This document shows, piece by piece, positions 1 through 64,000 of a DNA stretch of 64,000 nt (within the stretch, counting starts at the first letter, position 1; every line of letters begins with the position of its first letter). The position numbers were made by a program, and so were the translations under genes. The stretch spans positions 62,001 through 126,000 of the forward strand of contig CAMAXI010000004.1 in NCBI GenBank assembly GCA_945862165.1, read 5' to 3'. This stretch comes from Chryseobacterium gleum. Lineage in GTDB: Bacteria; Bacteroidota; Bacteroidia; Flavobacteriales_D; Crocinitomicaceae. Below the pieces are notes generated by a model. It made no database searches. It saw only the letters and a list, made by a program, of their open reading frames with translations, and was not told the DNA's origin.

Positions 1-144
1 ACCCAAGATAAATTGAATATAAAAGCAAACAATAAATTCTATTTTCGAATGAATATGTACCATGCTTCTTTAGAACGTGCAATTTTACAAATGCTAGGGA
101 TACTTTCAAAAATACGAACATTAAAACAAAAGGTATGGAATTAG
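1..144 (+). CDS. C-terminal end of an unidentified protein (partial)
   Basis: Frame 1 is open from the first base to a TAG at 142-144 and gives the last 47 residues of a protein whose start lies outside the window. The fragment is basic (many Lys/Arg) and ends in KQKVWN. I do not recognise it. Its stop overlaps the ATG of the acetyltransferase gene at 135 by 10 bp, which is typical of an operon. It probably belongs to the same surface-polysaccharide cluster, but that is inference from position only. Confidence 0.6.
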   Translation, partial: TQDKLNIKANNKFYFRMNMYHASLERAILQMLGILSKIRTLKQKVWN

Positions 145-1070
145 TATGGCTGAATAAATCCCATTTACCTGAAATATTTCGTTTATTTCAAACGTGTTTT
201 AATGCAAATACTATTACAGAACAATTTTTTCTATGGAAATACTTCGAAAATCCGGATGGGGACGCAATTTTATGTGGCGTATTTGATGATCAGCGATTAA
301 TAGCATCCGCAGCATTATTGCCTGAAAATATTTTTTTACCAAACGAAAAAAAGAAATTGTTAAAATTTACGGATTTAATGACAGATCCAGCGTATCGAGG
401 TAAAGGATTAGCAAAAAAAATCGTGCAACAAATGACTGAAAAAGGTTTGCAGGAAACAAAGGTAATTTATACAATTTGCTCTAAAATAGCGACTAAGTCA
501 TTTTTACATGCAGGGTGGAACAAGCAAGATGCGATGCTTTATTTTTTTAGAATTCCAATGTTACCTTTACTACAAAATTTCCATAATACACAATTACACA
601 AGGTCAATTTAAATGACGTGATAGACCATTTAATTTTACCATATTCAGAAGAAGAATCTATTTGTTTGAAGCAACGATTGCTTTGGCGAACACAAAATCC
701 AAAGTTTAACTATGCAATTATCACTAAACAAATTAATGGTATTTCCCATTTTATCCTCTTTTCTACCCATCTAAAAACATACCAAATAGTTTGTTATTCG
801 GAATATTCGGATTCAAAGACATTAGCAATTTTATTTCGTAAACTGCATTTTACATCTTATAAATCAAGAAAATATGTTGTGTCTCTGCAGCCAAAAAAAA
901 ATCAACTATATTTCTTTTTACTAAGTAAAGGTTATTTATTTAATTTATTTAGTTTTGGGAAAATGAAATCTATTTTAGATTTAAATTTTATAGTTTCGGA
1001 AAAAGAAAATTTACATTTAAATTATTATCTAAAAAATAAGATAAGTAGTATTAATTATGACGATTTGTAA
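135..1070 (+). CDS. GNAT-family N-acetyltransferase
   Basis: Protein of 311 residues. The N-terminal half is a GNAT fold. The acetyl-CoA pyrophosphate-binding motif is visible as RGKGLA at residues 88-93, preceded by the strand LMTDPAY. The last 150 residues show no motif I can name. GNAT enzymes move an acetyl group from acetyl-CoA to an amine, and in this setting the acceptor is plausibly an amino sugar, though the substrate cannot be read from sequence. The ATG lies inside the end of the preceding gene, and the next gene starts 6 bp after its stop, so it is part of the polysaccharide operon. Family confidence is high and substrate confidence is low. Confidence 0.75.
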   Translation: MELVWLNKSHLPEIFRLFQTCFNANTITEQFFLWKYFENPDGDAILCGVFDDQRLIASAALLPENIFLPNEKKKLLKFTDLMTDPAYRGKGLAKKIVQQMTEKGLQETKVIYTICSKIATKSFLHAGWNKQDAMLYFFRIPMLPLLQNFHNTQLHKVNLNDVIDHLILPYSEEESICLKQRLLWRTQNPKFNYAIITKQINGISHFILFSTHLKTYQIVCYSEYSDSKTLAILFRKLHFTSYKSRKYVVSLQPKKNQLYFFLLSKGYLFNLFSFGKMKSILDLNFIVSEKENLHLNYYLKNKISSINYDDL

Positions 1071-1076
1071 AAAAAG

Positions 1077-2420
1077 ATGATCGATGTTGAAGGTTCTTAT
1101 CAGTTTTTAGGATTTACAGATGGGTTTTCCATAGTACTATGGGCTATTATTTTATTTTATTTTGTTTCATCGACTTTTAAGAAACACAAAAATAAGACTT
1201 ATTTTAAGTATTATAAAACAGGGTTTTATGTAAAATTTTTTTCTGCTATTTTTTTCTCCATTATATACATTCAATTATATTCTGGGGGCGATTCTACGGC
1301 TTACTGGGATTCAGCACAAAAATTAAATAATTTGTTTTGGGATAGTCCAATAAAATATTTTCACGAAATGTTTACGTCAGATCCTGAAAGAATGCGTTTT
1401 AATTCCTTTGATTTTAAAACTGGTTTACCTCCAAACTGGATTTATAAAGAGGATGAAGCGTGGTTTGCAGCCAAGGTTTATAGTATACTATCTTTCATTA
1501 CATTTCGTAGTTATTTTGCGATGACAATGATAACGGCTTTTATATCCTTTCGGGTAAGTTGGTTATTGTTTGAATTTATCTTAAAATACAACGTGATTTC
1601 AGAACGCAATGCAGCAATTGGGACATTATTTTTACCTTCTACGTGTTTTTGGTGTACCGGAATCACTAAAGACATGTTGATTTATTCCGCAGTAATCTAT
1701 TTGTTAATGCAATTATTTACATTTCTAAATTCTAATCAGTTAAAAGAGCAAAGAAATTGGGTTTTACTTATTTTATCTCTTTTTTTAATTATCAATATTC
1801 GTGATTTTATGTTAATTGCTGCACTTGGTCCATTTTTCATGGCAATTGGAGCACGCTTAAGTCAGCGCCAAAAATCCTCTTTTTCTAAAACGTTCGTTCA
1901 ATTAATATTTATTTCTGTTGTTTTGCTGGCTGTATTTTCGTTTTTAGGATCTAGTAAGGGGCAAGAGTTTGCGCAGGAAGCAGAGATTATTCAAACAGAT
2001 TTGAAAACAAATACTAATTATGGGGATAATAAGTATGATTTAGGAATTTCAGATTTTAGCACGACTGGGATGTTGCGCGCCTTTCCAATTTCGATTTTTA
2101 CTGCTTTTTATCGACCTTTTATATGGGATGGGGGTAGTTTATTTATTCGTTTGAGTGCTATAGAAGCATTCCTTTTTTTGATTCTTACGCTTCGTTTTAT
2201 ATTTTTTAGTAGTTTTTTACAAAAAATTAAAGAAATTCGAAATAATGAGTTACTAATGGCATCTATTATTTTTTCGTTAATCTTAGGTTTTTTTGCAGGA
2301 TATACCTCTGGATTGTTTGGCGTATTAGTTCGTTTTAAAGCACCATTATTACCCTTTTTGTTTTTGGTGTTATTGTATAAAAAACAAAATGATCTACCGA
2401 AACTAGAAAGTAAGTTATAA
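1077..2420 (+). CDS. Multi-pass membrane protein, polysaccharide polymerase-like
   Basis: Protein of 447 residues with about ten hydrophobic segments, beginning at residues 16-33 and 52-68. A polar GDSTAYW motif follows the second segment (residues 71-77) in what would be an extracytoplasmic loop. Such proteins inside glycosyltransferase clusters often act as Wzy-type polymerases or lipid-linked glycosyltransferases at the inner membrane. That role is inferred from context and topology; no signature proves it. The gene sits between the GNAT gene and rfbF with 6-9 bp gaps. Confidence 0.55.
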   Translation: MIDVEGSYQFLGFTDGFSIVLWAIILFYFVSSTFKKHKNKTYFKYYKTGFYVKFFSAIFFSIIYIQLYSGGDSTAYWDSAQKLNNLFWDSPIKYFHEMFTSDPERMRFNSFDFKTGLPPNWIYKEDEAWFAAKVYSILSFITFRSYFAMTMITAFISFRVSWLLFEFILKYNVISERNAAIGTLFLPSTCFWCTGITKDMLIYSAVIYLLMQLFTFLNSNQLKEQRNWVLLILSLFLIINIRDFMLIAALGPFFMAIGARLSQRQKSSFSKTFVQLIFISVVLLAVFSFLGSSKGQEFAQEAEIIQTDLKTNTNYGDNKYDLGISDFSTTGMLRAFPISIFTAFYRPFIWDGGSLFIRLSAIEAFLFLILTLRFIFFSSFLQKIKEIRNNELLMASIIFSLILGFFAGYTSGLFGVLVRFKAPLLPFLFLVLLYKKQNDLPKLESKL

Positions 2421-2429
2421 ATTTGTTAA

Positions 2430-3209
2430 ATGAATTCCATGAAAGTTGTAATATTAGCAGGTGGGCTTGGCACCCGTATTAGTGAAGAAACGGTTTATAA
2501 ACCGAAACCGATGGTTTTAATCGGAGATAAACCGATACTTTGGCATATTATGAAAATATATGCTAGTTATGGCTTTACCGATTTTGTCATTTGTTGTGGA
2601 TACAAAGGGCATGTCATCAAAGAGTATTTTGCAAATTATTTATTACAAGAAAGCGATTTCACCATCAATACAAAATCCAATGAACTTACTATACATTCCA
2701 GTCCAACTGAAGATTGGAATATTACCCTCGTAAATACTGGAGAGTTAACCATGACAGGTGGTAGGGTAAAACGAATTAAAGACCATATAGGTAATGCACC
2801 ATTTTTCTTGACCTATGGGGATGGTGTTGGTGATGTAGATATTAAAGCATTATTAGCACATCACCAACAAAGTGGCAAAAAAGCTACGCTAACTGCAGCG
2901 AAACCTTTTGGTCGTTTTGGCGTAATTGACATCACTGAAAACGGTCAAGTATCTTCTTTTAAAGAGAAAAACAAAGAAGACGTATCCTGGATTAATGGCG
3001 GTTTTTTTGTGTTAGAGCCAAGTGTTTTTGATTATATTGAAGGGGATGCTACTAGTTTTGAAAAAGAACCTTTAGAAAAACTAACTGCGGAAGGAGAATT
3101 AAGCGCTTTTAAGCACGATGGATTTTGGAGAGCAATGGATTCCTTAAACGATAAGAATGTATTAGAAGAACATTGGAATACAGGGAATGCGCCATGGAAA
3201 ATATGGTAA
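2430..3209 (+). CDS. rfbF: Glucose-1-phosphate cytidylyltransferase
   Basis: Makes CDP-glucose from CTP and glucose 1-phosphate, the first step of the CDP-deoxysugar pathway. The 259 residues match the usual length. The nucleotidyltransferase signature LAGGLGTR is at residues 9-16, followed by YKPKPMV with the catalytic lysine region (23-29), and GFWRAMDS occurs near the C-terminus. Two in-frame ATGs (2430 and 2439) are possible; the second gives the more usual MKVVILAGG start. The stop overlaps the next gene. rfbG, the next pathway enzyme, lies one gene downstream, which supports the call. Confidence 0.9.
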   Translation: MNSMKVVILAGGLGTRISEETVYKPKPMVLIGDKPILWHIMKIYASYGFTDFVICCGYKGHVIKEYFANYLLQESDFTINTKSNELTIHSSPTEDWNITLVNTGELTMTGGRVKRIKDHIGNAPFFLTYGDGVGDVDIKALLAHHQQSGKKATLTAAKPFGRFGVIDITENGQVSSFKEKNKEDVSWINGGFFVLEPSVFDYIEGDATSFEKEPLEKLTAEGELSAFKHDGFWRAMDSLNDKNVLEEHWNTGNAPWKIW

Positions 3210-4060
3210 GTAAACGAATTCTTGTAACAGGTTCCTCTGGTTTTATTGGACAAAAATTAGTTTCTGCTCTTCAAAAAAACGGACATGAAATAGCTGTTTT
3301 ATTTCACTCTACTATTACTTTAGTCTCCAAAAATGTCCAAGAAATTACTATTCATAATCAAACTTGGGAAAAAGAAGTATTAGATTTTGCGCCTCAGTTT
3401 GTTTTTCATTTAGCGGGTAAATCGCACTACCCAAATTCAATCCAAGAAAAAGAGGAATTATGGGTAGCGAATGTTCGTTTTGGAAATAAATTAATAGATG
3501 TAATTTTAAAAATTCCAAATGTAACATTTGTTAATTTTACTACTTCTCTTGCCTATAAAGGGAATGAACTATTTCCGTATACCTATTATGCCTTAACGAA
3601 ATCTTGTTTTTATCAAACACTTGCTTTTTTTGCTTCTCAGAACAAACTATCTGTTTTTAATCTCGTATTATTTAATGTATATGGAAAAGGGGATACAACT
3701 AAACGCGCATTGAATTACATTATAGATTCCTTTGGGCAAAAGGAAGTTGTAGCCATGAGTCCTGGTGAACAGTTATTGGATTTTGTCCATGTAGACGATG
3801 TTGTACGTTTGTGTTTGGATTTATTAAATGAAAAACCTACAAATGCCATAGAGAATATTTATGTAGGGACCGGAAAAGGAACTACTTTAAAACTAGCTGC
3901 ACAACTTATAGAAATTTTATCGAACAAAAAAACAGCAATCGATTTTGGAGGAATTCCTTACCGCATGGAGGAAAAAATGGAGAATATTGCGCCAATCGCA
4001 AAGAATAGATTTTGGAAAGCATCTATTGCAATTGCAGATGGTTTTTTAACTTTGTTATAA
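3203..4060 (+). CDS. NAD(P)-dependent sugar epimerase/reductase (extended SDR)
   Basis: Extended short-chain dehydrogenase/reductase of about 285 residues. From the 3203 start, the Rossmann motif TGSSGFIG is at residues 9-16 and the catalytic YALTK (YxxxK) is near 129-133. ATGs at 3173, 3194 and 3203 are all in frame. I chose 3203 because it begins just ahead of the first beta strand, and it overlaps the rfbF stop by 7 bp. Lying between rfbF and rfbG, it most likely acts on CDP-4-keto-6-deoxyglucose as a C4 reductase or epimerase of the RfbJ (CDP-abequose synthase) kind. No rfbH is in view, so a 3,6-dideoxy product is not supported here. Confidence 0.75.
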   Translation: MVSKRILVTGSSGFIGQKLVSALQKNGHEIAVLFHSTITLVSKNVQEITIHNQTWEKEVLDFAPQFVFHLAGKSHYPNSIQEKEELWVANVRFGNKLIDVILKIPNVTFVNFTTSLAYKGNELFPYTYYALTKSCFYQTLAFFASQNKLSVFNLVLFNVYGKGDTTKRALNYIIDSFGQKEVVAMSPGEQLLDFVHVDDVVRLCLDLLNEKPTNAIENIYVGTGKGTTLKLAAQLIEILSNKKTAIDFGGIPYRMEEKMENIAPIAKNRFWKASIAIADGFLTLL

Positions 4061-4085
4061 ATAGTTTAACTTTCATAGGAAATAT

Positions 4086-5150
4086 ATGGAATACACATTG
4101 GAAGATTTTAAAGGGAAAACAGTTCTTGTCACCGGACACACTGGTTTTAAAGGTGCTTGGTTAACTCAGTGGTTATTAAAGTTAGGGGCGGAAGTTATTG
4201 GCTACTCCTTAGAAACGACCGATAATACCCGATTATATGAATTATTGGACCTGAAGTCACAAATACACCATTATGCTGGGGATATCAACAATCTGGAATA
4301 TCTAACGCATGTTTTTGAAAAACATCAACCTGTATTTGTCTTTCATCTAGCAGCACAGGCTATTGTTAAAACCTCTTATGAAAATCCTTTAGAAACCTTA
4401 CAAACAAATATTATAGGTACAGCTAATGTGTTGGAAGCAATGCGTTCTGTGTCTTCTGTTCAGGTTGCAGTACTTGTAACTAGTGACAAATGTTATAAAA
4501 ACGAAGAAAAACGATTTGGATTTAAAGAGACGGATGCTATGGGTGGAGATGATCCGTATAGCGCCAGTAAAGCGTGTGCAGAATTGGTAATCCATTCCTA
4601 TCGTCATTCTTTTTTCAAAAATGCAAACACCAAAATAGTTTCTGTACGTGCTGGTAATATCTTAGGAGGAGGGGATTGGTCCAAAGATCGCATTGTAGTA
4701 GATGTCATTCGTTCGATTCAACAAGATGAACCAGTATATCTTCGTGATCCTTCTGCAGTGAGACCTTGGCAGCATGTATTAGATGCTACTTATGGATATT
4801 TACAAGTTGCCTTGTATGCAAACAATCCTGTGAATTTATTTGTACCTGCATGGAATTTTGGTCCTTCCGAGTCGGATGTATTGACGGTGGAAGAATTGGT
4901 GCAATTAATGATTCAAGCATATGGGAAGGGTACTTATGAAAACTTGGGTGAACGTACCTATCATGAAGCTAATTTTTTAAAATTGAATATCGATTTAGTA
5001 AAAGAAAAATTAGGATGGAATTTACTTTATCGAAATCCAGAAATTATTCAAAAAACCGTCGCTTGGTACCGCGAATTTGAAACAACACAAAATGCGAAAG
5101 AAATTACGTTAAATCAAATTCACGACTACGTTTCTAACCTAACGCACTAA
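4086..5150 (+). CDS. rfbG: CDP-glucose 4,6-dehydratase
   Basis: Converts CDP-glucose to CDP-4-keto-6-deoxyglucose in the cytoplasm. The 354 residues match the family. The NAD-binding motif TGHTGFKG is at residues 16-23 (the GFKG variant is typical of RfbG), TSD at 132-134 supplies the catalytic Ser/Thr-Asp, and YSASK at 158-162 is the YxxxK motif. GHTGFKGAWLTQWL and the later RPWQHVLD are family hallmarks. It lies downstream of rfbF and the SDR gene in the same direction, giving a CDP-6-deoxyhexose branch that feeds the glycosyltransferases behind it. Confidence 0.92.
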   Translation: MEYTLEDFKGKTVLVTGHTGFKGAWLTQWLLKLGAEVIGYSLETTDNTRLYELLDLKSQIHHYAGDINNLEYLTHVFEKHQPVFVFHLAAQAIVKTSYENPLETLQTNIIGTANVLEAMRSVSSVQVAVLVTSDKCYKNEEKRFGFKETDAMGGDDPYSASKACAELVIHSYRHSFFKNANTKIVSVRAGNILGGGDWSKDRIVVDVIRSIQQDEPVYLRDPSAVRPWQHVLDATYGYLQVALYANNPVNLFVPAWNFGPSESDVLTVEELVQLMIQAYGKGTYENLGERTYHEANFLKLNIDLVKEKLGWNLLYRNPEIIQKTVAWYREFETTQNAKEITLNQIHDYVSNLTH

Positions 5151-5154
5151 GATT

Positions 5155-5982
5155 TTGCTGCTTTCTATCATCACTCCTGTTTATAATAATGTGGCATATA
5201 TTGCAAAAGCGATAGAAAATTATCTTTCCCAAGCTTGTGCCGATAGCGAACTTATTATTGTGGATGGAGGTAGCTCGGATGGAACGGTTGATGTGATTGT
5301 TGCGTATGCTAATATTCATACATCTGTTACGTGGATCTCTGAACAGGATGAAGGACAATCGGACGCGATGAATAAAGGTATCAAGCTAGCGAAAGGAAAA
5401 TATATTAGTTTTTTAAATGTGGATGATTATTATTCACCCGGTTGTTTGGAGGAAGTTATAGAGATTTTAACAAAAAATCCGAGCATACAATATTTAGTAG
5501 GGGATTGTAATGTATGGGATCAATATGGCGATTTGATATATGTCAATAAACCATCAAAAGTTCAAAAATGGCATGTGTTTAGTGGATTTCATTTTTCCGT
5601 GAACCCAACAGCCTATTTTTATCAGAAAAGTTTACACGCAGAAGTTGGGTATTATTCTTTAACCAATCATTATACGATGGATTTAGAAATGATTTTCCAG
5701 TTTAGAAAACTGACCAAATTCACTTATTATCCTAAAAAATGGGGGAATTTCAGGATGTTGCCTAATGCAAAAACATTTGAAGACCAGTCTTCTAATCAAT
5801 TGGAGTTACGTAAAAAAGAATTGGTGCATAAAAATTTAAAAACAGTGTCGTTGCCGATACAATGTATGGTGTATTTTTATATTAAAAAAAGAAACTATTT
5901 TCCTCTAATCCAAACTGCATTCAATAAAGTAGTAGATAAAATAAAATTTGAGTTCAACAATTTTCTAATTAGCAAGAAATAA
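5155..5982 (+). CDS. Family 2 glycosyltransferase (first of four)
   Basis: GT-A fold glycosyltransferase of 275 residues. The start strand LLSIITPVYNN is followed by the nucleotide-binding DGGSSDG (37-43) and the DxD-like NVDD (88-91). The only sensible start is TTG at 5155, which is 4 bp after the rfbG stop and immediately ahead of the first beta strand. The enzyme adds a sugar from a nucleotide donor to the growing glycan at the cytoplasmic face of the membrane. Donor and acceptor cannot be told from the sequence. Confidence 0.85.
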   Translation: MLLSIITPVYNNVAYIAKAIENYLSQACADSELIIVDGGSSDGTVDVIVAYANIHTSVTWISEQDEGQSDAMNKGIKLAKGKYISFLNVDDYYSPGCLEEVIEILTKNPSIQYLVGDCNVWDQYGDLIYVNKPSKVQKWHVFSGFHFSVNPTAYFYQKSLHAEVGYYSLTNHYTMDLEMIFQFRKLTKFTYYPKKWGNFRMLPNAKTFEDQSSNQLELRKKELVHKNLKTVSLPIQCMVYFYIKKRNYFPLIQTAFNKVVDKIKFEFNNFLISKK

Positions 5983-5989
5983 GGGTCTG

Positions 5990-6997
5990 ATGCATGAATT
6001 AATAAATACAGAAAAGTCTTACAAGCAAGGTGTATCTATCATTATATGTTTTTATAATGCAGGAGAAAGAATCGTTAATACTTTAAAATATATTCAGGCG
6101 CAACGTAATAGGAAGAATGAAAATACAGAACTTATTTTAGTAAATAATGCTTCTACCGATGGTAGTGAAGCGATTATTCAACAAGAACTCGAAGGATTTG
6201 ATGTTTTTTCCTGGAAAATTGTACACGAATCAAAGCCTGGACTTGCAAACGCACGTATTTGCGGATTAAAGCATGTTTCCTATGATTTGATTGTATATTG
6301 TGATGATGATAATTGGTTGTCAGAAGCGTATCTTTCGCAAGCAGAAGAAATTATGCGACACGACAAGGAAATTGGCATTTTAGGTGGTAAGGGAACAGCA
6401 GTAAGTTCTGTTGAATTACCTGATTGGTTTGAATCCGTTCAAGGGTACTATGCTGTAGGTCCTCAAATGCCCAAATCAGGAAGGGTGATTGGTGAACGTA
6501 ATGTGGTTTATGGTGCAGGAATGGTGATTAGAACCAAGGTAATGATCGATTTGTTTAAAAGAGGGTTTTGTTTTCAGTCTCTTGGTAGGACAGGCTCCTC
6601 GCTTAGCGCAGGTGAAGATAGTGAGTTATGTCTTGCCGTGCAAATAATGGGATGGAAAATTATCTATGAAGAAACCTTACAATTTGAACATTTTATTACA
6701 GCAAATAGATTGACAAAAGAATATTTTGCTAGAATGAAAAACGGAATGGGAGAATCCAGCTTTTACGGAAGGTTTTATAGGGATTACTTCTTAGGAGTAA
6801 AAACTTCTGTTACGAGTTGGTTTTGGTTGAAAGAATTAATTTATACATTTTTAGATTTATTGAAAGCCATATTAAGTCTTCGCTTTAATGTTTCAAGACA
6901 TATTTCATTAATGCTGTTTTTAGTAGACGAAAGAAGTAAATATGATATAAATGTTTCCAGAATAATACAAATTTGTAAACAACTAGAACGTAAATGA
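5990..6997 (+). CDS. Family 2 glycosyltransferase (second)
   Basis: 335 residues with the GT2 pattern SIIICFYNAGE, NNASTDGS (52-59) and a metal-binding CDDDNW (104-109). The DDDN form and the AGEDSEL segment further on are found in a subset of GT2 enzymes with a conserved acceptor-side acidic motif. The C-terminal third carries a hydrophobic stretch that may anchor it to the membrane. Its TGA overlaps the ATG of the next gene (ATGA at 6994-6997), which shows translational coupling. Confidence 0.85.
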   Translation: MHELINTEKSYKQGVSIIICFYNAGERIVNTLKYIQAQRNRKNENTELILVNNASTDGSEAIIQQELEGFDVFSWKIVHESKPGLANARICGLKHVSYDLIVYCDDDNWLSEAYLSQAEEIMRHDKEIGILGGKGTAVSSVELPDWFESVQGYYAVGPQMPKSGRVIGERNVVYGAGMVIRTKVMIDLFKRGFCFQSLGRTGSSLSAGEDSELCLAVQIMGWKIIYEETLQFEHFITANRLTKEYFARMKNGMGESSFYGRFYRDYFLGVKTSVTSWFWLKELIYTFLDLLKAILSLRFNVSRHISLMLFLVDERSKYDINVSRIIQICKQLERK

Positions 6998-7929
6998 CAC
7001 CATTTTTCTCCATTATTATTCCTCTATATAATCGAGAGAGAAGTATTGCTAAAGCAATAAATAGTGTTCTAAACCAAACTTTTCAAGATTTTGAGTTGAT
7101 TATTGTGGATGATTGTTCAATAGATAATTCATCAATAATTGTAAAACAATTTCAAAAACAAGATACAAGAATCAAGTATATAAAGAACGAAATAAATGAA
7201 GAGCGTTGTATTTCCAGAAATAATGGAATTAAAAAAGCTACAGGAAAATACATCTGTTTTTTGGATAGTGATGATTATCATTTACCAATTCATTTACAAA
7301 CTTTTCACGAAAAAATTTTAAGTTTACAATTTCCGATTGGATTTTTATTTACTGCTTCATTTAATGAGACTGAGAAGGGGATTCGTTCAGAGCGTGTTTG
7401 TCCATTGATAGAAAAAATGGATATATTTCATTATTTATTGACCTATACGGTCAATCCTCAACGTTGGTGTGTAGAGAATTCTGTTGCCCAAAAAATATTA
7501 TTTGATCCGAATATTATTATTTGTGAAGATTTAGATTTTAGTTTACGTGTTGCTGCAGAGAATTATCCTATTATTCAAATTCCTATTCCTACTACAATAT
7601 ATGTTGCTTCCTTAGATAGTTTTACACATGGAGATAGTTTAAAATGGGAAAAAGAGTTATTTTATTTGAAGCGTATATTTGAAAAGCCAGGTTTAAAAAA
7701 ACATTTACCAAAAAAAGACATTTGTCGCTTGCTAAGTATTTGTTATTACCATTTAGCGCGTAAATCAAATATTAAATCTAGAAAATCGAAAACGATATTT
7801 TATGCATTTTATTCAATTATATTGTATCCAACTGGTTATAAAAAAAATGTATTTAAAGATTTAATAGTTTTGATTTTAGTTTCATTTACTTGGTTCTCTT
7901 GGTTTAAAAAGCATTTAAAGCGGCCATAG
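6994..7929 (+). CDS. Family 2 glycosyltransferase (third)
   Basis: 311 residues. The N-terminal GT2 core starts FFSIIIPLYN, with DDCSIDNS at 39-46 and DSDD at 91-94 as the DxD metal site. A hydrophobic segment near the C-terminus suggests membrane association. It is coupled to the gene before it by a 4-bp overlap. A 59-bp AT-rich gap follows before the next gene. Sugar specificity is unknown. Confidence 0.85.
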   Translation: MTPFFSIIIPLYNRERSIAKAINSVLNQTFQDFELIIVDDCSIDNSSIIVKQFQKQDTRIKYIKNEINEERCISRNNGIKKATGKYICFLDSDDYHLPIHLQTFHEKILSLQFPIGFLFTASFNETEKGIRSERVCPLIEKMDIFHYLLTYTVNPQRWCVENSVAQKILFDPNIIICEDLDFSLRVAAENYPIIQIPIPTTIYVASLDSFTHGDSLKWEKELFYLKRIFEKPGLKKHLPKKDICRLLSICYYHLARKSNIKSRKSKTIFYAFYSIILYPTGYKKNVFKDLIVLILVSFTWFSWFKKHLKRP

Positions 7930-7988
7930 AGATTTAATTTTGAATATAAATAAAAATACCTAATTTAGATTATTATTAAAAAAACACA

Positions 7989-8915
7989 ATGAATTACAAG
8001 ATTTCTATAGTTGTACCTGTTTTTAATTCCTTTAATTTCCTTCATAAATTAGTTGAAGCTATCGATTTTGAAAAACAAAAAAATTATTGGGATTTAGAAT
8101 TAATATTAATTGATGATGGTAGCAAAGATGGAAGTTATACTAAAATTGAATCTTTAAGCGTTGATTATACTTATATTAAGGGTATAAAGTTATCTAGGAA
8201 TTTTGGACATCAAATTGCAGTGAAGACTGGATTGACTTATTGTACAGGTGATTATATTGCTGTCATTGATGATGATTTACAAGATCCTCCATCATTATTG
8301 CCACATTTCTTTTCTTTTTTGGATAACGGTTATGATGTTGCTTATGGAATAAGAAAAAAAAGAAAAGAGTCTTTTATCAAAAAAATAAGTTACAAAGTAT
8401 TTTACAGAATATTGAAGCAATTAAGCGATACAAAAATTCAATTAGATAGCGGCGACTTCTGCGTAATGAAGAAAAAAGTTGTTGATAATATGCTTCAACT
8501 TCAAGAAAAAAATCCATTTTTAAGAGGGATACGAGCATGGGTAGGTTTCAATCAAATTGGCGTAGAATATGAGCGATTAGCGAGGGTACAAGGTGAATCA
8601 GGATACACTTTGAAAAAATTGTTTAAAATTGCTTTAGATGGAATATTTTCGTTTTCAAATGTTCCTATTAGGTTCATTACAATTATTGGTTCAATAGGAC
8701 TTTTTTTTGCTGTAGTTTATTCTTCTGTAACTTTATATCAAAATTTAATAAATGATATTTCTGTAAAAGGATTTACATCTTTAGTATTAATTATTTCTTT
8801 TTTCAGCTCATTAACTTTAATTTGTTTGGGAATTATTGGTGAGTATATTGCTCGTATTTATGATGAGGTAAGAAATAGACCTTTTTCCATCATTGAGGAT
8901 TCAATTAATGTTTAA
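7989..8915 (+). CDS. GtrB/ArnC-like membrane glycosyltransferase
   Basis: 308 residues with the layout of polyprenyl-phosphate glycosyltransferases: a GT2 catalytic part with IDDGSKDG (41-48) and DDDLQDP (94-100), then two transmembrane helices in the last 90 residues, then the conserved ending GEYIARIYDEVRNRP. Family members move a hexose from a nucleotide sugar onto undecaprenyl phosphate on the inner side of the membrane. The lipid-linked sugar is then used outside by a GT-C enzyme, and the GT39-like gene on the opposite strand just beyond would be a candidate partner. Family confidence is high; the partnership is inferred. Confidence 0.85.
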   Translation: MNYKISIVVPVFNSFNFLHKLVEAIDFEKQKNYWDLELILIDDGSKDGSYTKIESLSVDYTYIKGIKLSRNFGHQIAVKTGLTYCTGDYIAVIDDDLQDPPSLLPHFFSFLDNGYDVAYGIRKKRKESFIKKISYKVFYRILKQLSDTKIQLDSGDFCVMKKKVVDNMLQLQEKNPFLRGIRAWVGFNQIGVEYERLARVQGESGYTLKKLFKIALDGIFSFSNVPIRFITIIGSIGLFFAVVYSSVTLYQNLINDISVKGFTSLVLIISFFSSLTLICLGIIGEYIARIYDEVRNRPFSIIEDSINV

Positions 8916-8917
8916 CT

Positions 8918-9838
8918 ATGAATGTTGCTATTATAGGTGCAAATGGCTTTATTGGTCGTCAGTTAGTAAATAAATTAAAAAATAATACTACTATTAATTT
9001 GTATTTATTTGGACGAAGTAAAGAAAGTTTTTTTTCCTTCGATTTACCATATACTTCGATTAATTTAAATAATTCGCAAGAAATATTAGTTAATTTTAAA
9101 AGTATAGATTTAGTTTACTACTTTGCTTCATCTTCCATTCCTTCTTCATCTTGGGAAAGTCCACAACAAGAAATTAAAGAAAATTTGTTGCCATTTATTA
9201 ATTTTTTAGAATGTATTTCAATTCTTAATGTTAAAAAAATTGTATTTACATCTAGTGCTGGTACAATTTACGGATCTTCCAAGTATTCCTTAAAAGAAAC
9301 AGCGGATAAACATCCATTTTCTCCCTACGGTATTAATAAACTTTCCATGGAGTATTTTTTGAATTATTTTGACAAATTAAATGGTTTGAAACATGTCGTA
9401 TTTCGTATTTCAAATGTTTATGGAGAGGGTCAGAATACATCTAATGGGTTAGGGGTTATTAATACTTTTTTAGAAAAAATTGTTGCAAATAAGGTTATTG
9501 AAGTTTTTGGTGATGGTGAAATTGTTAGAAATTACATCTATATACAAGATGTTGTAGAAGTATTAGCAATGGTGAGTATGGATGAATCATTGATTTCCAA
9601 AACCTACAATTTAAGTTCGGATGAATCATTCTCCATAAATCAAATTATTAAAAAGATAAATCAAATTACAAAAAATCAACTTGAAGTAAAATATCATCCT
9701 TCTCGAAAAAGTGACAATCCTATTATATTATTAGATAATACGAAATTAAAACAAGATTATAAAATACAATTTACATCTATTTTAGACGGGATTCAGAATA
9801 CTTATAGCTATCTTGATGCTACAAAATCTAAAGTTTAA
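8918..9838 (+). CDS. NAD-dependent sugar epimerase/dehydratase
   Basis: Extended SDR of 306 residues with GANGFIG at 7-13, an SSAGTIYG strand at 111-118 and the catalytic YGINK at 136-140. This fits UDP-glucose 4-epimerase-like and related sugar-nucleotide enzymes that provide donors for the neighbouring transferases. It starts 2 bp after the preceding stop and its 3' end overlaps the convergent gene by 11 bp. It is the last plus-strand gene of the polysaccharide cluster. The exact substrate is unknown. Confidence 0.8.
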   Translation: MNVAIIGANGFIGRQLVNKLKNNTTINLYLFGRSKESFFSFDLPYTSINLNNSQEILVNFKSIDLVYYFASSSIPSSSWESPQQEIKENLLPFINFLECISILNVKKIVFTSSAGTIYGSSKYSLKETADKHPFSPYGINKLSMEYFLNYFDKLNGLKHVVFRISNVYGEGQNTSNGLGVINTFLEKIVANKVIEVFGDGEIVRNYIYIQDVVEVLAMVSMDESLISKTYNLSSDESFSINQIIKKINQITKNQLEVKYHPSRKSDNPIILLDNTKLKQDYKIQFTSILDGIQNTYSYLDATKSKV

Positions 9839-11576
9839 ACTTTTTTTTTGATACATTTTTCACATTTATAACATGAAAAGGTGTTCTTTTCATTTCAAAA
9901 CAATCATAATAGATAGGATATTCCCAGGAATCTCCATGTACTTCCCATTGTGTAGGTATATTTTTAATAGCACGGTATCTCCACTGTTTATACTCCGCTA
10001 GATAAGGAGGCATTGCCACAAAGTATTTTTCAAACCTAGTTTTCAATTTTGCTTGTTTTTCATTTTTTAATAGTGGTCGATTGGGATTGTAGACCGCTAA
10101 AACAAGACAATAAACGGTTAGAATCCCTAGAATTGCATAACTAATTTTTTCTTTATTAAGCCTGCTTATCATCATTGCGGTTGGAATAGCCATTAACATA
10201 AATAATGGTACTTGTAAACGCATATGCCAAGGTTGCCATTTTAGAATAAACGTGAATATAAAGAATGTGAAAAGACAAAATAGGATTGTATAAGTAAATG
10301 TTGGACTTTGTTTTTTTCTATTTACAATCCAATATAATAATAAGAAACCAAATAGTATAACTTGAAAAAAATTAGACACTTCATCTTCATTGTGATTCCA
10401 ATTGTTCATTTTAAATTGGATACCATTGTATGAATACTTTTTGTCCGAAATAGGTATGTTTGTTATTAAATGTGCTTTTTCAACAATTTGATTCGTTATG
10501 TTGCTCGTTATAGGGGTACTCATATGTATCCCTAGATTTTTTACAATCCCTATTAACGTACTTTTTGTCGTGATGTTTTCATTAAAATAGTTATCCTCTG
10601 ATGCACCAAAAATATCGTTAGAAAGTTTGTAATTTCTATAATAATGAGAGAAAGGAATAGTTAGGCTTAAAGCAATGACTAGTATAAGTAAAGGGGTGTC
10701 TTTCAAAAAAACAAATTGTTTTTGATAAATACTTCGTATTAATAATAGTACCCCTAACCCCATAATTGGAATAAGATAAACAAATGCAGTTCCTTTGGTT
10801 AGTAATGCACATCCTATACTTAAACCAAGCAATAGAGTATTTGTATTGGTTTTACGTTTGAAAAAAAGAATTAAAAAATAAAGAATACAAAGAATAAAAA
10901 AACCGACTACAATATCATTTTGTGTAGCGGTAGTCTGCATAAATATACTTGGAGTTGTGATAACTAGAACACAGGCAATATTCCTGGTCTTTTTTTCTGT
11001 TTTGAATAGTAGCATCAGGAGATTTACTATCCCAAACGAAGCTAATAGGAAAAATAATTGCAAACTATTTGCGAAATAATCTGCTCTATTTAATAAACAG
11101 ATTTGACCAATCATCCATTCTGCTAAAGGAGGTTGATATATCTGTCTATAAATATGCGTTGGATAAGGTTCAATAGATTCATTCATTACCCAATGGGCGA
11201 TTCTAGCCATGTGATAGGTCATTGAATCCCAATTGTTAGGGGGATACAAAATTCCTTGAATGAAAAGTAAAATGGATAAACTTCCTATAAACCAAATTAT
11301 TTTTTTGTTTGAAACATAGAGAATTTTATAGTTATTCCAATCGAATAATTTCTGTTTGAAAGAAAGGAATGTAAGTAAGCTGCATAAAATTGACCAAAAA
11401 TATATCGAAGAACTACTATTGTAAGCCTCGAAAAAACTAGAGATTTCCGTTATTAGTATTGTTGCTATTCCAAAAAGTATTCCTGTAAATAAAAAGGCTA
11501 GTGATATAGAACCTTTTTTATGAAAGAAAAAGTTGATTGAAAGTAAACCGAAAAACAAGATAAGTAGTAGAAACAT
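9828..11576 (-). CDS. GT39/GT83-like membrane glycosyltransferase
   Basis: 582 residues, mostly hydrophobic, with about twelve membrane segments and a soluble C-terminal tail. After the first segments comes PPNNWDSMTYHMARI, a loop with an acidic residue followed by Tyr/His as in ArnT/protein-mannosyltransferase-type GT-C enzymes, and then QPPLAEW, which resembles their conserved PPL motif. Such enzymes move a sugar from a polyprenyl-phosphate donor onto lipid A, protein or glycan outside the inner membrane. It converges with the polysaccharide cluster and could use the product of the GtrB-like enzyme; that is inference. Confidence 0.7.
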   Translation of the reverse strand: MFLLLILFFGLLSINFFFHKKGSISLAFLFTGILFGIATILITEISSFFEAYNSSSSIYFWSILCSLLTFLSFKQKLFDWNNYKILYVSNKKIIWFIGSLSILLFIQGILYPPNNWDSMTYHMARIAHWVMNESIEPYPTHIYRQIYQPPLAEWMIGQICLLNRADYFANSLQLFFLLASFGIVNLLMLLFKTEKKTRNIACVLVITTPSIFMQTTATQNDIVVGFFILCILYFLILFFKRKTNTNTLLLGLSIGCALLTKGTAFVYLIPIMGLGVLLLIRSIYQKQFVFLKDTPLLILVIALSLTIPFSHYYRNYKLSNDIFGASEDNYFNENITTKSTLIGIVKNLGIHMSTPITSNITNQIVEKAHLITNIPISDKKYSYNGIQFKMNNWNHNEDEVSNFFQVILFGFLLLYWIVNRKKQSPTFTYTILFCLFTFFIFTFILKWQPWHMRLQVPLFMLMAIPTAMMISRLNKEKISYAILGILTVYCLVLAVYNPNRPLLKNEKQAKLKTRFEKYFVAMPPYLAEYKQWRYRAIKNIPTQWEVHGDSWEYPIYYDCFEMKRTPFHVINVKNVSKKKFKL

Positions 11577-11609
11577 TTTTGTATTGTTAGATTATTTTAT
11601 TTTGATGAT

Positions 11610-13001
11610 TCACTTCCCATGCATCTCCGCAAAATTTTTATAAAAATACGGGATCGTTTCTATCCCTTTATAGTAATTAAATAAGCCATAATGTTCATTC
11701 GGAGAGTGAATCGCGTCACTATCTAATCCAAATCCCATCATCACTGTTTTTAATCCTAGTACTTTTTCAAATAGTGCTACGATCGGAATACTACCACCGC
11801 TTCGAACTGGAATTGCTGGTTTTCCGAAGGTTGTTTCGTATGCTTTACTTGCCGCTTGATACGCAACAGAATCAACTGGCGTAACTACAGGGTCTCCACC
11901 ATGGTGTGGCGTAACCACTACTTTTGTCCCTTCAGGCGCAATGCTTTCAAAATGTGTTTTAAATAATTCGGTGATTTCGTCCGGAACTTGATGCGGTACC
12001 AAACGCATGGATATTTTCGCATAGGCTTTGGAAGCAATTACCGTTTTTGCTCCTTCACCGATATAACCACCCCAAATTCCATTGACATCTAGGGTTGGAC
12101 GAATTGAACCACGTTCCATGGTAGAATACCCATCTTCTCCATACACATTCTCAATCTCTAAGGCTTTGCAATAGGCATCGTGACTGAATGGTGCTTTAGC
12201 CATTTCGTCGCGTTCTGCACGAGTTAGTTCTTCTACTTTGTCATAAAACCCTGGAATCGTGATGTGGTTATTTTCGTCGTGCAAAGAAGCAATCATTTTG
12301 GTTAAAATATTGATTGGATTTGCAACACACCCACCGTATAAACCAGAATGTAAATCGCGGTTTGGTCCTGTGACTTCCACTTCTACATAACTTAGACCTC
12401 GAAGTCCAGTAGTGATAGAAGGGGTGTCGTTAGCTAACATCCCAGTATCCGAAACTAAAATGATATCTGCTTTTAAGAGTTCTTTATATTCTTCGATAAA
12501 TGTTCCCAAATGCACACTTCCAACTTCTTCCTCTCCTTCAATCATGAACTTCGCATTACATGCTAATTCTCCCGCTTGTACCATCGCTTCAAAGGCCTTC
12601 ACATGCATAAACATTTGTCCTTTGTCATCGCATGCGCCTCTAGCAAAAATGGCACCTTCCGGATGGATAGGGGTAGTTTTAATCACCGGCTCAAACGCTG
12701 GGCTATCCCATAATTCCAAAGGGTCTGCTGGTTGTACATCGTAATGTCCGTAAACCAATACGGTTGGTAAGTTTGGATCGATAATTTTCTCCCCATACAC
12801 AATTGGATAGCCTTTTGTAGGATAAATAGTAACGTTTTCCGCACCAGCACGTGTCAGGTGATCCGCGACCGATTTCGCCGCGTCGTTAACACTTGTTGCG
12901 TATGCAGGATCTGCAGAAATGGAAGGAATACGTAATAAATCGATTAGTTCGTTAAGGAATTTTTCCTTGTTATTTTGAATATAATTTTGAGTGTTTTGCA
13001 T
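11610..13001 (-). CDS. M20-family dipeptidase
   Basis: Zinc metallopeptidase of 463 residues, similar to carnosinase/CNDP-like dipeptidases. Metal-ligand motifs are visible: GHYDVQPA (His86, Asp88), RGACDDKGQ (Asp near 125) and the catalytic EGEEEVGS (155-162). A dimerisation insert lies in the middle and the last metal His sits in DSDAIHSPNE. The family hydrolyses dipeptides, usually in the cytoplasm. No signal peptide is seen. It stands alone, 33 bp from the membrane glycosyltransferase gene downstream of it. Confidence 0.88.
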   Translation of the reverse strand: MQNTQNYIQNNKEKFLNELIDLLRIPSISADPAYATSVNDAAKSVADHLTRAGAENVTIYPTKGYPIVYGEKIIDPNLPTVLVYGHYDVQPADPLELWDSPAFEPVIKTTPIHPEGAIFARGACDDKGQMFMHVKAFEAMVQAGELACNAKFMIEGEEEVGSVHLGTFIEEYKELLKADIILVSDTGMLANDTPSITTGLRGLSYVEVEVTGPNRDLHSGLYGGCVANPINILTKMIASLHDENNHITIPGFYDKVEELTRAERDEMAKAPFSHDAYCKALEIENVYGEDGYSTMERGSIRPTLDVNGIWGGYIGEGAKTVIASKAYAKISMRLVPHQVPDEITELFKTHFESIAPEGTKVVVTPHHGGDPVVTPVDSVAYQAASKAYETTFGKPAIPVRSGGSIPIVALFEKVLGLKTVMMGFGLDSDAIHSPNEHYGLFNYYKGIETIPYFYKNFAEMHGK

Positions 13002-13103
13002 GGTTGATTTTTTTTGTAAAAATAGACAATAAGATAAAAGAAGAAAAGAAAAAAGAGCGTTTCACTCAAAGACCTTGCATTTACAGTCTTTATTCTTTTG
13101 TCT

Positions 13104-14009
13104 TCAAGTCTTTTGTCTCGAGTTTCGATTCACCATAAATACCCCGCCCAGAATGACGAACATGGCTACTACTTGCGTATAATTTATTGTTTCCCCATCG
13201 TATAAACCAAAAAATAGCGCGACAATTGGAATGATGTAGGTTACACTACTTGCGAATATGGTGGAGGAGATTGCTATTAACTTATTAAAATAAAATAACG
13301 CGATTACCGTTCCGACGATGCTAAGTATTGCAATGAATCCAAGTCCTTCCCATGCTTTTGGTGTGTGTTGCAAGAAACCGATGGCGCCACTAAGATACAG
13401 GAGGATGACACTTGGTAGTAAGGTGGTTCCGAATGCAATGGAGGCAATTTCGATGGATTTGTAGTGTGTTAATTTATATTTAATCACATTTACAGAAATC
13501 GCATAACAAAGCGTAGCAGCTGCAACTGCAAGGATTTGCGGGAAATTACCGTTGAATGTAACATTCTCACCTCCTAAAATAAGTAGTGCAACACCGCTAA
13601 TTGCAATGGCTAATCCTGTCAGTTGAAATCCTGAAATCGTGTGTTTGAATACCAAATAGCCAATTAAAATCGTAAAAATTGGGGTAAGACTATTCATAAC
13701 TCCAGTTAGTCCGGAGGATAGTCCTGTTTCAGCATAGGTAAATAAAAAAGCTGGAAAAAAATTACCGAAGAAACCAACGCACGCAAAATAAAGGATGTCT
13801 TTTTTGTTTTGGATCTTTTTGAAGTTTAGTAGGGTGATAGGCAATAGTATAATTCCTGCTATTCCCATGCGAAGCGCGGCAACTTGTGTACTGCTAAATA
13901 AATCTGTGCCATCCAAAGCGTGCATGCCACGTTTCATAAGGATAAACGAGCCTCCCCAGATGATTCCGAGAAAGAGTAGGTAGCACCAGGCAAGTGATTT
14001 TTTGGACAT
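13104..14009 (-). CDS. EamA/DMT-family transporter
   Basis: About 301 residues forming ten hydrophobic helices in two EamA repeats, beginning with a WCYLLFLGIIWGGSF helix that is characteristic of the drug/metabolite transporter superfamily. An upstream in-frame ATG at 14051 would add 14 residues of polar sequence, so I prefer the ATG at 14009 (MSKKSLAW). Family members export amino acids, nucleosides or other small metabolites across the inner membrane. The substrate is unknown. Transcribed divergently from the giant repeat protein gene. Confidence 0.8.
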   Translation of the reverse strand: MSKKSLAWCYLLFLGIIWGGSFILMKRGMHALDGTDLFSSTQVAALRMGIAGIILLPITLLNFKKIQNKKDILYFACVGFFGNFFPAFLFTYAETGLSSGLTGVMNSLTPIFTILIGYLVFKHTISGFQLTGLAIAISGVALLILGGENVTFNGNFPQILAVAAATLCYAISVNVIKYKLTHYKSIEIASIAFGTTLLPSVILLYLSGAIGFLQHTPKAWEGLGFIAILSIVGTVIALFYFNKLIAISSTIFASSVTYIIPIVALFFGLYDGETINYTQVVAMFVILGGVFMVNRNSRQKT

Positions 14010-14147
14010 GTGTAAAGATAAAATTTTGGTTTGGCATTCCGGTAAATGCAAGTAAGTTTTTTGATTTCACGCCTACAATGGCCAAATACAATGTCTATGT
14101 TCGCGTAGAAGGGTGATTTTTATAATGTTAATTTAAATTCTAACTTA

Positions 14148-14174
14148 TTGTTTTCACTTTATTGTGTAAATTTG
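14148..14174 (+). promoter_or_regulatory. Bacteroidota-type promoter of the giant repeat protein gene
   Basis: TTG at 14148-14150 and TAAATTTG at 14167-14174, separated by 16 nt, match the TTG / TAnnTTTG pattern of Bacteroidota promoters. The predicted start of transcription is near 14181, which makes the ATG at 14218 the natural start codon. Confidence 0.5.
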
Positions 14175-14217
14175 ACCTCTTTTAATTGCAAGCGAATTGC
14201 TTATTAATATTGTGTTT

Positions 14218-17200
14218 ATGAATAGAATTTTATCTTTTTTTGTTTTCTTACTTTTTGGATTTGGTGTGTTTGGTCAAACTGGTCCTATTGTTAATCCTAA
14301 AATTTCGGTGTGTGCAGGTGAAAAAGTACCAGATTTAACTGCGAATGGAACAAATATTTCCTGGTATTCGGATGCTGGACTAACTAATTTAGTAGGAACT
14401 GGAACTACTTTTAATTCCGGTAAATCCAAAGCGGGTATTTATGTTTTTTATGTTACTCAAACAGTAAATAATATTCGTAGTAAGGCGACAAAAGATACGC
14501 TTGAAATTTTAGCAACACCATTAACACCAATTTCTGGTGGAAATCAATCTGCATTTGTTGGTGGGGCAATTCCATCGTTGACTGCTACAGTTAAAAAAGG
14601 AACAATTTCCTGGTATAGTGATCCTGCATTGACACAATTAGTTGGTTCTGGAAATAGTCTAAATACCGGTAAGACTAGTGCTGGAACTTATACATTCTAT
14701 GCTGTTAGTTCTAATGGGAATTGTAAAAGTACTGCAACTAGTATAACACTAACTTTAACAACTGCTGCTTCTGCATGGTCATTAGTGAATCCATTACAAT
14801 CCAATATTTTATATGGTGTTACCATGTTGAATGGCACTAATGCATTGGCTGTGGGTGCTACTGGTGCTTTACAGCAATTGAATGGCACAAGCTGGTCTAC
14901 AGCGACGAGTGGTTTGACTACAAATATTAATGCCATTGATTTTTATAATGCGCGAAATGTTTGGACTGTTGGAGCATCCGGTAAAGCCTCGAAATATAAT
15001 GGTACTACTTGGACAGCGGTAAATAACACAAGCACATCTGCATTGTATTGTGTGGATGTCATTGACTCAACTACAATTTGGGCAGCAGGAACTAATGGTA
15101 AATTGATTAAGGGGAATGGGACAAGTTGGACTACTCAAGCGTCGAATGTGTATGTAGATATCAAGGGAATTTCATTTGCAAATGCGAAGAAAGGAGTATT
15201 AGTAGGAACCTTCGGAACCATTTCGATGTACGACGGGACAACTTGGGCTGAACAATCTACTATTTTCTCGAATGATTTTTACGGGGTACACATGTTAGAT
15301 GCTAACACTGCTTGGGCGGTAGGAGCATCTGGAACCATTGTGAAATATAATGGGTCTACTTGGACGACCGTAGCGAGCGGAACTACCAAGAATATTCGTT
15401 CCGTATATTTTACAAGTGCGAATGATGGATGGGCAGTTGGTGATGGCGGTTTATTATTGCATTATAATGGAACTTCTTGGTCTACCGTTACAAGTGGAAC
15501 GACAAATGCTTTGAATAGTATTTCATTTAATGATGCAAACCATGGGGTAGCAGTAGGAGCTGCAGGAACAATTTTACAATATACAAATCAAGTTAGTACG
15601 GTATCACCTCCTTTCGTAAATCCAATCGTTATTTGTAAAAATGAATCCATTCCAACATTGACAACTACTGGTTCAGCTGTGAAATGGTACAGTGATGTAA
15701 ATTTAACAGTGCAAGTTGGTAGCGGAACTAGTTTTACGCCAGCTGTTTCGAACGTTGGGACGTATACTTTTTACGCAACCGACACGCAAAATAACAATAC
15801 GAGTGTTGCATCTGCTGTAACTTTTACGATAACGGATAATCCAACTGCTCCAGTTTCTTCCGGGGATGAAACGATTAACCAAGGGGAGATATTGCTTCCT
15901 TTAAGTGTAACTGGCGATCAAATCACTTGGTATTCAGATGCTAATTTGACTACTAATGTTGCTTATGGGAATACATTTTCACCTGAAAACCCAATAATAG
16001 GTTTAAATAATTATTATGCAACTCAAAATATGCAGGGCTGCGAAAGTCCTAGCACTACTGTAAGCTTGACTGTCAATCCAGTAGTTAAGAGTTCTGCAAA
16101 AGAAATTACTGCCTTTAGTTTTGTAAACCCTGCAATGACTGGTGTGATTTCGAATTCATCTATTGCTATTACGGTTCCGTTCGGGACAGATGTTTCGAAT
16201 TTAATCGCAAATTTTTCGGTGTCGGATGTTGCGCAAGTAAAAGTGTTGGGTGTAAATCAAATTTCGGGGGCTACTTCAAATAACTATTCTTCACCAGTAC
16301 AATATGAAGTAACGGCAGAGGATGGAAGCACGAAACTATTTGATGTTACGGTTACTATCGCTTCTAGTACACCAAGTGATGCCAAAGACATCTTAACTTT
16401 TGGATTTATTAATCCAGCTGTAAATGCGAGTATCAATGGGACAGTTATTTCTGTTTCCGTTCCAAATGCGACGGATGTAACTACTCTTAAAGCAAGCTTT
16501 ACGCTTTCTTCTTTAGCTACAGTGTCTGTAAGTTCAGTTATACAAACGAGTGGTGCTACCGTGCTTGATTTTACAAATTCAGTTACCTATGTGGTTAAGG
16601 CAGAAGATAATTCAACAAAAACGTATTCTGTTCTAGTTACATTACAAGCGCCAGTTGTACCTGCTGCGACTTCTCCAGCTGCAATATGTGAAGGAAGTGT
16701 TATACCAAACCTTACTGCTGTAGGAACAAATATTCAATGGTTTGCAGATAGCACCTTGAAAAATTTAGTATTTGCAGGATCAAGTTTAGCAACAGGTAAA
16801 ACTGCTGCTGGGGTTTATACTTATTTTGCAACACAAACCAGTAATGGGATTAAAAGTTTGGGTACTAAAGTTGTTTTAACAATTAACCAAAGCCCTGTTG
16901 CTCCAATTTCTGCGGGCGATCAAACTGCTTTTGCGGGTGGATATATTCCAGTATTAAATGTAAATGCGGTAAATGGCACAACAATTACTTGGTGGAACGG
17001 TCCAGATGAAAGTTCAAGTGCAACAATACAAATAGGAGTGGGAACTTCTTTCAATACTGGGAAAACAGCCATTGGCACATATACTTTTTATGCTAGAGCC
17101 TCCATAAATTCTTGTAAAAGTCCAGCGACAGCAGTTCAATTAACGATTTCAAATGGTGCATCTTGGTCTTTAATTACTCCATTACAAAGCAATATTTTAT

Positions 17201-20200
17201 TTGGTGTGAGCGCTAATTCATCTTCGAATGCTTTAGCTGTTGGCGCAACAGGAGTTGTTGATCAGTTTAATGGCAAATGGTCAGTAGGCGCAAGTGGTTT
17301 GACTACGGATATAAATTCCGTACATTTTGTTAGTCCAACTGCTGCTTGGGCTGTTGGTAAATCTGGAAAGACCATTAAATTTGATGGAAGTAAATGGTCT
17401 TCCATAACAAATAATAGTACCACTACTTTATATGCAGTATGTGCTTTGGATGCAAGTACGGCATATGCAGGAGGAACTTCCGGAAGATTATTGAAAAGTA
17501 CAAATGGAACTTCCTGGTCAAGTGTTTCTACAGCAAATGTGAAAGATGTCCGAGGTATTTCATTTGCAAATACTACTAAAGGGGTACTTGTAGGGATTTC
17601 AGGGACTATTTTTGTGTATAATGGCACTTCTTGGACAGAACAAACTTCTGCAACGTTTACCAATGATTTCTTCGGCGTACACATGTTAGATGCAACTACT
17701 GCTTGGGCAGTTGGTTCTGTAGGTACTATCGTAAAATACAATGGCACTTCTTGGTCACCAGTGACTAGTGGAATAACTTCTACCTTACGTTCCGTTTATT
17801 TTACGAGTGCAACAAATGGTTGGGCAGTTGGAGATGGCGGTGTGATTTTACATTACGATGGTTCCTCTTGGACGAATGTGTCGAGTGGTACTACAAATAA
17901 CTTAAATAGTGTTTCGTTTAGTGATGCTAATAATGGTTGGGCAGTTGGTGCGGCAGGTACTATTTTACAATTCAAAAATTTAGCAAGTAGTATAACTCCA
18001 CCAACAGTTAATCCAACTACTGCTTGTCAGGGTGCAACGATTCCCGCATTTACTACCCTTGGCACCAATATTAAATGGTATGCAGATGCACAGTTAAAAA
18101 CAAAGGTAGGAACAGGTAATTCCTATACTCCAGCTGTTAGCAATGTTGGTACTTACACTTATTATGTCACAGATTCTATTAATGGAAGTACTAGTATAGC
18201 TTCTTCTGTCACTTTAACAATTAATGCTACACCAACTGCACCAATTTCTGGTGGAAATGCAAGTATTAATGAAGGGGCTAGTGTGAATCCTTTAACCGTT
18301 TCTGGAAGTAATATTGTTTGGTATTCAGATGCTTTATTAACCGCACAAATTGCTACAGGAAATTCATATACGCCTAGTCAACCAAGCAATGGTTTAAATA
18401 CCTATTATGCTACTCAAACCGTTTTAGGCTGTCAAAGTGTTGCTACTTCCATTACGTTAACTGTAGATCCAAAAAGTACAGCAAAAGATTTAACGGCATT
18501 TAGTTTTAATGGTTTAACACCTCTTGTAACTGCTACTATTTCTGGAACTTCGATTACTGCTACTGTTCCTTATGGTACTGAGGTTTCCAATTTAGTAGCA
18601 ACGTTTACTGCTTCGAATTTAGCGGAAGTTAAAGTTGGAGCAACAACACAAGTTAGTGCAGTAACTGCAAATGATTTTACTTCTCCAGTAACGTATATCG
18701 TAACAGCAGAAAATGGAACAACACAAACGTATACTGTTACTGTTTCTATTGCTACTGCTAGTTCAGCGAAAGAAATCACTGCTTTTAGTTTTGCTTCTTT
18801 AAATGTTACTGGAAAAATCAATGGATCAACAATTTCAGTAGACGTTCCATTTGGAACGAATGTTTCATCTTTAGTAGCCACATTTGTTAATTCAGATTTA
18901 TCCACTGTTTCTATTTTAGGAACACCACAGGTTAGTTCGATTACCGCAAACGACTTCACAAATCCTGTCGTATATTCGGTAGATGCACAAGATGGTTCTA
19001 CGAAAGATTTCACCGTTATTGTAACCATCGCTACCCCAAGTGCGCAAAAAGACATAACAGCCTATAGTTTTGCGACTTTAGGATTGACTGGAACTATTCA
19101 AGATTCAATCATTTCGTTTACGGTGCCTTATGGAACAAGTGTTTCAAATTTGGTTGCAACATTTAAAGCCTCTAATTTAGCTTTAAGTAAAGTAGGTGCG
19201 AATGATCAAGTTTCTGGCACTACCGCAAATGATTTTTCGGATACGGTAAAGTATGTTATTACAGCGCAAGACGGTTCCACGAAGCATTATTATGTTGTTG
19301 TTCATGTTACACCTCCAAGTACGTTAAAAAACATTTCTTCATTTAGTGTAAATCTTCCAAATGTAGTTTTCACATTTAATGGAACGGATATAAATGCTAC
19401 TGTACCTTATGGAACAAATGTTTCAAATTTAATTGCAACATTCACGAATTCTGCTTTATCAACCGTAAAAGTTGGTGCTACAACGCAAGTTTCCGCTACA
19501 ACAGTGAATGATTTTACTTCTCCAGTAAATTATGTGGTGACCGCACAAGATAATTCTACGCAAAATTATACCGTTACCATTACAGTAACCCCAGCTAGTA
19601 CCGCAAAAGAAATTACCGCTTTTGGATTAGTAACCCCAAATACTTTGGGTGTCATTTCTGGAACTACGATTACTTTGACAGTTCCTTATGGGACAGATAT
19701 GCGCAAATTAGTTGCTACTTTTTCATTATCCAATTTAGCGACGGTTAAAGTTGGAAACAATGCGCAGTCGAATGGAGTTACCCAAAATGATTTCACTTCT
19801 CCAGTTAGCTATACCGTTACTGCACAAGATAATTCCTCCCAAACGTATACGGTGGTAGTTGTTATTTCTCCTAAAGTTAAGAGTTCCGCAAAAGACATTA
19901 TAGCATTTAGTATTTCGAGTCCAAATACCGCTTGTGTGATTAGTGGCACGACGATTACAGCAACGGTTCCATACGCAACCAATGTAACCAATTTAACAGC
20001 AACGTTTTTAGTTTCCGATTCTGCAAAGGTTACCATAAATAAGCTTGCACAAGTAAGTGGTATAACTACGAACGACTTTACCAATGCTGTTATTTACACC
20101 GTTACAGCAGAAGACGGTTCGGTTAAAAATTACATTGTGACCATTTCTATCGCACCAAAAAAATTGAGTTCAGCGAAAGATATAAGCTCATTTAGTATTC

Positions 20201-21837
20201 TTACACCAGCAATTTCGTGTAAAATTAATGGAACGGATATTACAGCAACATTGCCTTATGGTACCGATTTGACCAAATTGATTGCGGTTTATAATGCTTC
20301 TGCATTAACTACAGTTACTGTGAATTCTATAGTTCAAGTAAATGGTAGTTCGGTAAATGATTTTTCACAAGTAGTAACATATACCGTAACGGCGGAAGAT
20401 GGAACATATCAGAATTATGATGTTACTTTAATTACCGAAGTGAAAAGTAATGCAAAAGATATTACGGATTTTAGTTTTGTGACACCAGCAATTTCAGCTA
20501 CGATTGACCAAATGAATATCACAACTACCTTCCCTTTCGGAACCGATGTAAGTAATTTGATAGTGAATTTTACGGTTTCAAATTTGGCGGTAGTAACTGT
20601 AAATGGGGTGACACAGATAAGTGGAACAACTCCAAATGATTTTACATTACCAGTTACATATGTCGTTACTGCAGAAAATGGAACGACACAAACATATACA
20701 GTTACAGTTATAATTGCTCCAAATCCTAAAAGTAATGCAAACGATTTATTATCTTTTGGTTTTGTGAGTCCAGCTGTAACAGCAGTTGTCAATGGTACTA
20801 ATGTAACGGCTACACTTCCTTACGGAACAGATCTTACGAAATTATTGGTGAATTTTATCGTTTCTGATAAAGCTACAGTTAGTGTGAACGGTGTAAATCA
20901 AGTTTCGGGAACTACTGTTAATAATTTTTCTAGCCCTGTTACTTATTCGATAACAGCAGAAAATGGAACTGTTAAAACCTATACTATTCTGATTTCTTTA
21001 GCAAAAAATAGTGCGAAAGAACTAACGACCTTTTTATTTACGAATCCAGTAGCATCTGGCGTAATGAATGGAACAACAATATCCTTGCAAGTTCCTTTTG
21101 GAACGGATGTAACAAAATTAGTAGCAAATTTCACCGTTTCTTCAGGTGCAACAGTTAAAATCGGTGGCGTAACTCAAACAAGTGGTAATACGGTTAATAA
21201 TTTCACCACACCAGTTACGTATACAGTTTATGCAGAAGATGGAACCTCGCAAAATTATATGGTGATTGTTTATGTATTAGCAGCTCCAAAAAGTGCTGAA
21301 AAAGATATCTTGACATTTGGAATTACAAATCCATATACGATTGGAGTAATCACCGGAACAAATATTGCGATTAAAGTTCCTTTTGGCACGGATGTTAAAT
21401 CGTTAACCGCGTTTTTCACACTTTCCCCAAGTGCTATTGCCTACATCGGTAACGTTGGACAAATTACGGGGGTAAGTATTAATAATTTCACTACTCCAGT
21501 AAGCTACATCGTAACCGCAGAAGATGGAACAACTAAAACATATATTGTTACCGTGACTATCGATAAAAATCCATTAGGAATTGAAAATGTTTCATCATCG
21601 TTAGTTTCTGTTTATCCGAATCCAAGTTCAGGTGCGTTTTTCGTCGAAGTAGCTTCAGGAGAACTGGAAGTAACTATTTTAGATCTTCACGGAAGGGAAG
21701 TTTACCGTTATGCGAATAACGCTTTTTCAGGAGACAAAATGATGATAGACTTACACGAATTACCGGCCTCGAGCTATGTGATTCGAATTACTACTAATGG
21801 TGAAAGTACACAACAGAAATTAGCGTTGATAAAATAA
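14218..21837 (+). CDS. Giant modular T9SS-secreted surface protein with 13 DUF5018-like repeats
   Basis: About 2539 residues, starting at ATG 14218 with a signal peptide (MNRILSFFVF...GVFGQ). Order: two Ig-like domains (about 14280-14760), a YCF48-like beta-propeller block with repeated NGTSW and AVGA motifs (14770-15590), two Ig-like domains, and two repeats of about 93 residues (16085-16650). The same Ig/propeller/Ig set then recurs (16660-18470), followed by eleven more of the 93-residue repeats (18472-21570). Each repeat has the pattern S-AK-I-F-F, VPFGTDVS-L, NDFT-PV-YTVTAEDGS-, resembling DUF5018-type domains. The last 85 residues are a T9SS type A sorting domain (VYPNPSSG, DLHGREVY). 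Likely a cell-surface adhesin-like protein; function is inferred. Confidence 0.85.
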   Translation: MNRILSFFVFLLFGFGVFGQTGPIVNPKISVCAGEKVPDLTANGTNISWYSDAGLTNLVGTGTTFNSGKSKAGIYVFYVTQTVNNIRSKATKDTLEILATPLTPISGGNQSAFVGGAIPSLTATVKKGTISWYSDPALTQLVGSGNSLNTGKTSAGTYTFYAVSSNGNCKSTATSITLTLTTAASAWSLVNPLQSNILYGVTMLNGTNALAVGATGALQQLNGTSWSTATSGLTTNINAIDFYNARNVWTVGASGKASKYNGTTWTAVNNTSTSALYCVDVIDSTTIWAAGTNGKLIKGNGTSWTTQASNVYVDIKGISFANAKKGVLVGTFGTISMYDGTTWAEQSTIFSNDFYGVHMLDANTAWAVGASGTIVKYNGSTWTTVASGTTKNIRSVYFTSANDGWAVGDGGLLLHYNGTSWSTVTSGTTNALNSISFNDANHGVAVGAAGTILQYTNQVSTVSPPFVNPIVICKNESIPTLTTTGSAVKWYSDVNLTVQVGSGTSFTPAVSNVGTYTFYATDTQNNNTSVASAVTFTITDNPTAPVSSGDETINQGEILLPLSVTGDQITWYSDANLTTNVAYGNTFSPENPIIGLNNYYATQNMQGCESPSTTVSLTVNPVVKSSAKEITAFSFVNPAMTGVISNSSIAITVPFGTDVSNLIANFSVSDVAQVKVLGVNQISGATSNNYSSPVQYEVTAEDGSTKLFDVTVTIASSTPSDAKDILTFGFINPAVNASINGTVISVSVPNATDVTTLKASFTLSSLATVSVSSVIQTSGATVLDFTNSVTYVVKAEDNSTKTYSVLVTLQAPVVPAATSPAAICEGSVIPNLTAVGTNIQWFADSTLKNLVFAGSSLATGKTAAGVYTYFATQTSNGIKSLGTKVVLTINQSPVAPISAGDQTAFAGGYIPVLNVNAVNGTTITWWNGPDESSSATIQIGVGTSFNTGKTAIGTYTFYARASINSCKSPATAVQLTISNGASWSLITPLQSNILFGVSANSSSNALAVGATGVVDQFNGKWSVGASGLTTDINSVHFVSPTAAWAVGKSGKTIKFDGSKWSSITNNSTTTLYAVCALDASTAYAGGTSGRLLKSTNGTSWSSVSTANVKDVRGISFANTTKGVLVGISGTIFVYNGTSWTEQTSATFTNDFFGVHMLDATTAWAVGSVGTIVKYNGTSWSPVTSGITSTLRSVYFTSATNGWAVGDGGVILHYDGSSWTNVSSGTTNNLNSVSFSDANNGWAVGAAGTILQFKNLASSITPPTVNPTTACQGATIPAFTTLGTNIKWYADAQLKTKVGTGNSYTPAVSNVGTYTYYVTDSINGSTSIASSVTLTINATPTAPISGGNASINEGASVNPLTVSGSNIVWYSDALLTAQIATGNSYTPSQPSNGLNTYYATQTVLGCQSVATSITLTVDPKSTAKDLTAFSFNGLTPLVTATISGTSITATVPYGTEVSNLVATFTASNLAEVKVGATTQVSAVTANDFTSPVTYIVTAENGTTQTYTVTVSIATASSAKEITAFSFASLNVTGKINGSTISVDVPFGTNVSSLVATFVNSDLSTVSILGTPQVSSITANDFTNPVVYSVDAQDGSTKDFTVIVTIATPSAQKDITAYSFATLGLTGTIQDSIISFTVPYGTSVSNLVATFKASNLALSKVGANDQVSGTTANDFSDTVKYVITAQDGSTKHYYVVVHVTPPSTLKNISSFSVNLPNVVFTFNGTDINATVPYGTNVSNLIATFTNSALSTVKVGATTQVSATTVNDFTSPVNYVVTAQDNSTQNYTVTITVTPASTAKEITAFGLVTPNTLGVISGTTITLTVPYGTDMRKLVATFSLSNLATVKVGNNAQSNGVTQNDFTSPVSYTVTAQDNSSQTYTVVVVISPKVKSSAKDIIAFSISSPNTACVISGTTITATVPYATNVTNLTATFLVSDSAKVTINKLAQVSGITTNDFTNAVIYTVTAEDGSVKNYIVTISIAPKKLSSAKDISSFSILTPAISCKINGTDITATLPYGTDLTKLIAVYNASALTTVTVNSIVQVNGSSVNDFSQVVTYTVTAEDGTYQNYDVTLITEVKSNAKDITDFSFVTPAISATIDQMNITTTFPFGTDVSNLIVNFTVSNLAVVTVNGVTQISGTTPNDFTLPVTYVVTAENGTTQTYTVTVIIAPNPKSNANDLLSFGFVSPAVTAVVNGTNVTATLPYGTDLTKLLVNFIVSDKATVSVNGVNQVSGTTVNNFSSPVTYSITAENGTVKTYTILISLAKNSAKELTTFLFTNPVASGVMNGTTISLQVPFGTDVTKLVANFTVSSGATVKIGGVTQTSGNTVNNFTTPVTYTVYAEDGTSQNYMVIVYVLAAPKSAEKDILTFGITNPYTIGVITGTNIAIKVPFGTDVKSLTAFFTLSPSAIAYIGNVGQITGVSINNFTTPVSYIVTAEDGTTKTYIVTVTIDKNPLGIENVSSSLVSVYPNPSSGAFFVEVASGELEVTILDLHGREVYRYANNAFSGDKMMIDLHELPASSYVIRITTNGESTQQKLALIK

Positions 21838-21852
21838 TTTAACTACCTACTT

Positions 21853-21892
21853 AAAAACTCCTTTATACCAAATGTAAAAAGGAGTTTTTTTA
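21853..21892 (+). terminator. Rho-independent terminator
   Basis: AAAACTCCTTT and its complement AAAGGAGTTTT form a hairpin 16 bp after the giant gene's stop, followed by a run of seven T. It separates the giant gene from the M1 peptidase gene. Confidence 0.8.
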
Positions 21893-21902
21893 TTTATGAA
21901 CT

Positions 21903-23837
21903 ATGAAAAACATCAATTTATTCCTCTTTATTTTGTGCTTTACAAGTACATTGTTTTCTCAAAGTGATTTTGGGTGTAAGCATACATTCGCGAAAGAAAA
22001 ATCGTATGATTTACAGAAAAGAGGTGCCAATCCAAAAATGGCCAATTATGATGTTACATATTATAATATTGATTTGAATTCCAGTAATTTATCGACATTT
22101 ATACGTGGTTTTGTACAAATTGATGTTAAATCAACGGTGGATAACTTGGATTCGGTACTATTTAACTTGGCGAATAATTTTATGATCGACTCCGTAATGA
22201 TAAACGATGTAAAAACTACTTATTCGTTTAAAAAGGATGAACTATCGATTTATTTATTGTCTCTTAAAAACAAAAATGACGCTTTTTCTGTAAAAATTTA
22301 TTATAATGGCAATGGAACAACTAGTAAGCTTTTTGGATCTGGATTGTTAAGTTACAATTCATATATTTTTACATTATCTGCACCATATTACGCGTATTTA
22401 TGGTTCCCTTGTAAGCAAGATTTAAAAGATAAGGCAGATTCTGTAGCAGTCAATATAACTACCCAGAAAACAAATGAAGTTGCTTCTAATGGAATTTTAG
22501 TGGAAGCTAAATTAATCAATGATTCCTTGAAACGTTTTGCATGGAAAAGTAATTATCCGATTGATTATTATTTGATTTCGTATGCCGTTGGGCCCTTTAC
22601 GACTTATACAACCTATGCAAAGCCGAAAGGGTATAATGATTCCATTGTGATTTATGATTTTTATCCAGATCAAAATTTCATCAATTCGAATCAAGCGGTC
22701 ATTCAAAGTACCAAAAGCCTGATTGAATTATTTTCGGATAAATTTTCCTTGTATCCATTTCACGAAGAAAAGTATGGGCAATATGTAATTAATAATAAAA
22801 ATTCGAGCATGGAACATCAGACCATGTCTTTGTTGAGTTGGTTTGATTTTAAGGTTGTTGCACATGAATTAGCACATCAATGGTTTGGAAATCATGTTAC
22901 TTGCGAAACCTTAAATGATGTTTGGATAAATGAGGGTTTTGCGACCTATTCAGAATATATTGCTTATGAGTATTTGCAAACACCAACCTTAACAAAGAAT
23001 TTATTAAAAGCAATGCAAAATTATGCGTTTGTAACAGAAGGTCGCGTTTATGTTTCAGACAGTTTATTAGTTTCTCCAAATGCTATTTATAATCCAGCTA
23101 CCACGTATTGTAAAGGAGGAACAATATTGCACATGTTGCGTTTTGAGCTAGGCGATGATTCATTATTTTTTCAAGTGTTACGAAATTATCAAACTAAGTT
23201 CGCGCACAAAAATGCCAGTACCGCAGATTTTAAAAATATAGTTAATGAGGTTTCAAAGAAAGATTTCACGTATTTCTTTGATCAATGGATTTATGGCTAT
23301 GGTTACCCTAAATACACATTTCAATATAATCAGTTAGGGGATACCTTATATGTTTCTAGTAAACAAACTGGTTCTTCTAAAAAAACACCTTTCTTTAAAA
23401 TGAAATTAGATTTTCGCGCTACCAGTTCGCAAGGCGCAGAAATATTTACAGCTGTTCAAACAAAAAATGAGGAATGTTTTAAATTTTATTATCCAGCCAA
23501 AACAATTACGCGCTTGACTTCAAATCCTGTAAAATGGAATTTGATGAAAAATGTAGTGAATGATAGTTTGATTGCTAAAAATAGTGCGTTAGCGTTAAAT
23601 AATATCGAATCCAACGCAATCGCTGTTTATCCAATACCTACTTCTGGTAAATTACATATTACTCCAGATCCAGCAATAATTTCGGTTCGCATTTACGATT
23701 TATCGGGACGAGAGGTTTATACTTCAGGTGAAAATTTAGTATATGAGATCGATTTGTCTTTTTTAAAAACCGATATGTATTTATTGAAAATAGATACAGT
23801 AAATGGAACCCACGTGTATAAAATTGAAAAAGAATAA
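21903..23837 (+). CDS. Secreted M1-family aminopeptidase with T9SS sorting domain
   Basis: 644 residues. A signal peptide (first 19 residues, ending LFSQS) is followed by an M1 N-terminal beta domain, then the zinc catalytic site HELAH at 321-325 with NEGFA supplying the third ligand Glu 18 residues on (HEXXH-X18-E). The C-terminal 80 residues (IAVYPIPTSG, YDLSGREVY) are a type IX sorting domain, so the enzyme is probably delivered to the cell surface or medium, where it would remove N-terminal residues from peptides. The exopeptidase GxMEN-type motif appears as NSSMEHQTM. The gene's stop is 1 bp from the next ATG. Confidence 0.9.
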   Translation: MKNINLFLFILCFTSTLFSQSDFGCKHTFAKEKSYDLQKRGANPKMANYDVTYYNIDLNSSNLSTFIRGFVQIDVKSTVDNLDSVLFNLANNFMIDSVMINDVKTTYSFKKDELSIYLLSLKNKNDAFSVKIYYNGNGTTSKLFGSGLLSYNSYIFTLSAPYYAYLWFPCKQDLKDKADSVAVNITTQKTNEVASNGILVEAKLINDSLKRFAWKSNYPIDYYLISYAVGPFTTYTTYAKPKGYNDSIVIYDFYPDQNFINSNQAVIQSTKSLIELFSDKFSLYPFHEEKYGQYVINNKNSSMEHQTMSLLSWFDFKVVAHELAHQWFGNHVTCETLNDVWINEGFATYSEYIAYEYLQTPTLTKNLLKAMQNYAFVTEGRVYVSDSLLVSPNAIYNPATTYCKGGTILHMLRFELGDDSLFFQVLRNYQTKFAHKNASTADFKNIVNEVSKKDFTYFFDQWIYGYGYPKYTFQYNQLGDTLYVSSKQTGSSKKTPFFKMKLDFRATSSQGAEIFTAVQTKNEECFKFYYPAKTITRLTSNPVKWNLMKNVVNDSLIAKNSALALNNIESNAIAVYPIPTSGKLHITPDPAIISVRIYDLSGREVYTSGENLVYEIDLSFLKTDMYLLKIDTVNGTHVYKIEKE

Positions 23838-23838
23838 G

Positions 23839-25041
23839 ATGCCTACATCTATTAAAATTGATTTTATCTTATTGGCAGCGAAATCGTTGCATGAAAGCGG
23901 ATTACCTACTCATCGGGTAGAAGATTTTATCCAAGAATTTTGTGTTTCGGTCGAAGTGGAGGCGGAATTATTCACAACACCTGGTTCTATTTTCGCAAGT
24001 ATTTTGAATGATGGTGTTAAACAACCGCATTTGGTGAAAGTGTCGCAAGAGGGGGATTTAAGTTTGGAAAAAATTGATGCGATTCAAGAAGTGTGTAAAA
24101 ATGTTTCAGAAACTTCGTTAGATTTTTCAACCGGGTTAAAACAATTACAGGCAATAAATCAGGAGAAAAGTCGCTATCCGAATTGGGTGATGACTTTATT
24201 TTTTGGTTTATCGACAGGAAGTGCAGCATGTGTTTTTGGCGGCAATTTACCAGAAATCATTTGTTCTTTACTTATCGGTTTAGGTATCGGAATTTTTCAA
24301 GGAGTTTTAGCATCTATACCGCGTTTTGGAAAATTGTTTGTACTAATCTCCGCAGTATGGGCGTGTTGTGTAGCTGCTTTATTTCAAAGTTATTACGTCA
24401 ATTTTCAACGGGATATTGCTACGGTTTGTGGGTTAATTATTTTAATTCCTGGGTTTTCATTTACCGTTTCTATTACGGAAATGGTAAATAATCATTTGAT
24501 TGCTGGGTTAACCCGATTCACAAATGCTTTTATTACGTTTGCGATGATTGCGATAGGAATTGCTTTGGGAATGAAATGCATGGGTCACTTATCCTTGCCG
24601 GTACCTGAAATAACAGAATCCGTAATCCCAAGTTGGAGTAAATGGATTGCTTTATTTTTTGTGCCTTTGGGATTTATGATTTTATTTAAAGCAAAGCAAG
24701 CTGATTTTGGCTGGATTCTTTTTGCTTGTTGGTGTTCGTATTTTTCGTATGTTATTGTAATTAAATATTTTAGTGAACCGGTAGCTGTGTTTTTGGCTTC
24801 TTTGTTATTAGGGCTAGTAAGTAACTTGTTTTCTAGAATTCAAAAAAGAAATTCTTCTTTAATGCTTGTTCCGGGTATGATATTGTTAGTTCCAGGTTCC
24901 CTCGGGTTTTTCAGTATTTCGCATTTGGTGAATAGCGATGTTCTTGCAGGGATTCAAACTGCGTTGACGATGTTGACAACCGCTATGGCATTGGTGTTTG
25001 GAATCTTATTTTCGAATATTTTAGTTCGGGCAGAACGGTAA
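23839..25041 (+). CDS. ThrE-family threonine/serine exporter
   Basis: 400 residues. The N-terminal cytoplasmic segment with LAAKSLHESGLPTHRVED is the usual opening of ThrE proteins. About ten membrane helices follow, in a ThrE (DUF1212) half and a ThrE_2 (DUF3815) half fused into one chain. Family members export Thr/Ser. The ATG at 23839 begins immediately after the M1 gene's TAA (23835-23837); an in-frame start at 23803 would overlap that gene for no reason. Co-transcription with the peptidase is likely. It converges on the response regulator with a 2-bp gap. Confidence 0.82.
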   Translation: MPTSIKIDFILLAAKSLHESGLPTHRVEDFIQEFCVSVEVEAELFTTPGSIFASILNDGVKQPHLVKVSQEGDLSLEKIDAIQEVCKNVSETSLDFSTGLKQLQAINQEKSRYPNWVMTLFFGLSTGSAACVFGGNLPEIICSLLIGLGIGIFQGVLASIPRFGKLFVLISAVWACCVAALFQSYYVNFQRDIATVCGLIILIPGFSFTVSITEMVNNHLIAGLTRFTNAFITFAMIAIGIALGMKCMGHLSLPVPEITESVIPSWSKWIALFFVPLGFMILFKAKQADFGWILFACWCSYFSYVIVIKYFSEPVAVFLASLLLGLVSNLFSRIQKRNSSLMLVPGMILLVPGSLGFFSISHLVNSDVLAGIQTALTMLTTAMALVFGILFSNILVRAER

Positions 25042-25043
25042 GC

Positions 25044-25709
25044 TTAATTTTCAAATTTATAACCGATACCTTTCACCGTCTTAATGTGATGGTCGCCAAG
25101 TTTTTCGCGTAATTTTCGAACGTGTACATCAATGGTTCGGTCTCCAACTACAATATCCGTACCCCATACTTTTTCTAATATCACATCGCGTTCGAAAACA
25201 ATGTCTGGTCGAGAAGCTAGTAGTGCTAAAAGTTCAAACTCTTTTTTTGGAAGGTGAAATGATTGTCCATTTTTTTCCACTAAATAACGCTCTCTATTGA
25301 TAATGAACGATGGTTCAGTAGCAGTTAGGTCCGTTGCATTGCCACTTCTTCGAATAATTGCTTTGATGCGACTTACTAAAACTTTTGGTTTTACCGGTTT
25401 TGTGATATAATCATCTGCACCAGCGTCTAATCCTGCGATTTGTGAATAATCTTCTCCACGTGCGGTTAAGAAACAAATGCGCGTGTGCGCCAATTCAGGA
25501 AGTTTACGTAAGGTTTCACAAACTTCAATTCCGTCTGTATCCGGCATCATAACATCCAAAATAATTAAATCAGGCAGGAGTTTTTTCGCTAATTCTATTC
25601 CTTTAGATCCATCCGATGAGGTAGTTACTTCAAAACCTTCTTTAACTAAATTATACGCTAGTATATCTAGAATATCTTGCTCATCATCAATGATTAATAT
25701 ATGACTCAT
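25044..25709 (-). CDS. OmpR/PhoB-family response regulator
   Basis: 221 residues: a receiver domain with the acidic pocket IDDEQD (8-12), phospho-acceptor Asp52 in LDVMMPD and Lys104 in TKPVKP, then a winged-helix DNA-binding domain with the conserved RTIDVHVRKLREKL and VKGIGYKF. It would bind promoters after phosphorylation by a sensor kinase. No kinase gene is nearby, so it is an orphan in this window. A TATCTTTG -7 element on the minus strand (complement of 25734-25741) precedes it. Confidence 0.9.
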   Translation of the reverse strand: MSHILIIDDEQDILDILAYNLVKEGFEVTTSSDGSKGIELAKKLLPDLIILDVMMPDTDGIEVCETLRKLPELAHTRICFLTARGEDYSQIAGLDAGADDYITKPVKPKVLVSRIKAIIRRSGNATDLTATEPSFIINRERYLVEKNGQSFHLPKKEFELLALLASRPDIVFERDVILEKVWGTDIVVGDRTIDVHVRKLREKLGDHHIKTVKGIGYKFEN

Positions 25710-25836
25710 CTTGCATGTTAGTTAAATGTTATGCAAAGATAAGAATATTAATTATTTGGTAATAATTAATTAAAGTGACCTTTGCTCTTTTTTATGCTTA
25801 TGTAAGTACTTCCTCCCTTCTTTGGAATGAATTATT

Positions 25837-25844
25837 TATCTTTG
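25837..25844 (+). promoter_or_regulatory. Promoter -7 element of the tsaB-aro operon
   Basis: TATCTTTG matches the Bacteroidota TAnnTTTG element 19 bp before the ATG at 25863. A matching TTG at the normal distance is not clear. This favours the ATG at 25863 over the in-frame ATG at 25827, which would lie upstream of the predicted transcript start. Confidence 0.45.
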
Positions 25845-25862
25845 TTTAAACTTCATTTACCT

Positions 25863-26552
25863 ATGGACTACATTCTGCATCTTGAAACAAGTACAAAAGT
25901 TTGTTCTGTTGCACTTTCTAAAAATGGCCAGTTACTTCAACTAGTGGAAACATCTGAGGAAGGATATGTACATGGAGAAAAATTAACCTTATTTATTCAA
26001 GAAATTCTAGCAAAAGAGGAGATTTCTCCAAAAGCATTAAAAGCAATTTCAGTCGCTTCAGGTCCAGGTTCTTATACCGGACTTCGTATCGGTGTTTCTA
26101 CTGCAAAAGGTTTGTGTTTTGCCTTAGATATTCCTTTGATAGCGATTGATTCTTTAAGGTGTTTATATGCATTAAGTCAAAAGCAATATCCGCGTCAAAC
26201 CATAATACCGATGATTGATGCACGCAGAATGGAGGTTTTTTCTACTGTTTTTTCAAGTGAAGGGGAGGTATTAAAAGAAATAACGGCGGATATATTGGAA
26301 GAAACCACGTATTCAGAATTTGAACCTTTTGTAGCAATTGGAGATGGGGTAGAAAAGTTGCAAGAATTTTGGAAAGATAGAAATGTTATTATTGATCCAT
26401 CCGTGATTGCATCTGCTGCTGGACAAGTTGAATTAGCATCTGCTAAATATGTAGCAAAAGATTTTGAAGATGTAGCTTATTTTGAACCCTATTATTTAAA
26501 GGATTTTGTGGTAGGTGTGAGTACTAAAAATGCATTAACTCCAAAGCAATGA
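25863..26552 (+). CDS. tsaB: tRNA threonylcarbamoyladenosine biosynthesis protein TsaB
   Basis: 229 residues of the ASKHA fold: ILHLETSTKVCSVAL opens the phosphate-binding loop, and SVASGPGSYTGLRIGVSTAKGL carries the TsaB hallmark GPGSYTGLR. TsaB lacks catalytic metal residues and acts as the scaffold that partners TsaD in making t6A37 on ANN-decoding tRNAs. Start chosen at 25863. Its stop overlaps the next gene's ATG by 4 bp, joining it to the aromatic pathway genes in one operon. Confidence 0.9.
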   Translation: MDYILHLETSTKVCSVALSKNGQLLQLVETSEEGYVHGEKLTLFIQEILAKEEISPKALKAISVASGPGSYTGLRIGVSTAKGLCFALDIPLIAIDSLRCLYALSQKQYPRQTIIPMIDARRMEVFSTVFSSEGEVLKEITADILEETTYSEFEPFVAIGDGVEKLQEFWKDRNVIIDPSVIASAAGQVELASAKYVAKDFEDVAYFEPYYLKDFVVGVSTKNALTPKQ

Positions 26553-27610
26553 ATTTATCCGAAGAAATAAAGAAAATCCGACCTTTTGTCATTGCTGGAC
26601 CATGTAGTGTGGAGACCGAAGAACAAACACATACGATCATTCAAGCGTTAAAATCGGAAGGTAAAACGCAACTGATTCGCGGAGGAATTTGGAAGCCACG
26701 GACCAGACCGGATTCTTTTGAAGGAATTGGAGAACAAGGATTACCTTGGATTTCGGAAGCTTCAAAAAATGTAGGAATTCCTTTTGCGGTGGAAGTTGCG
26801 AATGCGAAACATGTGGAACAAGCGTTAAGTTATGGAACAGATGTACTTTGGATAGGGGCAAGAACTACGGTGAACCCATTTGCAGTGCAAGAGATTGCAG
26901 ATGCGTTGAAGGGAACTACCATTCCAGTAATGATTAAAAACCCAATAAATCCAGATGTAAATTTATGGATTGGTGCTTTTGAACGCTTGCAACAGGCTGG
27001 AATTTCAGATTTAACAGCGATTCATCGCGGTTTTTCCGTTTATAAACACGATACCTATCGCAATGTACCTACTTGGGAAATTCCGATTGCGTTGAAGCAA
27101 GAATTAGCGGATATTCCATTGATTTGCGACCCAAGTCATATTGCGGGACGAACCGATTTATTGTTGGAGGTTTCTCAAAAAGCGATGGATTTAAATTACA
27201 ACGGACTAATGATTGAAACGCACCCAACTCCTGCGCTGGCATGGTCGGATGCAAAACAACAAATAACTGCAGAAGTTTTAACGGAGCTTCTAAATAAATT
27301 GGTTTTACGTTCCAATGTCATGGAGCAACGTTCATTTGAAGATTTAGACAATTTTAGAAAACAAGTACATACTTTGGATAGCGAATTGTTTGACATACTC
27401 ATGAAACGTATGCAAATTAGTGAAGAAATTGGTCGTTTCAAGAAAGAACATAATATCACTATACTTCAAGAAGAGCATTGGAAAAAATTATTGGAATCGC
27501 GTTTACACATGGCGAAAAGCCTCCATTTAAGCGATGATTTTGTTCGCTCGATTTTGGATGCTATTCATTTGGAATCTATTACACGACAAATTAGTGTCAT
27601 GAATCCTTAG
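26549..27610 (+). CDS. Bifunctional DAHP synthase / chorismate mutase
   Basis: 353 residues with two domains. Residues 1-260 are a type I-beta DAHP synthase: GPCSVET, GGIWKPRTRPDSFEG, WIGARTTVNP, IKNPIN, CDPSHIAGR and IETHP carry the PEP, E4P and metal sites. Residues 265-353 are an AroQ chorismate mutase helix bundle (LDSELFDILMKRM..EEIGRFK). The pair joins the first step of the shikimate route to the branch toward Phe/Tyr, so the mutase domain may act as a feedback sensor as in related fusions. Translationally coupled to tsaB; aroA follows 3 bp later. Confidence 0.9.
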   Translation: MNLSEEIKKIRPFVIAGPCSVETEEQTHTIIQALKSEGKTQLIRGGIWKPRTRPDSFEGIGEQGLPWISEASKNVGIPFAVEVANAKHVEQALSYGTDVLWIGARTTVNPFAVQEIADALKGTTIPVMIKNPINPDVNLWIGAFERLQQAGISDLTAIHRGFSVYKHDTYRNVPTWEIPIALKQELADIPLICDPSHIAGRTDLLLEVSQKAMDLNYNGLMIETHPTPALAWSDAKQQITAEVLTELLNKLVLRSNVMEQRSFEDLDNFRKQVHTLDSELFDILMKRMQISEEIGRFKKEHNITILQEEHWKKLLESRLHMAKSLHLSDDFVRSILDAIHLESITRQISVMNP

Positions 27611-27613
27611 GCT

Positions 27614-28843
27614 ATGCTACAGCAAGTACAACCTGGTAATTATTCGCGTACCATTCAAATACCCGCTTCTAAAAGTGATGGACAACGTGCCTTGTTGGCA
27701 GCCGCTTTAGCGAAAGGAAAATCGTTCATTCATCAACTTGGAAATAGTAAGGATGAATTGGCGATGCTACAATGTATAGAACAGCTTGGGGCTGTTATAA
27801 ATTGGAATAATGACGTATTGGAAGTAGAAGGGCTATCGACATTTCCGAGTGAAATAGCACTAAATTGTGGCGAAAGTGGATTGACCTCACGTTTGTTGAT
27901 TGCAGTTTGCGCAATGTATCCTGGAAATTTTTCCATTTCAGGAGAGGGCTCCTTGTTGCAACGTTCGATGGATTTTTATGTAGAATTGTTTAATGAAAAG
28001 CAACTTACGTTTACATTCTCCGAAAATAATACATTGCCTTTACATGTTCGAGGAGGTATACAAGCTGGAGAAATTGTGGTAGATGGGAGTCAGAGTTCAC
28101 AGTATATTTCCGGACTTTTGATGGGTTTACCCTTGTTAGTTTCCGATTCTGTATTGGTAGTTGAAAACGGAGTGAGTTTACCATATATTCAAATGACACT
28201 AAATACCTTAACGTCTTTTGGAATTGTAATTAAGCAAGTTGAAAACCGCTATTATATTCAAGGCAATCAAACTTATCAACCTACAACATATACGGTGGAA
28301 GGAGATTGGAGTAGCGCTAGTTATTGGTTAGTTGCAAGTGCACTAGGTCAGGACATACAAGTGAAGGGATTGTCATTCGAAAGTTTACAAGCAGATAAAG
28401 CCTTATTGGAGGTGTTTAATATTGCAAATTGTACCGTTGTTCAGTCTGAAAATGGTGTCCAAATTCATGGTAATGAACGAAAAACGTTTGTTTTTGATGC
28501 AACACATTGTCCAGATTTATTTCCTGCTTTAGCTGTTTTTGCTGCATTAACTCCAGGTATTTCAACGATTAAAGGTGTTCATCGCTTGCAAAATAAGGAA
28601 AGTGATCGCGGGAAAGTGTTACAAACTGAATTTAAAAAGTTAGGTGTTCGAATAGACTTAAACGATGACGTGATGCACATACATGGTCAGTCAAGTATTT
28701 CTGGAGGAACAATCAATGCTAATAACGACCACCGTATAGCGATGTGTTTTGGCGTGTTGGGGATGTTTACTACGACTCCGATAATTATCGATGGGTCGGA
28801 GGCAGTGATTAAAAGTTATCCTAGTTTTTGGGAGGAGTTATAA
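27614..28843 (+). CDS. aroA: 3-phosphoshikimate 1-carboxyvinyltransferase (EPSP synthase)
   Basis: 409 residues. Joins PEP to shikimate 3-phosphate. Visible motifs are IPASKSDGQRA (substrate-binding SKS), CGESGLTSRLL (the PEP-loop region; the usual NAGTAxR is replaced, as in divergent Bacteroidota members), GSQSSQYISGLL, NKESDRGK and NNDHRIAM. The protein is slightly shorter than the E. coli enzyme (427). Last gene of the tsaB-DAHP operon. Its 3' end overlaps the convergent mntA gene by 23 bp. Confidence 0.9.
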   Translation: MLQQVQPGNYSRTIQIPASKSDGQRALLAAALAKGKSFIHQLGNSKDELAMLQCIEQLGAVINWNNDVLEVEGLSTFPSEIALNCGESGLTSRLLIAVCAMYPGNFSISGEGSLLQRSMDFYVELFNEKQLTFTFSENNTLPLHVRGGIQAGEIVVDGSQSSQYISGLLMGLPLLVSDSVLVVENGVSLPYIQMTLNTLTSFGIVIKQVENRYYIQGNQTYQPTTYTVEGDWSSASYWLVASALGQDIQVKGLSFESLQADKALLEVFNIANCTVVQSENGVQIHGNERKTFVFDATHCPDLFPALAVFAALTPGISTIKGVHRLQNKESDRGKVLQTEFKKLGVRIDLNDDVMHIHGQSSISGGTINANNDHRIAMCFGVLGMFTTTPIIIDGSEAVIKSYPSFWEEL

Positions 28844-29141
28844 ATAACCTTTTTCCAATGCGATCTATATGATCTTTCAGTTCAGGAGTTTGAATTTTTT
28901 CGTAATGAACGATGTCAAATTTGTACGGTAAATTAGAATTTTCATTAAGAGCATCATCAATTGCATTTAGTTCTTCATTTCCGATAGTTTGACTTTTAAT
29001 TGCTAAATCAACATCACTACCATTTTTATAATTTCCTTTTGCACGACTTCCAAAAATGACGACTTCATCGATTGCTGTATAATTCAGAAAAACGTTGGAT
29101 ATAAATGCAATATCGCTGTATAAAAGGCCAAATTTTTCCAT
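28821..29141 (-). CDS. mntA: MntA-like nucleotidyltransferase antitoxin
   Basis: 106 residues of a minimal nucleotidyltransferase. The catalytic signature GSx10DxD is exact: Gly31-Ser32, then Asp43 and Asp45 in GSDVDLAI. In characterised MntA/HepT pairs this enzyme silences the HEPN toxin by adding AMP groups to a tyrosine next to the toxin's active site. Its start is 1 bp after the stop of the HEPN gene. The function is by family analogy; the HI0073/HI0074 type of unclear role is an alternative. Confidence 0.78.
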   Translation of the reverse strand: MEKFGLLYSDIAFISNVFLNYTAIDEVVIFGSRAKGNYKNGSDVDLAIKSQTIGNEELNAIDDALNENSNLPYKFDIVHYEKIQTPELKDHIDRIGKRLFITPPKN

Positions 29142-29142
29142 A

Positions 29143-29541
29143 TTATTTAGTAGAAAGCATATTTCTTAATTTCTGAAACAGCTGAATATATTTAGTGTGA
29201 ATAAGCAAATCCAAACTATTCGCTTTTTCTTCATCGTAAGTATGCACTGATAAATTTCGATCCACTAACAAATCCATCCATGCATGTCCATCTTCTATTA
29301 AACCTATTTCAAACGATTTCTTAATTGCATTCCTTGGAGTTCCTATCTCAGTAAAGCCTTGATCTTCTAAATAATCTTTCATGACTTTCCATGAAAGTTC
29401 ACAACACATTTCGAAAAACTGAACAATACCAGCCTTTTGAACTACATCAGGTTGTTCAATTTTTAACGCGCTCTCCAATAATTCCAATGATTTATTGAAA
29501 TTTCTAAAGCGTTGTTTCCATCGTATATCTTCCCCTTCCAT
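29143..29541 (-). CDS. hepT: HepT-like HEPN toxin (HI0074 family)
   Basis: 132 residues, all-helical. The active-site motif RX4HXY of HepT-type ribonucleases is complete: Arg95, His100 and Tyr102 in RNLSVHTY. Tyr102 is the residue expected to be AMPylated by MntA. The family includes the HI0074 nucleotidyltransferase-substrate-binding protein. First gene of a two-gene unit. The pair lies between aroA and a rhodanese gene, outside the genomic island. Confidence 0.78.
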   Translation of the reverse strand: MEGEDIRWKQRFRNFNKSLELLESALKIEQPDVVQKAGIVQFFEMCCELSWKVMKDYLEDQGFTEIGTPRNAIKKSFEIGLIEDGHAWMDLLVDRNLSVHTYDEEKANSLDLLIHTKYIQLFQKLRNMLSTK

Positions 29542-29606
29542 AGGTCAATTTTTATTTTGAATCAGCTATTCTAAAATTTGCCAATTTGCAATCTGTAATT
29601 TACAAA

Positions 29607-29924
29607 TTAATATGCTTCCATACTATCATCAATCTCTCTCGCCCAAGCTAAAATTCCGCCTTCTAAATTGTACAGATTGTCATAGCCATGTTGCGCTTCT
29701 AAGAAATTGATAGCATTTCCACTTCGCATTCCCGAACGACAATGTACAACCACCTTTTTGTCTTTTACTATTTCATCCGCTCTTTCAGGAACTTCATTCA
29801 ATGGAATTAATAACGCATTCAAGGTGCAAATTTCATTTTCATGTGGTTCGCGTACATCCACCAATTGAAAATCTTCGTTGTTATCCATCCAGGATTTTAA
29901 TTCTTGTACTGTGATACTTTTCAT
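29607..29924 (-). CDS. Single-domain rhodanese
   Basis: 105 residues forming one rhodanese domain. LVDVREPHENE is the usual first motif and the active-site loop is CRSGMRSG with the persulfide-carrying Cys62. Such proteins pass sulfane sulfur to acceptors such as thiocyanate, thioredoxin or sulfur-carrier proteins in the cytoplasm. No signal peptide is visible. Downstream of a SpoU methylase gene with a 36-bp gap. Confidence 0.88.
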   Translation of the reverse strand: MKSITVQELKSWMDNNEDFQLVDVREPHENEICTLNALLIPLNEVPERADEIVKDKKVVVHCRSGMRSGNAINFLEAQHGYDNLYNLEGGILAWAREIDDSMEAY

Positions 29925-29960
29925 GTTTTTTAGTTTAAAGTTTAAAGTCGAAAGTTTTGC

Positions 29961-30560
29961 TTAAATCGTAACAATTCCTTCGGTTCCTGAGGTTCTCGAA
30001 GGACCGTCACTTAGTTTATCCTGAGGCTCTCGAAGGGTTCGTTTCGCAAACTCCCATAACACTACACCTGCACATACTGAAACATTCAAACTATGTTTCG
30101 TTCCAAATTGTGGAATTTCTAGTATGTGTTCGCTTAGGTTGATTGCTTCTTGGTCTACACCATCGACTTCATTCCCAAAGATAAGGGCAATTTTTTTAAA
30201 TTCAAGGCTTGGAACATGTTGTAAAAAGGTAGTTTTTTCTGCTTGTTCAATACTTGCGATAGTCACTCCTTCCGTTTTTAATTCGTGGATGAGGTCTAAA
30301 ATATTTTCACGATGTTCCCAAGTGACAGATTCGGTAGCACCTAATGCCGTTTTTTGGATCTCCCGATGCGGTGGAGTTGCCGTAATCCCACAAAGGTAAA
30401 TTTTCTCAATATTGAACGCGTCAGCCGTTCTGAAAAAGGAGCCAATGTTATTCAAACTGCGAATACTATCCAAAATAACGATTACTGGAGCTTTTTTTTG
30501 TGTTTTAAATTCCTCTTCCGAAACACGCTTTAATTCCCATAATTTTAGTTTTCTATTCAT
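29961..30560 (-). CDS. TrmH/SpoU-family RNA 2'-O-methyltransferase
   Basis: 199 residues of the knotted SPOUT fold. Motif 1 is NNIGSFFRTADAF (from residue 37), motif 2 IFGNEVDGV (near 128-135) and motif 3 IPQFGTKHSLNVSVC (149-163) with the SAM-binding knot. It would methylate a ribose in tRNA or rRNA using SAM. The enzyme core ends near residue 172; the last 26 residues are encoded by a dispersed repeat (29977-30037) that has run into the 3' end. Confidence 0.85.
   Translation of the reverse strand: MNRKLKLWELKRVSEEEFKTQKKAPVIVILDSIRSLNNIGSFFRTADAFNIEKIYLCGITATPPHREIQKTALGATESVTWEHRENILDLIHELKTEGVTIASIEQAEKTTFLQHVPSLEFKKIALIFGNEVDGVDQEAINLSEHILEIPQFGTKHSLNVSVCAGVVLWEFAKRTLREPQDKLSDGPSRTSGTEGIVTI
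29977..30037. repeat. REP-like element with two copies of a 17-bp motif
   Basis: CCTGAGGTTCTCGAAGG (29986-30002) and CCTGAGGCTCTCGAAGG (30020-30036) are 34 bp apart in the same direction and differ at one base. A partial inverted piece, CCTTCGG, precedes them. This resembles short extragenic repeats scattered in many bacterial genomes. Here it codes for the C-terminal tail of the SpoU methylase. Confidence 0.6.
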
Positions 30561-30915
30561 TCTTCGAAGAGGATTATTGATTTTGAAAATAAATGTAGTA
30601 ATATGATTTTAGGAAACTTGAATAAATTGCTATTTTTTAGTTTAACAGAGAAAATTTTTGTGTGAAAGTGTGATGTATTAGTAAATTTCCCATAGTGTTT
30701 TTTTAGCGCAGAGATTTTCTAACAAAGTTAGAAAATCTCTGCGTACTCGAAAATTCCGTCAACAACTTCAAATTACCTCTGAGTTCTCTGCGCTAATCTT
30801 TGTTCAAAAATAATATCAACATCAAACTTCCTCTTTGTTAATAATATTCCCCATAAAATCTTCCCTTTCAAACTCCTAGACTCTAAATTTACATCTCAAT
30901 TCAAAATCCAAGAGT
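30561..30915. other. 355-bp gap between the methylase gene and mutS
   Basis: Contains the nested hairpin element at 30703-30796 and otherwise AT-rich sequence. No open frame I would support and no clear full promoter were found; a weak TAAATTTA lies about 30 bp before mutS. Confidence 0.5.
30703..30796. repeat. Nested inverted-repeat element
   Basis: An inner perfect 17-bp inverted repeat, CGCAGAGATTTTCTAAC, occupies 30707-30723 and 30727-30743 with a 3-nt AAA loop. An outer pair, TTAGCGCAGAGA (30703-30714) and its complement (30785-30796), encloses it. The arms share the CGCAGAGA core, so either arm can pair with more than one partner. It looks like a REP or MITE-like mobile hairpin rather than a simple terminator. 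Confidence 0.65.
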
Positions 30916-33531
30916 TTGGCAAAAGAGAAGACACCGAAAAGTGCGAGTGAAACGCCTTTAATGCAGCAATATAATCAAATCAAAGCACGACATCCACAAG
31001 CGTTATTGTTGTTTCGCGTGGGCGATTTTTATGAAACTTTTGGGGAAGATGCGATTAAAACTGCGCGTATTTTAGGGATTACTTTGACCAAGCGAAGAAA
31101 TGGGGATTCACACATTGAGTTAGCCGGATTTCCGCATCATTCGGTAGATAATTACTTGCCAAAATTAGTCCGTGCAGGGCAACGCGTTGCGATTTGCGAT
31201 CAGTTGGAAGATCCGAAAATGACCAAAACAATTGTGAAACGTGGGGTGACCGAATTAGTAACTCCAGGTGTTTCGTTTAATGACCAAGTCTTGGATCAAA
31301 AACGCAACAACTTTTTGTGTGCGGTGCATATGGATACCAAAAATAATGGCGTTTCTTTTTTAGATATTTCTACTGGTGAGTTTTTAGTCGCACAAGGATC
31401 CATGGATTATATTGATAAATTGATTCAAGGATTCGAACCAAGTGAAATTATTTATCAAAAAAAATATACGACACAATTTAAAGCTTCGTTTGGCGAGAAA
31501 TACTATGCCTACAAATTGGAGGACTGGGTGTTTAACGAAGATTTTGCCTTTGAATCCTTAACCAAACATTTTGGCACCAAGAATTTGAAAGGATTTGGTG
31601 TGGAAGGATTACAGGAAGCGATTATTGCCTCTGGAGCGATTTTACATTATTTATCCGAAACACAACATGATAAGTTGGGACATATTACCCAATTATCACG
31701 TATTGAAGAAGATAAGTATGTGTGGTTGGATCGTTTTACGGTAAGAAATTTGGAATTAATCAACTCGCACAACGAAAATGCAACAACGCTGATTGATGTT
31801 TTAGACCAGACATCAACACCAATGGGAGGGAGAATGTTGAAGCGATGGGTAGTGTTACCATTAAAGGAGTTGCTGCCGATAAAAGAGCGTTTGGATTCTG
31901 TAGAATTTTTCACCCAAGAGACTGAAACTGCTTACCGTATTTCGGAGCGCATGAAAGATATCGGTGATTTAGAGCGTTTAATTTCGAAAGTCGCAGTTGG
32001 TCGCGTACATCCTAAAGAGGTTAAACATTTAGAAAATACGCTACGTCAAATTGCACCGATTAAGGCGGAATTATTACAAACAAAGATTGCTTCGTTACAA
32101 AAGATTGGTGATCGCTTGAATCCATGTGAAAAGTTAATTGATTTAATTGCAACGAATTTAATGGAGGAACCAGCAGTGCAAATCGGAAAAGGATTGGTAA
32201 TTGGTAAAGGTGTTCATCAAGAATTAGATGAATTACGTGAAATTTCGTTTAACGGGAAGGCGTATCTGGATGATTTACAAGTTCGGGAATCGGAACGAAC
32301 AGGGATACCCAGTTTAAAAGTTTCCTTTAATAATGTTTTTGGGTATTATTTAGAGGTGACACATACGCACAAGGATAAAGTACCAGAAGAATGGATCCGA
32401 AAGCAAACCTTGGTGAATGCAGAGCGTTACATTACACAGGAATTAAAAGAATACGAAAGTAAAATATTAGGTGCAGAGGATCGTATGCACGTGATTGAAA
32501 CGCGTTTGTTTCAAGAATTGGTGCTCTCCATGGCAGATTATATACAATCGATTCAATTAAATGCTTTGTTAATCGGTCAGTTGGATTGTTTGTTGTCTTT
32601 TGCAACTATTTCTACAGCAAATAATTATGTTCGACCAAATGTCAATGAATCGTTTGCGCTAGAAATAAAAGATGGTCGACATCCAGTGATTGAGAAACAG
32701 TTGAAAGCGGGGGAGGAGTATGTGAGTAATGATGTCTTTTTAGATAAGGATTCCCAACAAATCATTATGATTACGGGACCAAATATGTCAGGTAAGAGTG
32801 CTTTGTTGCGTCAAACAGCATTGATTTCCTTGATGGCACAAATGGGATGTTTTGTTCCTGCGAAATCTGCAAATTTAGGTTTGGTGGATAAAGTCTTTAC
32901 GCGTGTTGGCGCATCTGATAATATTTCTTCTGGAGAATCTACCTTCATGGTAGAGATGAATGAAACGTCGAGTATCTTGAATAACCTTTCCGATCGTAGT
33001 TTGATTTTGTTAGATGAGATTGGGCGTGGTACGAGTACGTACGATGGAATTTCGATTGCATGGGCGATTGCAGAATATATCCATGAACATCCGAAAGTGA
33101 AAGGAAAAACCTTATTTGCAACGCATTACCACGAGTTGAATGAAATGACGAACCAATTTGAACGCATTAAAAATTTCAACGTTTCCGTGAAAGAGACTGG
33201 AAATAAAATTTTGTTTTTACGCAAGTTAGTAGCAGGTGGAAGTGAGCATTCTTTTGGGATTCATGTGGCTAAATTAGCGGGAATGCCGAAACAAGTGATT
33301 GATCGTGCGAATAAAATTTTGGTGCAATTAGAAAAATCGCATGCAGGACAAGAAAAACAAAAAGTAAAATCTGGACCGAGTGTGGATGACATGCAATTAA
33401 GTTTCTTTCAGTTGAATGACCCTGTATTAGAACAGATTAGAGAAGAATTAGTTGCAATTGACATCAATACATTAACACCGGTAGAGGCATTGATAAAATT
33501 AAATGAAATAAAAAAATGGACAGGAGGATAA
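30916..33531 (+). CDS. mutS: DNA mismatch repair protein MutS
   Basis: 871 residues. MutS binds mismatches and uses ATP to call in repair. The N-terminal mismatch-recognition domain carries the conserved [11 protein letters not shown] and the FYETFGEDA (Phe-x-Glu) wedge. The Walker A is GPNMSGKS (near 620), Walker [15 protein letters not shown] (near 700), and the family's ATHYHEL follows. The start is TTG at 30916; the next Met would cut off the usual short leader, and MAKEK is the typical opening in this phylum. Length matches the family. Confidence 0.93.
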
Positions 33532-33549
33532 AAAAAGTTTTACAAAGTC

Positions 33550-33579
33550 TTTGAGAATTAAAAATCTTACGTATCTTTG
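33550..33579 (+). promoter_or_regulatory. Promoter of the tRNA-Gly/tRNA-Leu pair
   Basis: TTTG at 33550-33553 and TATCTTTG at 33572-33579, 18 nt apart, form a good match to the Bacteroidota consensus. Transcription would begin near 33586, about 50 bp before the first tRNA. Confidence 0.7.
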
Positions 33580-33634
33580 CACACGCTTTTAAGGGAATAA
33601 TTAACGAATTATTTTTTAACCTTGAGGTTTTACT

Positions 33635-33707
<73 letters not shown>

Positions 33708-33722
33708 CAATAATTTAAGTCT

Positions 33723-33806
33723 GCTCGAGTGGTGGAATTGGTAGACACGCCGGACTTAAAATCCTGTGCCTGTATGGGCGTGCGGGTTCAAGTCCCGCCT
33801 CGAGTA
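33723..33806 (+). tRNA. tRNA-Leu (anticodon TAA), island integration target
   Basis: An 84-nt class II tRNA. The acceptor GCTCGAG (33723-33729) pairs with CTCGAGT (33799-33805) with a first G-U pair, discriminator A. Anticodon TAA sits in CTTAAAA, a long variable arm is present, and the T-arm is GCGGGTTCAAGTCCCGC. Its 3' end (33793-33807) is repeated at 55492-55506, marking it as the integration site of the genomic island; the gene is left intact. Confidence 0.95.
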
Positions 33807-33807
33807 C
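33793..33807 (+). mobile_element. attL: Attachment site, left end of the island
   Basis: TCCCGCCTCGAGTAC, the 3' end of tRNA-Leu, is repeated exactly at 55492-55506. Just inside are two direct repeats TTAGTCAACC (33842-33851 and 33853-33862), likely integrase arm sites, and a small palindrome GTTGATAATCAAC (33815-33827). Confidence 0.82.
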
Positions 33808-33841
33808 AAAATGTGTTGATAATCAACGGTTTAGACGAGTC

Positions 33842-33862
33842 TTAGTCAACCGTTAGTCAACC
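33842..33862 (+). repeat. Pair of integrase arm-type direct repeats (left)
   Basis: TTAGTCAACC occurs twice 11 bp apart. The same arrangement with the same spacing occurs at the right end (55357-55377), so the repeats are tied to the two att sites. Confidence 0.65.
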
Positions 33863-33874
33863 AAAAGCAATAAG

Positions 33875-33902
33875 AAAGGTCTTTACGAAAGTTTAGACCT
33901 TT
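33875..33902 (+). terminator. Terminator hairpin near attL
   Basis: AAAGGTCT and AGACCTTT form a stem, followed by a run of T. It would stop transcription coming out of the tRNA genes into the island. Confidence 0.65.
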
Positions 33903-33960
33903 TTTATTTAATCTTATTTTTTACTATTTATTTAATTGTTTAAAATAGTTTTGATAAACT

Positions 33961-33993
33961 AAAAGAGGTCTTTACAACGTAAAGACCTCTTTT
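33961..33993. terminator. Bidirectional terminator hairpin
   Basis: A perfect 15-bp inverted repeat (AAAAGAGGTCTTTAC) with a 3-nt loop, A-rich on one side and T-rich on the other, so it can work in both directions. It lies between the HTH gene end and attL and shares the AGGTCTTTAC core with the hairpin at 33875. Confidence 0.7.
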
Positions 33994-34043
33994 AACTAAA
34001 TGAATACAGTTTTCTAGTAAATTATTATTCATACAACTTTCAT

Positions 34044-34310
34044 TTAGTTAATTGGAATAATTGATGAGAGTATTTCATGTTTTTTGTAATAGACTCTGTT
34101 ACCTATTCCATAGCTTTTTAATTTACCACTTTTGGTATGCTTCCATAAGGTCGTCTTATTTATAGATAATAATTTACAAGTATCTGTTCTGCTTAATAAT
34201 TCTTCATCTGTTGTAGAATTATTAACCTCTGATTTTTGTGTAATAAAGCTTATTAAAGCTTTTGCTAATTCCTCGATGGACATACTACATAATACAATTT
34301 TTTCAGTCAT
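34044..34310 (-). CDS. Excisionase-like helix-turn-helix protein
   Basis: About 88 residues from the ATG at 34310 (an upstream start at 34352 would add 14). The C-terminal half is a MerR/excisionase-like HTH: TDTCKLLSINKTTLWKHT then SGKLKSYGIGNRVYYKK, a common form in Bacteroidota mobile elements next to integrases. It could act as a recombination directionality factor or as a regulator of the integrase or R-M genes. It lies at the left end of the island while the integrase lies at the right end, so the two are neighbours in the circular form. Confidence 0.7.
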   Translation of the reverse strand: MTEKIVLCSMSIEELAKALISFITQKSEVNNSTTDEELLSRTDTCKLLSINKTTLWKHTKSGKLKSYGIGNRVYYKKHEILSSIIPIN

Positions 34311-34739
34311 ATATTTTAATTTTTTTTGTTTATACTGCGAATATAGGAGCATAATTTATTTTAAAAAAACGACTTTTTACTGGTTTGAATAATCCTATAT
34401 TGTATTATTTAAAATATTGTAAATGAGTGTTTTAATTTTTGTGTTTTGGTGTATATTTAACAATTTGTTAACATTGAGTTTGATGAATTGTTTTTTGAAA
34501 GTTAGATTATGTATAATGGTTTATTCTTTGGTATTCTTTAGATTTATTTATAAGTCTAATTTTTTCAAACTCATTTTTACCCCAAAATTTTTTTTGAACC
34601 AATCCGATTACCAGTTATCTAAATAAACGTAGGGGGTACTCTTTAGCAGTTCACATAGGGTGGGAGGGGTATATGATATAAGAGTATTTTTTCGTGACTC
34701 CACCCTAACCCTATGTGATAACCTAACTATATGAAAATT
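34311..34739. other. 429-bp gap with an inverted repeat
   Basis: Strongly AT-rich up to about 34620, then an unusually G-rich patch. TCACATAGGG (34651-34660) and its exact complement CCCTATGTGA (34709-34718) enclose about 48 bp. A 67-codon open frame at 34423-34626 is hydrophobic low-complexity sequence and I do not support it as a gene. The inverted repeat may be a recombination, replication or regulatory site. Confidence 0.45.
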
Positions 34740-35015
34740 TTATTTAAAATTTAAGATACTATTTTGAAGAAATTCCCATTCAAATAGCTCATTTAAACTA
34801 TTATTCTGAATTAAATATTTGTATTCAGTTAACAGTGACTGTTCATCATAAGTTGCATATTCTTCGTATTTCGAAGATACATACTCCTTAAGTAATTGCT
34901 TCAGAATTGGATTGAATTCTAATGTATTAAAGTTTTCAATAAATGGTGAACACAAATGTGTTGGTTTGTTGTGTATAATCTCTTTTCTCATATCATATTT
35001 ATTAATAAATATCAA
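34740..35015 (-). CDS. Small protein of unknown function at the end of the hsd operon
   Basis: 91 residues (83 if the ATG at 34991 is used). Acidic, mostly helical, no signal peptide, no recognised motif. It follows hsdR by 43 bp in the same direction and is probably translated from the same transcript. Small genes at the end of defence operons sometimes encode regulators or accessory factors, but nothing in this sequence shows that. Function unknown. Confidence 0.5.
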   Translation of the reverse strand: MIFINKYDMRKEIIHNKPTHLCSPFIENFNTLEFNPILKQLLKEYVSSKYEEYATYDEQSLLTEYKYLIQNNSLNELFEWEFLQNSILNFK

Positions 35016-35058
35016 GAGAATTTTAAAAGACTAATTTTTTAAAAAAATATTTTTAACC

Positions 35059-38000
35059 TCATCTGCTCAACCTATCATAAACTTTTTTAAGCATATAGTT
35101 TCTCACTAAACCTCCAAATTCTTTGTCATCCATCATCTTAGCAAAGATATCCTGATTCTGCTCCATTCTTCCAATAAGTTTATCCATAAACATATCCTCG
35201 AAACCAAACTTAAAATTCTCTATAGGATTGTTTTTAGCTTGTTCTTGAAGGTTTGAGTCTGCAACCATATCTTCTTCTATCTGGTCAAAGAAAAGTTTAT
35301 CAGCGGTGTTAAATTCTGTAGCAAAACGTTTGTTTAATACCTCTATAATTTCAGACAATGCGGCTTGGTCTTCCTTGGTCATGCGAAGACCAGCTTCACC
35401 ACCACCATCTAATTCATATATTCCTTGACTTTCCATAGCAATATTTTGCTCCGCTATTTTTTGAAGTCTATAATATTCCAATGATACCTCATCACCCAAT
35501 TTGAATTTATCAATTTGAGATGTTCTAGGTAACTTCTTGAATAAGTATCTAGTGTAAGTAAATAATTTCTCCAAATCGATATCTGAAAAAGGCATTATTT
35601 GAGTCAAAAACGAATAGGTTCTATTAAAACTTTGCAATGTGTTTTTGAAGTCTTCTTGCGTTACTTCCGTTCCTATTACATTCGTATCTGAGTTCTCTTC
35701 TGGTAGTTGTTTAAATCGCTCGACAGCTGGGTCAATACATGCATTTAGTTTACCTTGTTCAGATACACTTATTGACTTTGCTGATTTAAAGTAAATATTG
35801 CAAAATGTATTCACTTCTGATTCCCAGATGATGTTTGCTTTTTCAATTTCAGCTTTTAAATCGTATAAGTGATTTGGGTCTGAGTTCTCCTTGATTGAAG
35901 TTAATTCATAATACGGTTGAAAGGAATTCAATATGTCCTCTGTGTCGTTTGCGAAATCTAATACAAAAGTATCTTCTTTCCCAGCACACATTCTGTTCAA
36001 TCTGGATAATGTTTGTACTGCTTTAACACCAGAAAGTTTTTTATCTACATACATCGTATGCAATAAAGGTTGGTCAAATCCAGTTTGGTATTTATCTGCA
36101 ACCAACAACAGTTGATATTCATCTGATTCGAACTTTCTTGGTAATTCCTTTTCTGCGAATCCATTTAATTCAACTTCTGTTACACCTTCTGGATATGCAT
36201 CATAGATAACTTTACCAGAGAATGCTACAATGGTTTTAACATCGGTATATCCTTTCTCTTTGATGTATTTATCAAACTCTTCTTTGTAGCGAACAGCATG
36301 TAAACGTGAACTACTTACTACCATTGCTTTGGCTTTACCACCAATTTTCTTGGAAACAACTTGACGGAAGTGTTCAATCATTACTTCTGCTTTCTGAGAA
36401 AGGTTATGTGGGTGTAATGACATAAATCGACCAATAGCCCTCGACGCTTTTTTCTTATTTACCTTAGGGTCATCTTCGATATCTTTTGATAGTTTGAAAT
36501 AAGTTTTATAGGTAGTGTAATTCTTTAATACATCTAGAATAAAACCTTCTTCAATCGCTTGCTTCATTGAGTACAAGTGAAATGGTTCTGGTTTACCATT
36601 AGAACCTTTAATTCCAAATACTTCTACTGTTTTTGGTTTTGGTGTAGCTGTAAAACCAAAGAAACTCAAATTCGCTTGTTTACCACGAGCCAACATAGAC
36701 TTTCTGATTTCATCTTCTGCATCTTCTTCTAATCCAGTATATGCTTCATCCTTTTCAGCATCTTCTAATGACTTTGCAGAAAGCACTTCTTTCATTTTCT
36801 TAGTTGCTTCACCACCTTGTGATGAATGTGCTTCATCGATGATAACTGCATACTTTCTTGCTGGTAGTTCACCAATCTTATCTAATATAAATGGAAACTT
36901 TTGAAGTGTAGTAATGATTATGTTTGAACCAGCGGATAATGAATCTGCTAATTGTTGTGAATCTTTATCAATCTTTTGAACCACTCCATCCTTATGCTCG
37001 AATTGATATATAGTATTTTGTAATTGTGAGTCTAAAACCTTTCTATCTGTGATTACGATTACTGAATCAAATATACGGTTGTTAGCATCATCATGTAAAC
37101 TCGATAAGCGATACGATAACCAAGCAATCGAATTAGACTTACCAGAACCAGCAGAATGTTGGATTAGGTAGTTTTTACCAGCTCCGTTCAATTTAGCATC
37201 TTCTGTTACTTTTCTAACCACTTGCATTTGGTGAAAACGAGGGAAGATAATTGTTTCCTTCTTCTTTTTAACTCCATTGATTTCGAATTCTGAAACACTT
37301 AGATGAAGGAATTTTCCAATGATATCCATAAATGAATCTCTCACCCAAACTTGCTCCCAAAGGTAAGCTGTTCTATATCCAGATTTATTTGGTGGATTCC
37401 CAGCTCCATTGTTGTATCCTAAATTAAATGGTAAGTATCTTGTGTTTTTACCATCTAATTTAGTGGTCATATATGCTTCATCTGTATCAACAGCAAAATG
37501 TACTAATGTTCTTTTCTTAAAATGAAAGATTGGTTCATTAGGTTCTCGGTCATATACATATTGCTTTTTAGCATTCTCAACACTTTGACCAGAGAACTGA
37601 TTTTTAAGCTCTATGGTAGCGATAGGCAACCCATTCAATGAAAGTACCATATCAATAGAGTTCTTTCCTACACGCTCATAATATAGCTGTCTAGTAACAG
37701 TTAATTGATTGGTTTTATATAGTAAGTCTGCTTCTGGATTTAAAGTCGTTTCTGGCTTGAAATAAGCCATCTGAAACTTTACCCCATAATCAGTAAATCC
37801 CTTACGAATAACATCTAAAATTCCACGTAGGTCAATTTCTTTTACTAAACGTTGAATTACTTTTTTCTCTACTTCCTCTTTATGAATGTTTACAATCTTA
37901 TCCCAAGCAGTTGGTTGAGATAATTGTAAGAATTCAATAATATAAGAAGGGAACAATCCCAATTGTGCATCAAACTTTGAGGATGAACCTTGTTTATATC

Positions 38001-38070
38001 CACCTGATTCCACTAATGCAATTTCGATTGCGGATTCAAATGTCAATTCTGTATGTATTCCTTGTGCCAT
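35059..38070 (-). CDS. hsdR: Type I restriction enzyme, R (motor/nuclease) subunit
   Basis: 1003 residues. The N-terminal nuclease domain has Asp140 and Glu154-Leu-Lys156 (ELKN), matching the PD-(D/E)xK site. A superfamily 2 helicase motor follows: Walker A GSGKS at 308-312, the DEAH box at 412-415, and motif III in FFGFTATPK. The C-terminal helical part would join the methylase core. It cleaves unmodified DNA after translocation together with HsdM and HsdS. Motifs are intact, so it should be active. It is separated from hsdS by two extra genes. Confidence 0.93.
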   Translation of the reverse strand: MAQGIHTELTFESAIEIALVESGGYKQGSSSKFDAQLGLFPSYIIEFLQLSQPTAWDKIVNIHKEEVEKKVIQRLVKEIDLRGILDVIRKGFTDYGVKFQMAYFKPETTLNPEADLLYKTNQLTVTRQLYYERVGKNSIDMVLSLNGLPIATIELKNQFSGQSVENAKKQYVYDREPNEPIFHFKKRTLVHFAVDTDEAYMTTKLDGKNTRYLPFNLGYNNGAGNPPNKSGYRTAYLWEQVWVRDSFMDIIGKFLHLSVSEFEINGVKKKKETIIFPRFHQMQVVRKVTEDAKLNGAGKNYLIQHSAGSGKSNSIAWLSYRLSSLHDDANNRIFDSVIVITDRKVLDSQLQNTIYQFEHKDGVVQKIDKDSQQLADSLSAGSNIIITTLQKFPFILDKIGELPARKYAVIIDEAHSSQGGEATKKMKEVLSAKSLEDAEKDEAYTGLEEDAEDEIRKSMLARGKQANLSFFGFTATPKPKTVEVFGIKGSNGKPEPFHLYSMKQAIEEGFILDVLKNYTTYKTYFKLSKDIEDDPKVNKKKASRAIGRFMSLHPHNLSQKAEVMIEHFRQVVSKKIGGKAKAMVVSSSRLHAVRYKEEFDKYIKEKGYTDVKTIVAFSGKVIYDAYPEGVTEVELNGFAEKELPRKFESDEYQLLLVADKYQTGFDQPLLHTMYVDKKLSGVKAVQTLSRLNRMCAGKEDTFVLDFANDTEDILNSFQPYYELTSIKENSDPNHLYDLKAEIEKANIIWESEVNTFCNIYFKSAKSISVSEQGKLNACIDPAVERFKQLPEENSDTNVIGTEVTQEDFKNTLQSFNRTYSFLTQIMPFSDIDLEKLFTYTRYLFKKLPRTSQIDKFKLGDEVSLEYYRLQKIAEQNIAMESQGIYELDGGGEAGLRMTKEDQAALSEIIEVLNKRFATEFNTADKLFFDQIEEDMVADSNLQEQAKNNPIENFKFGFEDMFMDKLIGRMEQNQDIFAKMMDDKEFGGLVRNYMLKKVYDRLSR

Positions 38071-38149
38071 AATATCTAAAAATGTCTAAAAACTTATGCA
38101 AGTTTATCTAAAAGTTCATCTAAAATTTAAGTAACCTAACTGAAATTAG

Positions 38150-39820
38150 TTATACTTTCTCCCATTTAGGATACCTTGTAGTTCCTTTATTTACAATGGT
38201 TTTGTCTTTTTTAGACATTGCATAAATTAAATTTCTTACCTTATTTTCTTTCTTATGTTCATCTAAAATTTCAGGAAGTATATCTAAAATTAATTTATCA
38301 ATGTCTGATTTAGTTGCTTGTTTATATGTGGTCAAATATTCTAAAATTAAATTTTTGTAATATTCATCTTTAAACCCTCTCAATTTAATATAGGTAGATT
38401 GGTCTTGTGAAGCTTCCGCAACTTTTGCTGAGACATATAGGTTTGGCTTTCGACCTTCTATAAGTCCAAGCTTTTTTAAATCTTTTATCTCACCATCTGT
38501 AATCGGTAAATTCTTTTGAACTCTATCTAATAAAACCACCGTTTTTAATTCTAAATCAGTTTTACTCATCAATAGTTTGGTGTAGTTCTCATCCCAAATT
38601 CGACCAACTATACGAACAGCTACTTTGTTTGGTTGGGATAAATCAAAATCTGGCAACGGAAAGAATCGTTCTTTTTGTTTGATGAACATACGTTTAATAC
38701 CGCTTCCAATTGTATCTATCATATTAAGTTGAACCATTGCTTCAGCTAAAAACTGATTGCGATAATATGCTTGTGGAGCATCTTGTTCGATTACTCGTTC
38801 AACTGATTTAGGTAGGAATTCCCCCAAATTAGAGAAAAGTAACTCATCTGGTTTTTCTACTACTGAAATGCGACCTTGTAATCCATAATCTTGATGTGCA
38901 ATACAGTTGTGTAAAGCCTCACGAATAACGAAAGTGTCATACATTTTGATTTCTGTAGGGAAAAGCGAATCGTCTTTGATATAGCGATAAGTCAAGTTTC
39001 GAACACGGCTAAATAGCTCAGAAGAATTCAGTAAAAATGGAATGGTAAAATGTTCATAATCCAATTCTACGTTGTGTTCATCTTTTAATATCCAAGAAAT
39101 CTTAGCAATGGCTGGTTGTATAAAATGAGTAGATTCTTCTTTACCCAGTAATAAGATTGCTGAATTGGTTATTTTTCCTTGTACGGTAATTTTAGCCTTA
39201 TTTAGAAATGTAGTATCATCCCAAGAATCACACTCTTCTGCTTTTCTAGGATTCTTTTCTTTATACTCTTTGCGCGCTCTTAAAATAGCTGTTGGTTCTA
39301 AATCTTCTATGGTGGCGTTTGGAATCGTTAGCGCAGACCAATCATCTTGATAGGTTCTTGGTTCGTTGAGAATGCTTTGTTTACGTTCATCCTTCATCTC
39401 TACCAAACTATCTTCAATACGTTGCCAAGCTTTCGAATGAGCATAAACGATTAATCGTGGTAAATGCTTTGGTATATGAAAAACCCAAACTACTTTATGC
39501 GTATCGGATGTTTTAAATTCTTGAATGGATAGTTTCTCAGAATTGATATTCGTACATCTTTCTGTAATCTTGAGTTTTATGGATTGAGATGTGTAGTTAT
39601 TAAATTCTTGAATACCTACAATATCTAATGTTTTGTCTTTAACTCCTACTACCAAACTACCTCCTTCCATGTTGGCAATTGCAGAAATGTAAGAGATAAT
39701 ATCATTCCCTTCTTGACCTCCAAATGTATGTTTGAGAGAATTAAAATCCTTCCACTCACAAGATTCATTCTCTTGTGGGAAGTTGGTTTGTATGTATTGT
39801 TTTAATTCTTGTTCTGTCAT
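38150..39820 (-). CDS. AlbA_2 (Schlafen-type) / GHKL ATPase-like protein
   Basis: 556 residues. The first 120 residues are an AlbA_2/divergent-AAA-4-type domain with the conserved E-WK entry (22-24) and ISAIANMEGGSLVVGVKD. A GHKL-like ATP-binding segment follows, with EALHNCIAHQDY (301-312) and IGSGIKRM (371-378), then a winged-helix-like tail. Such proteins (COG2865) are often encoded inside type I R-M operons and other defence clusters, and are called transcriptional regulators on weak evidence. It lies between the TIR gene and hsdR with gaps of 51 and 79 bp. A nucleic-acid-binding defence accessory is likely but not proven. Confidence 0.75.
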   Translation of the reverse strand: MTEQELKQYIQTNFPQENESCEWKDFNSLKHTFGGQEGNDIISYISAIANMEGGSLVVGVKDKTLDIVGIQEFNNYTSQSIKLKITERCTNINSEKLSIQEFKTSDTHKVVWVFHIPKHLPRLIVYAHSKAWQRIEDSLVEMKDERKQSILNEPRTYQDDWSALTIPNATIEDLEPTAILRARKEYKEKNPRKAEECDSWDDTTFLNKAKITVQGKITNSAILLLGKEESTHFIQPAIAKISWILKDEHNVELDYEHFTIPFLLNSSELFSRVRNLTYRYIKDDSLFPTEIKMYDTFVIREALHNCIAHQDYGLQGRISVVEKPDELLFSNLGEFLPKSVERVIEQDAPQAYYRNQFLAEAMVQLNMIDTIGSGIKRMFIKQKERFFPLPDFDLSQPNKVAVRIVGRIWDENYTKLLMSKTDLELKTVVLLDRVQKNLPITDGEIKDLKKLGLIEGRKPNLYVSAKVAEASQDQSTYIKLRGFKDEYYKNLILEYLTTYKQATKSDIDKLILDILPEILDEHKKENKVRNLIYAMSKKDKTIVNKGTTRYPKWEKV

Positions 39821-39871
39821 TGTATTTATGATTCAACTATTAATTCTATATGTATTCCTTATGCCATAATT

Positions 39872-40648
39872 TTATAACTTATTTAAAACTCTCTTTGTTT
39901 GACGAACTAAATTCACGTAAAGCTCTTCTTTTTCATTGTAATCCATCTTTGAAACTGGATTACTAGGTGCGTTTAATGCTTGGAATTTATTTAAGTCAAG
40001 GAAATCTTCAAACAAACAGGGCTTAAGTATAATAGTTAAAATTGTTGTGCCATCTTTTTCTGCTGATTCAAGTAATAAAGGCAGTTCATGGGTAGATATA
40101 AAATCTGAACCTAAAAAATCAGTACTGACTAACAAAATCGCAACTTGTGCATTTTCAATAGCCATTTTTATTTCCTCTTTCCATTTTTGACCAGCTTGAA
40201 TTTGAGTATCATCCCAATAATTTATTTGATTCAAAAATGGTTTGAAATGTCTCTGAATATCATTCAAATAATCTTTATCTGCATGGCTATAACTAATAAA
40301 AACTTTATCTCTTAATTTCTTATTCATTGGAAATCTCTGATTTGCAATATATGGTAAGATGCTTTGTTCTTGTTTAATATAAAATTGAAATAATTCAGTA
40401 TCATTTTCATATTTACATGTTGTGTCAACTTCCCCATTATGTGCTTTTATTCTATGTTCATTTAAATGTTGTATGAAACAATGTTGAATTTCATCTAGGA
40501 ATATTGCTTTTGATTCATTTGAGTAAAATCCCAATAATCTATCTTTTACAATCTTAAACCTTTCAAATACTTCTGTATTATCATTTCTAATTAACTTTCG
40601 CTTAAAAAAAGTATTGGCTTCTTTTCGAATAAAGTATTCATCTTCCAT
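39872..40648 (-). CDS. TIR-domain protein embedded in the hsd operon
   Basis: 258 residues. Residues 115-235 form a TIR domain: KVFISYSHADKDY (115-127), an NYWDDTQIQAG loop, and AILLVSTDFLGSDFISTHEL in which Glu188 is the candidate catalytic glutamate of an NADase. The first 110 residues are helical and match nothing I know; they may sense a partner or signal. No signal peptide or membrane segment. Bacterial TIR proteins of this kind often cut NAD+ and arrest infected cells. It starts 1 bp after the hsdS stop, so its expression is tied to the R-M genes. Role inferred. Confidence 0.82.
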   Translation of the reverse strand: MEDEYFIRKEANTFFKRKLIRNDNTEVFERFKIVKDRLLGFYSNESKAIFLDEIQHCFIQHLNEHRIKAHNGEVDTTCKYENDTELFQFYIKQEQSILPYIANQRFPMNKKLRDKVFISYSHADKDYLNDIQRHFKPFLNQINYWDDTQIQAGQKWKEEIKMAIENAQVAILLVSTDFLGSDFISTHELPLLLESAEKDGTTILTIILKPCLFEDFLDLNKFQALNAPSNPVSKMDYNEKEELYVNLVRQTKRVLNKL

Positions 40649-40649
40649 C

Positions 40650-41936
40650 TCAATTCAATTTTTCATTTCTAACGTCAACCTTACCTGTAACTACCTCACT
40701 GATTAATGCTGTTTTGTATTGTTTTAATAGTTCAATTTCTTGTTTGGACTTTGAAATTATTGAATCAAGATTATTAGTTTGTAATCGAATAAAATCGTAA
40801 ATGTCTTGTTGCTCTTTTAATGGTGGTTCAACAATTTTTATAGACATTAATGCTTCTTGTGTTAATTTCGGTTGAGCAGAACCAGAAATGTAAACCGTAT
40901 AATCTATAAGTTCTAAAAATTCACAATAATAGTTTATATCTCCGTTAATAGGTTTAATTATATGTGCGTGATTATTTACCCAATATTTACCACTTGCAAT
41001 AAAAGCCAATCTTTTGCTACGAGTTAAAAGATTTGCCCCATCTTCTCCAATTAAAATTAGGTCTTCATCAAAAATATAATCTTGAACTTTATCTATTACT
41101 CCACTTGCTCCATAATAATCATAAACTCTATCTGTCATAAGTCCTCTTTCTTCGGCACTTAAAGGTATTCGTTTTGTATTTAGACTTTTAAACACAAATC
41201 CAAGTCTCTTCACCTCCCAATGCTCTGGTATCTCACCCAACCATTCCACACCAGAATCTTTCATCGGAACATTTGGGTCTAAACCTTTTGTTACAGCTTG
41301 ATTAATGACCGCTACACGCTCTTCTTCTAGTAACTTGATGAATTGCTCTTTCTTTGCAGTTAAATGGTCTATTTGGGATGTTTTGTGGTCAAGGTAGTTG
41401 GCAATTGCGGTTTGTTCTTCAATAGGAGGAAGTGTTAATCTTAATTCTTTTATTTTCTCTAAGTGTAAATTACTAACAGATGTTTTTTGACTACTTTCAA
41501 ATAATTGTCTATCTACTATATTGCTATCAAAGAAATATTTAAAAAACCTATTAATTAAGGTTTTTTCAAATTTAATTAAACATAAACTTACAAAAACACT
41601 AAACTCCCAATCCCAATCAATTATCTTCATTAAACCAATTGTTCCATTTTTGGATAATAGCAAATCACCCTTTTCAGGATTACATCTTTTAATTAACTCT
41701 TCATGTTCATCGATAGGTATATATTTAACGTTATCTAAATCAATAGATTCTAAATGTAAATCTGTTACACGTAAAAAAGGGATTGATTTTTCAGATTTTT
41801 CTGTATATGTTGGAGTAAAATGAGCACCATCTATTATCTTACGAGTATGAAACTTTAATTTTGTACAACTCCAATTTAAAGGTATATCTCCAATCCAATC
41901 AATTCCAGAATCTTTATAGTTATCGTATTTCTTCAT
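40650..41936 (-). CDS. hsdS: Type I restriction-modification, specificity subunit
   Basis: 428 residues with two target-recognition domains separated by conserved helical spacers. Repeat 1 begins DSGIDWIGDIPLNW and repeat 2 DSGVEWLGEIPEHW (near residue 210), and each ends in a long coiled segment (LPPIEEQTAIANYLDHK and EPPLKEQQDIYDFIR). The two domains each read half of a bipartite DNA target. hsdM lies 2 bp upstream, as usual. Only one hsdS is present and I see no inverted partial copies for shuffling. Confidence 0.92.
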   Translation of the reverse strand: MKKYDNYKDSGIDWIGDIPLNWSCTKLKFHTRKIIDGAHFTPTYTEKSEKSIPFLRVTDLHLESIDLDNVKYIPIDEHEELIKRCNPEKGDLLLSKNGTIGLMKIIDWDWEFSVFVSLCLIKFEKTLINRFFKYFFDSNIVDRQLFESSQKTSVSNLHLEKIKELRLTLPPIEEQTAIANYLDHKTSQIDHLTAKKEQFIKLLEEERVAVINQAVTKGLDPNVPMKDSGVEWLGEIPEHWEVKRLGFVFKSLNTKRIPLSAEERGLMTDRVYDYYGASGVIDKVQDYIFDEDLILIGEDGANLLTRSKRLAFIASGKYWVNNHAHIIKPINGDINYYCEFLELIDYTVYISGSAQPKLTQEALMSIKIVEPPLKEQQDIYDFIRLQTNNLDSIISKSKQEIELLKQYKTALISEVVTGKVDVRNEKLN

Positions 41937-41938
41937 AA

Positions 41939-43657
41939 CTAACCGATTACTTCTTTCAATAAACCATCCGTTTCTTGTTCAATAGCCATAATATCAGCTC
42001 TAATATCTTCTAAAGTACGTAATGGCTTGTACTGGTAGAAATACTTCGTAAAGTTGATTTCGTATCCTACATTGGTTTTGGAATGGTCAACCCATGCATC
42101 TGGTACGTGAGGTAGTACTTCTTTCTCCATATATTCTTGAATATCCATCGTCAATGGTATATTCTCCGTATCTCTCAACGATGAATCTGGTTTCGGATTC
42201 CCTTTTTTATCTTTTACGATTTCACCCTTAGTATCTCTTTCTGGTCGTTCTACTGTAACTTTAGCATAACCAAAGGCTTTATTATCAAATATCTTTGAGT
42301 AACCAGATTCTTTAAACTCACCATAGATTTTAGTGATTTCAGCAATATGGTCATCTGATAACTCATTACGTTTATCACCCAAAGATTTGCTCATCTTCTT
42401 GTATAAATCCACAGCATTAATTAACTGTACTTTACCTTTACGTTCCACTGGTTTCTTGTTGGAAATAACCCAAACATAGGTGCTAATTCCAGTATTGTAA
42501 AACAACTGGTTAGGTAATGCAATTACAGATTCCAATAAATCATTCTCGATAATCCATTGGCGAATACTACTTTCATTTTTAGTTTTAGAAGGTGAACCAG
42601 AGAATAATGGCGAACCGTTGAATACAATAGCCAAGCGAGAACCATCTGGTTTCATCTTAGACATTAAATGCATCAAGAACAAGAAAGAACCATCACCAAC
42701 AGAAGGTAAACCAGCTCCAAATCTTCCTCCATGACCTAACTGTTCGTGTTCCTCTTTCACTTTCTTAGCGAACTTCTCCCATTTCACACCAAAAGGTGGA
42801 TTGGTAATTAGGTAATCGAATTTCTGGTCGTTTAATTGGTCTTCAGAGATACTATTCCCTTTTTTGATATTGGATGCATTCTGACCTTTTATCATTAAAT
42901 CCGATTTACAAATCGCATACGATTCTGGATTCAACTCTTGACCAAACACTTCTAAACGAGCATCTGGATTTAATTCATGTAAATACTCTTCAGCAACGGA
43001 TAACATACCGCCTGTGCCAGCACAACAATCATATATCGTTTTGGTAATTCCTTTCGTTGTTAGAATCTCTCTATCATTCAAGAAAAGAATGTTCACCATC
43101 ATTTTGATAACCTCTCTAGGTGTAAAGTGTTCCCCAGCAGTTTCATTGGAAATCTCCGCAAACTTTCTGATTAACTCCTCAAACATATATCCCATTTCCA
43201 TACTTGAAATAGTATCTGGATGTAGGTCAACTTCTTGAAAACGTTTTACAATCATAAACAACAAGTTATTATCATCTAACTTATTGATTTGGTTTTCGAA
43301 TTCAAATTGTTCTATAATCTCTCTAGCATCTTCACTGAATCCATTGATATAGTTTCTAAGGTTGGATGCTATGTTATTTGGGTCTGCAATTAACTTATTG
43401 AAGTCAAACTGACTTCTATTATGAAAGCTGTAACCAGCAGTCTTATTTAGAATTGGGTCAAGGTTTTCAATGTTGGTAGTTTTAAGTTGCTCGAATTTCT
43501 TCAATACATCTTCTTTGGATGATTCCAATACACAATCCAACCTTCTTAATACGGTTAATGGAAGAATTACCTTTCCATAGTCACTTTGCTTGTAATCACC
43601 TCTTAATATATCGGCTATCGCCCAGATAAAATTTGCTGATTCTTTAACGTTTTTCAT
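41939..43657 (-). CDS. hsdM: Type I restriction-modification, DNA adenine methylase subunit
   Basis: 572 residues, N6-adenine methylase. The SAM-binding motif is CAGTGGM (about 213-219), preceded by the typical HFTPREVI, and the catalytic motif IV is NPPF (286-289). The N-terminal helical domain (IWAIADILRGDYKQSDYG) contacts HsdS. It protects host DNA and with HsdS forms the core methylase. First structural gene of the operon after a small HTH regulator, with a 13-bp gap. Confidence 0.94.
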   Translation of the reverse strand: MKNVKESANFIWAIADILRGDYKQSDYGKVILPLTVLRRLDCVLESSKEDVLKKFEQLKTTNIENLDPILNKTAGYSFHNRSQFDFNKLIADPNNIASNLRNYINGFSEDAREIIEQFEFENQINKLDDNNLLFMIVKRFQEVDLHPDTISSMEMGYMFEELIRKFAEISNETAGEHFTPREVIKMMVNILFLNDREILTTKGITKTIYDCCAGTGGMLSVAEEYLHELNPDARLEVFGQELNPESYAICKSDLMIKGQNASNIKKGNSISEDQLNDQKFDYLITNPPFGVKWEKFAKKVKEEHEQLGHGGRFGAGLPSVGDGSFLFLMHLMSKMKPDGSRLAIVFNGSPLFSGSPSKTKNESSIRQWIIENDLLESVIALPNQLFYNTGISTYVWVISNKKPVERKGKVQLINAVDLYKKMSKSLGDKRNELSDDHIAEITKIYGEFKESGYSKIFDNKAFGYAKVTVERPERDTKGEIVKDKKGNPKPDSSLRDTENIPLTMDIQEYMEKEVLPHVPDAWVDHSKTNVGYEINFTKYFYQYKPLRTLEDIRADIMAIEQETDGLLKEVIG

Positions 43658-43670
43658 ATCTTAAATTTCT

Positions 43671-43853
43671 TTATACTAATAAGTCTTTAGCATCTACTTG
43701 GAGTAGTTTTGCTATTCTAAATAATACTTCTATGGAAGGTTGTCTTCTGTTGGAAACATACCCATTAACCATATTGTAACTTTTACCCAAGTTGGATGCT
43801 AACCATGTTTGGGTTAGTTGTTTTTCCAACAAGATTTCTTTAATTCTATTCAT
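43671..43853 (-). CDS. XRE-family HTH regulator at the head of the hsd operon
   Basis: 60 residues that are almost entirely a Cro/C1-type helix-turn-helix (LTQTWLASNLGKSYNMVNGYVSNRRQPS). Proteins of this size ahead of R-M genes act as controllers (C proteins), delaying or limiting restriction. The leader contains a palindrome AATGCTA-AAAA-TAGCATT (43866-43883) that could be its operator. Self-regulation is inferred from this arrangement. Confidence 0.8.
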   Translation of the reverse strand: MNRIKEILLEKQLTQTWLASNLGKSYNMVNGYVSNRRQPSIEVLFRIAKLLQVDAKDLLV

Positions 43854-43865
43854 AATTGAAGTTGA

Positions 43866-43883
43866 AATGCTAAAAATAGCATT
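43866..43883. promoter_or_regulatory. Possible operator of the HTH regulator
   Basis: A 7-bp perfect inverted repeat with a 4-nt spacer lies 13 bp upstream of the regulator's start, inside the predicted transcript leader. Confidence 0.4.
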
Positions 43884-43934
43884 AATTATATCATTTTATG
43901 GTATACACTATAAGTTCATTTACTAAACTTATTT

Positions 43935-43965
43935 CAAATATAGGATAATGTAAAGGTAAAATCAA
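43935..43965 (-). promoter_or_regulatory. Promoter of the hsd operon
   Basis: On the minus strand TTG (complement of 43963-43965) and TATATTTG (complement of 43935-43942) are separated by 20 nt, a good match to the Bacteroidota consensus. It gives a leader of about 75 nt before the regulator gene. Confidence 0.6.
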
Positions 43966-44260
43966 TAGTGATATTTCATTGGATAATCATCCTATTTTAT
44001 ATAATTTATTCAATTGAAAATCAATTATTTAAAATTAGATGTTTTATTGAGAATTAATAATTTTATAACATTGGAATAGAATAAACAATAACTCCGTAGG
44101 AATATTGATTTATAAAAGCTTTCAGCTTACTTTTCAATTGAATTGACAGATACTCTCATCTATATTGGAATGTATCGCCTAAAGGCTTTATTATCAGTTA
44201 AAACTTAATCTAAATAATTATTAATCAATTACTTATATAATAATAGAATATTCCAGTATA

Positions 44261-44350
44261 GTTATATATCATAGTATAAATATATATCATAGTATAGGTA
44301 TATATTATAGTATAAGTATATATCATAGTATAGGTATATATTATAGTATA
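44261..44350. repeat. Five tandem 18-bp iteron-like repeats
   Basis: Units at 44261, 44279, 44297, 44315 and 44333 are each exactly 18 bp and share TATATATCATAGTATA with variation mainly in the first two bases and a C/T at one position. Exact spacing without interruption and a nearby DNA-binding protein gene suggest a protein-binding array, as in iteron-type replication origins. Confidence 0.7.
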
Positions 44351-44499
44351 GGTATGGGTAGATAATCCAATGTAAAAAAAGACGATTTATCCTTATATGT
44401 ATTAATTATTCTTTCTTAATGTTTAAAACAAGTATACAAAACTCAATTCATCTTTATAAGTTTGTATTGTGCTGATATAAAGTTATTTAATCCAAATAG

Positions 44500-44531
44500 T
44501 TGACAAAAGGGTATTCAATTGACTAGATTTG
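44500..44531 (+). promoter_or_regulatory. Promoter of the winged-helix gene
   Basis: TTG at 44500-44502 and TAGATTTG at 44524-44531 are separated by 21 nt. A small inverted repeat TACCC-TTA-GGGTA (44553-44565) sits between the predicted transcript start and the gene and could be an operator. Confidence 0.55.
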
Positions 44532-44592
44532 CAAAGTATGACAACCATATACTACCCTTAGGGTAATAACTTTTAGATTAAAATTTTAAAAT

Positions 44593-45276
44593 ATGTCTAA
44601 CAAGTCAATTAAAAAAACGTACTCAGACGTATTATTCTGGGTTACATCGCCTATGTCAAAAGGCAAAAGGTATCACATAACCTATGCTCAAGAAAGTGTC
44701 TTGAGAAAGCTAATTCATTATGATGGTGGTCGTGAACGAAGTTTCATAAACTATTCCAATGAATCTATTTCTTCCCATATCTATATGAGTGAAGAGCATT
44801 TGAAAAAAATAATCCCGAAATTGAACAAGGTGGGTTATATTTCAATTAGCAATAAGAAGCATTATAATAATGGAGAATTCAAAACATCCAGAACTATTAT
44901 GATTGATTGGGATTTTATAGAGACAATAGTTCCTGATTTGCCTAAAGTAAAATCTAAATCGGAAACTGAGGAAGTTACTATTGATTCAAATGAAGAAATA
45001 GAAGTAGAACCCAAAAATGAAATTGAAGATTTTGAAAACTCTTTTCGACCAGATGATGAAATAGAATTATACAAAGTGCTTCCAATAATTGGGTTTAGTT
45101 GTGAAGAAACCAGCTATATTATCGAAGCCTTAAATGATTCTATTCCAATTTTTAGGGATTTTATTCGATGTATCAAAGAATTGATGAAAGAGAGTAATTA
45201 CAAAGACTATACTGGTCCAATAATAACTCCTGAAATCAAAAGTAAGCTTGCTTATATTCAATACAAACCAAGGTAA
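44593..45276 (+). CDS. Winged-helix protein, possible replication or maintenance factor
   Basis: 227 residues. The first 110 look like a winged helix-turn-helix (ITYAQESVLRKLIHYDGG, SNESISSHIYMSEEHLKKIIPKLNKVGYISI), the style of phage or plasmid replication initiator and primosome-type proteins. An acidic linker rich in Glu (about 125-150) leads to a helical C-terminal domain. It has its own promoter and five 18-bp repeats upstream, so it may bind them. No catalytic motif is seen. A transcription factor is equally possible. Confidence 0.55.
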   Translation: MSNKSIKKTYSDVLFWVTSPMSKGKRYHITYAQESVLRKLIHYDGGRERSFINYSNESISSHIYMSEEHLKKIIPKLNKVGYISISNKKHYNNGEFKTSRTIMIDWDFIETIVPDLPKVKSKSETEEVTIDSNEEIEVEPKNEIEDFENSFRPDDEIELYKVLPIIGFSCEETSYIIEALNDSIPIFRDFIRCIKELMKESNYKDYTGPIITPEIKSKLAYIQYKPR

Positions 45277-45284
45277 ATAGAAGT

Positions 45285-45321
45285 TTAATATATCTGCTAG
45301 ATCCTCTAGCAGATATATTAA
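45285..45321. terminator. Perfect 17-bp inverted repeat after the winged-helix gene
   Basis: TTAATATATCTGCTAGA and its complement enclose a TCC loop, 8 bp after the stop. The T-tract expected of a terminator is weak (ATTACTTTC), so it may be a transcript-end stabiliser or a protein site instead. Confidence 0.55.
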
Positions 45322-45428
45322 TTACTTTCGATTAACCCCTTCATAATTAACTGTCAGGATATTAATGCTCTTAAATTAAATAATCGAAAGAAATTGAATA
45401 AATTTGAAATCGATAATAAATTTATTTG

Positions 45429-48338
45429 ATGAAAAAAATATTTCTATACATAGTATTGATTTTCTGTTTAACCAATACTGTTTACTCTCAAAAGCCTAAA
45501 AAAATATATAATTATATTCAAAATAATGAGATTAATTTGGCTATTGAAGAGTTAGCAAAATTTAATCCTGAGAAAAAATACAAAAATGAAGAACTAGTTT
45601 TATTTGATATTTCTCGTTGTTTATTAATGATTGAATTTAAATCCAATAATTACAACCCTATTCTTGCGAATAATAAATTCAACAATATTAATATTCCAAT
45701 TGAACTTCAAAATCAAATATTTAATTTCTTAAAAGACTATAATTATGAATTTAAAGAAATATCAAATAATATTTATTCAGAGATACTTTTAAATTCAAAA
45801 AGAATTAATACAATTGATAATTATAAATCTTCATTAATTGAACTCCGAAAGTCTCTAAACAATGATTTAATTAATCAAGGTCAGAGATTGCTTGATAATA
45901 AAATTTTTCAAGATATTAAATCTCAAAAATCAATTGATTTGGTTATTCAATATATCAATCAATATTCAAATAGTTTAGTTTTACAAGAAGCAATAAATTA
46001 TAGAGATTCTTTGGTTTTATCTGTTACTCCAAAAAGTTATGAATCTTTACTAGATTATGTTAATACATACCCTAACTCAGTATATTCAAATGAGATTAAA
46101 ATAGATTTGACTAAAATTAAATATTATGAGATTAATTTAAAAAAATTAAAAAAAAACAATGATGAGCAATGTGATTTGGATATAAGAAATATAGATAAAT
46201 TACTTGGGAAAATTGAAGTTATACAAGATAGTGTATGGATTATAGATACTCTAGGAAATCTCAAAGTATATCAAAGATACAATAATCCACATGAAGAATA
46301 TACTTATTTAAGAAATGAATCTTATATTGTTGATATTGATGGTTCTGAAGACAGATTGGTTAGAGGAGTGATTAATGTTTCTGAAAATGTACCTGATTCA
46401 ATTTTAATAATTCCTACAATTTATTCAATGATTTATTCTCACAATGATTTATTCATAGTGTCTTTAAATAAAGGAGGAGAAAACTACAAAAAAGGAGTAT
46501 ATAAAGTAATAAGAGGAAAAGCTAAATTAATAATCCCAGTTAAATATGAAGAAATTAGTATGTATAGTAATTTACTAATTGTTCAATTAAATGGAAAAAA
46601 AGGACTAATAGATTTAAATGGAAATTTATTAACGGAAATAAATTACGATGAAATTGGAACGTATGGTGAATGTTTTAATTGTCTAGGTACTAAAACAAAT
46701 ATTATTGAAGTTTTAAAAAATGGTAAAAAAGGATTGATTGATTCAACTGGAAAACTAATTACACCTTTAATCTATGACGAAATCACATCGTTTTCAGAAG
46801 GTTTATCTGGAGTTCGTGTAAAAGATAAATGGGGGGTTATAAATGAGAAAGGGAATATAGTTGTACCTATTCAATTTTATTCACCCCATGTAAATATTGA
46901 AAATAATTTATCCTTCCTTAGGGATATTGATATTTTTAATTTTCAAAATGGATTATGTATAGTGCAGAACAATAATAAATTTGGTTTGATTAATAAATAT
47001 GGTAAACTTATTTTTCCTTGCAAACTAGATTATGTTAAAATATTCGCTAATGGAAACTCTTTAATTAATTTAAATGGAAAATCTGGATTAATTAATAACA
47101 AAGGGGATGTAATTATTCCAGTTATTTATGACGGATTATTTGTTGAAGAAGGGTTAATAGAATTTGAAAATAAAACTTTGATAGTAGCATCTTTAAATAA
47201 AAAACGAGGAGTATTAAATGAATTTGGAAAAATTATAATTCCATTCATTTATGAATCAATATCAATAGATGGGAAAGGTTATTATATAGTCGGAAATAAC
47301 CGTAAGGTTGGTCTGTTAAACAAGTTTGGAAAAGTTATCACACCAATAAAATATGATTTGATTCATGATTTTAACTTTCTGAAATTAGCGGAAGTAAGAA
47401 TTAATGGAAAAAATGGATTGTTAAATGAATTTGGAGTTCAAATCACAGATGTTATATATGATGAGTTATGGTTCGGAAGTGATAGTATTATTCAAGTTGA
47501 AATCAATAGAAAAAAAGGATTAATAGATTTACATGGAAACAAAATTACCGAAATAAAATATGATAATTTTCAAAAATATAATAATAACAGTCATTCTTTT
47601 CTAAGAGGAATATGTATAGTTTCATTAAATGATAAAAAAGGGTTGATTAATAAATTTGGGAAGGAAGTAACAGATTTAAAATATTCGAGTATAGATTATA
47701 TCACGAATAATATAATAAGGGTAACTATAAAAACAGGTGCAAATAACGATGATTATAAACAAGGTATTATAGATATTTCTGGAAAAGAAATATCAGATTT
47801 AAAATATTCGAGAATGGATTATATCGCGAATAATATAATAAGGGTCACTATAAAAACAGGTGCAAATAACGATGATTATAAAAAAGGTCTTATTGATACT
47901 TCTGGAAAAGAAATAATACCACTAATTTATCAAGAAATAGATTATGGAGGCTTTTTATGTAATCTCATTCAAGTTCGTTTAAACAATAAAGTTGGGTTAA
48001 TAGATTTTACTGGTAAAGAAATTGTACCTATAAAATATGACCGATTAATAGCGATGGATTCTATCAATAGGTTAATAATAACTTCTTTAAATCGAAAATT
48101 AGGTTGTAGTAATTTTTCTGGTAATGAAGTAATTCCCTTAATTTATGATGAAATTAAGTTCACAAATAATAAATCAAAATTTTTAGTCAAAATAAACGGA
48201 AAACAAGGAGTATTAGATATAAACGGAGAAATTATTATCCCGCCTATATATAATGAAATTGTAGAAATAAGTAACTCAAAATTTTTCGGAGTTCAAGACT
48301 GTGAACTAAAAATTTTAAATTTAACTAGATACAATTAA
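45429..48338 (+). CDS. Secreted paralogue A: shared N-terminal module plus about 16 WG-type repeats
   Basis: 969 residues from the ATG at 45429 (a TTG three bases upstream is not needed). A signal peptide ending VYSQ is followed by KPKKIYNYIQNN, the signature shared with the two paralogues at 49951 and 51781, and about 240 residues of helical, TPR-like repeats. From about residue 290, sixteen repeats of 35-41 residues follow the KKGLID-GK-I-P-YDEI pattern, a WG/KWG-type beta-repeat with WG mostly replaced by KG. Two adjacent repeats are nearly identical (123-bp unit). Probably periplasmic or surface-exposed. Function unknown. Confidence 0.75.
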   Translation: MKKIFLYIVLIFCLTNTVYSQKPKKIYNYIQNNEINLAIEELAKFNPEKKYKNEELVLFDISRCLLMIEFKSNNYNPILANNKFNNINIPIELQNQIFNFLKDYNYEFKEISNNIYSEILLNSKRINTIDNYKSSLIELRKSLNNDLINQGQRLLDNKIFQDIKSQKSIDLVIQYINQYSNSLVLQEAINYRDSLVLSVTPKSYESLLDYVNTYPNSVYSNEIKIDLTKIKYYEINLKKLKKNNDEQCDLDIRNIDKLLGKIEVIQDSVWIIDTLGNLKVYQRYNNPHEEYTYLRNESYIVDIDGSEDRLVRGVINVSENVPDSILIIPTIYSMIYSHNDLFIVSLNKGGENYKKGVYKVIRGKAKLIIPVKYEEISMYSNLLIVQLNGKKGLIDLNGNLLTEINYDEIGTYGECFNCLGTKTNIIEVLKNGKKGLIDSTGKLITPLIYDEITSFSEGLSGVRVKDKWGVINEKGNIVVPIQFYSPHVNIENNLSFLRDIDIFNFQNGLCIVQNNNKFGLINKYGKLIFPCKLDYVKIFANGNSLINLNGKSGLINNKGDVIIPVIYDGLFVEEGLIEFENKTLIVASLNKKRGVLNEFGKIIIPFIYESISIDGKGYYIVGNNRKVGLLNKFGKVITPIKYDLIHDFNFLKLAEVRINGKNGLLNEFGVQITDVIYDELWFGSDSIIQVEINRKKGLIDLHGNKITEIKYDNFQKYNNNSHSFLRGICIVSLNDKKGLINKFGKEVTDLKYSSIDYITNNIIRVTIKTGANNDDYKQGIIDISGKEISDLKYSRMDYIANNIIRVTIKTGANNDDYKKGLIDTSGKEIIPLIYQEIDYGGFLCNLIQVRLNNKVGLIDFTGKEIVPIKYDRLIAMDSINRLIITSLNRKLGCSNFSGNEVIPLIYDEIKFTNNKSKFLVKINGKQGVLDINGEIIIPPIYNEIVEISNSKFFGVQDCELKILNLTRYN

Positions 48339-48509
48339 TTTTTCGTTTCAATTATTTTGCCATCTAGGAAATCTACAATAGTAGGAGTCATAGTTAATAT
48401 AAGAAATATAGTTTTCCAAATGATGTATAAGTCAAATGAATCATTTATCGACTTGTAATTGAATATCAATAATAGAAGTCTTTCTAATATATAGTATAGC
48501 ATTATCTAA
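48339..48509. other. AT-rich spacer
   Basis: No coding frame or repeat that I support. It separates paralogue A from the remnant micro-protein gene. Confidence 0.4.
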
Positions 48510-48593
48510 TTTAAAGTTGAAGTTGCAAATAAACTAACTTCAAGTGAAGTGGATAGAATTAAAAATAACTATGATTATTGCATTATTTATTAA
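48510..48593 (+). pseudogene. Remnant of a third 50-residue micro-protein gene
   Basis: In frame, this reads FKVEVANKLTSSEVDRIKNN and then degenerates to a stop at 48591-48593. It aligns with FKVKDENNLTSLEVRKI of the micro-protein at 48594-48746 and with NDANKLTNEEVERIKKK of the one at 49748-49900. A stop codon directly precedes it (48507-48509) and there is no start. It abuts the 48594-48746 gene, tail to tail. Confidence 0.55.
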
Positions 48594-48746
48594 TTATTTT
48601 GAGTAATATTTACCTTTAATAAATACTGCATCCACGTTCATTTTATTACATATTTTTCTTACTTCTAATGAAGTTAAGTTGTTTTCATCCTTTACTTTGA
48701 ATCGAAAAACAGTTTTTTCTAACTGGTGTTTTATTTCAATAATCAT
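48594..48746 (-). CDS. Micro-protein (50 aa) coupled to the serine recombinase
   Basis: 50 residues, too short for standard gene calling. Its ATG (48746-48744) overlaps the recombinase TGA by 4 bp (ATGA), the classic sign of translational coupling. It resembles the 50-residue protein at 49748-49900 on the other side of the recombinase: IEI-HQ-EKT near the start, LT--EV--I in the middle, V-A--I-GK-Y at the end. Two short blocks separated by a charged stretch suggest a small DNA-binding or regulatory fold. Function unknown. Confidence 0.6.
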   Translation of the reverse strand: MIIEIKHQLEKTVFRFKVKDENNLTSLEVRKICNKMNVDAVFIKGKYYSK

Positions 48747-49462
48747 AATTCACATCTTTTATATAGTCTTTGTACTTGAATCGGGTTAAACTCTTTACCA
48801 TTTCTAGTTTTATATTGTAGTTTATTAAGTTTATCTGCTATATTTTGGAATGTTAATCCTTCCTTTCTTGCTGAGCAAATGATATCCATAGCTTGAATAT
48901 TTGCAATATTGTTTCTTGCATTTTCTTTAATTTTCTCTATACCTTGTTTTTGATATTGACCAAAACCATTAGGATTACCTAATCTATATTTACCATCGAT
49001 ACTGCTCATTTCTGAACCATCTTTGTTGATAATGATACCTTTATTAATTTTTTCTTTTTTAACTTTTAGAGCATCCTTAATCCTGCGACTTATAACTTCA
49101 GCTTCATGCTCGGCTATTACACTTAGAAGTTGAATTGTGAGTTTGTTTGCAGTAGGATTATCACAGCATATAAATTCAATACCACCGTTATATAATGCCG
49201 ATGTAAATTCAACATCCCTTGCAAGCCTATCTAGTTTAGCAACTATTAAAATAGCCTTTTCCTTTTTTGCTATTTCAATAGCCTTGTATATTTCAACTCG
49301 CTTTTTTTTACGTGTTCCAGATTCAACCTCTGTAAATTCAGAAATTATGATACCTTGGTTACCAACAAAGTTTGAAACAGCATTTTTTTGAGCTTGCAAC
49401 CCCAAACCTGATTTGCCTTGTGCTTGAGTTGAAACACGAAAATAGGAAACGAATTTTTTCAT
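48743..49462 (-). CDS. Small serine recombinase (resolvase/invertase type)
   Basis: 239 residues. The catalytic serine is Ser11 in YFRVST; LDRLAR (77-82) carries active-site arginines, and AEHEAEVISRRIK (about 118-129) is the start of the long E helix. A C-terminal DNA-binding part follows (QAMDIICSARKEGLTFQNIADKLN). It would cut and rejoin DNA at paired sites, inverting or deleting the segment between. It lies between two of the three secreted paralogues, which read toward it from both sides. A perfect 16-bp inverted repeat lies in its upstream region. Confidence 0.88.
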   Translation of the reverse strand: MKKFVSYFRVSTQAQGKSGLGLQAQKNAVSNFVGNQGIIISEFTEVESGTRKKKRVEIYKAIEIAKKEKAILIVAKLDRLARDVEFTSALYNGGIEFICCDNPTANKLTIQLLSVIAEHEAEVISRRIKDALKVKKEKINKGIIINKDGSEMSSIDGKYRLGNPNGFGQYQKQGIEKIKENARNNIANIQAMDIICSARKEGLTFQNIADKLNKLQYKTRNGKEFNPIQVQRLYKRCEL

Positions 49463-49747
49463 GAGTTTGTATTTACCTATCTTTTTAAATGAATTAATAC
49501 AAATATATTAACAAATATAACAAATTGCAAATATTAGTTTGCAATTTGTTATAAATATATTTTCTTGAATAATTTAATTACCAAAATCATTATAACCGAT
49601 TCTTAGTCGATTCAGTTCATCAAGATGAAATCTCCATTTAGGCTAAACTTAAGAAAGGAATAACGAAAAGATATTTAAATGAATAAAAGAAAAGGCAACT
49701 TGTATTATTAATCAAGTTCATAAAATTCTAAACAAAAGAGGAGAAAT
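49463..49747. other. 285-bp gap upstream of the recombinase with a 16-bp inverted repeat
   Basis: TATAACAAATTGCAAA (49516-49531) and its complement (49538-49553) are separated by 6 nt. The position, 54 bp before the recombinase start, fits an autoregulatory or recombination (res-like) site. The rest is AT-rich and I see no other feature. Confidence 0.5.
49516..49553. promoter_or_regulatory. Perfect 16-bp inverted repeat, possible recombinase site
   Basis: The arms are identical over 16 bp with a 6-nt centre (TATTAG). The dyad is typical of a dimer-binding site for a recombinase or repressor. Function is inferred from symmetry and position. Confidence 0.5.
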
Positions 49748-49900
49748 ATGACCACAATTGAAATTACACATCAAATTGAAAAGACGAAACATAAATCTCG
49801 TGTTAATGATGCAAATAAATTGACTAATGAAGAAGTTGAAAGAATTAAAAAGAAACTTGGTGTTTCTGCTTTGTTAATAAATGGAAAGTGCTATGAATAG
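49748..49900 (+). CDS. Micro-protein (50 aa), second copy
   Basis: 50 residues from ATG 49748 to TAG 49898. A purine-rich AAGAGGAG just upstream is a good ribosome-binding site, unusual in this phylum. It aligns with the protein at 48594-48746: IEITHQIEKT, then LTNEEVERI, then V-ALLINGKCY. It points away from the recombinase on the opposite strand, so the two micro-protein genes flank the recombinase. Function unknown. Confidence 0.6.
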   Translation: MTTIEITHQIEKTKHKSRVNDANKLTNEEVERIKKKLGVSALLINGKCYE

Positions 49901-49950
49901 TTTTTTAATAATTAGTAATTCTTTAATATAAGAATATGTTAAAAATTAAA

Positions 49951-51729
49951 TCATTTCATAATCAATTCATTTAATTTTAAATTGATTTTATCTCCAATAA
50001 TATTAAAAGGTAAGAATATCTGACCTTGATGCGTTATATTAACCGTATTGTCATTATTAAAATGCGTCTCTTTATTATAATTTAAAATCATTGTGTAAGA
50101 ATTTTTTTTTATTCTTTTTACGCAGTAATTATCTGAAATGCCAACATTTATTTTAAATCTATTTAAAATAAACCTCTCTATTTTTTTGTGTTCTTGTGAA
50201 TAACAACATTCAAAAACCGATTTAATTCTATTGTTCTGGCTTACACATATCGTTTGAGACTCCCTATACCCTCCACCCAAATGATAAACTTGATGAATTA
50301 GATGTAAATCATCTAATTTTTCAATATCAAAGTGGCACCAAGGAAAATAATTTGATTGAGAAATAATATGATAAATTAATTTCATTTTTTCGTTAATTTT
50401 CAATGAGTTAATTTTTGAATTATAATCAAATTCGTGATGGTTAATCTTACAATTTTCATCGCATTTGACGTATCCAATCTCAGAAAAATAACCATAATCA
50501 TGATTTATCATATGGTTCAATAAATAATTACTAATATCTATATCACTTATTTTCGGAAGTTTCAATTCCTTTTTAAATTCATTAAAATAATATTTTAAAT
50601 AGATGAATCTATTTATATATTCCAATTCAAAATCTAAAATATTATCACAGAAAGCATAATTAATTAATAAATCCAAATTAAAGCATTTATTAATCTTATC
50701 TAAACTCAATATTTTACTTTCTATCCTATTATTTGCGCTAGATACATAGTATCCTTTTGTAAATAGTTTAATGTAATTTCTATAACTTAAAGTAGAGTCT
50801 ATTTCCACAGCATTGAAATAAGTAATGCTGTCAATTAAATTTACCCTATTATCTCTGCTAAAGGAATTTATGAATTTTTCGCATAACTCAAAAGAATACC
50901 CACTTTTTACAACCTCTTTATATAGTATATCAGGTAATCGATTATCCACTTCCGTTTTGAATTTTGAATCAGGATATTTTTTGGTGAATGCTAATAACGA
51001 CTCATAATTATCAGGTACAGTAGATAAAACTAATGAATCTCTGAAGTCTACAGCTTCTGGTTTATATACACTCGAATTAAACTGAGAAATAAATTGGTTT
51101 AAACTATCAATATTATTGATTGATTTGTAATTGTTTAATGTTTCTCTTTCTAACAAATTTTGAATTTCAGTTTTATAAATGCTTTCAGGATATTTAGTTA
51201 TAAAACCTTTAAGTTGAGAAATTGCTTTATTTGTTTTTACTCTATTATATGTTGCTAATTCTAAAAGTTTGACGGTATTATCATTGTGTTCTTTTGAATA
51301 ATAATTTAATGCATTTGTGTATGACTCAACTGTATTTAGTTTAATTGCTTCTATATAAATTTCATTAATGATTTTTTTATTAATTACTTCTGGGGATAAA
51401 CTATATTTTCCTAAGAATTTGTATACGGATTCTTTAATATCTGATAGGATGTAAGTTCCATTGAATTCTTTAATTGCTTGAGTCGGATTATACTTCTGAT
51501 AATTAGTGTCTATTTGAAATAGGCATTTTGCATAAGCGAATAATACTTTATCTTCATTATCATATTCTTTATCAGTAGAAATTTTATTGTACTCTTCAAC
51601 TGCAAGAGATAATTGGTTTTCTTGAAGATAGTTAAAGATTTTTTTAGGCTTTTGAGCATTTAAATTGAATGAGAAAATACATGAGAAAAGTATAATTATA
51701 CTCAGAGCGTTGTTATTCAAAATATTCAT
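49951..51729 (-). CDS. Secreted paralogue B: shared N-terminal module plus unique C-terminus
   Basis: 592 residues. A signal peptide ending FNLNAQ is followed by KPKKIFNYLQENQLSLAVEE, the same module as paralogues A and C. About 300 residues of helical repeats follow, with recurring FRDSLVLS and KYPDS motifs. The last 250 residues (from about 340) are a compact domain with several Cys and His residues (KCDENCKINHHEFD, ECCYSQEH) that I cannot place in a family. It differs completely from the C-termini of A and C. Probably periplasmic or surface-bound. Confidence 0.7.
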   Translation of the reverse strand: MNILNNNALSIIILFSCIFSFNLNAQKPKKIFNYLQENQLSLAVEEYNKISTDKEYDNEDKVLFAYAKCLFQIDTNYQKYNPTQAIKEFNGTYILSDIKESVYKFLGKYSLSPEVINKKIINEIYIEAIKLNTVESYTNALNYYSKEHNDNTVKLLELATYNRVKTNKAISQLKGFITKYPESIYKTEIQNLLERETLNNYKSINNIDSLNQFISQFNSSVYKPEAVDFRDSLVLSTVPDNYESLLAFTKKYPDSKFKTEVDNRLPDILYKEVVKSGYSFELCEKFINSFSRDNRVNLIDSITYFNAVEIDSTLSYRNYIKLFTKGYYVSSANNRIESKILSLDKINKCFNLDLLINYAFCDNILDFELEYINRFIYLKYYFNEFKKELKLPKISDIDISNYLLNHMINHDYGYFSEIGYVKCDENCKINHHEFDYNSKINSLKINEKMKLIYHIISQSNYFPWCHFDIEKLDDLHLIHQVYHLGGGYRESQTICVSQNNRIKSVFECCYSQEHKKIERFILNRFKINVGISDNYCVKRIKKNSYTMILNYNKETHFNNDNTVNITHQGQIFLPFNIIGDKINLKLNELIMK

Positions 51730-51780
51730 TATTATTCTAATTTATGTTTTAGATATCTAAAACAATATTCAACCTATTTA

Positions 51781-53898
51781 TTATTTAGTTGGATTTCTCT
51801 CTAAATAACTATTGCCATCCCAATAATATACATCATCTAAATCAAACACTATGTCTCTCACTCCATTAGTTTCAGAATCTAGTATACCAAATCTTTTACA
51901 TGTTCTTAATTCAAATTTCTTTCTAGTTTTAGATAATTCAACTTCATTACATATGATTGACCCCCAACGTAACCAATATCTAAATTCAAATTTTTCATTT
52001 ATCCCATCATTATCTAAATCAAAGTATTTTACAATATCAACATTTTCATCATTATTAAAAACTGTATTGTTGACTTCAAGAATAGCATAAATTTTCTCTT
52101 TTTTTCTAACACTTATTAGTGAGAGTTTACCTTCATTAAAACTAAATTGTTCATCAAGTTCATTTAGTTCATCATTTCCAAAACCAACAGAATTTGATTT
52201 AATAATTATAGACCAACCAAAGTTAGATTTTTCAATATTTATATTTTTTAACCATCCAGATATTTTAAATCTGCTAATAATTAAGTCTCCATTTTTATCA
52301 ATTGAACATAAAAATAATCCTGAACCTCCAGCATTACCTCCACATGCAGGGTCAAACATAAATATTGCATCTAGAATTCCATTATTATCAAAATCTTTTT
52401 GACAAACAAGCTCCAAATGACATAACTTATCTTCATTTATTTTAATTTTTTGTTTCACTCCATTAACTATCACGTAAGGAATGCCAATATTTAAAAAATC
52501 ATCATTATTTTTCTGAACAAAATATCTAATTTCAGGAGAAAATGTTTTGTTTTTTAATTCTTTAAGTAATTTTAAATATTCTATATTACCGCTTAATATG
52601 TAACTATATCTATTAGCATAATTGTAAGCATAATCATACTGTTTATTATTTAAAAAAGGTAATATTACAGATTTAAGAGTCTTTATAGAAGTTTTATAAG
52701 GTGCTGTTTGAATTAGTAATTTTTTCAAATTGGTTGTATCACTTTTTAGAAAATTTAACCAATTTATTGAATCATATAAATTTAAATCATCTTCAGCTAA
52801 TTTAGTGTTTTTAAAATCTTTATGGTTTTTCAAAAACCAATTAATCGTCAACTCATTTATTTCGTAATCATACACATATAGACTATATAATAAATTTAAA
52901 ATCGAATCTTTTACTTTTGGTATAGTACATTGGTTATACAATAAGTCTAAATTATTGTAATTATGATTTCTAATACTATTAATAATTACGGTATCAATCA
53001 ATTGTTTAATAAATCTATTATGGGGATTTTTATTTATAAATATTAATAATGTATCAATTGATTTATAGTTCAGATAATTATTTATAATTAATGAATCTTT
53101 AATTGTAATTGCTTTATCTAAATATTTACCTTCTTTATAATTATTAATGTAGTCATTGAAAGAAGTTATAGAGTTTTGATTTTTTGATTCAAAGAATGCT
53201 AATGAATCTATAATATTCAAGACCTTATTTTTGAATCTGTTATTAGGATAAGATTCAAGATATGTTTTATAGGATTTAATTGTATTGATATTTAGAGTTT
53301 CTAAATACCCTAAAGAATCTCTTATTAATATTGCTTTAACTTTATTTAATGATAGTGGATAAGTATCAATAAATGCATTAAAATCAATAATATTCATTTT
53401 TTTTAATGCATTATTAAATGTTTCATTTTCCAATAATGAAGCAAGTTCTTTCTGATACTGAAATGAGCATACATTTAACGCATTTTTATAAGATTCAACT
53501 GTATTTATTTTTTTTGCTTGAAGATGAATTTCGCGGTTTATTCTTTCTGATATAATTTCAGGAGATAAACTATATTTTCCAAGAAATTTATATACGAATT
53601 CTTTAATATCTGAATTAACATAATTATTATTAAAATCCTTTATTGATTGAATAGGATTATACTTCTGATAATTAGTATCTATTTGAAATAAGCAATTTGC
53701 GTAAGCAAATAATACTTTATCGTCATTATCATAGTCCTTATCACTAGAAATTTTATTGTACTCTTCAACTGCAAGAGGTAATTGGTTTTCTTGTAGATAG
53801 TTAAAGATTTTTTTAGGCTTTTGAGCATTTAAATTCAAACATAATGTGAATAAAAACAATATGCTTAAAACTAGATGTTTCGTGTTCAATATATTCAT
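51781..53898 (-). CDS. Secreted paralogue C: shared N-terminal module plus VCBS/FG-GAP-like C-terminus
   Basis: 705 residues. A signal peptide ending LNLNAQ is followed by KPKKIFNYLQENQLPLAVEE, nearly identical to paralogue B; the DNA of the two N-termini is almost the same over about 250 bp. A long helical-repeat region leads to a C-terminal domain with two Asp-rich loops, DFDNNGILD and DLDNDGINE, typical of calcium-binding VCBS/FG-GAP-like repeats. Likely exported. It sits 51 bp upstream of paralogue B on the same strand, so the two could share a transcript. Confidence 0.7.
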   Translation of the reverse strand: MNILNTKHLVLSILFLFTLCLNLNAQKPKKIFNYLQENQLPLAVEEYNKISSDKDYDNDDKVLFAYANCLFQIDTNYQKYNPIQSIKDFNNNYVNSDIKEFVYKFLGKYSLSPEIISERINREIHLQAKKINTVESYKNALNVCSFQYQKELASLLENETFNNALKKMNIIDFNAFIDTYPLSLNKVKAILIRDSLGYLETLNINTIKSYKTYLESYPNNRFKNKVLNIIDSLAFFESKNQNSITSFNDYINNYKEGKYLDKAITIKDSLIINNYLNYKSIDTLLIFINKNPHNRFIKQLIDTVIINSIRNHNYNNLDLLYNQCTIPKVKDSILNLLYSLYVYDYEINELTINWFLKNHKDFKNTKLAEDDLNLYDSINWLNFLKSDTTNLKKLLIQTAPYKTSIKTLKSVILPFLNNKQYDYAYNYANRYSYILSGNIEYLKLLKELKNKTFSPEIRYFVQKNNDDFLNIGIPYVIVNGVKQKIKINEDKLCHLELVCQKDFDNNGILDAIFMFDPACGGNAGGSGLFLCSIDKNGDLIISRFKISGWLKNINIEKSNFGWSIIIKSNSVGFGNDELNELDEQFSFNEGKLSLISVRKKEKIYAILEVNNTVFNNDENVDIVKYFDLDNDGINEKFEFRYWLRWGSIICNEVELSKTRKKFELRTCKRFGILDSETNGVRDIVFDLDDVYYWDGNSYLERNPTK

Positions 53899-54003
53899 TT
53901 TCAGCGTTTGTTCGTCAAATTTAAATAATAATTAGATTTTTAACCCAATTAAAATTAATGATGTTTAACTACATGTCTGATAATACTTCTATTTACACTA
54001 TAA

Positions 54004-54039
54004 AAACGTGCTAATCTATAGAGTGAAAACGTGCTAATA
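54004..54039. repeat. Direct repeat downstream of the integrase gene
   Basis: AAAACGTGCTAAT occurs at 54004-54016 and 54027-54039, a 23-bp period, in the short gap between paralogue C and the integrase stop. Possible binding site; purpose unknown. Confidence 0.45.
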
Positions 54040-54065
54040 TAGGTACATAATGGATATGTATTAAG

Positions 54066-55316
54066 TTATATTTTATCAAAATAATCTAACATCTGTAAAG
54101 CATTGTCAAAGCTAGTTTTCCCAATATATTTTAAAAACATTTTTTCAGTAGCATGTCCAGTAATGTTAATTAATAATGGAGTTGGAATTTTACCATAAAA
54201 ATTTGATGCGAAAGACCTTCTGCAAACATGAGACGAAATTAATTTATATTTTGGAGCTTTAATAATTTTTGTAGCACCTGTTGATTCTGTTTTTTCTCTT
54301 CCAGTGATAATTTCGTTAATCTCTGCTTTTTCACAAACAATTTTAATGTATTGATTGAATTTGGTATCACTAATTTTGTGAGGCATACCATCTTCTATCA
54401 TATTTAAAGCTTTAGGTAAAAGAGGTATAGCTACAAGTTTCCCAGTTTTTTGTTGTTTCAATTCAATAATTTTCTTTCCCTGATACTCTTTGATATTTGA
54501 TTCGGTAATCGATAGTAGGTCACTAACTCTTTGCCCCAGTAAACAGCCAAGTAGAAGCCATTTCTGAGCGTTTTTTAGATAAGATTGCTCAAATACTGCA
54601 TCACTTATTTTTTGTTGTTCTAATTCAGATAAATAGATAATATTTTCTGGTTCTTTATTCTCTGAATAACTTTTAATTGCTTTTAATTGAGGGCTAACTT
54701 GAATTCCATTTTTTTCTGCATCAAGACATATTGTTTTTAAATTGTCAATGTTTTTCCCTTTATAATTTACTGAATAACCTATGTCGCTTAGCCATTTATT
54801 GAATTTATCTCTAAATGGAATATCTATTTCTCTAACAAGGTATTTTTTGTGTTTACTAGTTTCGTCTTCAAATCGAGTGAACAGATTTTTGAAAGTGATA
54901 AGTCCTTTTACTCTGTTTTGACCAAGACCTAATTCATTTTTTTGGTTCTTCTTGGTAGGAGCATCATCTATATATTTTTGAATATAGTTTGTTACAATAT
55001 CTAAATCAATAACAATTGTTTTTTTATTGTAAATATCAATTTTTAATTGAAGCCAGTTTCCATCTATAGGAATTCCATTTCCAAAATCATTATTATATGC
55101 AGTTTCGATATGTATTGTTAATTTATCAAGTTTTGTTTTTAAAGCTTTGGATTCTTCATTTTTTTGATTGGGAATACCCTTGGACTTATTCCAGTCTTTA
55201 GGATTGATTATGTGACCAGTTTTACGTTTTAGAACAGTTTTACGGTCTATTGAAAATCTAATGAATATATTTGCATTATCAGACGTACTTTGAAGCAGAT
55301 ATTTAATTGTTGCCAT
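54066..55316 (-). CDS. int: Tyrosine recombinase / integrase of the island
   Basis: 416 residues. An N-terminal arm-binding and SAM-like core-binding part precedes the catalytic domain, where Arg263 (GQRVSD), His363 and Arg366 (SSHVCRRSF), His388 (ITGHAT) and the nucleophile Tyr397 (LKYIG) form the complete RHRHY set. It integrates at tRNA-Leu: a 15-bp copy of that tRNA's end lies 176 bp upstream of the gene, and paired 10-bp repeats flank both ends. The size and arrangement are those of Bacteroidota mobile-element integrases. Confidence 0.92.
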   Translation of the reverse strand: MATIKYLLQSTSDNANIFIRFSIDRKTVLKRKTGHIINPKDWNKSKGIPNQKNEESKALKTKLDKLTIHIETAYNNDFGNGIPIDGNWLQLKIDIYNKKTIVIDLDIVTNYIQKYIDDAPTKKNQKNELGLGQNRVKGLITFKNLFTRFEDETSKHKKYLVREIDIPFRDKFNKWLSDIGYSVNYKGKNIDNLKTICLDAEKNGIQVSPQLKAIKSYSENKEPENIIYLSELEQQKISDAVFEQSYLKNAQKWLLLGCLLGQRVSDLLSITESNIKEYQGKKIIELKQQKTGKLVAIPLLPKALNMIEDGMPHKISDTKFNQYIKIVCEKAEINEIITGREKTESTGATKIIKAPKYKLISSHVCRRSFASNFYGKIPTPLLINITGHATEKMFLKYIGKTSFDNALQMLDYFDKI

Positions 55317-55356
55317 GAGGTATTTTTATTTTGTAAAGTTACAAAAACAGAATATT

Positions 55357-55377
55357 CTAGTCAACATTTAGTCAACC
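55357..55377 (+). repeat. Pair of integrase arm-type direct repeats (right)
   Basis: CTAGTCAACA (55357-55366) and TTAGTCAACC (55368-55377) are 11 bp apart, matching the pair at 33842-33862 in sequence, direction and spacing. Confidence 0.65.
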
Positions 55378-55491
55378 AATCATGAATTTGATTGAATCTA
55401 AATAAATCAAAATAAATAAAAGATATTTATTACCAGATGTTTAACTGTTTGTTTGTGTTTAATGGGGTTTAAGTAGATACGTAGGGCGTTA

Positions 55492-55506
55492 TCCCGCCTC
55501 GAGTAC
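55492..55506 (+). mobile_element. attR: Attachment site, right end of the island
   Basis: TCCCGCCTCGAGTAC is an exact copy of the tRNA-Leu 3' end at 33793-33807. The base before it differs from the tRNA (A in place of G), so this is the boundary of the shared core. Confidence 0.82.
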
Positions 55507-55513
55507 TGTGATT

Positions 55514-55541
55514 AAAACCCTTAGTGAAAACTAAGGGTTTT
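55514..55541 (+). terminator. Terminator, probably the original one of tRNA-Leu
   Basis: AAAACCCTTAGT and its complement with a GAAA loop, then a run of T. It begins 8 bp after the att core, the place where a terminator for tRNA-Leu would have been before the island entered. Confidence 0.7.
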
Positions 55542-55652
55542 TTGTTTTATACAAGTTTGCTTTCATAAAACAATTCCTTTTACGTACTCAATTCATATTA
55601 CCTAAGCTCCGTTTGCGGTAGAATTTTCAATCAAATATTTAAACTATATGAT

Positions 55653-55883
55653 ATGCAGTGGGAAGTACAAAATAATAGATTAACCAAGTTGTTTTCATTT
55701 GAAAATCAAACACAATTAGCAGAATTTTTTTTAAAAGTTGCGAAACACGCGGATAAAATTGGGCATCATCCAGATATCACTGTTTTTAAATGTAGTAAAA
55801 TGAAAATTGAGTTGTTTACGCATGATAAACAACAAATCACAGCATTAGATTATACAATCGCTGAATATATTGATTTACTATAA
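55653..55883 (+). CDS. phhB: Pterin-4a-carbinolamine dehydratase
   Basis: 76 residues. The active-site motif GHHPDI (37-42) and the conserved LFTHDKQQIT--D later on are family hallmarks. The enzyme dehydrates 4a-hydroxytetrahydrobiopterin to regenerate the cofactor of aromatic amino-acid hydroxylases. It is shorter than the usual 95-105 residues because the N-terminal segment is reduced. No hydroxylase gene is in view. It starts a plus-strand pair with the aminotransferase 33 bp downstream. Confidence 0.85.
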   Translation: MQWEVQNNRLTKLFSFENQTQLAEFFLKVAKHADKIGHHPDITVFKCSKMKIELFTHDKQQITALDYTIAEYIDLL

Positions 55884-55916
55884 TTTTTAGTAAATTAATA
55901 TATATTTTAGTACGAT

Positions 55917-57101
55917 ATGCAGCATAATCCTTCTTTGATAAAACCTTTGTTTTTATTGAATCCCGATATTATTTTTTTGAATTTCGGGTCTTTTGGTGCT
56001 TGTCCGCGCCCAATTTTTGAAGATTATCAAAAATGGCAGTTGGAATTAGAGTCGGAACCTGTTCAGTTTATAATTAATAAAGGATTAGTATATCTTAAAA
56101 AAGCTAGAGAATCTTTATCTAGTTACATTAACTGCTTACCCGATGAATTAGTATTCGTCGTAAATCCAACGTATGCGGTTAATACCGTTGCAAAAAGTTT
56201 AGATTTACAAGCAGGGGATGAGGTATTAACGACAAATTTAGAATATGGTGCTTCGGATCGCGCGTGGGATTTTGTATGTTCTGAAAAAGGAGCTACGTAT
56301 ATCCAACAACCGATAACACTGCCTTTAGTATCTAAAGAAAAGTTTTTGGAAGAATTTTCGGAAGGAATTACTGCAAGAACGAAGCTAATTTTTATTAGTC
56401 AAATTACTAGTGCTACCGGTTTGATTCTGCCTGTCAAAGAAATTTGTGGGCTAGCAAAAGAAAAAGGGATATTAACCTTTATTGACGGGGCGCATGTTCC
56501 AGGACAGATACCATTAGATTTACAAGAATTAGCAGCTGATTTTTATACAGGTGCTTGCCATAAATGGATGATGACACCAAAGGGTAGTTCATTTTTGATG
56601 GCTCGAAAATCAGTACAATCCTTATTAAAACCTTTGTCTGTCAGTTGGGGGTATAAAAGTATTAGTCCTTCGGATTCTCTATTTTTAGACCATCATCAAA
56701 TGACTGGTACTCGTGATTTTTCAGCGTTTTTGACAATACCTAAAGCGATAGAATTTATGCAGGATAATCATTGGTCGCAAGTGGCAATATCCTGTAATGA
56801 ATTGTTATTGAGAAATGCACGAAAATTTTGCGACTTACTTGGTTCACAACCTTTAGCTCCGTTAACTCACGCGTTTTTTGGACAGTTGTTTAGTATTCCA
56901 ATACGTACTAGTAATCCGATACAACTAAAGCATATTTTATATTCAGACTATAAAATAGAGATTCCTGTAACAGAGCAAAATGGTAATTATTTTTTGCGTT
57001 ATTCCGTGCAAGGCTTCAATTCTCAAGCAGATTTAGATGTGTTGTATAGTGCCTTAGAGCAGGTAATTGCAACTACGGATTTGATATGTACGGAGTGGTA
57101 G
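55917..57101 (+). CDS. Class V aminotransferase-fold PLP enzyme (isopenicillin-N epimerase-like)
   Basis: 394 residues. PLP-dependent enzyme of fold type I. FLNFGSFGACPRPI at the start and DGAHVPGQIPLDL, with the cofactor-holding aspartate, are typical. The Schiff-base lysine is Lys216 in GACHKWMMTPKG. Similar proteins include isopenicillin-N epimerases and cysteine desulfurase-like enzymes, but substrates vary widely and none is indicated here. No signal peptide. Confidence 0.8.
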   Translation: MQHNPSLIKPLFLLNPDIIFLNFGSFGACPRPIFEDYQKWQLELESEPVQFIINKGLVYLKKARESLSSYINCLPDELVFVVNPTYAVNTVAKSLDLQAGDEVLTTNLEYGASDRAWDFVCSEKGATYIQQPITLPLVSKEKFLEEFSEGITARTKLIFISQITSATGLILPVKEICGLAKEKGILTFIDGAHVPGQIPLDLQELAADFYTGACHKWMMTPKGSSFLMARKSVQSLLKPLSVSWGYKSISPSDSLFLDHHQMTGTRDFSAFLTIPKAIEFMQDNHWSQVAISCNELLLRNARKFCDLLGSQPLAPLTHAFFGQLFSIPIRTSNPIQLKHILYSDYKIEIPVTEQNGNYFLRYSVQGFNSQADLDVLYSALEQVIATTDLICTEW

Positions 57102-57120
57102 TTGTACGTGAAGCATAGGA

Positions 57121-57156
57121 GACGCAAAGCATAGAAGACGCAAAGCATTGCGTCTT
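57121..57156. repeat. Hairpin repeat between convergent genes
   Basis: GACGCAAAGCATA occurs at 57121 and again, with one change, at 57137. The second copy forms a 9-bp hairpin (AAGACGCAA with TTGCGTCTT, 57135-57156). It lies between the aminotransferase and lipoprotein stops and may serve as a terminator as well as being a dispersed repeat. Confidence 0.55.
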
Positions 57157-57500
57157 TACGTGAGGCGGTAGTTTGTAGCGTTTTTCAATTGTTCTTTAAT
57201 TGCTTCTTGGAATTTTTTCAATTCTTTTTTGGAAAGTTTGGAGACATCGAGTACAAAGGTAGTTTCCCCTTCTCTTCCATATTTTTTGGTGGTGTATGGG
57301 ATTGAAACTTTGTTTGCTTCGGTATAGTTTACGATAAATTCTTCTAATAATTTTTTTGCTTTAAAATCAATTCCAGCACCTTTACTGTAAAATTCTATTT
57401 CTACAAAATTCTGCTTGTTTTTAGGAGAAAGGATTGCACACGAAGAAAATACCCAAATGAATAGCGTTAGTATAGAATATTTCAAAAAAATGTTTTTCAT
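57156..57500 (-). CDS. Small lipoprotein of unknown function
   Basis: 114 residues. A lipoprotein signal peptide ends in VFSSCA, so Cys21 would be lipid-modified and the protein anchored to a membrane. The rest is short, mixed alpha/beta and Lys-rich, and matches nothing I recognise. Its start overlaps the stop of the upstream metalloprotease gene by 4 bp, so the two are co-translated and may work together. Confidence 0.7.
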   Translation of the reverse strand: MKNIFLKYSILTLFIWVFSSCAILSPKNKQNFVEIEFYSKGAGIDFKAKKLLEEFIVNYTEANKVSIPYTTKKYGREGETTFVLDVSKLSKKELKKFQEAIKEQLKNATNYRLT

Positions 57501-58771
57501 TCGTGATTTAGTATGAGTTTCAAGGAAGTGTTCAATTCTGCGTTTTGAAGGCGGATAAAATAAACTCCATTTGGAAGTTCTTCACAGTTGAGTAACATGT
57601 TATTTGTCGTTTTTTCAAACGTTTTAACCGTGTTTCCTAATAGGTCTACTAGAGCGATTGAAGCATTTAAACCTACATCGTTAGTAATATGAAGGTGGAT
57701 TGTTCCAGTAGAAGGATTTGGGTAAATTTCCAAATAATTAGGTAAGTCATTCTCTACTAAAGCTGCAGTAGAATAACCTTTTGAAGTGATAAGTTTAGAA
57801 CGATAGGTAGATAGCGCTGCTTTCATGCGTTCAATTTGACCAATTGTAAACATATTCATACATTCATCGGAAGTATAATCCATGTAATTCATGAACATTT
57901 CACCATGTACACTCGAGCCACAACTATTATTGGCTTTATATGGAAATATTGGACAATTACTGTTCGATGAATCTGCTGGTTCCGTGTCTGCGACCATGTC
58001 GTTGCCACATACAGCATCTCCCCAAATATGATATAGATTAAACCAGTGTCCAATTTCGTGGGTCGTAGTTCTACCTTGACTTGCATATTCATACCCATTA
58101 GTTCCAGCTGTACCAGAAGTTCCAAAAGCTTCATGACGAATCACTAAACCATCATATTCTGGGTAAGTATTTAATTCATCTGGAAAAATTGCAAAACCAA
58201 GTACATCGGAATCATTATCTAAATTAGCTACCCAAATATTTAAGTAGGAAGTAGGATCCCAGTTGTTTATTCCACCAGAACTTGTGAATTTAACATCTTC
58301 AAATTCTGCTTCTTTCCAAAAGTCTTTGCTTGTTTTAGTACGCGTAATCCCATTGGTAGGTTTTCCAGTTGGGTCTACGTTTGCCAACTTAAATTCGATT
58401 CCAGATGCAGCGCAATATTTGTAAAATGGGTGATTAACATCTAATTTATTCGTGTTTTTAAACCCAAAATCATCATTCAAAACTTGTAATTGCGATTTGA
58501 TTTGATCGTCTGAAATATTTTCAGCATCTAATTTGTAGAGAACATGTACTACCACAGGAACAATAATATTTGTTCTTTTTTGGTAAGTTTTGGTTTCAAT
58601 TATTTGTTGTAATACATGTTCTTTTTGCTCTAAAAGATTCTTTAGTGAAGGATTCTCTTTTATTTTTTCAGCTCTACTTTTTGCGGTATAACATTTTTCT
58701 TTTACTTGTGCTTGTAGGCTTGAAAAAGTTGTTGCTATTAGTAAGCATATTAGGAGTAATCGTTTATTCAT
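57497..58771 (-). CDS. Secreted M43-family metalloprotease with T9SS sorting domain
   Basis: 424 residues. A signal peptide ends LQAQ. The zinc site HEIGHWFNLYH (238-248) supplies three histidines and the catalytic Glu239; Asn245 takes the place of the usual Gly of HExxHxxGxxH, a common variant in Bacteroidota M43 (cytophagalysin-like) enzymes. The conserved Met-turn is MNYMDYTSD. The C-terminal 80 residues (LEIYPNPSTG, NGVYFIRL) are a type IX sorting domain. It would be exported to degrade proteins outside the cell. Co-translated with a small lipoprotein. Confidence 0.88.
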   Translation of the reverse strand: MNKRLLLICLLIATTFSSLQAQVKEKCYTAKSRAEKIKENPSLKNLLEQKEHVLQQIIETKTYQKRTNIIVPVVVHVLYKLDAENISDDQIKSQLQVLNDDFGFKNTNKLDVNHPFYKYCAASGIEFKLANVDPTGKPTNGITRTKTSKDFWKEAEFEDVKFTSSGGINNWDPTSYLNIWVANLDNDSDVLGFAIFPDELNTYPEYDGLVIRHEAFGTSGTAGTNGYEYASQGRTTTHEIGHWFNLYHIWGDAVCGNDMVADTEPADSSNSNCPIFPYKANNSCGSSVHGEMFMNYMDYTSDECMNMFTIGQIERMKAALSTYRSKLITSKGYSTAALVENDLPNYLEIYPNPSTGTIHLHITNDVGLNASIALVDLLGNTVKTFEKTTNNMLLNCEELPNGVYFIRLQNAELNTSLKLILNHE

Positions 58772-58846
58772 TTCTATTCGTTTTTAGAGAAACTTATTTT
58801 AAAGGTAAAAATAATTAAGTATGTATAAATCCTATTTCAGTCTTTT

Positions 58847-60076
58847 TTACCACTCCTCTTCTTTACCATCTTCTTTATTCGCGTCTTTGATTAATTTCTG
58901 CCAGTTGTAATTTCCATCTTCCGAATCTTTCAAGATATCTTGGTATTCTCCGTTCTCTAATTCGTAATGTTCGATGGCTTCTCCAGTGTATTCTTCAATT
59001 TCTGCAAGAAAAGGTTTTTCTTCTTTACTACAAAAAGCAAGTGCTTGCCCTTTTTTATTTCCACGACCTGTTCTACCAACGCGGTGTACATAATTTTCAG
59101 GATCTTCTGGTAAGTCATAATTAATTACATAGTCAACATCTGGAATATCAATACCACGTGCAGCTACATCGGTGGTAATCAACACCATGTTTTCGCCACT
59201 TCTGAAACGGTCTAATACTGCAAATCGTTCTTTTTGGTCTAAACCTCCGTGTAGGAATTCTGATTTTACCATGACCCTTTCCATCGCTGCAACTACGCGC
59301 TCAGCTCGGACTTTCGTACGCACAAAAACGACAAATTTAGAACCTTCGTATTCTTTTAAGGTATTTTCCAAAAAGAAACGCTTGTCGTCCATTTCCACAA
59401 AAACCACAGCGTGTGTAATATTTTTCGCGACTGGATTTTTAGGAGAAATTTGAATACGTATTGCGTTTCGAACTACAGAATATGCAAGTTCTTTAATTTT
59501 TTTGGTAATGGTTGCCGAAAAGAAAAGAGTTTGTCTTTTTGCTGGTATGTGTTTTAATAAATCGGTAATATCTTTAATAAATCCTAAAGCCAACATCAAA
59601 TCTGCTTCATCGATACATAGGATTTTTACATTGTCTATTTTTAGGTGTCCTTGCGAAACAAGGTCAAACATTCTGCCTGGAGTAGCAACCAATACATCTA
59701 CACCGTCATTTAGTTTTGCAATTTGTGGGTCTTGTTCCACACCACCAAAAATACACGCAGAAACTACTTTGGATCCCTTTCCGATTTTTTGAAATACTCC
59801 TGTAATTTGTAATGCTAATTCACGGGTAGGAGCGAGTACTAAACAGGTTATTCCAGGTGTTTTTTTATGCTTTTCAAAGCGGGTATTCAATAATTCAATG
59901 ATCGGAATTACAAATGCAGCAGTTTTTCCAGTACCCGTTTGGGCAATCGCTAATACATCCTCTCCACGAAGAATAGGATCGATTGCTTTAAATTGGATGT
60001 CGGTAGGTCTGTGATAACCCAACTCTTCCAATTGACGTTTTATAGTTGGGGATATGCGGTAATCTTCAAATTTCAT
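58847..60076 (-). CDS. DEAD-box RNA helicase
   Basis: About 409 residues from the ATG at 60076; the in-frame start 9 codons upstream is unlikely. All core motifs are present: Q motif (PTDIQ), Walker A AQTGTGKT, PTRELALQ, DEAD in CIDEADLML, SAT, then ARGIDIPD and HRVGRTGR in the second domain. It unwinds RNA using ATP, usually in ribosome assembly or mRNA turnover. The short acidic C-terminal tail shows no RNA-binding domain. Stand-alone gene. Confidence 0.93.
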   Translation of the reverse strand: MKFEDYRISPTIKRQLEELGYHRPTDIQFKAIDPILRGEDVLAIAQTGTGKTAAFVIPIIELLNTRFEKHKKTPGITCLVLAPTRELALQITGVFQKIGKGSKVVSACIFGGVEQDPQIAKLNDGVDVLVATPGRMFDLVSQGHLKIDNVKILCIDEADLMLALGFIKDITDLLKHIPAKRQTLFFSATITKKIKELAYSVVRNAIRIQISPKNPVAKNITHAVVFVEMDDKRFFLENTLKEYEGSKFVVFVRTKVRAERVVAAMERVMVKSEFLHGGLDQKERFAVLDRFRSGENMVLITTDVAARGIDIPDVDYVINYDLPEDPENYVHRVGRTGRGNKKGQALAFCSKEEKPFLAEIEEYTGEAIEHYELENGEYQDILKDSEDGNYNWQKLIKDANKEDGKEEEW

Positions 60077-60189
60077 AATGTAATCAAATAGATGATAGTA
60101 CAAAGATACGGTAATTTGAAGCGTGTTAAAACGAAATACGTCTAATAATAGTTATTGATAATTAGATACCAATGTCGTTGAAGGTGGTA

Positions 60190-62016
60190 TTATTCTAAAA
60201 TTTCATTTCTTAGACGCATTCTGTAATTTGTCAAAATTTTATTTTTAGATATAAATCCTTTGAATTCATTTTCAAATACAACCGGAACAAACCAATAATC
60301 ATTTACTTCCATAAATTTAAGTATGGTTTCCAGATTTTGATCTTTGGAGACAATATGTTTTGGAATTGTCATTAATTCACTAGCCATAATTTTTGTGTAC
60401 ATGGAGGTTTCAAACATTACATCTTTTATATTCTCAATCAATATAACGCCAAGAAATTCATTCGTCGAAGTGACAACAGGAAATATGTTTTTGCTTGAAT
60501 TTTTCATCAACATAACAATTTCGCCAAGGGTTTGGGAAGGAAGAATTTTATGGTAATTTGTTTCAATTAACGAATTGATGTCGATACTGGATAACACTTG
60601 TTCGTCTTTGTTTGAACTTATTATTTCCCCTGCTTCTGCAATTTTTTTTGTGTCCATCGAATAAGGTTCAAAATATTTTGAGATGGCAAAACTTATGGAA
60701 GATACGATCATGAGTGGGATCATTAATTCATAGCCTCCCGTAATTTCAGCAATTAAGAATATAGCGGTTAATGGAGCATGGTAAAGTCCACTTAATATCC
60801 CAGCCATACCAACGAGTGTAAAATTTCCTTCTGGAATGTCAAGGTCAAAAATAAGGTTGGTTAGGTGTGAAATTACAAAGCCAAGGTATGCGCCCATAAA
60901 TAGCGAAGGGGCAAAATTTCCGCCATTTCCACCACTCCCAAGTGTTAGTCCAGTGGCAATTGGTTTTAAGAAAATTAAAAATAAGAGAAAAATTACCAAT
61001 GACCATTCATTTAAGAAGTATGGTTTTAATATGCTGTTATTTAGCAGTTTAATTTCATTTCCGCCAGCTAGCCATTTGATGCTTTCATATCCTTCTCCAT
61101 AAAGGGATGGAAATAGAAAAATCAATAGTGCTAATAGCGATCCGCCAATTAATCCTTTTTGTAGTTTTTTAAATTTTAAGATTTGCATTTTTTGTTCAAC
61201 CCAATGGAAAATACGTGTATGGTAAACAGAAAGTAGGCCAGCTAGAATACCGAGTATAATGTACAATGGTAGGTTTTTGTAGTTAAATGCTTGTGTGGAA
61301 TGGAAAGACAAAAGGACATCTTGACCAAGAAATATTTTGGATATTAGGGTGCCACTCGCAGCAGCAATAATTAGCGGAATAAAAGCCGAAATAGTAACGT
61401 CTAAGGTTAACACTTCTAAAGAGAAAAGTACACCAGCGATTGGGGCGTTGAAGGCACCTCCGATACCTGCAGCAACTCCACAAGCAAGTAATAATGTTCG
61501 GTCTTTTTGGGTGAGTTTGTATGTGCGCGCAAAGTTGGAACCAAATGCTGCTCCCGTGATTACAATTGGAGCTTCAACTCCTGCGGACCCACCAAAACCA
61601 ACGGTAAGAGAACTGGTAATGATTTGGGAGTACATATGAATACGAGGTACTATGGAAGATCGTTTGTGGATAATGGTGAGTAGACCCGTAAGCCCTTTAA
61701 ACATTTTCTTCTTTCTAAAAAGGTAATTTGTGATGATGATAGAAAGTAGGATACCGGTAATCGGAAGTACGGCATAATAGATGTAGGAATGTACAATGCT
61801 ATTATCGTTGATTATTAAGAAGATATAATGTAATAATTGTTTTAGAATGACAGCAGCAAATCCTGCGGAAATACCGACTAAAATACTAGCAATAAAAATA
61901 AATTGACGATGCGACAATTTTGACTTGATAAATAAAATACTTTGATGTAAGAAAATTAAAAGGTTTCTTATTTTGTTTTTCAAACGTGTATAAATCATCA
62001 TCGTATTTAATTCCAA
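60190..62016 (-). CDS. ClC-family chloride channel/antiporter with CBS domains
   Basis: 608 residues. About a dozen membrane helices with the ion-pathway motifs GSAGVEAPIV, carrying the gating-type glutamate, and GSGGNGGNFAPSLFMG. A C-terminal cytoplasmic part (from about 480) has two CBS motifs that usually bind nucleotides and tune activity. It moves chloride, often in exchange for protons. An alternative Met at position 6 is possible as the start. A truncated response-regulator remnant lies upstream. Confidence 0.88.
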   Translation of the reverse strand: MELNTMMIYTRLKNKIRNLLIFLHQSILFIKSKLSHRQFIFIASILVGISAGFAAVILKQLLHYIFLIINDNSIVHSYIYYAVLPITGILLSIIITNYLFRKKKMFKGLTGLLTIIHKRSSIVPRIHMYSQIITSSLTVGFGGSAGVEAPIVITGAAFGSNFARTYKLTQKDRTLLLACGVAAGIGGAFNAPIAGVLFSLEVLTLDVTISAFIPLIIAAASGTLISKIFLGQDVLLSFHSTQAFNYKNLPLYIILGILAGLLSVYHTRIFHWVEQKMQILKFKKLQKGLIGGSLLALLIFLFPSLYGEGYESIKWLAGGNEIKLLNNSILKPYFLNEWSLVIFLLFLIFLKPIATGLTLGSGGNGGNFAPSLFMGAYLGFVISHLTNLIFDLDIPEGNFTLVGMAGILSGLYHAPLTAIFLIAEITGGYELMIPLMIVSSISFAISKYFEPYSMDTKKIAEAGEIISSNKDEQVLSSIDINSLIETNYHKILPSQTLGEIVMLMKNSSKNIFPVVTSTNEFLGVILIENIKDVMFETSMYTKIMASELMTIPKHIVSKDQNLETILKFMEVNDYWFVPVVFENEFKGFISKNKILTNYRMRLRNEILE

Positions 62017-62119
62017 TTTGTTTGATGTTGTTTTAACGATTAAATATCGCTTTTACAAATCTACTACTAATTGTATAGCATTCGATTTGACCTAACTATC
62101 AGTTATTAACTTTGTTTTT

Positions 62120-62245
62120 TTAACGTATTTTTCTTTGAAATTCTTCTCCATCATATATATAATCACACGTAATTGCATTATTTATGCAGAAAGTGGCGAT
62201 TTCTTTAGATAGAACTGAATCATCTTCTAGTAATAGAATTTTCAT
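62120..62245 (-). pseudogene. Truncated response-regulator receiver fragment
   Basis: MKILLLEDDSVLSKE and about 25 further residues match the start of a response-regulator receiver domain, including the acidic pocket, but the frame ends (TAA) after 41 residues. It ends before the phospho-acceptor aspartate and without a DNA-binding domain. No continuation is seen in the next bases. It looks like a decayed gene remnant next to the ClC gene. Confidence 0.6.
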
Positions 62246-62321
62246 TGTTATTATTTTACCAAAGTTGATATTAGTAACTTTAACAAATAAACGAAAATAA
62301 ACCATACCAATTTTTAATTTC

Positions 62322-63428
62322 ATGAAAACCTCTATTGTTCTATTACTCTGTTTTTTTGTTTTTAATTTTTGTGTTTATAAGCAAAAAGGCAATGGATTAC
62401 CGCTAGAAACAAAGAGTGAAATTCGCTTTGCCAAAAACTTTAATTTACGTCCAAAATCCAATTATCTCGAATTACAAATTATAGATCCGGAAAAAGGAAA
62501 AATAGAACGAAAATATGCTTTACTATCTGCTGGTCAATCTCCTGTTTTAGCGGTTGATGTCCTGCCAATTCAAATTCCGATAAAAGGCTTGATTTCTCTA
62601 TCTGCTACCCCGATTGGAATGCTCCATAAATTACATGCAATTGCAACGGTTAAAGGAATTACCCATCGAAAATATGTGTGGAATCCTACATTATTGCGCA
62701 ATATCGCTGTAAATCGGGTGGGTGAATTTGAAAATATAGCACAGTTGAATCCCGAGAAAGTTTTGAAAACTGGTGCTAATGTTCTTGTTTTTGATGGGTT
62801 CGGTTCGTATCCGGTGGTGGAAGACAAATTGAAAAAATTGGGTGTTGTTTGTTTGCCGAATTATGATTGGCGAGAGAATGATCCTTTAGGTAAGGCGGAA
62901 TGGATAAAATTATACGGTGTATTGACTGGGCAGGAAAAAGAAGCGAATCGTTATTTCAATAAAATCACAAAGGAATACAAAGCATTGAAAAATCAGGCGC
63001 TAAAAAATACGCAACGTACTTCTTTAATTTCCGGAGGTTTGATTGGCGATTTATGGTATATGCCTGCTGGAAATAGTTATGCAGCACATATTTTTCAGGA
63101 TGCGCAATTCGATTATCAAGAAAAAAATTCAAAAGGAACTGGAAGTGTTTCTTTTTCCTTGGAACATTGTTTGAAAACGCATAAAGATGCTTCTGTGTGG
63201 ATTGATCCTGGTGTTTCTTCGCTACAAGCTTTAGTCCGTTTGAATCCTAAATATCGTTTTTTTCAAGCGTTTAAAACCAAGAATATTTACTGTTACTCCC
63301 ATAATGCTAATTATTTTTGGGAAAATAGTGCATGTGAGCCACACTATTTACTTTCCGATTTTATCGAAATACGCAAAGGAGCAGCTTCTACGAAAAAACT
63401 CTATTTTTACAGAAAACTTAAAGAATGA
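62322..63428 (+). CDS. Substrate-binding lipoprotein of a metal-chelate ABC importer
   Basis: 368 residues. The hydrophobic start ends in FNFCVYK, a likely lipobox that would anchor the protein to a membrane. The pattern LISLSATPIGMLHKL, FENIAQLNPEKVLKTGANVLVFDG and the long connecting helix are those of TroA/BtuF/FecB-type binding proteins for siderophores, haem or cobalamin. Its stop overlaps the start of the permease gene (ATGA), so the two form an importer operon. The ligand is not determined. Confidence 0.82.
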   Translation: MKTSIVLLLCFFVFNFCVYKQKGNGLPLETKSEIRFAKNFNLRPKSNYLELQIIDPEKGKIERKYALLSAGQSPVLAVDVLPIQIPIKGLISLSATPIGMLHKLHAIATVKGITHRKYVWNPTLLRNIAVNRVGEFENIAQLNPEKVLKTGANVLVFDGFGSYPVVEDKLKKLGVVCLPNYDWRENDPLGKAEWIKLYGVLTGQEKEANRYFNKITKEYKALKNQALKNTQRTSLISGGLIGDLWYMPAGNSYAAHIFQDAQFDYQEKNSKGTGSVSFSLEHCLKTHKDASVWIDPGVSSLQALVRLNPKYRFFQAFKTKNIYCYSHNANYFWENSACEPHYLLSDFIEIRKGAASTKKLYFYRKLKE

Positions 63429-64000
63429 AGCGCGGAATTTTTATTCGAAATACGACAATTTTATTTGCTCTTTTGGTCTTATTAACTATTGTACATCTGC
63501 AAGAGGGGGAGGTTTCGGTGACTTTTTCGGACGCCTGGAATTCGCTTTTCTCGTTCGATGCAAGTAATCCTTTTCAAATTGTGTTTCGCGAATTACGCTT
63601 GCCGCGAACAAGCATTGCACTTTTAGCAGGTGCAGGTTTATCGATTGCTGGTTTGTTAATGCAAACATTTTTTAATAATCCACTCGCTGGACCATCGATA
63701 TTAGGAATTAGTGCTGGTTCAAGTTTGTTTGTTGCGCTAGCGATTATGACTGGTTTTACCTTGTTTTCTAGTGCTTTCGGAATCATTAGTGCTGCTGTTT
63801 TTGGTGCATTTATCTATAGTTTATTTTTATTAATCTTTTCGCGTTTTGTTCGTAGTAATGTCTCATTATTAATCATTGGAATTATGTTGGGAAGCTTTAC
63901 CAATGCGCTTATTCAAGTGATTGAATCTATGTCGGATGTAAACGCATTAAAGGCTTTTACTATTTGGGGATTTGGTTCTTTGCAACAAGTTAGTTTTGAT
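63425..64000 (+). CDS. FecCD-type ABC importer permease (partial, runs off the window)
   Basis: The first 192 residues of a membrane permease: after one N-terminal helix comes RLPRTSIALLAGAGLSIAG, then QTFFNNPLAGPSILGISAGSS, the FecCD family hallmark for siderophore or vitamin B12 import. The ATG overlaps the stop of the binding-protein gene by 4 bp. The 3' end lies beyond 64000, where an ATPase gene would be expected. Confidence 0.88.
   Translation, partial: MKRGIFIRNTTILFALLVLLTIVHLQEGEVSVTFSDAWNSLFSFDASNPFQIVFRELRLPRTSIALLAGAGLSIAGLLMQTFFNNPLAGPSILGISAGSSLFVALAIMTGFTLFSSAFGIISAAVFGAFIYSLFLLIFSRFVRSNVSLLIIGIMLGSFTNALIQVIESMSDVNALKAFTIWGFGSLQQVSFD

Follow-up and report, generated by a model that had tools for sequence, protein, structure and literature searches.

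Three exported paralogues with a common helical front and different tails on a mobile island, with signs of recombination between front and tail

The window analysed here, a continuous stretch of 64,000 nucleotides, contains three related genes, which are designated P1, P2 and P3:

45,429 to 48,338, forward strand: P1, exported protein of 969 amino acids with a helical front and WG repeats (ORF call, Pfam)
49,951 to 51,729, reverse strand: P2, exported protein of 592 amino acids with a helical front and an unclassified tail (ORF call, AlphaFold2)
51,781 to 53,898, reverse strand: P3, exported protein of 705 amino acids with a helical front and a DxDxDG-type beta tail (ORF call, AlphaFold2)

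All three proteins start with a signal-peptide-like stretch, recognized by eye, which is followed by QKPKKI[FY]NY, and the ORF calls agree with the first-pass annotation, which had placed three genes with such a start and the motif KPKKIxNY at these positions. The common N-terminal module with different C-termini that it proposed was also found. BLASTP links the proteins in pairs (P2/P3, E=4e-71; P1/P2, 5e-34; P1/P3, 2e-27), with the similarity confined to the N-terminal ~240-390 residues, whilst no alignment was possible between any two of the C-termini. P1 is old and diverged, with 33% identity to P3, and, in the leader, its DNA identity to P2 and P3 is only about 60%. Across most of the front common to the paralogues, dN/dS is below 1. 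The stop codon of P3 lies 51 bp from the start of P2, without a gene in between.

The tails are of different kinds. That P1 ends in WG-type repeats was confirmed by Pfam, which recognizes 16 WG stretches (4e-76); the score against WG_beta_rep (PF14903) is 251 bits, with a gathering score of 25.6. Since P2 and P3 do not match PF14903, only P1 is filed as a WG-repeat protein. In published modelling, WG repeats did not match any known structure (PMC8078820). Within the WG region of P1, two neighbouring units of 123 bp (47,629-47,874) are 85% identical, which indicates a recent internal duplication of repeats. The tail of P2 contains no Pfam domain. It had been called Cys/His-rich, but, of the seven Cys residues counted by eye, only one is kept in the alignment with the homologous tail of L042, a gene of genome G015 discussed below, and thus such a composition is not a conserved property. 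That copy is also the only convincing relative of the P2 tail; weaker matches contain stops. The tail of P3 contains two DxDxDG-like loops, for which Pfam reports only a sub-threshold EF-hand. A homologue of this tail, preceded by a signal-peptide-like N-terminus and an SH3_3 domain, was found in one other genome among 395 of the phylum, and none besides the window's own among 247 genomes of the class. AlphaFold2, run with eight sequences, gave pLDDT values mostly below 50 and no usable model for the tails of P2 and P3, and no PDB relative of the tails was found by sequence. The tails match none of the toxin, defence or sorting-domain models in Pfam, NCBIfam and PADLOC; the C-terminal sorting domain of the type IX secretion system (T9SS) was specifically sought in P1-P3 with Pfam and NCBIfam and not found.

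The fronts of P2 and P3 are helical throughout in the AlphaFold2 models, with high confidence for approximately residues 150-270 and less for the leader. P2 resembles the Pfam families YfiO (21.3 bits, gathering score 25) and TPR_6 (12.3 bits, gathering score 26.3); neither family reaches its gathering score in any of P1-P3, and the likeness to TPR or YfiO (BamD) proteins is thus one of resemblance, not of membership. BamD-like structures also rank in a Foldseek search with the helical front, with TM-scores of 0.1-0.2 of the query. Because these scores are low and only one E-value is below 0.001, they point weakly to a docking role.

The front of P3 finds matches in 13 of the 240 genomes of the bacterial family, strong ones only in G015, G022, G024, G035 and G000, the last being the genome of the window. 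A profile of eight fronts detected five loci, all in these relatives, when one genome for each of 85,000 species was searched. To judge from profile comparisons, this close module is rare, yet part of a broad family of exported helical-repeat proteins. A6, a profile built from ten N-termini of weaker matches to the P3 front, aligned with the close module over 154 columns with 98.1% probability (E 8.9e-14), whereas reversed and column-shuffled controls reached 0.0-0.8%. A6 has matches in 218 of the 240 genomes (91%), many of them within open frames that span some 700-740 codons. When 29 proteins with A6-type fronts were scanned, chosen from the best-scoring loci and hence not a random sample, the tails comprised 20 of the WG type, seven PD40 and one FISUMP. 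Accessory copies of the wider family carry PD40, FISUMP or combined WG and TonB_C tails; in the G024 copy, TonB_C, which is a periplasmic domain, follows the WG repeats. Thus, the module is a general exported front, with WG repeats as the commonest tail among those read. The first-pass annotation had set its proposal against a general TPR region with uniform C-termini in most genomes; the family is general indeed and mostly WG-tailed among the tails read, but the tails of the accessory copies are diverse.

P1-P3 lie on an island with the following boundaries:

33,723 to 33,807, forward strand: tRNA-Leu (TAA), the 3' end of which is the left att core
33,793 to 33,807, forward strand: left att core TCCCGCCTCGAGTAC, at the 3' end of tRNA-Leu (direct-repeat search, empty site)
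54,066 to 55,316, reverse strand: tyrosine integrase at the right end of the island (Pfam)
55,492 to 55,506, forward strand: right att core, an exact copy of TCCCGCCTCGAGTAC (direct-repeat search, empty site)

Two exact 15-bp matches are not expected by chance. G029, which belongs to the same genus, has an empty site, where one copy of the 15-mer joins the two flanks directly, and the 21.7 kb between the att cores is therefore an insertion. The mobility of the island, claimed earlier, is thus substantiated by the direct repeats, the integrase and the empty site. At its left end, the island encodes an excisionase-like HTH protein, and its cargo consists of a type I restriction system, a Schlafen/AlbA_2 protein, a TIR-like protein, a serine recombinase and P1-P3. 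Between 35,059 and 43,657, the type I restriction genes are interleaved with the genes for the Schlafen/AlbA_2 protein and the ThsB-like TIR protein (39,872-40,648) as defence cargo. The two copies of a 59-bp direct repeat (38,033-38,091 and 39,830-39,888; 78% identical) cover the start of the gene for a restriction subunit and the gap that precedes the Schlafen gene, and may mark the insertion of the latter. AT-rich tandem repeats of 18 bp (44,230-44,355), which are iteron-like, lie upstream of a gene for a DnaD/replication-initiator-like protein (44,593-45,276). A defence function of P1-P3 themselves was considered and rejected, as no PADLOC model matched them, in contrast to the TIR-like protein and the type I restriction genes nearby. 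Likewise, a scan of viral contigs and tblastn searches of plasmids and phages yielded nothing in favor of a phage or plasmid origin of the three genes.

A comparison with G015, a 76%-complete MAG of another genus, bears on the origin of the tails. Two close relatives are found there, L041 on contig C189 and L042 on contig C175, and the similarity to the genes of the window ends, approximately, at:

53,428 to 53,458, reverse strand: end of similarity between P3 (codons ~147-157) and the WG-tailed gene of G015 (DNA comparison)
50,587 to 50,617, reverse strand: end of similarity between P2 (codons ~371-381) and the P2-like gene of G015 (DNA comparison)

From approximately codon 26 to codon 150, the DNA identity between L041 and P3 is about 88% (76-98% per 15 codons), and it drops to background immediately thereafter. 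The tail of L041 consists of WG repeats, whereas that of P3 is of the DxDxDG type. L042 is about 85% identical in DNA to P2 up to codon ~375, and beyond this point the tails are 24% identical in protein; the tail of P2 could have diverged fast rather than been exchanged. At its end, C189 overlaps the beginning of C175 by 16 exactly matching bases in the expected orientation, and, by ORF coordinates, the WG frame of C189 continues as an open frame before the P2-like gene on C175. From this overlap and these coordinates, the two contigs are taken as adjacent, which would give the order of a P3-type front followed by a P2-like gene, as for P3 and P2 in the window. Since a P3-type front is thus connected to WG repeats at the syntenic locus of another genus, one tail replacement appears to be documented, dependent on the join of two contigs of a MAG. 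The record that contains L041 and L042 (CALPRR02) is titled Candidatus Kuenenia stuttgartiensis, and that containing a further locus, L043 (CALPMT02), Chitinophaga pinensis; a genome search places both in the bacterial family of the window, and the titles look wrong.

The leaders of neighboring genes group differently from the remainder of the fronts. The relevant segments are:

51,487 to 51,654, reverse strand: P2 codons 26-81, homogenised leader block (site grouping, dS)
53,656 to 53,823, reverse strand: P3 codons 26-81, homogenised leader block (site grouping, dS)

In a codon alignment of P2, P3, L041 and L042, the informative sites in codons 20-81 group the sequences by genome, i.e., P2 with P3 and L041 with L042 (7:1), whereas those in later codons group them by orthology (60:5). 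The switch, located by maximum likelihood over all positions, lies between codons 79 and 82 (permutation p=6e-5, or 3e-5 with one site per codon), with only eight informative sites in the leader block. The dS values for codons 26-80 agree with this grouping (P2/P3, 0.25; P2/L042, 0.80; P3/L041, 0.61). Because the leader groups by genome and the later codons by orthology, the simplest account of this statistical signal is that the leader underwent gene conversion within a genome; given the eight sites in the block, it could have been a single event.

These observations bear on a plainer account, i.e., ordinary duplication and divergence, in which the paralogues are the products of an ancient split, individual tails were acquired or lost one at a time, as in any multidomain family, without continuing exchange, and the proteins are generic envelope scaffolding. 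The wide family with its mostly WG tails among those read, the age and divergence of P1, and the dN/dS below 1 over most of the common front all fit such a history. However, it does not readily explain why the high DNA identity of P3 and its G015 counterpart stops so abruptly around codon 150, nor the switch in the phylogeny of the leader. This account is possible but somewhat unlikely.

For the remaining alternatives, a serine recombinase and several small ORFs have to be considered:

48,335 to 48,502, reverse strand: 55-amino-acid ORF, with a counterpart (83% DNA identity) 3' of the P2-like gene of G015
48,516 to 48,568, forward strand: remnant of a 50-amino-acid ORF, near the serine recombinase
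48,594 to 48,746, reverse strand: 50-amino-acid ORF, overlapping the stop of the recombinase gene by 4 bp
48,743 to 49,462, reverse strand: serine recombinase with a Resolvase domain (Pfam), absent from the same place in G015
49,748 to 49,900, forward strand: second, related 50-amino-acid ORF, near the serine recombinase

In polymorphic toxin systems, a constant N-terminal part is combined with C-termini that are exchanged by recombination, and the systems are mobile (PMC3482391). P1-P3 share these properties, including the exchange of C-termini behind a constant front, and could be supposed to deliver variable C-terminal toxins to rivals, with immunity genes that have escaped recognition. Two of the tails are without a known family, and the 55-amino-acid ORF downstream of P2 is conserved in two genera, with more changes between the copies at third than at first and second codon positions (13, 9 and 5); with its hydrophobic middle, it may encode a small membrane protein. 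However, neither a known toxin fold or domain (Pfam, NCBIfam, PADLOC) nor a recognized delivery module or marker is present in P1-P3, WG repeats also occur as non-toxin, binding-type domains, and so does the tail type of P3 in its occurrence behind SH3_3. Nor does a cognate immunity gene follow each tail: the gap between P3 and P2 is gene-free, and only ORFs of 50-55 amino acids lie nearby, not one per tail. The 50-amino-acid ORFs were rejected as immunity genes, as two intact copies and a remnant surround the recombinase. A remnant is also found downstream of the P2-like gene in G015, no relatives were found elsewhere in 198 genomes of the phylum, and the product is possibly an accessory protein of the recombinase. 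Thus, the label of a polymorphic exported system given in the first-pass annotation is apt for the constant front with an exchanged tail, seen in the syntenic locus and the leader signal, but fails in the toxin sense, which is improbable.

The recombinase was also suggested to help swap the tails, by inverting or moving cassettes. It sits between the oppositely oriented paralogues, it distantly resembles invertases of the Mpi type (E 3e-7, which falls well short of the family cut-off), and a 46%-identical recombinase is encoded about 3 kb from the G022 copy. In G015, however, the DNA 3' of the P2-like gene, which is ~80% identical to that 3' of P1 in the window, runs directly on to the P2-like gene where the window has the recombinase and the two 50-amino-acid ORFs; yet the tail differs, and the recombinase is therefore not needed for the difference. 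As, in addition, even the longest inverted repeats of this region match imperfectly (70-81%) and none flanks the tails, and the leader of P1 is so different from those of P2 and P3, switching by inversion was rejected and can be regarded as largely refuted.

The locus is real and correctly described, and it belongs to an ordinary and wide family with a sign of front/tail recombination. The explanation that is preferred, with a probability of about one half, is that P1-P3 are island-borne scaffold or adaptor paralogues with a docking front and ligand-binding tails, which are exchanged by recombination in the front. They would be accessory members of the widespread family of exported, TPR-like helical-repeat scaffolds in this group of Flavobacteriales. 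By means of the shared front, they would most likely dock to one and the same partner, either in the periplasm or on the inner side of the outer membrane, whilst the tail, be it the WG repeats, the DxDxDG beta domain or the domain of P2, would bind variable ligands. Homologous recombination within the front could join one front to another tail and thereby generate new tails, and gene conversion would keep the first ~80 codons of neighboring copies alike.

Among the closest described precedents is PorE, an exported protein with a TPR domain followed by a beta-propeller, which has been proposed to act as a scaffold for the type IX secretion system in the periplasm (PMC7192894). P1-P3 have the same plan, i.e., exported helical repeats and a beta tail, and, because of this match, are read as periplasmic or outer-membrane-associated adaptors. 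Unlike PorE, they have no lipobox as judged by eye, and Pfam detects neither the CRD nor the OmpA-like domain that completes the PorE architecture (TPR, propeller, CRD and OmpA_C). Among the exported WG-repeat proteins of Bacteroidota (PF14903), P1 and most of the relatives scanned likewise combine a helical front with a WG tail, whereas P2 and P3 are without WG repeats. FISUMP (Fib_succ_major) and PD40 proteins have the same helical front within the wider family, but their tails are absent from the island copies. The adaptor role is thus suggested by architecture, and there is better support for tail exchange and for the homogenised leader.

In these genomes, exported WG-repeat proteins are common, and a literature search found no paper describing their function. 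The homogenised fronts and the tails replaced between genera show which part of these proteins is retained and which is changing, and the occurrence of the same front with different tails offers a handle for asking what the tails bind. More broadly, though this is unlikely as yet, mobile exported envelope scaffolds of Bacteroidota may be a non-toxin counterpart of the polymorphic toxins, with tails recombined via a homogenised leader and without a dedicated recombinase. If so, the bacteria could rapidly diversify the binding properties of their envelope, e.g., towards phages or neighbors, and, if tail exchange is frequent, the logic of polymorphic toxins would also hold for envelope proteins that are not toxic.
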